IMG/VR virus record: IMGVR_UViG_3300008012_003740
Coordinates: 1-25,268 of that record
Strand: one strand, 5' to 3'
DNA from: a virus
Length of the DNA stretch: 25,268 nucleotides
The notes below the pieces were generated by a model. That model was not told where the DNA came from. It did not search any database and saw nothing but the letters and a program-made list of their open reading frames with translations. Positions 1 through 25,268 of the stretch are shown in pieces. A program made the position numbers and the translations under genes. How positions within the stretch are numbered: the first letter of the stretch is position 1; the number at the start of each line of letters is the position of its first letter.

Positions 1-144
1 GAGTTTAGAATTAAGTGGCCAAGAGGAGAGATGGGTAGTCTGCCTGACGATGCCGAACAAAACCTAAGGCTTAATCACTTGGAGAGGGACGTGGATCAGC
101 TCAAAATACTCGTTGACGAGCTACGTCAGAAGAATTGCGATTAA
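1..144 (+). CDS. 3' end of a hypothetical protein, coiled-coil-like (partial)
   Basis: Frame 1 is open from the window edge to a TAA at 142-144, giving 47 residues. The last 30 residues are a charged heptad-like stretch (LRLNHLERDVDQLKILVDEL), consistent with a coiled coil. An in-frame ATG at 31, preceded by AGGAG, could be an alternative start giving a 37-residue protein, but the frame is also open upstream so the gene probably begins outside the window. Its stop overlaps the stop of the minus-strand secreted-protein gene by four bases (TTAA read on both strands), so the two converge with no room for a terminator. It is probably the last gene of the plus-strand late region in a circular map (inference). 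Function unknown. Confidence 0.55.
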   Translation, partial: EFRIKWPRGEMGSLPDDAEQNLRLNHLERDVDQLKILVDELRQKNCD

Positions 145-1157
145 CGAGCAACCGTTACGTGGCCAGCCATACTCACGACCTTCTGACTCTGCCAGCTTGA
201 CGCTTGTATAACCCAAGTGTATACTCCGTCAGGAACAAAGGCCTCAAGCCTTTCTCCAATCCACTTATCGTCTGGATCATAGCTGATCCACACAAGCGTT
301 CCCCAGCGATTGTACACCCTGCACTCCCACTTCCACCAGCAATCTGATTTTGTGATAGGCTTCCAGTAGTCATTAAGCAAGTCTCTATTGGGCGTAAACA
401 CATTAGGGACATAGATGGAGGGGTCGTTGCAGTCGGTGTCTGAACCATTGTCATCTGGAGGGTAAATGCAATCTCCCTCTACCTCGCATTCTTCACAGTA
501 GTTCAAGGCCTCAGGATCAAGGCACCCCTGATAGATGCAGCTACCGTCGTTTATCGTGGCAACCGTGTTGTAGTTGTACGCAAACATATCCGTACACCCA
601 TAAACCACAGGTGGTGGAGGGGGGTCACAAGCCCCGTTTAGAGACCACATAACCCAGCTGTTCCATACCTCCTCATCAGGGTATGAGAAGCCTCCGAGAC
701 CCCCAGTGCCGAGAATGCTTTCACTGTCGTTGATCTGCCAAACAGTAAGGATTACACACTCCTCAAAGTAAGCACCGCTCTGCATTATATCTACCCAACA
801 ACTCGCCGTTCCACTTCCAAAGTATGGAGTATCAGCTATGTTGAATGTGATAGTATCACCTGACTGTATGATGTCGTCAGTGCCTTGACCAATGTCAAAG
901 CCGGGGAAGTCAAGAGGGAATATCAGCAGGGCCCATCCGTCATCGTAGAAGCATGGGAACTGATCCTGAATATCCTCAATAGGTGGGGTGAAGGATATCC
1001 CCAGCAAGAACTCACCAATGGAGTCAGCTTCAGTACCACAGTTACCACCGTTGACCGCGATAGTGATGTCCGTAGAGATGGGGTTGAACCCTATGATCTC
1101 CATGTCGCACTGACCCCAAGACATTAGTGGGATCAAGAACCATATAAGCTTCTTCAT
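141..1157 (-). CDS. Secreted protein with T9SS type B (CHU_C, gliding-motility-associated) sorting domain
   Basis: 338 aa. Residues 1-16 form a Sec signal peptide (MKKLIWFLIPLMSWGQ, then Cys). Residues about 17-180 are a Cys-, Trp- and Asp-rich region of unknown fold. Residues about 184-244 hold two copies of the GCTDxxAxNYN...DGSC-type repeat common in marine Bacteroidota exoproteins. Residues 245-338 match the CHU_C / TIGR04131 type B C-terminal domain: VPNVFTPNRDLLNDYW, then VYNRWGTLVW, a W-x-G segment, VPDGVYTWVI and the terminal GHVTVAR. In known T9SS substrates such a domain directs passage through the outer membrane and release or surface attachment. The start overlaps the stop of the upstream protease gene (ATGA), so the two are co-transcribed and probably translationally coupled. 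The passenger function is not recognised; it could be an adhesin, a partner of the protease or an effector. Confidence 0.85.
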   Translation of the reverse strand: MKKLIWFLIPLMSWGQCDMEIIGFNPISTDITIAVNGGNCGTEADSIGEFLLGISFTPPIEDIQDQFPCFYDDGWALLIFPLDFPGFDIGQGTDDIIQSGDTITFNIADTPYFGSGTASCWVDIMQSGAYFEECVILTVWQINDSESILGTGGLGGFSYPDEEVWNSWVMWSLNGACDPPPPPVVYGCTDMFAYNYNTVATINDGSCIYQGCLDPEALNYCEECEVEGDCIYPPDDNGSDTDCNDPSIYVPNVFTPNRDLLNDYWKPITKSDCWWKWECRVYNRWGTLVWISYDPDDKWIGERLEAFVPDGVYTWVIQASSWQSQKVVSMAGHVTVAR

Positions 1158-3064
1158 TGTACGAATACTTTTTTAGTAACCTTACCCCACTTGAGTATGT
1201 ACACCCCAGATGCAAGTTGATCAACAGGACCTCTAACTTTCCTGCCAGTCATGTCATAGATCTGAGGGGGACCACCACCAAATATGCCTTCCGTTGACGC
1301 AACCGTAAGGTCTTTGATCATTCCAATAGACAGGTCTTGCTCCACGGGACAATTATTTCCAATCTCAGTGAGGATGAATAACAAATCAAAAACATTTATG
1401 ATGCCATCATTGTTCGGGTCTGTTTCGCAGTCCCCCTGACATCCCCACTCACCAAGTATATAGATGACATCTCCGTTCCCGATCGTCCCGTTTCCGTCGA
1501 AGTCCAAGGGACATGGATCAATCTCTACGCAGAAGCTCTGCTCCCAAACAGAGAAGGATGCCCCAAAGCCAGTAGCGAATGCGATATCACCGTTGATCGT
1601 GGCCGTAATGCCATCCGATCCTATGTCACAAATCCCATCGTTATTGAAGTCTATGCTGCAGAATCCGTCTCCATTGCTGTCTGTTATGACTACGTCGTAG
1701 CACCCGTCATACACGCATGTCTCATAGTAGTAGGCTTGACTGTTGCCTACGGGGTATCCGCTGTCACCAATCAACACCTCACCGTTAGAGTCGTAGATGT
1801 TCCACGAGGTCTCGTTGGCCCATGTGTCTGTTTCTACGATAATCTCAATGAGTTCTCCTGCGCCTGTGGATATAGGCCACCATGCGTAGTTATTTTCTTC
1901 GTACTGATCTTGGTCGCTGATAGTCTGAACCTCGAACTGCTGAGCGCCGTCAACATACACCTGCTCAAACAGAACGGACTCTACTCCTGCCTCCATGTCA
2001 TAGATGTACTCTACGTATTCGTTTCCATTGCAGTACAACTGCACCTCCACCAGATCAAGAGGAAGGGTTCCTTGATTTACCACGTCAATCCAAATGTCTT
2101 GGTATGGGGTACACCACTCTTCCTGATAGAAGGCTGTGGCTGCAGTCACATCATAGTCTACCACGGGGACACATGAGAGGTTGTCCACGAGGTCAGCCCT
2201 TACTGTTTGAAGCTGCTCGTGCATACGCTCCGCCTGACCCACTGTGAAACTATCCTTGCAAGACTCAACGGTGTAGTCCATGAAGTTATCTGTGAGAGCA
2301 TCGGGGCAAGAAGGATTCGTACACTGCGTGTTAGACAGCGTGGGAGGGGTGTCACACACCTGATCACCCTGAGTCTCGCAGTTCGTCTCTATGCAGTCGT
2401 TGCTGTTGGAGAAGGTGTGGTACAAAGAGAGGTAGTGTCCAACTTCGTGGACCCCAGTAAAACCCAAGGTTCTTCCCGGCTTGAGTGTTCCGACAGTACC
2501 CGTCACATTGTACAAGCAAACAACTCCGTCTCTGCAGTCGTTTGTTGGACCAAGGTATGCAAAGCCTTGCACTCCGTTGCCCCCATCGTTGCCGTTGATT
2601 TCAGAGACAACGTAGTAGTTGAGGTATTCGTCAGGGTTCCAGCATCCAGACTCGTACTTGACCTGAAATTGATCTGCACCCGAGCCGAGACCATTGCTGA
2701 TGCCGTTGATCAAGTATTCGTTGTTCGAGCTTAGGTCTGTTCTTGTAATCCCATTGGTTGGGTTCCCCTCGGGGTCACGAGCAGCCATGCAGAACTGAAT
2801 CTTGCTGTCCTCAAACTCTTCGTTAAGAACATCAAGCTGAGAGAGGATTTGTTCTTCAGAGATGTTGGTCTCCGATGCAGACCCAGTGTGTACGACGTGG
2901 AACACAATAGGTAGAGTAACTGTTTCAACCTCGTCGAGGTCAACCGATACTGATCGTTGCGTCAGCCCCATAACTTTCACGTTATCAGGCATTAAAAGGC
3001 TACACTCTTGAGCCGAACTCAGGATTGTTATAGCGCACAGAAGGGTGGTGATAAGTATTCTCAT
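1154..3064 (-). CDS. M43-family (pappalysin/cytophagalysin) secreted zinc metalloprotease with dockerin-like repeats and T9SS type A tail
   Basis: 636 aa. Signal peptide at residues 1-18, ending in SSAQ. The protease domain spans about 50-300: LPIVFHVVH, the extended zinc site HEVGHYLSLYH at 206-216 (His206, Glu207, His210, His216), paired cysteines, then the Met-turn segment NFMDYT at 260-265, all typical of the M43/metzincin group. Residues about 300-515 look like beta-rich accessory domains. Residues 518-571 contain two DxDxDG/DxNxDG loops in a dockerin-like or EF-hand-like pair (DFDGNGTIGNGD, DPNNDGIINVFD), suggesting calcium binding. Residues 602-636 are a type A T9SS tail (IYDMTGRKV, GVYILKWG, KKVFVQ; TIGR04183-like). 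Expected reaction: extracellular protein hydrolysis; the substrate is unknown. It is first in a two-gene operon with its own promoter-like box and lies just downstream of a terminator. Its presence in a phage genome is unusual. Confidence 0.88.
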   Translation of the reverse strand: MRILITTLLCAITILSSAQECSLLMPDNVKVMGLTQRSVSVDLDEVETVTLPIVFHVVHTGSASETNISEEQILSQLDVLNEEFEDSKIQFCMAARDPEGNPTNGITRTDLSSNNEYLINGISNGLGSGADQFQVKYESGCWNPDEYLNYYVVSEINGNDGGNGVQGFAYLGPTNDCRDGVVCLYNVTGTVGTLKPGRTLGFTGVHEVGHYLSLYHTFSNSNDCIETNCETQGDQVCDTPPTLSNTQCTNPSCPDALTDNFMDYTVESCKDSFTVGQAERMHEQLQTVRADLVDNLSCVPVVDYDVTAATAFYQEEWCTPYQDIWIDVVNQGTLPLDLVEVQLYCNGNEYVEYIYDMEAGVESVLFEQVYVDGAQQFEVQTISDQDQYEENNYAWWPISTGAGELIEIIVETDTWANETSWNIYDSNGEVLIGDSGYPVGNSQAYYYETCVYDGCYDVVITDSNGDGFCSIDFNNDGICDIGSDGITATINGDIAFATGFGASFSVWEQSFCVEIDPCPLDFDGNGTIGNGDVIYILGEWGCQGDCETDPNNDGIINVFDLLFILTEIGNNCPVEQDLSIGMIKDLTVASTEGIFGGGPPQIYDMTGRKVRGPVDQLASGVYILKWGKVTKKVFVQ

Positions 3065-3071
3065 TCACCAG

Positions 3072-3079
3072 CAAATGTA
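3072..3079 (-). promoter_or_regulatory. Bacteroidota -7 box (TACATTTG) for the secreted-protein operon
   Basis: On the minus strand TACATTTG fits the Bacteroidota -7 consensus TAnnTTTG and ends seven bases before the protease ATG. No TTG -33 box is visible at 19-21 bases upstream, where the terminator stem lies, so the promoter is supported only by its -7 element. If used, the transcript would be nearly leaderless. The motif is short and A/T-rich, so chance occurrence is possible. Confidence 0.35.
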
Positions 3080-3085
3080 CGAAAC

Positions 3086-3118
3086 AAAAAAGAGGGGAGC
3101 TTATTTAGCCCCCCTCTT
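3086..3118 (-). terminator. Rho-independent terminator ending the replication-module transcript
   Basis: Arms 3090-3100 and 3108-3118 form an 11-bp stem with one mismatch and a 7-base loop. Read on the minus strand, the GC-rich stem (ending CCCCTCT) runs straight into six T residues. It follows the minus-strand genes upstream of 3171 and precedes the secreted-protease operon, insulating the two transcription units. Confidence 0.75.
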
Positions 3119-3170
3119 ACAGATTGCGAAGTTCCACAGTCAACTAACCCGTGTAACAATGCAAAGATAG

Positions 3171-3380
3171 TCAATCATTCTGGAACTTGATTGACTCATA
3201 GAACACAGGATCAATTTGTTTTATGGGGTGAATGAATTCCCTGTTGCAATGCCTGTTTATCTCTTTCTGTTTTGACTTGCTGTTCGTCACGCAGTTATGC
3301 TGCGCTTGATAAGAAGCGTTCTTATGTAGAAGGTCGTCGATAGACTTACGCTTGTTCATGCAGTTCCGATATCCTTTCAT
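3171..3380 (-). CDS. Hypothetical basic protein (69 aa)
   Basis: Starts MKGYRNCMNKRKSIDD and is rich in Lys, Asn, Gln and His, with two Cys and two His in the first half. No domain is recognised and no membrane segment is visible. Its ATG overlaps the stop of the upstream nuclease gene in an ATGA junction, which is the main reason to regard it as a real, translationally coupled gene. It is the last gene before the terminator at 3086-3118. A small DNA- or nuclease-associated protein is possible but unsupported. Confidence 0.6.
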   Translation of the reverse strand: MKGYRNCMNKRKSIDDLLHKNASYQAQHNCVTNSKSKQKEINRHCNREFIHPIKQIDPVFYESIKFQND

Positions 3381-3877
3381 AGCTCTGAGATAGGGTTAAG
3401 CTTTGAGATCTCAAGAACATATCCATCAACTCTGTTCTCCCAACCAAAGGAATCCTTTTCCCCTGCTGCCATGAACGTGGACTTGTCGATGTAGTCTTGC
3501 TTCTGCATCCACCCCAAGATCCAACCTCTCTTCGGCCCTCTCTTGACATTCACCTGACAAAAGACATAGATGTCTACATCTTGGTGCATTGATGTCTTAG
3601 CAACGTGAGTGGTGTAGAAAGGCTTCGGCTCTACTGTTCTCTCCTTTGTCTTCACGTCAATGCTGTACTGGAAGTCACTGTCTGGGAACCGAATCATATC
3701 GTAGTTGAATGTGTTGTGTTCAATGCAATCCTCAACGGTTGCCAACACAATCTCTTCTCCGAGATAACCAACGAGGTTACCCATTCCTTTCCGAATGCTG
3801 TTCCGGATGTTGCCATGCATGCCTGATTTAGACTTGGCCTTCTTGTCCATTTCAGCAGTGATTTCTACTTCAAGCAT
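3377..3877 (-). CDS. Putative PD-(D/E)XK superfamily nuclease
   Basis: 166 aa. The N-terminal half carries GYLGEE at 37-42, NYD at 58-60 and a beta-strand IDVKTKE with Asp74, Lys76 and Glu79, the usual spacing of a restriction-endonuclease-like core (E, D, (D/E)xK). Later segments VDIYVFCQVN and GWILGWM resemble the hydrophobic core strands of small phage PD-(D/E)XK enzymes. It probably cuts or processes DNA during replication or recombination; polarity and substrate cannot be told. It overlaps the upstream gene by 8 bases and the downstream one by ATGA, inside the replication operon. A structural, non-catalytic member of the fold is an alternative. Confidence 0.6.
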   Translation of the reverse strand: MLEVEITAEMDKKAKSKSGMHGNIRNSIRKGMGNLVGYLGEEIVLATVEDCIEHNTFNYDMIRFPDSDFQYSIDVKTKERTVEPKPFYTTHVAKTSMHQDVDIYVFCQVNVKRGPKRGWILGWMQKQDYIDKSTFMAAGEKDSFGWENRVDGYVLEISKLNPISEL

Positions 3878-4088
3878 TTGTCTCTTCGTATTCTGTAATG
3901 ATTGATCGAATAAGGTCTAGCTCTTCTGCGATAGACTTGCGTGCCTTGGCAACGGTTTCTACAACATCACCCACGTTATCCATGGGCTTGCCTTCATCGT
4001 CATGAAGCGTTTCGTATAAGTCGTCTATCACTGCGTGAACTCTTTCACAAGCGATGCAGTAATACTCGCTTAGTTTAGATGGATCCAT
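3870..4088 (-). CDS. Hypothetical protein, acidic and helical (72 aa)
   Basis: The sequence (MDPSKLSEYYCIACERVHAV...) has one CxxC pair near the N-terminus and is otherwise predicted to be helical and acidic, ending in ITEYEETNA. No family is recognised. It overlaps the resolvase gene upstream by 14 bases and the nuclease gene downstream by 8 bases, placing it firmly in the operon. The CxxC pair is not enough to claim a zinc site. Confidence 0.6.
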   Translation of the reverse strand: MDPSKLSEYYCIACERVHAVIDDLYETLHDDEGKPMDNVGDVVETVAKARKSIAEELDLIRSIITEYEETNA

Positions 4089-4533
4089 CCTTTATTGATT
4101 TCAATATTTCTTGAATAGCATGGTCCACTTGCCCACTATTCTTTGCGAGAAAGATAATGGTTTTGGAATCCTTTCCTACTAGGTGTCGCATAAAAAGTTT
4201 CCACCTCATAGGGAAGTCGTGGTGAGAGGGAAGGTATCCCTTTGTCTCAATGATCCAGTCATGATCCCTACCCACGAAGTCGGGCTTGTATGTGATAGGG
4301 AGGACGACTGACCCCGATCGGTCAGCCATCTCCTTACCCTTCGCAGTCATCTTAAAGTACTTGTTGGGGAATCGGAACTTCTCCATCAGCTCGAAGGTGT
4401 GTTCCTCATAGTCAAAAGCCAACCCGTATTCTTTAAGCTGGTCAGCACAATACTTCTCTAATCCACTAGCGTACCTTCCTAGATGTTTTTTTTTGGCTGA
4501 ACGCCTCTTAGGAGTCTTTGTTCGCTTCTTCAT
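4075..4533 (-). CDS. T7 endonuclease I-like Holliday-junction resolvase
   Basis: 152 aa, close to the 149 aa of T7 gp3. A Lys/Arg-rich N-terminus (1-20) is followed by SGLEKYCADQLKEYG with the probable catalytic Glu26, then YEE at 42-44, YKPDF with Asp85, and WIIETKG with Glu96 and Lys98. This order (SGLE, YEE, Y-x-PDF, ETKG) is that of endonuclease I. Known enzymes dimerise and cut four-way and branched DNA, resolving recombination and replication intermediates before packaging. It is encoded directly downstream of the primase-helicase. A generic PD-(D/E)XK nuclease of related fold is the alternative. The 31-bp gap upstream holds a TTGACA-like sequence that could be a weak promoter. Confidence 0.75.
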   Translation of the reverse strand: MKKRTKTPKRRSAKKKHLGRYASGLEKYCADQLKEYGLAFDYEEHTFELMEKFRFPNKYFKMTAKGKEMADRSGSVVLPITYKPDFVGRDHDWIIETKGYLPSHHDFPMRWKLFMRHLVGKDSKTIIFLAKNSGQVDHAIQEILKSIKDGSI

Positions 4534-4564
4534 TTGTTGAAGTTACTGTGCAAATTTTTGAATG

Positions 4565-6373
4565 TCAACTCAAGAAGTCTATGTTCAAAGGCATTGAGCT
4601 TTGTTCCTTGAACGTAATAGGTTGGAACAGAGCCCGTTGACCAATTCGCGTTGTGAATCCAGTGTGGGAAAGATTCATAACTAGGCAGTAAGGATCCTCC
4701 AATGCGGTCGGCTGACCACCTGTCTCCACCTCACGCACCTTCCGTACATGTAACTCACTCATCTTGCGGATCTCAGGGTCCATTGCTTGAACCTTTCGGT
4801 GAATTGTCATGAAGCAATCCGCTCTGTTTACGAACTTTCCACCACCCTCTGTGTCCTCAGCGTATGGGGCTACGGGCAAACCGTCTGGTCCCTTGCGGCG
4901 CTGAGCCTCAGTGACAGCGTGCATGTTCAGCCACACAGCCACGTTGTTAGCCTTGCTGAATGTCAGGAACTCTGACGCTGCTTCGTAGTGGTAGTCGTGT
5001 ACACCGATGCTTGAGTTCTTCATGTCCAACTTGAGAGAGTTGTACGGGTCAACGAAGATGGCATCAACTGGTTGCTGGCGCATGACCTTCTCCATGAACA
5101 GGATGATGTCTGCGTAGCTGTACACCTGACTGTTGTTAATCACAGTGAAGTGTTCTTGCACCCACTTGTACGCCTCCTTGCGTTCGAAGTAAGTCATGTC
5201 GGATACCTTCTTGTCCATGGCGAACTGCATGAGCGTCATCTTTACGGATGCGGTGCGGTTCTCTGACGAGTAGATAACCCACTTCCATCCATGACGTACA
5301 GCTGAGTTGGCAATCAGGTACAGCATGGTGGTTGTCTTACCCACGTTGGAGTGGCCGTTGACAATAACGAACTCCTTCTTGTATCGGAAGTTCTCGTCGA
5401 GACGAGGATCCCCCGTGTCCAACCCGAGCGTGATCATGCCCTGTGAGTAGTCATCAATCCAACGGAAGTCCTCATCGTCAGACGAGATGAAGGACATGTC
5501 TCCGTCGTTGAGCAACATCTCACGCTGCACAGACTTCTCCTCGTCGATGATGTCACGGATCGGGGTTTGCTTACCCTTCTCGATGCCAGCGATGATGGTC
5601 TGCTTGGCGTGGTCCTCGTTGTCTACCTCACGCTTGCATACCTCACGGAACAATACACGAACCACTTCCTCTTCCTCCATGCGGCCAGCCGCAATGTATC
5701 CTCCGCACAGAATCGCTGCTCGGTTTAGTGTAATCCACTTCTCTCCGTCCTGTGCCAGTCGAATCATACGACAGGCAAGGTTGAGCTTCATGTAGTCTGT
5801 GTGGTCGTAGGCTTCGTTGGTTGGTACCTGCGCTTCGGCGTGCTCGGTAGTGAAGTGACCGAACTTCTTGAACTCATCCTTGATGATGATGTCTGGGTCA
5901 AAGGACTCGAAGCATGCACGAGACTCATTGATACCTGACTCATCTAGCTCAAGCCCATGCGTTCTTTCGAAGTACTTGATAAGGGCACGGAAGTGGTCGC
6001 GGTGCCTCTCAGGGTTCGTAATCTTGACAAGAGCCTTGACTCCCGCGCCACTAGGCGACGTCCAGCATGAGTGAATAAAATCATCCGTGGCAAGACTCCT
6101 CTTGGTCGCGTCAACATCCACGTGATCAAAGTCGAGGATAATGAAACCCGAATGCTCAAATAGCGCCTCATCAGACCGAGACGAAAACTCCCCGCTGAAA
6201 CAAACAACGGGGAGCTCAAGCTTCTTTTCTTTGTTGCCATCACGTACCTCAGACACCAGTGAACTGGACTTCCCAGTCTGTATCCGCTGTAGTGCTGTGC
6301 TTAGCTGTATGTGGTGCGGAGTCGTCTTGTCGTAGACGTTTTTGAATATCGTTACTTTCATTTTCTTTCGCAA
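4565..6373 (-). CDS. Replicative primase-helicase: BT4734-like (VirE_N) N-terminus fused to DnaB/RecA-type helicase
   Basis: 602 aa. Residues 5-170 match the BT4734-like/VirE N-terminal domain common in Bacteroidota elements: VTIFKNVYD, LPVVCFSGEF, the acidic pair ILDFD at 79-83, and SPSGAGVKALVKI at 106-118, an arrangement resembling archaeo-eukaryotic primases (DhD, then a Gly-rich sxG motif). Residues about 190-270 look like a helical primase C-terminal linker. Residues about 315-560 are a RecA/DnaB-like ATPase: Walker A GHSNVGKTT (340-348), Walker B AIFVDPYNS (438-446), and WLNMHAV (481-487) at the H-loop position. It should unwind the fork and may prime it; no Toprim or zinc-ribbon DnaG domain is visible. 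The start could be ATG 6373 or 6361; both overlap the upstream gene by over 100 bases. Confidence 0.8.
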   Translation of the reverse strand: MRKKMKVTIFKNVYDKTTPHHIQLSTALQRIQTGKSSSLVSEVRDGNKEKKLELPVVCFSGEFSSRSDEALFEHSGFIILDFDHVDVDATKRSLATDDFIHSCWTSPSGAGVKALVKITNPERHRDHFRALIKYFERTHGLELDESGINESRACFESFDPDIIIKDEFKKFGHFTTEHAEAQVPTNEAYDHTDYMKLNLACRMIRLAQDGEKWITLNRAAILCGGYIAAGRMEEEEVVRVLFREVCKREVDNEDHAKQTIIAGIEKGKQTPIRDIIDEEKSVQREMLLNDGDMSFISSDDEDFRWIDDYSQGMITLGLDTGDPRLDENFRYKKEFVIVNGHSNVGKTTTMLYLIANSAVRHGWKWVIYSSENRTASVKMTLMQFAMDKKVSDMTYFERKEAYKWVQEHFTVINNSQVYSYADIILFMEKVMRQQPVDAIFVDPYNSLKLDMKNSSIGVHDYHYEAASEFLTFSKANNVAVWLNMHAVTEAQRRKGPDGLPVAPYAEDTEGGGKFVNRADCFMTIHRKVQAMDPEIRKMSELHVRKVREVETGGQPTALEDPYCLVMNLSHTGFTTRIGQRALFQPITFKEQSSMPLNIDFLS

Positions 6374-6614
6374 TCATGAGGAGGATAAGGTATCCGGCAA
6401 GGTCTTGCAACGTATCCTCCGTTGCGTCCACGAGACCTGCGTTCTTGATGCGCTTGAGCTTGTCGTCGATGCGCATCTTGATGCCAGCCACGGCACCAGC
6501 TTCTGAGAAAACATTCAGCGGTTCCAACGCTGAGTTACCATACTTCGCGTTCTTCTGGAGAAGCAAGTCCTCCAGAGACTTACACTTAGCCTTGATTTTG
6601 TTTCTTGTGTTCAT
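6249..6614 (-). CDS. Nucleotide modification associated domain 1 (DUF1599)-like protein
   Basis: 121 aa. Residues about 13-82 (LLLQKNAKYGNSALEP, then GIKMRIDDKLKRIKN and EDTLQDLAGYLILLMIA) follow the DUF1599/Nmad1 pattern, a family found in phages and linked by comparative genomics to nucleotide or base modification. The last 40 residues (from KENESNDIQKR) are polar and lie entirely over the N-terminal coding region of the primase-helicase in another frame. The gene overlaps its upstream neighbour by 29 bases. No DNA-modifying enzyme is visible elsewhere in the window, so a base-modification role is only suggested by the family name. Confidence 0.7.
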   Translation of the reverse strand: MNTRNKIKAKCKSLEDLLLQKNAKYGNSALEPLNVFSEAGAVAGIKMRIDDKLKRIKNAGLVDATEDTLQDLAGYLILLMIAKENESNDIQKRLRQDDSAPHTAKHSTTADTDWEVQFTGV

Positions 6615-6837
6615 CTATTGTTAGGTTAGAGTGTGAAATAAACTTCTTGGTTTGAATCTCTCGTATGATGATGTGCTTGTCAGACTTGGCGTTCTTGCCA
6701 TAGAGCTCAGTGCCCAGTCTCCACATCGTCTTGTTGTCGTAGTTGACTATGTCACTCGGGGATTCAAAGACGGATACTACCCACACAACACGCTCGTGTA
6801 CAACCTTCCGTTTCTTGAAGGCGACACGAGCGGTCAT
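6586..6837 (-). CDS. Hypothetical protein (83 aa, beta-rich)
   Basis: Sequence begins MTARVAFKKRKVVHERVVWV and includes FESPSDIVNYDNKTMWRL and KHIIIREIQTKKFISHS. No family is recognised. The frame is open further upstream, but that part reads as low-complexity Arg/Ser/Pro sequence shadowing the neighbouring gene. Two starts are reasonable: ATG 6837, or ATG 6873 (adding MRSPSKGAPIYY), which would overlap the upstream stop by 17 bases. It overlaps the DUF1599-like gene by 29 bases. Its position between the SSB-like and primase-helicase genes suggests a replication accessory role (inference). Confidence 0.6.
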   Translation of the reverse strand: MTARVAFKKRKVVHERVVWVVSVFESPSDIVNYDNKTMWRLGTELYGKNAKSDKHIIIREIQTKKFISHSNLTIDEHKKQNQG

Positions 6838-6856
6838 GTAGTAGATAGGCGCTCCC

Positions 6857-7156
6857 TTAGAAGGGGACCTCATCAGTCTGCGTGGCAGCTTGCTTCTCAG
6901 CACGCTTTGCCTTGGCAGCTGCACTGTTCGGATCGAACACTCGGCAGCACGCCTTGCCATTCTTGGACATGAACAAGGTGACGTAGAGGTTGCCGCCCTG
7001 TCCCTGCTCGTTGCGCTGGGTAGCGTACTTCTCCACCATCTCGGTGAGTTCATTGTCCTTGAAGCGGACATTCCAAGACATCAACTCCCCGCTTTCATTG
7101 TAGCGGGGTTCTTCTGCGTACCCAACGAGTACTGAATCATATTGCTTATCGCTCAT
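6857..7156 (-). CDS. Candidate single-stranded-DNA-binding-like small protein with SSB-type C-terminal tip
   Basis: 99 aa. Residues 5-70 alternate hydrophobic and charged positions as in a small beta-barrel (SVLVGYAEEPRYN, SWNVRFKDNEL, LYVTLFMSKNGKACCRVF). These are followed by an Ala/Lys-rich linker and the terminus TDEVPF. A short acidic stretch ending in Pro-Phe is the protein-docking tip of bacterial and phage SSBs (usually DDDIPF). The gene sits between the exonuclease/Erf genes and the primase-helicase, where phages often place SSB. The barrel is too divergent for firm assignment. A 70-bp gap upstream contains a 6-bp inverted repeat and a TATATCCTTTG stretch, close to but not matching the -7 consensus. 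Confidence 0.5.
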   Translation of the reverse strand: MSDKQYDSVLVGYAEEPRYNESGELMSWNVRFKDNELTEMVEKYATQRNEQGQGGNLYVTLFMSKNGKACCRVFDPNSAAAKAKRAEKQAATQTDEVPF

Positions 7157-7226
7157 GAGAAAAAAAATTAAGGGTTATAAAAAGAGCCAAAGGATATACA
7201 AGGCAGTTACAATTACCTTGTCTCGG

Positions 7227-7991
7227 TCAGACAACAAACTCGGCGTAGTGGGCCACTGTCTCTGTGTTTCCATCGAGATAGTTTTTGATGTTCTCTAACG
7301 CTTGGTGAAACTTCATCTCTCCAGTGAAGAGTGTTTCTTCGGAGCACTTAACGTCGGCAGGGTAGAAGGGGTAAGCCTTCTCTTGCACGACCCACCAGAA
7401 CTCTGGGATATCAAAGACCTTGGTGTAGATGTATGCTTGGATGTCATAGCTAAATGACCGGACGTCGTATCGGAACTTGTCGATAGAACGTGATGACTTG
7501 GAGTCCACGATGAAACCATCTTGGAGGCAGTCGAGGAATCCCTTCAAAGGAACACCGTCAAGATCCACGTTGAACTCGACTTGATACTTGCCGCCAGCAA
7601 ATCTCTTGTCGTACACACCGCAGTCTTTGAGGCGTTGAATCATCTCCTTCGCCTTCTTGACGTCCGCTTCAGAAGCCAGTTCCTTGTTTGGATTCTTCTC
7701 GACTTGCTCCGCCTTCCACTCTCGATAGCGTTTAGTATTGCGCGGAAACTTACCGCCAATAGCATCAACGATAGCGGAATCATCCAGAACGAAATATACA
7801 TCATTGAATTTTTCTGGTTCGAAAAGCATGAGGTCATAGAGGGAACCGAAGTACAAGGCTTCAGACTCTTTCTTCAGCTGACCCCGCATGTACATCTCCC
7901 ACAGTCGCATGTCGCCAAGGGCATACTTGAGTGAAGAGTAGGAGAGGTGGGGCTTACCCACCCGCTCCTGTAGTTGCTCACGCATAGTCAT
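7227..7991 (-). CDS. RecE/RecB-type PD-(D/E)XK exonuclease (phage recombination exonuclease)
   Basis: 254 aa. The core has ALYFGSLYDLMLFEP (45-59), YQVEF (136-140), GFLDCL with Asp154, IVDSKSS with Asp163 and Lys165, and the QAYIY motif at 185-189 typical of RecB-like and exonuclease VIII C-terminal nucleases. It should degrade one strand of double-stranded DNA to expose single strands for the annealing protein encoded two genes upstream, forming a Red/RecET-like pair. An alternative start is ATG 7985 (MREQL...). The ATG at 7991 overlaps the upstream stop in an ATGA junction. Confidence 0.78.
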   Translation of the reverse strand: MTMREQLQERVGKPHLSYSSLKYALGDMRLWEMYMRGQLKKESEALYFGSLYDLMLFEPEKFNDVYFVLDDSAIVDAIGGKFPRNTKRYREWKAEQVEKNPNKELASEADVKKAKEMIQRLKDCGVYDKRFAGGKYQVEFNVDLDGVPLKGFLDCLQDGFIVDSKSSRSIDKFRYDVRSFSYDIQAYIYTKVFDIPEFWWVVQEKAYPFYPADVKCSEETLFTGEMKFHQALENIKNYLDGNTETVAHYAEFVV

Positions 7992-8272
7992 AACTTCTTC
8001 AAGATTAGCTCAGGCTCACGCCCGTTCTTGATGAGGTGGATGTCAACAGCCTTGAAAGCTTCTCGCTTGGTTTCGAACATGCGCTCAAGCCTTTCTCCGT
8101 TCACAGTCTTGTCAACAAGGTACATGTCGACACCATACTTCTCGTTGACGCAGTGCTTCACAGCTGGCGCCACAGTCTCACGCTTGATCATAGACCAAGG
8201 GATGAGCTTGTTCTCCTTGCCTAGGTTCTTGACTGGTACAAGAACTCCAGACGTCGTACAGCTTAGGTTCAT
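7988..8272 (-). CDS. Hypothetical protein between exonuclease and annealing protein (94 aa)
   Basis: Begins MNLSCTTSGVLVPVKNLGKE and contains IPWSMIKRETVAPAVKHCVN and a basic C-terminus ending ILKKL. No family is recognised. It is locked into the recombination operon by ATGA overlaps on both sides, with the Erf-like gene upstream and the exonuclease downstream, so it may assist recombination. No catalytic motif, membrane segment or Cys cluster is visible. Confidence 0.65.
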   Translation of the reverse strand: MNLSCTTSGVLVPVKNLGKENKLIPWSMIKRETVAPAVKHCVNEKYGVDMYLVDKTVNGERLERMFETKREAFKAVDIHLIKNGREPELILKKL

Positions 8273-8823
8273 CGCACGAACTTCTTGAGCCCAGCGACTT
8301 GCTTCTCTGTGAGTTGAGTCTCGTACTTCTTCATCACAGAGTCGAAGGCCTTCTGCTTATCAGTCGAGGACTTGATGTAAGACACAGCCTTGTCCATGAT
8401 GTTTTCTACTGGCGCGTCGAGCGCTTTCGAAAGCTTCTGTACATGAGGATTGTCGACCATCGTCTGTTGCTTTGCGATGGCGTCGTTGACTTCGTTGGCT
8501 GAGGCGATGCTGGTATCAATTCCGATTCCGAGCATGGCCAATGCACGACCGACGGCTGAGGTTTCACAGTTCTCGACATAGCTTGTCTTGTTGATGTTAG
8601 ACGAACCCTTCTCTTCGTGGGCATGACCTTGCGCTACGATCTGACCTTCAGGTGTGGTGATGGTGCAGAGGCACAGGCATTGCTCCGAATCGAGAACAGG
8701 AAACTCTGTGAGGATACCCCAGTTTTTGTACTGCTCCTCCTGACGGAAGAACTTGATGCGTTCGTTGACTTCAACGTAGGCTTTGCCACGAATGTTCGTG
8801 GTCTTGAACTTGTAGTTGGACAT
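8269..8823 (-). CDS. Erf/Rad52-like single-strand annealing protein
   Basis: 184 aa. Residues 12-115 carry a beta-rich start (KAYVEVNERIKFF, GILTEFPVLD, CLCTITTPEG) and then the signature SYVENCETSAVGRALAMLGI at 81-100 followed by GIDTSIASANEV. The TSAVGRALA-hLGhG segment is the hallmark of ERF-family and related annealing proteins. Such proteins coat single strands and anneal complementary ends during phage recombination and concatemer formation. The C-terminal 70 residues are Lys-rich and probably helical. Its partner exonuclease is encoded two genes downstream. The 10-bp gap to the DnaA-like gene upstream holds no distinct promoter. Confidence 0.78.
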   Translation of the reverse strand: MSNYKFKTTNIRGKAYVEVNERIKFFRQEEQYKNWGILTEFPVLDSEQCLCLCTITTPEGQIVAQGHAHEEKGSSNINKTSYVENCETSAVGRALAMLGIGIDTSIASANEVNDAIAKQQTMVDNPHVQKLSKALDAPVENIMDKAVSYIKSSTDKQKAFDSVMKKYETQLTEKQVAGLKKFVR

Positions 8824-8833
8824 GTAATTGAAT

Positions 8834-9289
8834 TTAGTTTTCGGCTTCAGTAAGAACTTCGACGTCGCGAAGGTAGGTGTTCATATCGGTATTGTCAAGG
8901 CTGTTCACAACTTTTTCTCGCAGTTCTGAGACCCACGAAAGGATTTCATCAAGCACTCTTAGTTGTTCCTCGCCGTTCATGTATGTGTTGCTGAGTGGGT
9001 TGACACCCATCTCTGTTGAGACGTGTTGGACACAGGCAAGAGCTACTCCATACTTGGCCCTGTATGCAGGTGAGTACTTCAGCATGCCTTCGTGCTCTCT
9101 GCGATAGTGCATGACGGTAGCGTGGTCTCTGCCCCACAGGGAACCCAGCTCCTTGTACGTAGAGAAAGGCCTACATGCGTTGGACACTGCGGCTCTGTGC
9201 TCCACGTTGTCTCTCAGCCTGTTGTCGCCAACCTCTGTGTCCATGCGGGACTCGTACTCTAGCTTTACTTGTTCTAGGAAATCAATCAT
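8834..9289 (-). CDS. DnaA domain IV-like helix-turn-helix protein
   Basis: 151 aa. Residues about 25-70 resemble the DnaA C-terminal DNA-binding domain: RAAVSNACRPFSTYKELGSLWGRDHATVMHY in two continuous pieces, where GRDHATVMHY (53-62) corresponds to the DnaA signature GRDHTTVxHA that contacts DnaA boxes. No AAA+ ATPase domain is present, and the remainder is helical (e.g. EILSWVSELREKVVNSL). It could bind origin or operator sites on phage or host DNA, helping or competing with host DnaA. It overlaps the upstream gene by 8 bases. A general wHTH regulator is the alternative, but the GRDH-T/A-V-H match is specific. Confidence 0.7.
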   Translation of the reverse strand: MIDFLEQVKLEYESRMDTEVGDNRLRDNVEHRAAVSNACRPFSTYKELGSLWGRDHATVMHYRREHEGMLKYSPAYRAKYGVALACVQHVSTEMGVNPLSNTYMNGEEQLRVLDEILSWVSELREKVVNSLDNTDMNTYLRDVEVLTEAEN

Positions 9290-9692
9290 ATAAATCTTTT
9301 AGGTGTTCAAACAGCAGGAGGTAATGTGATAGAACGACCATGCCTTTGGAGAAGTTGTTGTGTACTGCCACGGCAACCTCGTTCATGTCGACCCTGCTCT
9401 GTTCGTCACCAACACCCAGCTCGTCGAGGTCATCTTCCATTTCTTTGTGACTGATAATCTCTTCGAGTTGGTTCGATGACGTGTCCATGCATAGGGACGC
9501 AAAGGATCCTGCGACAGTTGATGGTTGCTGAGACAAGAAGTCATCTGCACCATACTCATTGAGGTCTGCGATAGCCATGCGCTTGGCAATGTCTAGGGCC
9601 TCTGTCTCCATCTCGTTGTCAATGTCTAGGTCAGGTTCGTATTCTAGCACACTCATCTTCATGAGTGCAAACTTGTGGTTGTATTTACTCAT
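9282..9692 (-). CDS. Hypothetical acidic helical protein (136 aa)
   Basis: Begins MSKYNHKFALMKMSVLEYEP and is strongly acidic (DLDIDNEMETEALDI, EMEDDLDELGVGDEQ) with a hydrophobic C-terminal helix (MVVLSHYLLLFEHLKDLYD). No family is recognised. It overlaps the DnaA-like gene downstream by 8 bases and the 45-aa gene upstream by 8 bases. The acidic composition would suit a protein- or DNA-mimic-type interaction, but this is speculation. Confidence 0.6.
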   Translation of the reverse strand: MSKYNHKFALMKMSVLEYEPDLDIDNEMETEALDIAKRMAIADLNEYGADDFLSQQPSTVAGSFASLCMDTSSNQLEEIISHKEMEDDLDELGVGDEQSRVDMNEVAVAVHNNFSKGMVVLSHYLLLFEHLKDLYD

Positions 9693-9822
9693 CGTCTTTC
9701 TTTTTAACAGGGAAGTGTTTGTCCAAGTATCTCTTCATCTTGCGCCTCCGGGCTCGTGCTGAGTGCTCATTCTTGGGGTGGCCTAGGTCTGAACTCTGAT
9801 TCAAGGGCTCGTACTTCTTCAT
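9685..9822 (-). CDS. Small basic protein (45 aa)
   Basis: A short gene reading MKKYEPLNQSSDLGHPKNEH then ARARRRKMKRYLDKHF and ending KKKDDE. It is highly basic in the middle and could bind nucleic acid. Support comes from exact packing: its ATG overlaps the stop of the upstream gene as ATGA (9819-9822), and its stop overlaps the next gene's start region by 8 bases. Without it there would be an otherwise anomalous 126-bp gap in a fully packed operon. Confidence 0.6.
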   Translation of the reverse strand: MKKYEPLNQSSDLGHPKNEHSARARRRKMKRYLDKHFPVKKKDDE

Positions 9823-10187
9823 TGCTTGACTGATACGTAGATTTCTTGAGGTGCTTCGTCAAAGAAGGCGAGGAGGGCGGGACACAACCAGAACTTGAAG
9901 GTCTCTACGGCGGGATACTTGACGAACTTATCGACAACATAGTAGTGTCCGTCGAAACCATCTGTGCCATCGAGCTTGACGTGGACGTCGTAGTCAGGGA
10001 TAGGTGTGGAGCCGAAGACAATGTTGCATCGGTCAACGGAAAGGTCGACTGAACGACCGCTCATGAGGTCGAACATGGTGTCAGCTCCAGCGACGAAGGG
10101 TTCTTCTTTGATGTCACGTGACTCGTCATCGAACATCCACATGTCGTTCTTTACGTATGCGCTGAGGGAGAATAGTGCGTTAGCCAT
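9819..10187 (-). CDS. Hypothetical protein, DUF6717-like (122 aa)
   Basis: Start chosen at MANALFSLSAYVKNDMWMFD because the longer frame upstream is Thr/Asn/Pro-rich shadow sequence over the neighbouring gene. The pattern MWMFDDESRDIKEEPFVAGA, then FDGHYYVVD, FKFWLCPALLAFFDEAPQEI and a final beta-strand resembles from memory the small uncharacterised family DUF6717 (W-x-FDD, EPFV-x-G, GWLCPALxxYF-x-EAP-x-x-IY). No biochemical function is known to me for that family. It overlaps the upstream gene by 8 bases. Confidence 0.6.
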   Translation of the reverse strand: MANALFSLSAYVKNDMWMFDDESRDIKEEPFVAGADTMFDLMSGRSVDLSVDRCNIVFGSTPIPDYDVHVKLDGTDGFDGHYYVVDKFVKYPAVETFKFWLCPALLAFFDEAPQEIYVSVKQ

Positions 10188-10575
10188 AGATTCTGTTTTG
10201 TTGGGTTGTGAGTTTGGTGTAGGTGGTGTTGTCTTTGTTGAAGTCTGTGTCCGTAAACCAGTGAGGGTTCTTACGAGGATTGTACTTGTATTGAGTAAGT
10301 TCTTGAGTATCAATGGGTTGGAATTTAGGGGATGATTTGTAGTTGATGTCGACAGCATCGCACTCTACCCAAGCGCAAACAGTTTTGTTTTGCCCTTCGA
10401 ATATCTTGCGAGCTGTAGCTGGTTGGTTGCCGAGCTTGGCTCGGTACATTACTATTTCAACCTTGTCGGGGTGGTAGTACTCCCGAGCGCCCTTAGAGTT
10501 GTTGTCTGTTATTTGCCAGTGCATGTAGTTGGCGCCTTTGGCTAGGTGAAATCGTACTCTGTATCTTTTTTTCAT
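10180..10575 (-). CDS. Hypothetical phage protein (131 aa)
   Basis: Begins MKKRYRVRFHLAKGANYMHW; beta-rich, with ITDNNSKGAREYYHPDKVEI and KTVCAWVECDAVDI. The C-terminus is Asn/Thr-rich (DNTTYTKLTTQQNRIYG). No domain is assigned. The start ATG (10573-10575) shares one base with the stop of the GIY-YIG gene. Its position in the operon is the only clue to function. Confidence 0.65.
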   Translation of the reverse strand: MKKRYRVRFHLAKGANYMHWQITDNNSKGAREYYHPDKVEIVMYRAKLGNQPATARKIFEGQNKTVCAWVECDAVDINYKSSPKFQPIDTQELTQYKYNPRKNPHWFTDTDFNKDNTTYTKLTTQQNRIYG

Positions 10576-11390
10576 TACACAAATTTCTGTTGTTGGATGC
10601 AGTATTTTTTTCCTTGAGATTCTTGTTCAATTTTTTGTTCTGTGTACACCCAATGAAAGTCATGGGGTTTGGTTCGGGGGTTGTTCTTTCTCAGATACCC
10701 ACGGACTGTGATTCGATTGCGCTGTGTAATTTCTGCTACATCAACAGCGCTACCAACAACCTTTCCTGTGAGCATGCAAGTGCAAGACTTAGCTGCCTGA
10801 TGTTCCGATCCATACTTGCCGTACATGTGGTTGTTCTCTCCTGAGAGTCGACCCTTGTTTGCCAAGCTGATAGCCTTCTTCGTTTCATCGGTGTGGGTTC
10901 TTCCGTAGAAAGGATTACCCTCTCCAGTCTGAGATTCCACAATCCTTTCCCTCTGGGCCATACCTTCAGGGGTTTTAGCCCAGTCAGACAAGTAAGTGTT
11001 TCCTTTCATGACGTTTGACATGTGCTCACGGAATCCTTCTCTCTGCCACAACTTCTTCTGTTGTTGACGTCGTTGTTCAATCATTTCATCTGTGAACACC
11101 ATGCCAAGACTTCCTTCACCCCCGTCAGTGTGATTCACCAACGTACCCTCGCCTCTGTCTCTTCGTCCGTACTTCGAGATGAGTTCTATCTCTCTGTTCA
11201 CTGCTTCGTCCCAAGTGAGTCCATCTTCAATGACCTCAATGTCATAGCCGTGCTTTTCCACAATCCTCCACCACAACTTGCTCCGGCCATCCTTGGCTCT
11301 CGAACGAATCTTGTTTCCTATGCCTACATAGAACACTTCGCCTGTGCTCTTTTTCTTGTGTAGGTACACGCATTTGTTCTTACTTTTCAT
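10575..11390 (-). CDS. GIY-YIG homing endonuclease with NUMOD3 repeats
   Basis: 271 aa from the chosen start MKSKNKCVYL (an alternative ATG at 11399 adds MTK). Residues 7-75 are a GIY-YIG nuclease with the variant pair VYLH and FYVGIG (20-25), a conserved Arg29 and the catalytic Glu in REIELISKYG. Residues about 155-195 contain NUMOD3-type DNA-binding motifs (GEGNPFYGRTHTDETKKAIS, then GENNHMYGKYG). Residues about 205-248 form an IENR1/NUMOD1-like module ending DFHWVY. Such free-standing enzymes cut a specific site and spread by double-strand break repair. No intron boundary is apparent around it. The 11-base overlap with the upstream gene's 3' end suggests it has settled into the operon. Confidence 0.85.
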   Translation of the reverse strand: MKSKNKCVYLHKKKSTGEVFYVGIGNKIRSRAKDGRSKLWWRIVEKHGYDIEVIEDGLTWDEAVNREIELISKYGRRDRGEGTLVNHTDGGEGSLGMVFTDEMIEQRRQQQKKLWQREGFREHMSNVMKGNTYLSDWAKTPEGMAQRERIVESQTGEGNPFYGRTHTDETKKAISLANKGRLSGENNHMYGKYGSEHQAAKSCTCMLTGKVVGSAVDVAEITQRNRITVRGYLRKNNPRTKPHDFHWVYTEQKIEQESQGKKYCIQQQKFV

Positions 11391-12003
11391 CTTGGTCATC
11401 AATCCCGTGGATGCGGCACTCGAACTCCTTGCTTGCACACAATCCCTTGAGTGCATCTACCACAAAGGACTCTTCGTACTGCCCAACCTTGTCGCGCATC
11501 CAGTCGAGGTCGAGGTGGTCGTCGAGGTCGATGTCACGCTCGAATGAGATGGAGAAGTCACCGACGTAGTCGTTCTCGCTGATGTTGATGCTCTGTCCTT
11601 CGAGTTCAGCGACAGCGTCGTTGATACCTGACTGCACACCCTCGCGGAAGATGGCGATGGCTACGTCACGAGGGATGACGGGCATGGTGGCAACCTTCTC
11701 TTCGAGGTCGCGGTATGCTTGGCATCCGCATGGTCCGCTTGATGCCTCTTTCTCCTTAGTCAGCTTGTTCACCTGTTGGTCGAGTTCGTCGTTCTCCATG
11801 AGAAGCTGTTCAGCCTTGGCCTTGAGTGCCTTGACCTCGGCTTCGAGCGCTTGCTCACGCCCTGTCTGCTCTTGGTAGTTCTTCTGTGACATCTCTTGAC
11901 GGAACTCCATCGACTCGATGGTTTGCTTGGCAGAGGAGATAGCGTTCTCTGCGTAACGGATAGCTGCGTCGAGCTCGTTCTTGGATTCTTGTACTGAGTT
12001 CAT
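11380..12003 (-). CDS. Coiled-coil hypothetical protein (207 aa)
   Basis: Residues about 5-90 form a long predicted coiled coil (AIRYAENAISSAKQTIES, QALEAEVKALKAKAEQLLME, NDELDQQVNKLTKEKEA). A PCGC segment and a second half with acidic strands (SFERDIDLDDHLDLDWM) follow. No family is recognised. It could be a scaffold or tether protein. It is joined downstream to the GIY-YIG gene (11-base overlap) and upstream to a 79-aa gene through ATGA. Confidence 0.65.
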   Translation of the reverse strand: MNSVQESKNELDAAIRYAENAISSAKQTIESMEFRQEMSQKNYQEQTGREQALEAEVKALKAKAEQLLMENDELDQQVNKLTKEKEASSGPCGCQAYRDLEEKVATMPVIPRDVAIAIFREGVQSGINDAVAELEGQSINISENDYVGDFSISFERDIDLDDHLDLDWMRDKVGQYEESFVVDALKGLCASKEFECRIHGIDDQDEK

Positions 12004-12239
12004 GATTGGTAAATAAATGTGAAGTTGTCAATGATTGCTCTGCCGTATGCAGTGTGGAAGCCATAGCTGTGTGTGCCAAGGATGGGTTCGTTGGCAAGCA
12101 CCAAGCGAAGGACTTTCCACTCGTCAAGGTCAAAGGTGGATGCGGTTTCTTGTGTTGCTTCGAGGAGCATCACGGGGTCGTGACGCATAGCGTAACCGAG
12201 GTCTTTCTCGATGTAGTCTTGGATGTCTTTACTCGTCAT
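12000..12239 (-). CDS. Hypothetical protein (79 aa)
   Basis: MTSKDIQDYIEKDLGYAMRH followed by helices rich in Glu and Leu (MLLEATQETASTFDLDEWKV). It resembles small host-takeover-type phage proteins in size and composition only. It overlaps the coiled-coil gene downstream in ATGA form and the next upstream gene by 11 bases. Confidence 0.6.
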   Translation of the reverse strand: MTSKDIQDYIEKDLGYAMRHDPVMLLEATQETASTFDLDEWKVLRLVLANEPILGTHSYGFHTAYGRAIIDNFTFIYQS

Positions 12240-12468
12240 TGTCGTTGAATTTTGGTGATTGTTCCATGATATATTGAGCTACAAGCTCTTCGATGTCATC
12301 GACTACGTTGTCCACGTCATTGTGTGTGAGTTCGTAGTCGTTAATCATTAGCTCGGAGAGGTGATTGTATCCGCTCTTTACGCCACTACTCATGGAGTAT
12401 GCAACGTGGCTGGCATTGAAGCAGTTGCTAACGTAGCAACGCAGGTCGTATAAGGTTTCGTCAGTCAT
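12229..12468 (-). CDS. Hypothetical acidic protein (79 aa)
   Basis: Start chosen at ATG 12468 (MTDETLYDLRCYVSNCFNAS) because it makes an ATGA junction with the upstream stop; an in-frame ATG at 12498 would add ten residues and a longer overlap. The protein ends in an acidic tail (SPKFNDNDE). No family is recognised. Confidence 0.6.
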   Translation of the reverse strand: MTDETLYDLRCYVSNCFNASHVAYSMSSGVKSGYNHLSELMINDYELTHNDVDNVVDDIEELVAQYIMEQSPKFNDNDE

Positions 12469-13118
12469 TTGATAAAGGTTACGTGTTTGTCCATCCACTC
12501 TCCGAGAGCATCCTCCTTGGGTGGGTCGTAGCTGTCTGACCCCTTGGGTTTGGGGATACGGAAAGCGTGCATGGTGTAGTCGTCCATGTCGATGAACGCA
12601 TGGTTTCGGTAGTACACAGAGGAGATGAACTCCGTGAGTTGTTGCAAGGTCAACTCATAGTCAGTGTACTTGCCTGTGTTGTCCATCACATCAGAGGACA
12701 CACGAGCCACCAAGGACATACACAAGGGGAAGTAGTCCCATGCTTGGGTAGTATCCTGTTGGTCCCACGTCAACCAACAAGACTCGGTGGAGCCACTGCG
12801 GTTGGACATGTCAATCTCGATGATGCGGAACACCTCGACGCTTACGTTGTCGCCGTTCTCTGCCACCCAGTCGTCGTGGTCCATGCTCTTGACGGTGACC
12901 GAGGCGTGGTAGTCCTTGTAGTCACGGGTCATGGTGACGTGGATGTTTGTGGGGTCAGAGCCATCAATGTGTACGCACATCTCATCTTTGCGATACTCGC
13001 TGAGGGTTTCAACGACGTGTTTGTCTGCGAATCCCCGCTTGGGGAAGAACTCACAGGTGGTGTCGGAGTACCCTTCGAAGAGTCCTGCGACAGCGTGGAT
13101 TACTGCATATTGTTTCAT
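12465..13118 (-). CDS. Hypothetical protein (217 aa)
   Basis: Begins MKQYAVIHAVAGLFEGYSDT; a mixed alpha/beta protein with many Asp, Tyr and Trp (SCWLTWDQQDTTQAWDYF, DMDDYTMHAFRIPKPKGSDS). No family or catalytic motif is recognised. It heads an operon running down to 12000 at least. Its leader carries the TTCAAACTTCAA box (13129-13140 on the other strand) and a long hairpin, the plan shared by the following operons. Confidence 0.65.
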   Translation of the reverse strand: MKQYAVIHAVAGLFEGYSDTTCEFFPKRGFADKHVVETLSEYRKDEMCVHIDGSDPTNIHVTMTRDYKDYHASVTVKSMDHDDWVAENGDNVSVEVFRIIEIDMSNRSGSTESCWLTWDQQDTTQAWDYFPLCMSLVARVSSDVMDNTGKYTDYELTLQQLTEFISSVYYRNHAFIDMDDYTMHAFRIPKPKGSDSYDPPKEDALGEWMDKHVTFIK

Positions 13119-13207
13119 GGTTATTGAATTGAAGTTTGAATTTTGAAGTCGTATAAGTCTCTCTAACTATACACTCTTCATAAATGAAGAGAGTGTATAG
13201 TAAGAGA
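13119..13207 (-). promoter_or_regulatory. Operon leader type element 1: hairpin plus TTCAAACTTCAA box
   Basis: Read on the minus strand: a 22-bp imperfect palindrome (arms 13160-13181 and 13184-13207, with a 2-base insertion), then about 20 A/T-rich bases, the box TTCAAACTTCAA (13129-13140), then about 10 bases to the ATG at 13118. The same arrangement recurs at 14123, 15245, 15971, 16675 and 17314. It may be an operator, an mRNA-stabilising 5' hairpin with an A/T-rich ribosome-loading leader, or a terminator followed by a phage promoter. Confidence 0.55.
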
Positions 13208-13218
13208 TACTATATAGT

Positions 13219-13346
13219 AGCAGAGGGTGGAGTCGAACCACCACACAAGCTCATACTCGTTGCCATAAGCCCTCGGTAAAGGGTGGAAGGAGTAGCTATT
13301 GCCGTGTACACACCGATGCGATGCCTCCATCGCAAGTGTCACTGCC
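13219..13346 (-). ncRNA. tRNA-like element 3 (consensus T-arm, non-standard body)
   Basis: The minus strand carries a perfect T-arm, GGTGG-TTCGACT-CCACC (13226-13242), followed by CTCTGCT-A where an acceptor 3' strand and discriminator belong. The best 5' partner, GGCAGTG (13340-13346), pairs 6 of 7 positions with a G-T wobble and one mismatch, giving 128 nt, far longer than a tRNA. The interior contains a strong GCGATG/CATCGC hairpin and no clear anticodon arm. It could be a degenerate tRNA or a tRNA-mimicking RNA. The T-arm is solid; the boundaries are uncertain. Confidence 0.35.
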
Positions 13347-13352
13347 ATGTAG

Positions 13353-13461
13353 AAGGGAGGTTGGGATTCGAACACAACTGCCGTCATTGGGGTTGGGGAG
13401 TTTCGGCGTAAGCCTCATCCCAGTGCCACCCAAAAAACGTACGCACCGACTGCGCTCCCTT
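13353..13461 (-). ncRNA. tRNA-like element 2 (7-bp acceptor-like stem, D-loop-like and T-arm motifs, 109 nt)
   Basis: Minus strand: AAGGGAG ... CTCCCTT form a perfect 7-bp closing stem. After the 5' strand comes CGCAGTCGGTGCG, like a D arm with the usual AGTCGGT loop. Before the 3' strand comes a T-arm with loop TTCGAAT and a 6-bp stem with one mismatch (13360-13378). Between them, instead of an anticodon arm, is about 55 nt that can fold into an extended hairpin around GGC-TTAC-GCC. No standard anticodon can be assigned. Confidence 0.4.
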
Positions 13462-13470
13462 GAAAAAGGT

Positions 13471-13535
13471 GGGGGGAAGGACTGACGTTTCAATCCCTTG
13501 CATCCTTACGATTGCATCCCGAAAGGCGTCCCCCC
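13471..13535 (-). ncRNA. tRNA-like element 1 (7-bp closing stem, 65 nt)
   Basis: Minus strand: GGGGGGA ... TCCCCCC form a perfect 7-bp closing stem, and a hairpin GGATTG-AAACGT-CAGTCC precedes the 3' strand where a T arm would be, but its loop lacks the TTCRANY consensus. Like element 2, the 5' strand is followed by CG. It lies 9 nt upstream of element 2, and element 3 follows 6 nt after element 2, so the three look like a tandem set. Confidence 0.3.
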
Positions 13536-13547
13536 GATGGTCAAACT

Positions 13548-13691
13548 TCAACTAACCAAATCCTTTGATTCGTTTTGCCACTTGTCGTGGGCTGTTTCTA
13601 CGGCAGTGTTGATGGCCTCTGCCTGTGCCCTGTCGATCGCCTGACCCTGCATACGGGACAGCTCGATGATTACGTTGATAATGTCAGTCAT
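13548..13691 (-). CDS. Hypothetical small helical protein (47 aa)
   Basis: Reads MTDIINVIIELSRMQGQAID, then an Ala/Glu-rich helix and a C-terminus ending ESKDLVS. It overlaps the start region of the upstream zinc-ribbon gene by 8 bases, the same spacing as several other junctions here. An inverted copy of the TTGAAGTTTGA box begins inside its stop codon. No function can be assigned. Confidence 0.6.
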   Translation of the reverse strand: MTDIINVIIELSRMQGQAIDRAQAEAINTAVETAHDKWQNESKDLVS

Positions 13692-13863
13692 TGTCGTTGT
13701 TTCTGTCGTAAGGTTTGAGTTCGAAGCTCATCACCCATGTGGCTTCGCAGTCTTCGCATTGGTAGTCGTAGTGCCAGTTCTCTCCGTCTGAGTCAGAGTT
13801 GAGCACCACACCCACACCACCACACTTGTGGCAGGTATCGTAGTTGATGATTTCCTTATCCAT
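13684..13863 (-). CDS. Four-cysteine zinc-ribbon protein (59 aa)
   Basis: Start set at MDKEIINYDTCHKCGGVGVV; the frame extends upstream but becomes shadow sequence. Cys11-x2-Cys14 and Cys36-x2-Cys39 (YQCEDCEATW) form a classic zinc ribbon with two knuckles, followed by a charged tail (PYDRNNDND). Such ribbons bind nucleic acid or protein; no partner can be named. It overlaps neighbours by 8 bases on each side. Confidence 0.65.
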   Translation of the reverse strand: MDKEIINYDTCHKCGGVGVVLNSDSDGENWHYDYQCEDCEATWVMSFELKPYDRNNDND

Positions 13864-14122
13864 TGTACTTGTCGTTGATTCGTTGTTGTGTGTCCTCACA
13901 GCAGGAGACCCACGCCTCCATGTTGATGAGCGAGATACCGCCTCCGTTCTCACGGCGCTTGCGCTCATCCTCAAGGATTTCCTCCTTGGCTGAGATGTAG
14001 TGGTCAAGACCACGCTGAAGGCAGTCGATGATGACCATTTGCACGAGTGCTCCGTGCTTGTTGTACCCCGTCATGAGGTGGCTGATGAACTCGTCGTTCG
14101 TCATGTCTTTGATGTTGTCCAT
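13856..14122 (-). CDS. Hypothetical helical protein (88 aa)
   Basis: MDNIKDMTNDEFISHLMTGY, then helical sequence with CLQRGLDHYISAKEEILEDE and a C-terminal VSCCEDTQQRINDKYNG. No family is recognised. It is first gene of a three-gene operon (with the zinc ribbon and 47-aa genes) behind leader element 2. Confidence 0.6.
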   Translation of the reverse strand: MDNIKDMTNDEFISHLMTGYNKHGALVQMVIIDCLQRGLDHYISAKEEILEDERKRRENGGGISLINMEAWVSCCEDTQQRINDKYNG

Positions 14123-14214
14123 AGGTATTGAATTGAAGTTTGAAAATGTTGTTGAGAGGTGTTGTATATATCTCTCTTCACTACGTTCAGAGAGAGATAT
14201 ATACTAACACTCTC
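14123..14214 (-). promoter_or_regulatory. Operon leader type element 2
   Basis: Minus strand: long imperfect palindrome with arms 14189-14214 and 14154-14177 (about 23 pairs, core TATATATCTCTCT) around the 11-base loop that reads TCACTACGTTC on the plus strand. The box TTCAAACTTCAA (plus-strand 14133-14144) and the ATG at 14122 follow. The hairpin touches the stop codon of the preceding gene (14214). The loop and adjoining CTCTCT/AGAGAG are shared with element 3. Confidence 0.6.
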
Positions 14215-14411
14215 TAAGTAAGGTCGAAGTTGGTGTTCTTGAAGGCCTCTTCGAGGGTGGCCTTGTTGCCCATGTCCGCCTTGAACCACGCCTCGATGAG
14301 CGCTCGTTCGAAGCTACCGCAGTGGGTTTGTCGGAGGGAAAGTCGTTCGTGTTGTGTCATGCCTTGGATGTGTTTTGCCACACCATCTTTCCAGATGTCG
14401 TTGATGTTCAT
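14214..14411 (-). CDS. Hypothetical protein (65 aa)
   Basis: Start set at MNINDIWKDGVAKHIQGMTQ, since it forms an ATGA junction with the upstream stop and the frame upstream is Arg/Pro-rich shadow. The protein is helical with HERLSLRQTHCGSFERALIE; no family is recognised. Its TAG stop is embedded in the hairpin of the next leader element. Confidence 0.6.
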   Translation of the reverse strand: MNINDIWKDGVAKHIQGMTQHERLSLRQTHCGSFERALIEAWFKADMGNKATLEEAFKNTNFDLT

Positions 14412-14605
14412 TTGTCTGTTGTTTCTACTCCCCACCACTCGATTTCTTCGTCGTGGATGCGGAAGCTGAATGATTCTTGGAGGGTGTCGTCCCACACGCT
14501 GTCCAACCACACGCCGTGGTCGTCAGGTGCACCCTGTACGTGAGAGGCGTCAAAGCCTTTGTCTTGCAGTGCCTTGACTGCACGTTCGCATTGTTCTTGT
14601 GTCAT
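14408..14605 (-). CDS. Hypothetical acidic protein (65 aa)
   Basis: MTQEQCERAVKALQDKGFDA, then a beta-rich acidic part (DDHGVWLDSVWDDTLQESFS, EIEWWGVET). ATGA overlaps on both sides. No family is recognised; the alpha-then-beta pattern is compatible with a small ferredoxin-like fold (inference). Confidence 0.6.
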   Translation of the reverse strand: MTQEQCERAVKALQDKGFDASHVQGAPDDHGVWLDSVWDDTLQESFSFRIHDEEIEWWGVETTDK

Positions 14606-14916
14606 AGGTCAATGATTACGCCCTTCTTTTCAAGGGCATTGATGATGTAGTCAGGGAGGTCGAAGCATCCATCGTACCCCGTGAGGCGTACACTGCCGTC
14701 CTCATCGTGCGCTGTTTCGAGTACACCCTCTGCATAGAAGCGGTCGCCACCTGTTTCGAGGTCGTAGGTTTCGTACCATCCACCATATTGGTGGTCAGGG
14801 TCAATAGACACCGAGGTGTCCATCTCCACACCCTTCGCGGCGTCAAGGTCTACGTCGTAGGCTGTCCGCATTGATACGAAGGGGAGTGTGTGCTTGAAGG
14901 AGTGTGTAAATTTCAT
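14602..14916 (-). CDS. Hypothetical protein (104 aa)
   Basis: Start at MKFTHSFKHTLPFVSMRTAY, which makes an ATGA junction with the 34-aa gene upstream; the longer frame is shadow sequence. Acidic beta-rich protein (DTSVSIDPDHQYGGWYETYD, GYDGCFDLPDYIINALEKKG). No family is recognised. Confidence 0.6.
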   Translation of the reverse strand: MKFTHSFKHTLPFVSMRTAYDVDLDAAKGVEMDTSVSIDPDHQYGGWYETYDLETGGDRFYAEGVLETAHDEDGSVRLTGYDGCFDLPDYIINALEKKGVIIDL

Positions 14917-15017
14917 TGGTTGTTCAACTTGTTGATGATGAGAGAAAGGATTGAGGACCCACCGAGCACAAGAATGAGCGCAGAGGGCGTGTTCATGAGG
15001 GCGTATTCGATTGTCAT
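14913..15017 (-). CDS. Small single-pass membrane protein (34 aa)
   Basis: Reads MTIEYALMNTPSALILVLGG, continuing through a hydrophobic segment to IINKLNNQ. Residues about 11-28 form one membrane-spanning helix. It fits exactly between two ATGA junctions (14913-14916 and 15014-15017), strong support for such a short gene. It might act at the inner membrane during infection; nothing more specific can be said. Confidence 0.55.
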   Translation of the reverse strand: MTIEYALMNTPSALILVLGGSSILSLIINKLNNQ

Positions 15018-15244
15018 GCTTCGGAGTTTTCGGCATCGTCAGCCCATCCAACAAGGGTGTCAATGACTGCGTCCTTTGCGTCATCGCTCATGAATGTGGT
15101 GTTGGTCAGGAGGGAGGCCATGCCTTTCACGTCGTCGGGCACAAGCCGAGCGCACCGATTGAGGTCGTCGAGATGCTTCCCGAAGTGGAGGTCGTTGAGG
15201 TAGAGCACCGCCGCACCGACGGGGCGTTTGAAGAAGTTGTCCAT
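15014..15244 (-). CDS. Hypothetical protein (76 aa)
   Basis: MDNFFKRPVGAAVLYLNDLH then helical sequence (KHLDDLNRCARLVPDDVKGM) with an acidic C-terminus (GWADDAENSEA). No family is recognised. It heads a five-gene operon (15244 to 14214) behind leader element 3. Confidence 0.6.
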   Translation of the reverse strand: MDNFFKRPVGAAVLYLNDLHFGKHLDDLNRCARLVPDDVKGMASLLTNTTFMSDDAKDAVIDTLVGWADDAENSEA

Positions 15245-15335
15245 GAGATTGGAAATTTGAAGTTTGACATTGAGAGGTATCGTATATATATTCTCTCTTC
15301 ACTACGTTCAGAGAGATATATATACTGATACTCTC
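15245..15335 (-). promoter_or_regulatory. Operon leader type element 3
   Basis: Imperfect palindrome with arms 15272-15298 and 15310-15335 around the loop TCACTACGTTC (plus strand), nearly the same as element 2 in stem core and loop. The box TCAAACTTCAA (plus-strand 15257-15267) lies between hairpin and ATG 15244. The hairpin abuts the stop codon of the 27-aa gene (15336). Confidence 0.6.
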
Positions 15336-15419
15336 TTAGGATTGGAGGATTGCCACCACCAAAAGCGCGGCCATCCATGCAAGGAATGCGAGGAACGCGA
15401 GGTTCATTCGTTTGTTCAT
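15336..15419 (-). CDS. Very small membrane protein (27 aa)
   Basis: Reads MNKRMNLAFLAFLAWMAALL and then VVAILQS: a basic N-terminus and one hydrophobic helix, as in phage micro-membrane proteins. The TAA stop lies one base from hairpin element 3, matching the stop-hairpin rule of its neighbours. A 15-bp gap separates it from the upstream gene. No homologue is recognised. Confidence 0.45.
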   Translation of the reverse strand: MNKRMNLAFLAFLAWMAALLVVAILQS

Positions 15420-15434
15420 GTAAATGGGTTTAAG

Positions 15435-15608
15435 TTACTGGTTTTCAGTGGGTTTCATCTTGGACCTCCACACCGTGTATCCCGTGCCTGCCCACTTGGT
15501 TTGGGCGTTGCGGATGGCCGTGGCTCGGTCAACAGCCTCGATGGTGTGCGGACCTGACCAGTCGTCGCGGTCACGTCCAAGGTATACGTAGTACGAGTAT
15601 GTGTTCAC
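15435..15608 (-). CDS. Hypothetical protein with GTG start (57 aa)
   Basis: Starts at GTG 15608 in a GTGA junction with the upstream stop, parallel to the ATGA junctions around it; there is no nearby in-frame ATG. Sequence: NTYSYYVYLGRDRDDWSGPH, then TIEAVDRATAIRNAQTKW and a C-terminus ending MKPTENQ. It looks like a small alpha/beta protein; function unknown. Confidence 0.6.
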   Translation of the reverse strand: MNTYSYYVYLGRDRDDWSGPHTIEAVDRATAIRNAQTKWAGTGYTVWRSKMKPTENQ

Positions 15609-15970
15609 AGGTAGATGGATTCAGAGTTTGCGAAGTCGTAGATGGCTTTCTCTCCACGTGCTCGGGCAAGTTCGAGAGCCACCTGCTTGGACTTGACTAC
15701 GTCAGAGAGTTCGAGGTAAGCGATGCCATAGGCATCGACCCAAGCCCCGATGACCTGCGCTGGCTCAGTCACCACCGACTGAAGTCGGTTGATTTCTCGG
15801 TTGAAGATTCGGAACGACAAGTCGTCGTTCTTGCACTTGAATACGCCCACTGCTGGCTCTGCACCACCGACTGCGTAGCCCTCTTTGGCCGCATAGGTGA
15901 GGAGGTCGTTGGCTCGGACGCTGAAGCCCTCGCTCTCTTGAACGAGGAAGTATAAGGATTTGATTGTCAT
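15605..15970 (-). CDS. Hypothetical protein (121 aa)
   Basis: MTIKSLYFLVQESEGFSVRA, with a mixed alpha/beta pattern and EPAQVIGAWVDAYGIAYLEL. No family is recognised. It is first gene behind leader element 4; its ATG context (ACGATG after ATCT) is shared with the next operon upstream. Confidence 0.6.
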   Translation of the reverse strand: MTIKSLYFLVQESEGFSVRANDLLTYAAKEGYAVGGAEPAVGVFKCKNDDLSFRIFNREINRLQSVVTEPAQVIGAWVDAYGIAYLELSDVVKSKQVALELARARGEKAIYDFANSESIYL

Positions 15971-16071
15971 CGTAGATGGTTTTTGAAGTTTGAATTTTCA
16001 GTTGGTTTAGTGTGTTCGTGTGTATCACTTCTTTCACTTCGTTCAAGAAGGTGATACACACTCACACTACA
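15971..16071 (-). promoter_or_regulatory. Operon leader type element 4
   Basis: Palindrome arms 16008-16033 and 16045-16069 pair over about 23 positions around the loop TCACTTCGTTC, one base different from the loop in elements 2 and 3 although the stem sequence is different (TGTATCACTTCTT core). The box TTCAAACTTCAA (plus-strand 15983-15994) lies between the hairpin and ATG 15970. The hairpin ends two bases from the stop of the next gene (16072). Stem divergence with pairing kept suggests selection on structure. Confidence 0.62.
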
Positions 16072-16674
16072 TTAGCTCCATCGGTTCCGGATTGTCACCC
16101 AAATCGTAGCCTGCAGGACGTGCCCGCTCACACCCAGCTCACGTGCAACTGCAAGGCAGTCAGATTGAAGGAGTTGATACTGCTTCGCAGTACACGCCTC
16201 CCTACACTTGCGAGGTGACTTCGCTGTCGTCTGACAGGCCCGAAGGTGCCACTTGTCGATGGTGACGTAGTCCTCGTCCATCTCACCCACGTTACGTGCA
16301 AACGCATACGTCTTGGGGGACTTCTGAAGGATGGCCCTATTGCCCTTGGCAATATCAAAGGCCTTCACCTTGTTGGCGTCGTAGGTGCACACCCTGACGT
16401 CCGTGTACTCGATCGAGTCACGCACCGCACGGAGGACCGTCTTGGCGTCAACTTTGTTCCTCTCCCACCGATTATTCGGTGACAGAGCGCTGACTACGCC
16501 CGCCGCGACCTCACGGCTGACGTTGAACTCTTGAGAGAGTTCTTTGGCAAAGTTCTGAGCGTCAGTGTACCACTGACGTCCGTGTTCACGTTCCACTTCA
16601 GTGGATTCGGACCACCATTTCCGAAGGTTGGCTCGCATACTCTTGCGTGCCTTGGGGCAAGAAAGGTTTTTCAT
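16072..16674 (-). CDS. Hypothetical protein with remote HhH-GPD DNA glycosylase-like pattern (200 aa)
   Basis: Start set at MKNLSCPKARKSMRANLRKW; the frame upstream of it is shadow. The protein is helical, with VVSALSPNNRWERNKVDAKT, then KVKAFDIAKGNRAILQKSPK, TYAFARNVGEM and YVTIDKWHLRAC. The sequence of KA-x-x-hAKG, a short loop with K-T, and a later hTID-x-W resembles the KA...G, helix-hairpin-helix with catalytic Lys, and distal Asp of HhH-GPD glycosylases. Relatives of this protein occur in other marine phages, as far as I recall, without experimental function. The C-terminal third is Cys/Lys/Arg-rich (TAKSPRKCREACTAKQYQLL). Repair or base excision is a hypothesis only. Confidence 0.55.
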   Translation of the reverse strand: MKNLSCPKARKSMRANLRKWWSESTEVEREHGRQWYTDAQNFAKELSQEFNVSREVAAGVVSALSPNNRWERNKVDAKTVLRAVRDSIEYTDVRVCTYDANKVKAFDIAKGNRAILQKSPKTYAFARNVGEMDEDYVTIDKWHLRACQTTAKSPRKCREACTAKQYQLLQSDCLAVARELGVSGHVLQATIWVTIRNRWS

Positions 16675-16746
16675 CGTAGATGAGTTGAAGTTTGGGGGAG
16701 AGAAAGAGAGGGGGATGAGCGCACTCACACACACCCCCCGTGAGGC
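16675..16746 (-). promoter_or_regulatory. Operon leader type element 5 (weaker hairpin)
   Basis: The box CAAACTTCAA (plus-strand 16685-16694) precedes ATG 16674, whose context ATCTACGATG matches element 4. The upstream hairpin is weaker: GGGGG/CCCCC closing (16710-16714 with 16733-16737 region) over TGAG-CGCA-CTCA, in a G/A- and C/A-rich stretch. It occupies the whole 72-bp gap to the stop of the H1-like gene at 16747. Confidence 0.45.
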
Positions 16747-17313
16747 TTACTTGATTCCGGCTTCCTCCAAGCTAACTTCGTTAGCAGGAGAGGGGACTGC
16801 CATCGTCTGCATGTGCAGGGCGAGGACTTCCGTCAAGCTGTTCAGCTTGTCCTCCAAGGAGGACAACCGCTGGGCTTGAGTTGGCGCCTTCTTCGAAGGC
16901 TTCTTCGCCGTCACCTTCGGTGCTTCGGCGGCTTCAGCCTTCGCCTTGGCCTCTGCTCGCTTGGCTGCCTTGGCCGTGGCTCCAGTGGCTTCGCTGACAG
17001 CTTTAGCTGACTTTGCGGCATCCTTGACCGAAGCCGTCTTCGCCTTCTTCGAAGGCTTGATGGGACCAACTTCGTTGGTTTTCATCGAGGCTCGGTCCAT
17101 GTGGTCTGCCACCTTCTGTGAAGGTGTTCGCTTCGTCGTCTTACGACGACGCTTTTTAGCTTTCGGCTTGGTCTCCTTAACCTCTTCGAGGTTAGTGACG
17201 AAGTCCATAGCTTCTTGCAGAAGCTTCAGCGCCGCGGTCTTGCGGTCTGCGGTGGGACGGAAGGTGGCTTGGTTCACTGCCTTACGGCAGTCTGAGAAAT
17301 TGAAGTTGTTCAT
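16747..17313 (-). CDS. Histone H1-like Ala/Lys-rich nucleoid-associated protein
   Basis: 188 aa, start at MNNFNFSDCRKAVNQATFRP (the 26 codons upstream lie in the leader hairpin). Residues 1-50 are a small helical head. Residues about 55-160 are a disordered Lys/Ala/Pro-rich tract (KPKAKKRRRKTTKR, AKAAKRAEAKAKAEAAEAPK, KKPSKKAP) like the tails of eukaryotic H1 and bacterial Hc/AlgP-type proteins. A C-terminal amphipathic helix follows (RLSSLEDKLNSLTEVLALHM). It would bind DNA non-specifically, condensing phage or host DNA or competing with host nucleoid proteins. It is the first minus-strand gene away from the divergent control region, so it may be expressed early. Confidence 0.65.
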   Translation of the reverse strand: MNNFNFSDCRKAVNQATFRPTADRKTAALKLLQEAMDFVTNLEEVKETKPKAKKRRRKTTKRTPSQKVADHMDRASMKTNEVGPIKPSKKAKTASVKDAAKSAKAVSEATGATAKAAKRAEAKAKAEAAEAPKVTAKKPSKKAPTQAQRLSSLEDKLNSLTEVLALHMQTMAVPSPANEVSLEEAGIK

Positions 17314-17421
17314 CGGAGATGAATTTGAAGTTTGACCTCGGTCGGCGACTTCCAAACCGATTACGAGATAGTAGTATAAGAAAGAAGTCATTCTGACTTC
17401 TTCTTTCTTATACTACATCTC
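17314..17421 (-). promoter_or_regulatory. Operon leader type element 6
   Basis: Near-perfect palindrome: arms 17365-17390 and 17394-17421, about 25 pairs with small bulges and a 3-base TTC loop. The box TCAAACTTCAA (plus-strand 17324-17334) and ATG 17313 follow on the minus strand. This copy has no gene directly upstream, so the hairpin cannot simply be an intercistronic terminator here. Confidence 0.6.
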
Positions 17422-17462
17422 TACTTTTCCACCCTAATTACTCTAACGAGTTAGAGTAAAGG

Positions 17463-17573
17463 ATGAGCCAATCTTGGTACCAACGTGAAGCTCAACAAGT
17501 TGAGCCGCGCCGTACCCCGCCTAACGCACCGCTCCGCCAAGGAGATTTTGAGGGGGTTTCTGTTACAGTTTAA
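17463..17573 (+). CDS. Possible 36-aa peptide bracketed by two related palindromes
   Basis: ATG at 17463 directly after AAAGG and four bases from the end of one CTAAC-N2-GTTAG palindrome; the TAA stop is the first three bases of the second one. Peptide: MSQSWYQREAQQVEPRRTPP, then NAPLRQGDFEGVSVTV. No homologue is recognised. The frame also contains the GCTCAAC/GTTGAGC dyad. The bracketing is striking, but an open frame of 36 codons can arise by chance. Confidence 0.25.
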   Translation: MSQSWYQREAQQVEPRRTPPNAPLRQGDFEGVSVTV

Positions 17574-18005
17574 TACTAACTAGTTAGTATTAGAGTTAAT
17601 TGTCAATACCGAAATGGCACCCCGTTAAGGGGTGAAATGTCAATAGCAAACTGGTTGGGGAGGGATTGTTCCAACCTTGCGTAGAACGCACCTTCCTTGC
17701 GTGTTCTTCCTGCATTGGTGGAGCTGAACTGCCTTAACTCACTCTGCCTCAGTACCTTGTACTGAGATAAAAGCTGAAATGTACAGCGGATTTGTGGGGG
17801 GACTATAGGGGGGCCATCTCTGTGGGCCGTTTCGGATGTGTAGGCGTAGCGTGTATATATATATATAATCCCCCAGATCTGTGTAACTGACCCCAAAAAA
17901 CGTCGCTTCTGTTCTGCTTCTTCTGTCCTCTTATTTCAAGTAAAGACCTCTAAGTCGCTCGTTTACAATACGTTTGACTCCTTTACTTAAAGCTATTCTT
18001 TACTC

Positions 18006-18036
18006 TTGACTTTCAAGCTTTTTGTTTATACCTTTG
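18006..18036 (+). promoter_or_regulatory. Bacteroidota-type promoter TTG-N20-TACCTTTG for the late operon
   Basis: TTG at 18006-18008, exactly 20 bases, then TACCTTTG at 18029-18036, a full match to the -7 consensus TAnnTTTG and the usual 19-21 spacing. Transcription would start near 18043, about 160 nt before the transglycosylase ATG. It is the best promoter in the window. Confidence 0.7.
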
Positions 18037-18189
18037 CAGTATCGAAGCTGCTTCAGTGATACTTACACATCCAAAGTTGGTTTTTGTGTGTATGCACAAA
18101 GCAAGTCTTAGATGTTTATGCTGAGGGGGCACCTGTGTCTTCTTGTGGAGGCCTTTCTTTTGCTGGTTATGGGGTAACGTGGTGTTGAG

Positions 18190-18197
18190 TATATTTG
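18190..18197 (+). promoter_or_regulatory. Second -7-like box TATATTTG just before the transglycosylase start
   Basis: TATATTTG ends four bases before the ATG at 18202. No TTG lies at 19-21 bases upstream (TTA is the nearest), so it may be a weak promoter giving a leaderless message, or chance. The surroundings (TAnATTTGC then GG, then ATGAGA) resemble those upstream of the metalloprotease. Confidence 0.25.
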
Positions 18198-18201
18198 CGG
18201 A

Positions 18202-19095
18202 ATGAGAGTGATAAACGATCCCAAGAAGAAAGCTGGGTCTACTTCTTCCCCTTACAGGCAGATACTTCTTTCGTCTTTAGATAGAGAGAAGTCTACTACC
18301 ATTCCTCCTGAGATGCTTGATCAGATGCAAGCGATCATTGATGGGGGTAACATCATGGATAGGAGGGATGATTTGAAGAGGTATCTAGGTATTCTTGTTG
18401 ACGAGTATGGTTTGGATACATCTAAGCTTGCTGACGGTATTGCTGACCAGAAGGCTGAGGAGAAGGATATGGGGTATTTGCGTCGTCAAGCGGAGCGTGC
18501 TAAGATTGGTGCAGGCCTTACTGCTTTGGGATATCAGATGGGGGGTATGCTTGGAGATCCTAAAAAGGATGGGGATCCGAAGAAAGAGAGCACGGGGTAT
18601 GCAAGGCTTGATGCTCGGTTGGCTCGTTTGGCTGATCAGGCTGCTTCTGATACGAGCAACTATACTATGTCTCAGGCTGAGAGGTTGCAGAGACAGATCA
18701 TGGCGGAGAGTTCGGGTAACCCAGATGCTACATCTCCAGCTGGCGCTAGAGGGTTGTTGCAGATCATGCCTAAGACGCAAAAGGATTTGGAGGACAGAGG
18801 TTTTATACCTCGCGGTCTAGATCCTTTTAATCCCGAGCACAGTCGTCAGATGCGTGATGCAAAGATCAATGCCTTGTCTGAGTTGAGTTGGATCAAGAAC
18901 CCACCTCAGAAGATTCCTCAGGTGAATAGATTGGCCCGTATCTATGCGTCATACAACGCTGGGGAGGGAAGGATTAAGAGTGCATTGGAGAAGGCTAAGG
19001 CCGATGGGGTAGACATCTATGGTGATCCTAGAGCTTGGTTTGATTACATCCCTGCAGAGACTAGAGGCTACCTCAACAAGATACTTTTTGATTGA
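18202..19095 (+). CDS. Lytic transglycosylase (SLT domain), probably virion-associated
   Basis: 297 aa. Residues 1-150 are helical and charged with no recognised domain, and include a short repeat GDPKKDGDPKK at 118-128. Residues about 155-297 are a soluble lytic transglycosylase fold: IMAESSGNP with catalytic Glu169, ATSPAGARGLLQIMPKT at 176-192, and ASYNAGEGR at 249-257, then a terminal YIPAETRGYLNKI typical of family 1. It cleaves the MurNAc-GlcNAc bond of peptidoglycan, either locally during genome entry or at lysis. No signal peptide is seen, so it is probably carried in the particle (inference). First gene of the rightward unit. Confidence 0.85.
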   Translation: MRVINDPKKKAGSTSSPYRQILLSSLDREKSTTIPPEMLDQMQAIIDGGNIMDRRDDLKRYLGILVDEYGLDTSKLADGIADQKAEEKDMGYLRRQAERAKIGAGLTALGYQMGGMLGDPKKDGDPKKESTGYARLDARLARLADQAASDTSNYTMSQAERLQRQIMAESSGNPDATSPAGARGLLQIMPKTQKDLEDRGFIPRGLDPFNPEHSRQMRDAKINALSELSWIKNPPQKIPQVNRLARIYASYNAGEGRIKSALEKAKADGVDIYGDPRAWFDYIPAETRGYLNKILFD

Positions 19096-19108
19096 TTATC
19101 TTTGACCC

Positions 19109-19534
19109 ATGGCAACACTTAAAGTAACTATCAGTGAAGAGCTGACTCTAGAGGGGGTGTCTCGTGGGAGCTCTCGCGTCCACGATATTGAGTCTGTAAC
19201 ACAGACAGACAACCGAATCGTCACAGTAACTACTTCTGAAGCGGATCTGGTAAAGTTCGGAAGCACTGTGGCTAGTGGAACCTTTGTGGCTTCTACTGTC
19301 AAGTACTTGCGTATCTCTCACACGGGTACCTCGGGCGATCTCACCCTCCGTGTTCTTGGCACCAGCGAGGAGTACTTCGTGAAGCTCTCTGCCGGAGACA
19401 GCTTTATCTTGAACAACGCATCTATGGATGCTAATGCTGCAGGTGATGAAGCCGTTTCCTTGGCTAACATCGCAGAGATTAAGGCGGTAGCTTCTACTGG
19501 CACCATTGTCTCGGAAGTATTTGTTGCAGCATGA
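19109..19534 (+). CDS. Probable virion structural protein (141 aa, beta-rich)
   Basis: MATLKVTISEELTLEGVSRG, followed by Ser/Thr/Val-rich alternating strands and few charged residues (SGTFVASTVKYLRISHTG, GDLTLRVLGTSEEYF). This composition is typical of small decoration or tail proteins. TATCTTTG, a -7-like box, lies four bases before the ATG. Its codons look G/C-richer than in the transglycosylase gene (not measured). Function inferred from composition and context only. Confidence 0.5.
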   Translation: MATLKVTISEELTLEGVSRGSSRVHDIESVTQTDNRIVTVTTSEADLVKFGSTVASGTFVASTVKYLRISHTGTSGDLTLRVLGTSEEYFVKLSAGDSFILNNASMDANAAGDEAVSLANIAEIKAVASTGTIVSEVFVAA

Positions 19535-19740
19535 GGGCTGTCAAGGGGAAGGGTAAGAAGGGGTCTAACAAGATTACTCCAGAAAACCTTCGTCGTATGC
19601 GTGAGCTTGAGAAGGAGATTGAAAAAGTAAAGGGTACTAAGGCTGCTCTCCCTCTGGTTCAAGAGTACAGACGCCTTGGCTCTGCTGCAGCCAATGTGGA
19701 GGCCTACACTATGGAGAGCCAGCTAGGTATTGGTGGATGA
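19531..19740 (+). CDS. Small basic protein (69 aa)
   Basis: MRAVKGKGKKGSNKITPENL and then a Glu/Lys-rich helix (MRELEKEIEKVKGTKAALPL). ATGA overlaps join it to both neighbours. Possibly a minor structural or scaffold component; no family is recognised. Confidence 0.6.
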   Translation: MRAVKGKGKKGSNKITPENLRRMRELEKEIEKVKGTKAALPLVQEYRRLGSAAANVEAYTMESQLGIGG

Positions 19741-19868
19741 AGAAACACTACTTCAACCCTAAGCAGAAAAGAAAGGACTCTGGAGTAGAGAATGAAAAAC
19801 GACGTCTAAATAATGAAGCTGTCAAAAAATCTGTCGCTCGCAGAAGTGACAAAAAGCACCACGGCTAA
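19737..19868 (+). CDS. Small basic protein (43 aa)
   Basis: MKKHYFNPKQKRKDSGVENE, then a Lys/Arg/Asn-rich tail ending DKKHHG. It starts in an ATGA junction with the upstream stop and overlaps the M15 peptidase gene by 56 bases in another frame. The overlap lowers confidence, but the coupled start favours a real gene. Confidence 0.45.
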   Translation: MKKHYFNPKQKRKDSGVENEKRRLNNEAVKKSVARRSDKKHHG

Positions 19869-20292
19869 GCGGCTGGGAATTGATAACACACCTGATGACT
19901 GGACTACAGAAAATCTACGAAAGGTTGCAGAGCATATATTTCAACCTCTTAGGGACGCTTTCAAGTGTCCTATATACGTGTCGAGCGGCTATCGTTCGGC
20001 TGAGCTCAACACTGCTATCGGTGGTTCGAGACGCAGTCAGCATGTGGAGGGGAGAGCACTTGATCTGGACGCAGACGTATACGGACGTTGTACAAACAGT
20101 CAGATCTTCAACTGGATACGAGAGAACCTTGAGTTTGATCAGCTGGTTTGGGAATTTGGTGATCAAGACAATCCTGATTGGGTTCACGTCTCTTTCGTTT
20201 ACGATGGGAATAATCGTAAAAGGTGTCTCAAGGCTTGTCGTGACGATGAGGGAAAAGTTTACTACGAAGTGATATTTGGCAAGCAGTTGTGA
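19813..20292 (+). CDS. Peptidase M15 (D,D-/L,D-carboxypeptidase or endopeptidase), candidate endolysin
   Basis: 159 aa. Layout of the M15A-type domain: MKLSKNLSLAEVTKSTTAKR, the strand YVSSGYRS (55-62), LNTAIGGSRRSQH with zinc His77, ALDLDAD with zinc Asp84, and WVHVSF with the second zinc His125. The enzyme cuts peptide cross-links in peptidoglycan. In phages it acts as endolysin or as a virion-associated hydrolase; no signal sequence is visible and no holin is identified nearby. It complements the transglycosylase, which cuts the glycan strand. Confidence 0.82.
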   Translation: MKLSKNLSLAEVTKSTTAKRLGIDNTPDDWTTENLRKVAEHIFQPLRDAFKCPIYVSSGYRSAELNTAIGGSRRSQHVEGRALDLDADVYGRCTNSQIFNWIRENLEFDQLVWEFGDQDNPDWVHVSFVYDGNNRKRCLKACRDDEGKVYYEVIFGKQL

Positions 20293-20293
20293 T

Positions 20294-20878
20294 ATGCTTG
20301 GCCTAGGTTCCTCTATAGTATATTCTTCTCGTTCTCATTCCGAGATAATCACTCTGTATGATCAAGAATCTTTTACAGATGTAGGTGATTGGTATTTAGA
20401 GGTCAGCATAGGAACTGCTGGTAACTCAGCTCTTACTGCTGGTGAGACAGCTCCCGGAAGCTCCAACAATGATTGGTTGAAGGCGTATTATGATCAAGAC
20501 CATGTGGTTAATGTGTTTCTTGCATATCCCATCCTTGGAATAACCCAGTCTGATCTTGGCATAATAGAAGGCGATCAAATTGGTTTCTCTGCAGACATAT
20601 ATCTAGATGGACCGTGGGGACTCTCCGGTGGAGAAAGAGATTTTGCATTTATTAATAGCGTATCATTTCAGACTTGGAGCATGCCCATTGTGCCAACAGA
20701 CCAAGAGCTGTCTGTAGTACTTCAAAGCCCCGAATCCATTCGTCAACAACTTGCTGCATCCGCCGCTGGCGCATCAGCTTTTCCTGCTCTTGTTTTTGCG
20801 CCATCGATTAATGGAGTAATCAAAGCAGGCTGCTCTATGTACCTAAGAAACATTAAAATAACCGCAGAACGATACTAA
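20294..20878 (+). CDS. Probable virion or tail protein with MLGLGSS N-terminus (194 aa)
   Basis: Start placed at ATG 20294 (MLGLGSSIVYSSRSHSEIIT), two bases after the M15 stop, because the same MLGLGSS start occurs in a second gene nearby; an in-frame ATG 18 bases earlier exists inside the M15 gene. The protein is beta-rich with jelly-roll-like composition (DVGDWYLEVSIGTAGNSALT, GFSADIYLDGPWGLSGGERD, MYLRNIKITAERY), which suggests a carbohydrate-binding-module-like or tail-fibre fold. Function inferred. Confidence 0.5.
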   Translation: MLGLGSSIVYSSRSHSEIITLYDQESFTDVGDWYLEVSIGTAGNSALTAGETAPGSSNNDWLKAYYDQDHVVNVFLAYPILGITQSDLGIIEGDQIGFSADIYLDGPWGLSGGERDFAFINSVSFQTWSMPIVPTDQELSVVLQSPESIRQQLAASAAGASAFPALVFAPSINGVIKAGCSMYLRNIKITAERY

Positions 20879-20882
20879 AACC

Positions 20883-21014
20883 ATGGAAGAAGAATTTGAA
20901 GACATAAGCTTCTTGGATCAAGACAAGCTCAAGAAGCAAGAAGAAAAGATTGAATCTGGAGAGATAACCTGCAACCTCGACTCACCTGAGGATTGCGAAA
21001 GCTGCAGTGGGTGA
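20883..21014 (+). CDS. Small acidic Cys-containing protein (43 aa)
   Basis: MEEEFEDISFLDQDKLKKQE, then a C-terminus with three Cys (TCNL, EDCESCSG). Its stop overlaps the next ATG (TGATG at 21012-21016). No family is recognised; possibly a small chaperone or connector accessory. Confidence 0.55.
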   Translation: MEEEFEDISFLDQDKLKKQEEKIESGEITCNLDSPEDCESCSG

Positions 21015-21526
21015 TGTTAGGATTAGGATCTTCTCTTACTAGTGGCTCTGACCCCATCGGAGGCCTCCCGTCTTTGTCGTTTACCAGCAACCCTGCGCTT
21101 TTCTTGACAGCAAATGATGTTGCTGACTCTGGTGATATAAACCCGGGGGCTGAATCAGCGGACACTTCTTTTGACCTGAGGCTTCAACTTAACACTAATG
21201 ATTTTGATGAAGCAACTGACTCGGCGTTAGATTTTACACTAACTGATGTGACTGTTACAAACAACACAACTGGTGTCACCCAAACTCTTGCCAGCTCTGT
21301 CACAATGGACAACGTTGTTGATTTTGCTGGGGCGGGACTTATTTTCTTTTTTACTGATGCTGGGGGCCCACTAGACGACATAGACCTTAGTTCTGATTCA
21401 GGTGAAGAAGCGGCTCACAATGGAGTTGGTGACAATAGTTATTCTTTTAACGCCAATGTTACAAGAGTTGGTTTTTCCGGATCAGTTGCTGTAACAACTA
21501 AAACAGTGCAGTTAACAGACGATTAA
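21014..21526 (+). CDS. Probable virion protein with MLGLGSS N-terminus (170 aa)
   Basis: Start at ATG 21014 (MLGLGSSLTSGSDPIGGLPS), coupled to the 43-aa gene by TGATG. It is beta-rich, low in Lys/Arg and high in Asp/Thr/Val, with alternating strands (FDLRLQLNTNDFDEATDSAL, TDVTVTNNTTGVTQTLASSV), as in extracellular or virion appendage proteins. It may be the last gene of the structural run, since a bidirectional terminator follows within three bases. Confidence 0.5.
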   Translation: MLGLGSSLTSGSDPIGGLPSLSFTSNPALFLTANDVADSGDINPGAESADTSFDLRLQLNTNDFDEATDSALDFTLTDVTVTNNTTGVTQTLASSVTMDNVVDFAGAGLIFFFTDAGGPLDDIDLSSDSGEEAAHNGVGDNSYSFNANVTRVGFSGSVAVTTKTVQLTDD

Positions 21527-21528
21527 AG

Positions 21529-21578
21529 TTACAGAGATAACTCTCTGTAAAAGGCCTGCACTAACAAGCGGGCCTTTT
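21529..21578. terminator. Bidirectional double-hairpin terminator between convergent genes
   Basis: Hairpin A, 21529-21550: TTACAGAGA-TAAC-TCTCTGTAA, perfect 9-bp stem. Hairpin B, 21549-21578: 11-bp stem AAAAGGCCTGC / GCGGGCCTTTT with one T-G wobble and an 8-base loop, flanked by A and T runs so that it can terminate both strands. It lies inside the last codons of the minus-strand gene. Confidence 0.75.
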
Positions 21579-21951
21579 GCGTAAGCGCATATCTCACCCT
21601 GTAGTTGTACTTGGTTTCTTCTCGGAAGATGTGATCCTCTCTCGTTTGAGACGGAGTCATCTTATCAAAGTGTTTGTAGATGTAACCTTGGTTAACCATC
21701 TCATACACAAGTCTATCCCCAAGCTTTTTTTGTGAATACCCATAGTCTTCTGCAGCATACTTGAGAGTCCAGAACTCCAAGTCGTATGCCCACAGCATAA
21801 AGTGCAACTCTTTCTCAAAGATGTCGTAGCGCTTGCAGAACTCTATGGTTCTGGTTCTTAGGTACTTAAGGTGATTTTTTTTTACGTACCTTTGATTGAG
21901 TCGGGAGAAGTCTCGAAAGAGCTTCTTTTTGGAAACTAAACTTTTAGGCAT
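21529..21951 (-). CDS. Winged-helix-like DNA-binding protein (140 aa)
   Basis: A basic N-terminus (MPKSLVSKKKLFRDFSRLNQ) is followed by a helical core (FCKRYDIFEKELHFMLWAYD), the helix-turn-helix-like AAEDYGYSQKKLGDRLVYEM, a recognition-to-wing segment VNQGYIYKHFDK, a beta-wing RVRYALTQKARLLVQAF and a final helix. The order fits MarR-like winged-helix proteins. It is the only minus-strand gene in the right half, starting one base from the divergent plus-strand gene, so it may regulate its neighbours. Not confirmed as a specific family. Confidence 0.55.
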   Translation of the reverse strand: MPKSLVSKKKLFRDFSRLNQRYVKKNHLKYLRTRTIEFCKRYDIFEKELHFMLWAYDLEFWTLKYAAEDYGYSQKKLGDRLVYEMVNQGYIYKHFDKMTPSQTREDHIFREETKYNYRVRYALTQKARLLVQAFYRELSL

Positions 21952-21952
21952 T

Positions 21953-22267
21953 ATGGATATGGAGCGTTACAATGGGATGGAAGAAGAAGGTTTCTGGTTT
22001 GAAATGCAGGAACTTGCGGGGGCGTTAACGGAACTTGTTCATAAGTACGGACTTGAAGATAGGATTATTTCTGCTTTCGTCGTAGGTTTGCTGGAACCTT
22101 TAGATGAAGACACTAGCAATATGAAGGCCTTCTTTCACTACAACCTTCACAGTGACGGGGAGCTGGACATTGTAAAAGATTTTATGACAGACTCATACAC
22201 CCCGCCTGAAGATGACGGTCCAGATCTTGATGATCTACTCGACGGCTTGGGGATTTCCCTGAATTAA
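21953..22267 (+). CDS. Hypothetical acidic protein (104 aa)
   Basis: Start chosen at MDMERYNGMEEEGFWFEMQE (ATG 21953; a second ATG is at 21959). Helical first half (ELAGALTELVHKYGLEDRII) and a strongly acidic C-terminus (PPEDDGPDLDDLLDGLGISL). Its start lies one base from the start of the divergent wHTH gene, so its promoter must sit inside that gene. No family is recognised. Confidence 0.6.
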   Translation: MDMERYNGMEEEGFWFEMQELAGALTELVHKYGLEDRIISAFVVGLLEPLDEDTSNMKAFFHYNLHSDGELDIVKDFMTDSYTPPEDDGPDLDDLLDGLGISLN

Positions 22268-22504
22268 ATGGAAGGACTTATTAGAAAGATTATTATCGGA
22301 CGCGATCCGAAAAATGCCATGGCCTATTATGTAGGCATGAAGGCTGGCGCAGGCAACGTCAGCGCAATCGTTCTCGATGACAGGCACCTTCATTTGCACG
22401 GAAAGACTAGATATCTAGTATATTTGCAAAACGAAGAAGGTCAGGTTCTATGGAAAGCCGTAGATGACATGCCCTGTTTAATTGAATTCGATTGCAACTT
22501 TTAA
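22268..22504 (+). CDS. Hypothetical protein (78 aa)
   Basis: MEGLIRKIIIGRDPKNAMAY, then strands YVGMKAGAGNVSAIVLD and YLVYLQNEEGQVLWKAVDDM, ending IEFDCNF. It is directly adjacent to the upstream stop (TAA then ATG) and one base from the co-chaperonin gene. A beta-rich small protein of unknown role; the neighbour suggests a link to virion-protein folding (inference). Confidence 0.65.
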   Translation: MEGLIRKIIIGRDPKNAMAYYVGMKAGAGNVSAIVLDDRHLHLHGKTRYLVYLQNEEGQVLWKAVDDMPCLIEFDCNF

Positions 22505-22505
22505 A

Positions 22506-23111
22506 ATGAAAACACTTGACTTGTTTGTCGTTGAGCTAGAAAAGAAAATCAACGACACCATCAAAACAGACGGAGGTCTTGAAATCTACATCGACACTCG
22601 TTTTGAGATGGGGGAGTTTAACAACCGCATTACTGAGGGGCCCGTCGTATGTTCTCCTATTAAGCACGATACCGGAGTGAAGGAGGGTGACACACTTTAC
22701 TTTCACCATCACGTCGTAATCAACAACGGCCAGCCTCTTACCGGACAGGAGAACCATTACATCGTAAACTACGATCCCGACTATACGCACGGATGCCAAG
22801 CCATTGCCTACAAGTGTCAGGATACTGATGAGGTACATCCATTGGGGGGTTGGGCTCTCCTAGAGTCGTTTGACGAATCTGAGGATTTTGTGTCTGATGT
22901 TATCGAAGTTATTGAGCTCAACACAAAGCTGCCGCGAAAAGGGCGTGTATCTTTTGATGCCCCTTGGCTAGAAGACCTCGGAGTGAAGAAGGGTGACGTA
23001 GTAGGCTTTGTAAAGAATGCTGATTATCGTATTATGATTGACGGTAAGGAGTACTACCGAACCCGTAAAGAAGACCTTCTGTATGTCGAGGAAGAAGTTT
23101 ACAACGATTGA
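22506..23111 (+). CDS. GroES-like co-chaperonin with two Cpn10-like domains
   Basis: 201 aa, start at MKTLDLFVVELEKKINDTIK (one base after the upstream stop). The C-terminal half (about 112-195) follows the GroES plan: strand GGWALLE, a mobile-loop-like stretch DESEDFVSDVIEVIELNTKL, RKGRVSF, the signature LGVKKGDVVGF (158-168), and IMIDGKEYYRTRKEDLLYVE. The first half (about 25-95) repeats it: LEIYIDTRFEMGEFNNRI, EGPVVC, GVKEGDTLYF (57-66), HYIVNYD. The paired GVKxGDxxxF motifs, about 100 residues apart, indicate internal duplication. It would cap the host GroEL ring to fold the capsid protein, as T4 gp31 does. Divergence of the mobile loops leaves GroEL binding unproven. Confidence 0.72.
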   Translation: MKTLDLFVVELEKKINDTIKTDGGLEIYIDTRFEMGEFNNRITEGPVVCSPIKHDTGVKEGDTLYFHHHVVINNGQPLTGQENHYIVNYDPDYTHGCQAIAYKCQDTDEVHPLGGWALLESFDESEDFVSDVIEVIELNTKLPRKGRVSFDAPWLEDLGVKKGDVVGFVKNADYRIMIDGKEYYRTRKEDLLYVEEEVYND

Positions 23112-23373
23112 AGCTGCTAAGCGTTTGATGTCGTCAATGGAGGTTGCAATCAATAACATGATTGACGAGATCAAGAAACCTGTTGATCCTGAGATCAACG
23201 GTAGCGCACGTAAGGCAGAGCTGCAATCTATCAAACAAACAGCAACAGACTGTAAGGATCTGATCGTTGAAAGACAGCGGTTGGAACAAATGATAAAAGA
23301 TCTACAGAGCAATGGGGAAATCGGAGAAGCAAAAGACTACGCGGGAGGTTTCGCTGAAAGATTCTCTAAATGA
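23083..23373 (+). CDS. Coiled-coil hypothetical protein, possible small terminase-like subunit (96 aa)
   Basis: Start at MSRKKFTTIEAAKRLMSSME, with a 29-base overlap with the co-chaperonin gene. The protein is almost entirely helical (EVAINNMIDEIKKP, LQSIKQTATDCKDLIVERQR, LEQMIKDLQSN) and ends GGFAERFSK. Its size, helical character and position upstream of terL would fit a small terminase subunit, but no DNA-binding motif is recognised, so this is a weak guess. Confidence 0.5.
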   Translation: MSRKKFTTIEAAKRLMSSMEVAINNMIDEIKKPVDPEINGSARKAELQSIKQTATDCKDLIVERQRLEQMIKDLQSNGEIGEAKDYAGGFAERFSK

Positions 23374-23467
23374 TTGGCACGCCGTCGTACTTAAGATGCA
23401 CGAAGAAAGAGTGAAGAGAGACTATAAGTTCTGGGAAGAAAGCTGGAACGAAGAGTTCGAAGACTGA
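23312..23467 (+). CDS. Small charged protein (51 aa)
   Basis: MGKSEKQKTTREVSLKDSLN, then DWHAVVLKMHEERVKRDYKF and a Trp/Glu-rich end. The stop overlaps the HNH gene start (TGATG at 23465-23469). It overlaps the preceding gene by 62 bases if ATG 23312 is used; an internal ATG at 23396 would give 23 residues without overlap. Confidence 0.5.
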   Translation: MGKSEKQKTTREVSLKDSLNDWHAVVLKMHEERVKRDYKFWEESWNEEFED

Positions 23468-23823
23468 TGCCGCTTAAAGATCCAGAGGCTCGCCGTGCGT
23501 ACAACAAGGCGTATCAGAAAGAGCATTACAAAAACAACAAGGACTACTACAAGTCAAAAGCCAAGGCGTCAAAACTCAAGCAAAGGGTTTGGAACAGGGC
23601 TTTTGTTGATAGGGTCAAGAGAGTTTTTGGGTGTGTTGATTGCGGCGAGTCTAATTCTATAATCCTAGAGTTCGATCATGTAAGAGGCAGGAAGATGGGC
23701 AACGTAGCAGACATGGTTCACAGACCTCTTTCTATTGACGCAATCAAAGAAGAGATCAGGAAGTGCGAAGTCCGATGCGCCAACTGCCACAGAATGAGAA
23801 CTCACGAAAGAAGAAACAAATAA
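23467..23823 (+). CDS. HNH endonuclease (118 aa)
   Basis: The Lys/Tyr-rich N-terminus (ARRAYNKAYQKEHYKNNKDY) is typical of small phage HNH proteins. The catalytic unit is CVDCGE with Cys56 and Cys59, LEFDHVRG with Asp70-His71, and RCANCHRMRT with Cys104, Cys107 and His108. It nicks or cuts DNA; near terminase genes such proteins can assist packaging or act as homing nucleases. Its stop codon abuts the tRNA-like element at 23824. Confidence 0.85.
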   Translation: MPLKDPEARRAYNKAYQKEHYKNNKDYYKSKAKASKLKQRVWNRAFVDRVKRVFGCVDCGESNSIILEFDHVRGRKMGNVADMVHRPLSIDAIKEEIRKCEVRCANCHRMRTHERRNK

Positions 23824-23900
23824 CCGCAAGTATCCCCTCAAGCTTATACCTTGTAGAAAGGGTAACTGGTCACATGTGGGTTCAAGTCCCACCTTGCGGA
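23824..23900 (+). tRNA. tRNA-like gene with perfect acceptor and T arms but unclear D and anticodon arms
   Basis: CCGCAAG / CTTGCGG form a perfect 7-bp acceptor stem, and GTGGG-TTCAAGT-CCCAC is a perfect T arm; discriminator A at 23900; length 77 nt. The middle does not fold normally: a CAAG-CTTATAC-CTTG hairpin with a 7-base anticodon-like loop (T33, TAT, A37) comes directly after the acceptor, and the D-loop-like GGGTAACTGGTCAC comes after it. TATCCC can also pair with GGGTA around the hairpin. It could be a divergent tRNA or a tRNA pseudogene; the anticodon is not assigned. Confidence 0.55.
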
Positions 23901-23924
23901 CATGAATTTAATTAGTTAGTTTTG
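23894..23924 (+). promoter_or_regulatory. Bacteroidota-type promoter TTG-N20-TAGTTTTG before tRNA-Arg
   Basis: TTG at 23894-23896 lies inside the acceptor 3' strand of the preceding tRNA-like gene; after exactly 20 bases TAGTTTTG (23917-23924) matches TAnnTTTG. Transcription would start around 23931, at the 5' end of tRNA-Arg, and continue to terL. Confidence 0.6.
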
Positions 23925-23930
23925 TAATAT

Positions 23931-24004
23931 GCGCGAGTAGCATAACTGGATAATGCCCAAACCTTCTAAGTTTGTTATTGGGGGTTCGAGTCCCTCCTCG
24001 CGTA
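23931..24004 (+). tRNA. tRNA-Arg (anticodon TCT)
   Basis: Canonical cloverleaf of 74 nt: acceptor GCGCGAG / CTCGCGT with discriminator A, D arm GCAT-...-ATGC with an AACTGGAT loop, anticodon arm CAAAC-CTTCTAA-GTTTG giving anticodon TCT (reads AGA), variable loop TTATT, T arm GGGGG-TTCGAGT-CCCTC. CCA is not encoded. It would help translate AGA codons, which appear often in these genes. Confidence 0.92.
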
Positions 24005-24019
24005 CTAATTCAATTTACC

Positions 24020-24151
24020 ATGGCAAAGGTTCAAGTATCAAACTACAAGGCGAAGAGAGTGCGCCGCAAAGGTGTACACGCCAAGACTAAGCAGTCAAAG
24101 AATAAGGCTTCTAAAAACTACAAGAAGCGCTACGCTTCACAGGGGCGATAA
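24020..24151 (+). CDS. Very basic small phage protein (43 aa)
   Basis: MAKVQVSNYKAKRVRRKGVH, then a Lys/Ser/Asn-rich stretch ending RYASQGR; more than a third Lys or Arg. From memory, similar proteins (MAKxxVxxYKxKRxxRxGVHAK...) occur in many Bacteroidota phages without known function. It probably binds RNA or DNA. It begins 16 bases after tRNA-Arg and may share its transcript. Confidence 0.65.
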   Translation: MAKVQVSNYKAKRVRRKGVHAKTKQSKNKASKNYKKRYASQGR

Positions 24152-24153
24152 CC

Positions 24154-24318
24154 ATGATTAGGTTTGTTTCAAGATTGCTGTTGTTAGTCAGCATGCTGAT
24201 TCCTTTTATGGATGACTCCGATTCTGCAAGAAACAGATTGCAGAGCAGGATGAACGGAGCTCAACTCTACGAGGCTATTATTACTGTAAACAATTTTATG
24301 AAACCAATCCATGGCTAA
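24154..24318 (+). CDS. Small membrane-anchored protein (54 aa)
   Basis: MIRFVSRLLLLVSMLIPFMD provides a short N-terminal hydrophobic helix (residues 4-18), followed by a polar helical part with DSDSARNRLQ and AIITVNNFMKPIHG. It begins two bases after the previous stop and overlaps the next gene by 8. It might be an inner-membrane peptide; a holin role is conceivable but a single short helix is weak evidence. Confidence 0.5.
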   Translation: MIRFVSRLLLLVSMLIPFMDDSDSARNRLQSRMNGAQLYEAIITVNNFMKPIHG

Positions 24319-24493
24319 TTATATCTGCAAGTGCTGCGAGCACGAAGAATCAAAGAGCGGTGTGACAATTAAGTTTGGCAACGACGGAGCTTACCACGAC
24401 ATCAAGTGTAAGTGCGGTGAGTATATGGAGTTGAAAGATCCTAAGGTTGGAGCCCCAAGCTTTCGAAGCAATCGCTACGGACAAGTTCTTTAA
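24311..24493 (+). CDS. Zinc-ribbon-like small protein (60 aa)
   Basis: MANYICKCCEHEESKSGVTI, with Cys6/8/9 and later KCKCGEYMEL with Cys33/35: two close Cys pairs as in a short zinc ribbon. The end is Ser/Arg/Asn-rich. Its stop shares one base with the terL start. Role unknown. Confidence 0.6.
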   Translation: MANYICKCCEHEESKSGVTIKFGNDGAYHDIKCKCGEYMELKDPKVGAPSFRSNRYGQVL

Positions 24494-25268
24494 TGAACTC
24501 CCTTGTAAACATAGAGGAGTATGACGACCTTGCTATCTCAATTTGCCCCAACGGTACGAAGGGTGAGGTTGTCGAACTCGGTGGCATTGTCATTGTTCTT
24601 CCCGCTCAGCCTCCCAAAAAGGAAATTGCGGGACATGACAAACCAGACAACCTGCAGGTGTGGACGCGCACAGATATGCCCGCAGAATTGTCTCGGATTA
24701 AGTCTATGGATGAGTGGGGGGAGATGCCAAGGGAGTTCCGACAAAAGTTTTCTCCGTATATCGAGGAGGAGTTTCGCCGTCGGCGTGAGGGCTTTTGGTT
24801 TTACAACAATGGTGTCCCTACATATATTACGGGCAGGCACTATATGATGCTTCAGTGGACTAGGATGGATATAGGATATCCTAGCTACTTAGACTTTCAA
24901 AGAAATATTTTCGTACATTTAGCAGCGTGTGAGGCGGACCCCCGATGTATCGGGCAGCTGTACACGAAGTGCAGGCGTAGCGGGTATACGAATATCTGCT
25001 CGTCTGTGCTTCTAGATGAAGCGACGCAGGTCAAGGACAAGCTCCTTGGCATCCAGTCGAAGACTGGTAAGGACGCGCAAGAAAATATATTCATGAAGAA
25101 GGTCGTGCAGATGTTCAGGCACTACCCATTCTTCTTTAAACCCATTCAAGATGGAACGACCAATCCGCGCATGGAGCTGGCTTTTCGCGAGCCGAGTAAG
25201 AGAATCACGAAGAAGAATAAGACTACGCAGACGGGCGAGGCTCTTAATACGGTAATCAACTGGAAGAA
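24493..25268 (+). CDS. terL: Terminase large subunit, N-terminal part (partial)
   Basis: 258 codons to the window edge. ATG 24493 overlaps the preceding TAA by one base. Residues about 95-125 (EGFWFYNNGVPTYITGRHYM) and 135-165 (DFQRNIFVHLAACEADPRCI, GQLYTKCRRSGYT) are characteristic of TerL of Bacteroidota phages. The KCRRSGYT segment at 159-166 occupies the Walker A place with a departure from the usual GKT/S form. SSVLLDEATQ, IQSKTGKDAQ and a proline/phenylalanine-rich stretch PFFFKP follow. TerL powers DNA translocation into the procapsid and cuts concatemers with a C-terminal nuclease that lies outside the window. It is the clearest evidence that the region is a tailed phage. Confidence 0.8.
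   Translation, partial: MNSLVNIEEYDDLAISICPNGTKGEVVELGGIVIVLPAQPPKKEIAGHDKPDNLQVWTRTDMPAELSRIKSMDEWGEMPREFRQKFSPYIEEEFRRRREGFWFYNNGVPTYITGRHYMMLQWTRMDIGYPSYLDFQRNIFVHLAACEADPRCIGQLYTKCRRSGYTNICSSVLLDEATQVKDKLLGIQSKTGKDAQENIFMKKVVQMFRHYPFFFKPIQDGTTNPRMELAFREPSKRITKKNKTTQTGEALNTVINWK

Follow-up and report, generated by a model that had tools for sequence, protein, structure and literature searches.

A predicted phage small RNA complementary to a repeated leader box that follows interchangeable mRNA 5'-end makers

Structured elements between cistrons are known to set mRNA ends, as RNase III sites do in T7 early mRNA and tRNA punctuation does in mitochondrial transcripts. Clustered hammerheads in prophages flank phage genes and, in the available portion of the report describing them, are proposed to divide long transcripts into mRNAs the length of an operon; the same portion describes one hammerhead, from haloviruses HF1 and HF2, that precedes a start codon by 13 nt (PMC3088659). 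At the level of regulation, heteroimmunity among related phages rests on the c4 antisense RNA in P1 and P7 (PMC12197685), and the T4 protein RegA, a translational repressor, competes with the ribosome for the initiation regions of some 30 mRNAs of the phage (PMC3014915). Phage hammerheads and antisense regulators such as c4 are already known; a literature search for hammerheads, boxes and a matching phage small RNA in combination returned no description.

The window, meaning the whole 25,268-nt stretch of viral record IMGVR_UViG_3300008012_003740 analyzed here, contains six minus-strand leaders, each composed of a hairpin, a box (consensus TTCAAACTTCAA) and a start codon (Table 1). All six boxes lie 10-12 nt from the ATG. 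Matches to the box with at most two mismatches number ten in the window, as compared to 3.5 expected, and none of 100 shuffles reaches ten. The initial annotation had described these six leaders, and a hairpin is indeed found upstream of every box; the spacing between hairpin and box, given there as a constant 20 nt or so, instead varies from about 4 to 28 nt. The long hairpin ascribed to each leader is replaced in leader 5 by a GC-rich hairpin of another kind, and leader 6 combines a long hairpin with a small one. The gene of leader 6 opens the leftward cluster and has no gene upstream, so simple intercistronic termination had rightly been rejected. A seventh copy of the box, on the opposite strand (13540-13551), had been overlooked and turned out to be key.

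Table 1. Leader and small-RNA features, with positions in the window
Feature	Position	Strand	Description
Leader 1 box	13129..13140	-	TTCAAACTTCAA; 10 nt to ATG of gene 1 (12465-13118, MKQYAVIH...)
Leader 1 long hairpin	13156..13211	-	Loop UUCAUUUAUGAA; presumed RNase III-type processing site; arms co-vary in relatives
Second tRNA-like element	13217..13349	-	Less clear; T arm GGUUCGACUCCACC; assigned from sequence and homologues
tRNA-like element 1	13353..13461	-	Acceptor AAGGGAG/CUCCCUU with D and T arms; variable arm replaces anticodon arm
Terminator-like hairpin	13471..13536	-	GC-rich; inner hairpin UGA-AACG-UCA, then U-rich tail
Seed hairpin	13539..13557	-	GGUU-AGUUGAAGUUU-GACC; contains the 12-nt box complement (13540-13551)
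Leader 2 box	14133..14144	-	Precedes gene 13856-14122
Leader 2 long hairpin	14154..14214	-	Loop GAACGUAGUGA; shared loop, co-varying arms
Leader 3 box	15257..15268	-	GTCAAACTTCAA; precedes gene 15014-15244
Leader 3 long hairpin	15272..15335	-	Loop GAACGUAGUGA; shared loop, co-varying arms
Leader 4 box	15983..15994	-	Precedes gene 15605-15970 (MTIKSLYF...)
Leader 4 long hairpin	16008..16069	-	Loop GAACGAAGUGA; shared loop
Leader 5 box	16685..16696	-	CCCAAACTTCAA, 2 mismatches; precedes gene 16072-16674 (Pfam DUF7178)
Leader 5 hairpin	16710..16739	-	GC-rich
Leader 6 box	17325..17336	-	GTCAAACTTCAA; precedes gene 16747-17313
Leader 6 small hairpin	17338..17360	-	Immediately 5' of box
Leader 6 long hairpin	17365..17421	-	

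The long hairpins conserve their pairing while their stems diverge. Hairpins 2-4 share a loop that reads GAACGWAGUGA on the mRNA-sense (minus) strand, and both the common loop and the diverged but still paired stems had been recognized at the outset. Arms were compared by duplex energies, as bulges upset an ungapped comparison of arm register. Across 35 unique leader hairpins from relatives, the mean energy is -28.1 kcal/mol for a hairpin's own arms and -16.9 kcal/mol for swapped arms; no permutation of the arms (0 of 20,000) is as low as the own-arm mean. These hairpins, with their long co-varying stems, are presumed RNase III-type processing sites. Two other assignments were rejected for the leftward leaders of the window: intrinsic terminators, as no U-run follows the hairpins, and promoters, as TAnnTTTG does not occur. 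No Rfam family matches the hairpins, the sole hit being a sub-threshold plastid psbA 3'UTR that was judged spurious.

Dozens of related contigs contain the unit; its absence from relatives would have spoken against it. In these contigs, any of four presumed 5'-end makers can precede the box: a long RNase III-like hairpin, a type I hammerhead ribozyme, a tRNA-like element or a TTTG/TAnnTTTG promoter. From phage to phage the maker in front of a given gene changes, and the box stays. The leader 4 gene (15605-15970), for example, has a hammerhead at this place in L012, L073, L087, L097, L098, L108 and L111. In relatives such as L154, L169, L180 and L224, a Bacteroidota promoter (TTTG, about 20 nt, TAnnTTTG) leads to a start site immediately ahead of the box; a search of the window for such a promoter of the leftward operon found none. 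In 185 of 209 unique non-antisense box contexts, the box is followed at 0-22 nt by an ATG that opens a reading frame of at least 25 aa, and this distance is 10-12 nt in 136 of the 185.

The type I hammerheads comprise 57 unique instances in relatives, each with an intact core (CUGANGA, GAAA and an NUH site), and the cleavage site ends in UC in 55. Stem II occurs with six sets of pairs, all compensatory, stem I with eight and stem III with many; all three stems thereby show compensatory changes, with stem I open as in type I. Of the 23 records searched, 20 carry the core motif on the sense strand, and the reversed pattern gave no match. Boxes directly follow the cleavage sites, and an ATG lies within 40 nt in 52 of the 57. 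Scores fall below the Rfam gathering thresholds (20.9 bits vs 34 for RF00163; 28.7 vs 48.5 for RF00008); the identity is claimed from core and covariation, and self-cleavage is predicted. The window itself contains no hammerhead, and a search of genome contigs for hammerhead leaders returned no match.

The inverted box copy belongs to a predicted phage small RNA. It forms a seed hairpin that presents the exact box complement, has the same transcription sense as the boxes and is followed by a terminator-like stem; this conserved fold, with its seed exposed, is that expected of an antisense small RNA. The covariance model of the small RNA (R1) matches the window at 13463-13563 with 58.4 bits, and the covariation of its stems is reached in 0 of 500 shuffles. 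The small RNA lies inside the same transcription unit, with a tRNA-like element after it in most genomes. The tRNA-like elements depart from the canonical cloverleaf: acceptor, D and T arms are kept and the anticodon arm is variable or absent. ARAGORN calls no tRNA at element 1. No Rfam family, c4 included, matches the small RNA in the window; its region is absent from the phage collection, and neither that collection nor the genome contigs hold relatives of gene 1. Separately, the seed hairpin overlaps the stop codon of an upstream 47-aa ORF.

The central observation is that box and seed change together. Each box-bearing genome has one antisense copy, except where a contig end cuts it off, and the seed is an exact 8-12 nt complement of the leader boxes of its own genome. 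This holds in four co-varying classes, three of them known from one to three contigs each, with related contigs not being independent: TCAAACTTCAA in most contigs, TCAAACATCAA with seed UUGAUGUUUG in two, TCAAACTTCAC with GUGAAGUUUGA in three, and TCACTCAA with UUGAGUGA in one, where the small RNA was located by the covariance model and not by its seed. None of the six variant records contains the canonical box. Consistent with pairing, duplex energies are about -17.6 kcal/mol for matched box and seed and -13.3 to -13.8 kcal/mol for mismatched ones. The tRNA-like element occurs in 36 contigs: 30 of these combine a seed with two or more boxes, five lack both, one has a seed and a single box, and in none do two or more boxes occur without a seed. 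Boxes with no seed found occur in G006, G033 and G037; since these boxes lie close to contig ends, the missing seed is read as truncation. A loose seed scan gave mostly chance matches, with 3 of 54 new loci convincing; other loci from it (e.g. L264, L214) have weak model scores, on loci picked by that very pattern. An antisense scan with GGTTNANTTGAAGTTTGACC, whose spacing was wrong, led to three unrelated contigs.

At the level of sequence, the comparison establishes the leader anatomy, the exchange of devices, the structures of ribozyme and small RNA, and the four-class co-variation. Pairing of box with seed is strongly supported on these comparative grounds. The favored reading, to which we assign a probability of roughly 0.6, is repression in trans: the phage small RNA would base-pair with the box at the 5' terminus of early mRNAs and stop them from being translated. 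The early region would then be a set of RNA-regulated cassettes. In each leader, an exchangeable maker (RNase III-type hairpin, hammerhead, tRNA-like element or promoter start site) would place the box at or near a new mRNA 5' end, about 10-12 nt before the AUG. Cleavage at the hairpins and tRNA-like elements probably occurs, and the small RNA, encoded within the same transcription unit, presumably exists as a separate molecule. Its pairing in trans would block 30S loading and switch the early genes off as it accumulates. Repression as the direction is suggested by position: F. johnsoniae mRNAs are A-enriched at about -14 to -11 (PMC6847099), and pairing at the box would plausibly block initiation because the 3' end of the box sits at this position. 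The modular, trans-recognized expression unit of the initial annotation stands in outline. The hairpin is not its recognized signal, because a hammerhead, tRNA-like element or promoter replaces it before the same genes; the recognized part is most likely the box, through base pairing with the small RNA whose seed loop changes along with it.

The same pairing could have the opposite sign, with the small RNA protecting or activating early mRNAs, for example as a 5'-end cap against decay or as a surrogate anti-Shine-Dalgarno in hosts that make no use of their own. Cleavage would leave the box at the very 5' end, the leaders are unstructured, and Bacteroidia, according to the accessible part of the source, do not use Shine-Dalgarno pairing. 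A duplex ending 10-12 nt before the AUG lies near the usual place of a Shine-Dalgarno helix, and such pairing could be tolerated or stabilizing instead. Two observations make activation unlikely. In a second phage group, hammerhead leaders and promoter leaders, the latter again with the Bacteroidota promoter, share a different repeated box, TCAAAATCTCAA; no antisense copy or partner RNA was found for it, so a shared box is possible without a partner RNA and expression there needs none. Moreover, the best parallel, c4, is a repressor (PMC12197685). A broader proposal is more speculative still: one seed RNA would serve as surrogate anti-Shine-Dalgarno, or master switch, for the repeated box, in hosts that lack Shine-Dalgarno pairing, as an orthogonal phage-wide code in which separate lineages have moved to box/seed pairs of their own.

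Were the box instead bound by a protein, as DNA or as RNA, the inverted copy would be another site of that protein and the classes would reflect changed protein specificity; such a change would likewise make all copies co-vary, the inverted one included. This is improbable, as the inverted copy always lies within a GGUU...GRCC hairpin of a conserved structured RNA of the same transcription sense, and is missing where boxes are missing, and as boxes directly follow ribozyme cleavage sites. Where a box clearly deviates internally, moreover, U replaces C and can still form a G.U pair with the seed (five cases, which mutation bias could explain). Very improbable is a role in cis only, in which the seed, some 400 nt upstream of leader 1 in the window, would pair with the next downstream leader (gene 1) in a long precursor and enclose the tRNA-like elements in a processing domain; all other boxes, as far as several kb off, change with the seed, and other genes separate seed and gene 1 in several genomes. 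Least probable of all is the original view of the hairpin as a trans-recognized or stabilizing element with the box as a passive ribosome-binding region: the conserved loops (GAACGWAGUGA, GARUUUAYGA, UUCAUUUAUGAA) and co-varying stems fit it, whereas the replacement of hairpins before a retained box, and the co-variation of box with seed, do not.

If the pairing model is correct, a single small RNA could address all early mRNAs of a phage in this marine bacteriophage group via one common word, set at the mRNA 5' end by any available cutting or starting device. This would suggest a reason for the hammerheads before genes of these phages, a question left open in the portion of PMC3088659 available. 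The four box/seed classes make the pairing directly testable by swapping and offer a natural orthogonal regulator set for Bacteroidota; were the orthogonal-code proposal true, related phages would have separate translation channels in the same cell.

Comparison with known systems delineates what is distinct here. Like c4, the predicted phage RNA presents complementary sequences in loops, and c4 pairs close to where the ribosome binds a phage mRNA (PMC12197685); unlike c4, with its one main target, ant, the present RNA would find its target module repeated across many early leaders. Like T4 RegA, one phage factor would act at the initiation regions of many phage mRNAs, but RegA is a protein, and what is proposed here is an RNA whose code spans 8-12 nt. 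The prophage hammerhead clusters, as far as the available text of PMC3088659 describes them, have no shared box, partner RNA or exchange with other end makers. In contrast to T7 RNase III sites and mitochondrial tRNA punctuation, several devices alternate here at one place before one common downstream sequence. Trans-encoded bacterial small RNAs share the order of seed, GC-rich stem and U-rich tail, and have multiple targets; here, the targets belong to the phage itself, whose early genes carry a near-identical module that is complementary to the seed at every position over 8-12 nt and changes class along with it.

In the 25,268-base IMG/VR virus record, the minus strand carries the genes left of ~17.4 kb. 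Six minus-strand leaders carry both a hairpin and the box, a short repeated word 5' of the ATG of early genes, so the leader arrangement described in the initial annotation is correct, with small corrections. Viral contigs of up to 65 kb contain 76 loci related to the primase/helicase gene; among cultured phages its matches are all distant and mostly from flavobacterial hosts, the best being Maribacter phage Panino (34% identity). L046, a related contig without boxes, carries five copies of the palindrome GTCCACCTAGTGGAC (at 2135, 2805, 3219, 4236 and 6534), perhaps its own operators.

Features of the window and their coordinates
Feature	Position	Strand	Remark
Primase/helicase gene	4565-6373
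Leaders with box and hairpin	13119-17421	minus	six
Seventh box copy	13540-13551	opposite to leaders
Small hairpin	17338-17360		directly 5' of leader 6 box
Long intergenic region	17430-18200		divergent gene sets either side; palindromes ACTCTAACTCGTTAGAGT, TAATACTAACTAGTTAGTATTA
Promoter TTG/TATACCTTTG	18006		directed at rightward genes
tRNA-Arg (TCT)	23931-24005	plus	ordinary gene

The box occurs in 238 unique contexts, 29 of them antisense-type. In 185 of the other 209, an ATG lies 0-22 nt 3' of the box and starts an ORF of at least 25 aa; the spacing peaks sharply at 10-12 nt. What precedes the box is exchangeable: in relatives the box follows hairpins of the same kinds or, elsewhere, other elements directly. 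The leader hairpins (35 unique) pair far better between their own arms than with the arms of other hairpins. The second device is a hammerhead in open-stem-I form (CUGANGAG, stem II, CGAAAC, stem III, GUC^UGURUCAAACUUCAA), whose predicted cleavage site lies 4 nt 5' of the box in most leaders. Its 57 unique instances show full compensation of changes in stems I, II and III, and match Rfam models below threshold only. Another is a tRNA-like element with acceptor AAGGGAG/CUCCCUU plus D and T arms, in which the anticodon arm varies or is missing; ARAGORN makes no call for it. The third alternative is a Bacteroidota-type promoter (TTTG, ~20 nt, TAnnTTTG). Depending on the phage, the gene encoding MKQYAVIH... 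(window gene 1) is preceded by several hairpin kinds, directly by a tRNA-like element, or by a promoter, and that encoding MTIKSLYF... (window gene 4) follows a hairpin in the window, whereas at least seven further loci have a hammerhead there. The feature common to all devices is that each would create an RNA 5' end shortly before the box.

The small hairpin of leader 6 has homologues in the related contigs L015, L113 and L122, in which the stems vary and a loop resembling GAGAGUCG recurs; it might be another end-making element. In L084, L139, L146 and L132, a hammerhead runs into UGUGUCAAAGC..GCUUUGAGGGGCRUAGCCCGCAAGGUGU..., with which a tRNA-like element begins, so that ribozyme and tRNA-like element stand in tandem.

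Nearly every box-bearing genome has one antisense box copy, oriented in the genes' direction of transcription. This copy, the seed, is enclosed by the hairpin GGUU-NN-UUGAAGUUU-GACC. Next come a GC-rich stem, which contains an inner hairpin around UGA-AACG-UCA, and then a U-rich tail. Upstream lies an ORF that differs from phage to phage and ends in a stop codon overlapping the seed hairpin; coding therefore does not account for the conservation. Covariation in the stems of this putative small RNA (13 cells with both sides changed) was equalled in 0 of 500 shuffles. The tRNA-like element is present in 36 contigs, of which 30 carry the seed and at least two boxes, 5 neither, 1 the seed with a single box and none at least two boxes without the seed; as these contigs are related, the counts are not independent events. 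Contigs L029 (1690-1880), L080, L105 and L117 contain a further conserved non-coding block between small RNA and tRNA-like element, reading AACAUUACCU.GUCAGGUGUGGUGGGGUAGCCAGUCAU ... AUGACUGAC.GCUCGGAAAGACG.

Box and seed change together. Two contigs combine boxes TCAAACATCAA with seed UUGAUGUUUG. A loose pattern with the loop left free recovered three further true small-RNA copies with seed GUGAAGUUUGA, in records carrying three or four sense-strand copies of box TCAAACTTCAC and a single antisense copy, within the seed. Run over the other loci, the small-RNA covariance model picked up a divergent copy with seed UUGAGUGA (29.3 bits, E 3e-7). In its 18.6-kb record the complement TCACTCAA has exactly three sense-strand copies, each 9-13 nt 5' of an ATG, and a single antisense copy, within the seed. 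One sense copy precedes the MKQYAVIH gene and one directly follows the 3' end of a tRNA-like element. None of the six variant records contains the canonical box. The UUGAGUGA/TCACTCAA case carries the most weight: both partners differ at many positions, and it was the scaffold that led to the RNA. Internal deviations within canonical boxes are few and mostly C-to-U, keeping wobble pairing; the sample is small, and mutation bias could account for the pattern.

The box/seed duplex comes to ~-17.6 kcal/mol when matched, versus ~-13.5 for mismatched combinations. With 10-12 nt separating it from the start codon, the end of the box falls within the A-enriched zone of Flavobacterium johnsoniae mRNAs, in which initiation is tuned by sequence and structure (PMC6847099). 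Repression of the early mRNAs by the small RNA is therefore the favoured reading. The small RNA would be made from within the early region, accumulate and block ribosome loading on early mRNAs; the tRNA-like element 3' of it may act as an RNase P site, separating it from the next mRNA. We infer the sign of this effect, the processing and the existence of a free RNA. The main rival is that the small RNA instead activates early mRNAs or protects their 5' ends. Co-variation would also result if a protein bound the box in either orientation, but the antisense copy's placement in a hairpin and its transcription sense argue against this.

Aside from its proposed pairing with the small RNA, the box has a function of its own, probably in initiation, since a second phage group (L194, L195, L196, L199, L200) has another repeated box, TCAAAATCTCAA, between hammerhead or TAnnTTTG-promoter leaders and the ATG, and no antisense partner of it was found there.

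In the open-access literature, we found no account of a phage whose early genes share a repeated leader box matched by one small RNA, nor of several interchangeable devices that set 5' ends ahead of a single box. Clustered prophage hammerheads are already known, along with the proposal that they cut long transcripts (PMC3088659). c4 RNA is a precedent for antisense regulation close to a phage gene's ribosome-binding site (PMC12197685), and T4 RegA for a single repressor acting on many phage mRNAs (PMC3014915).
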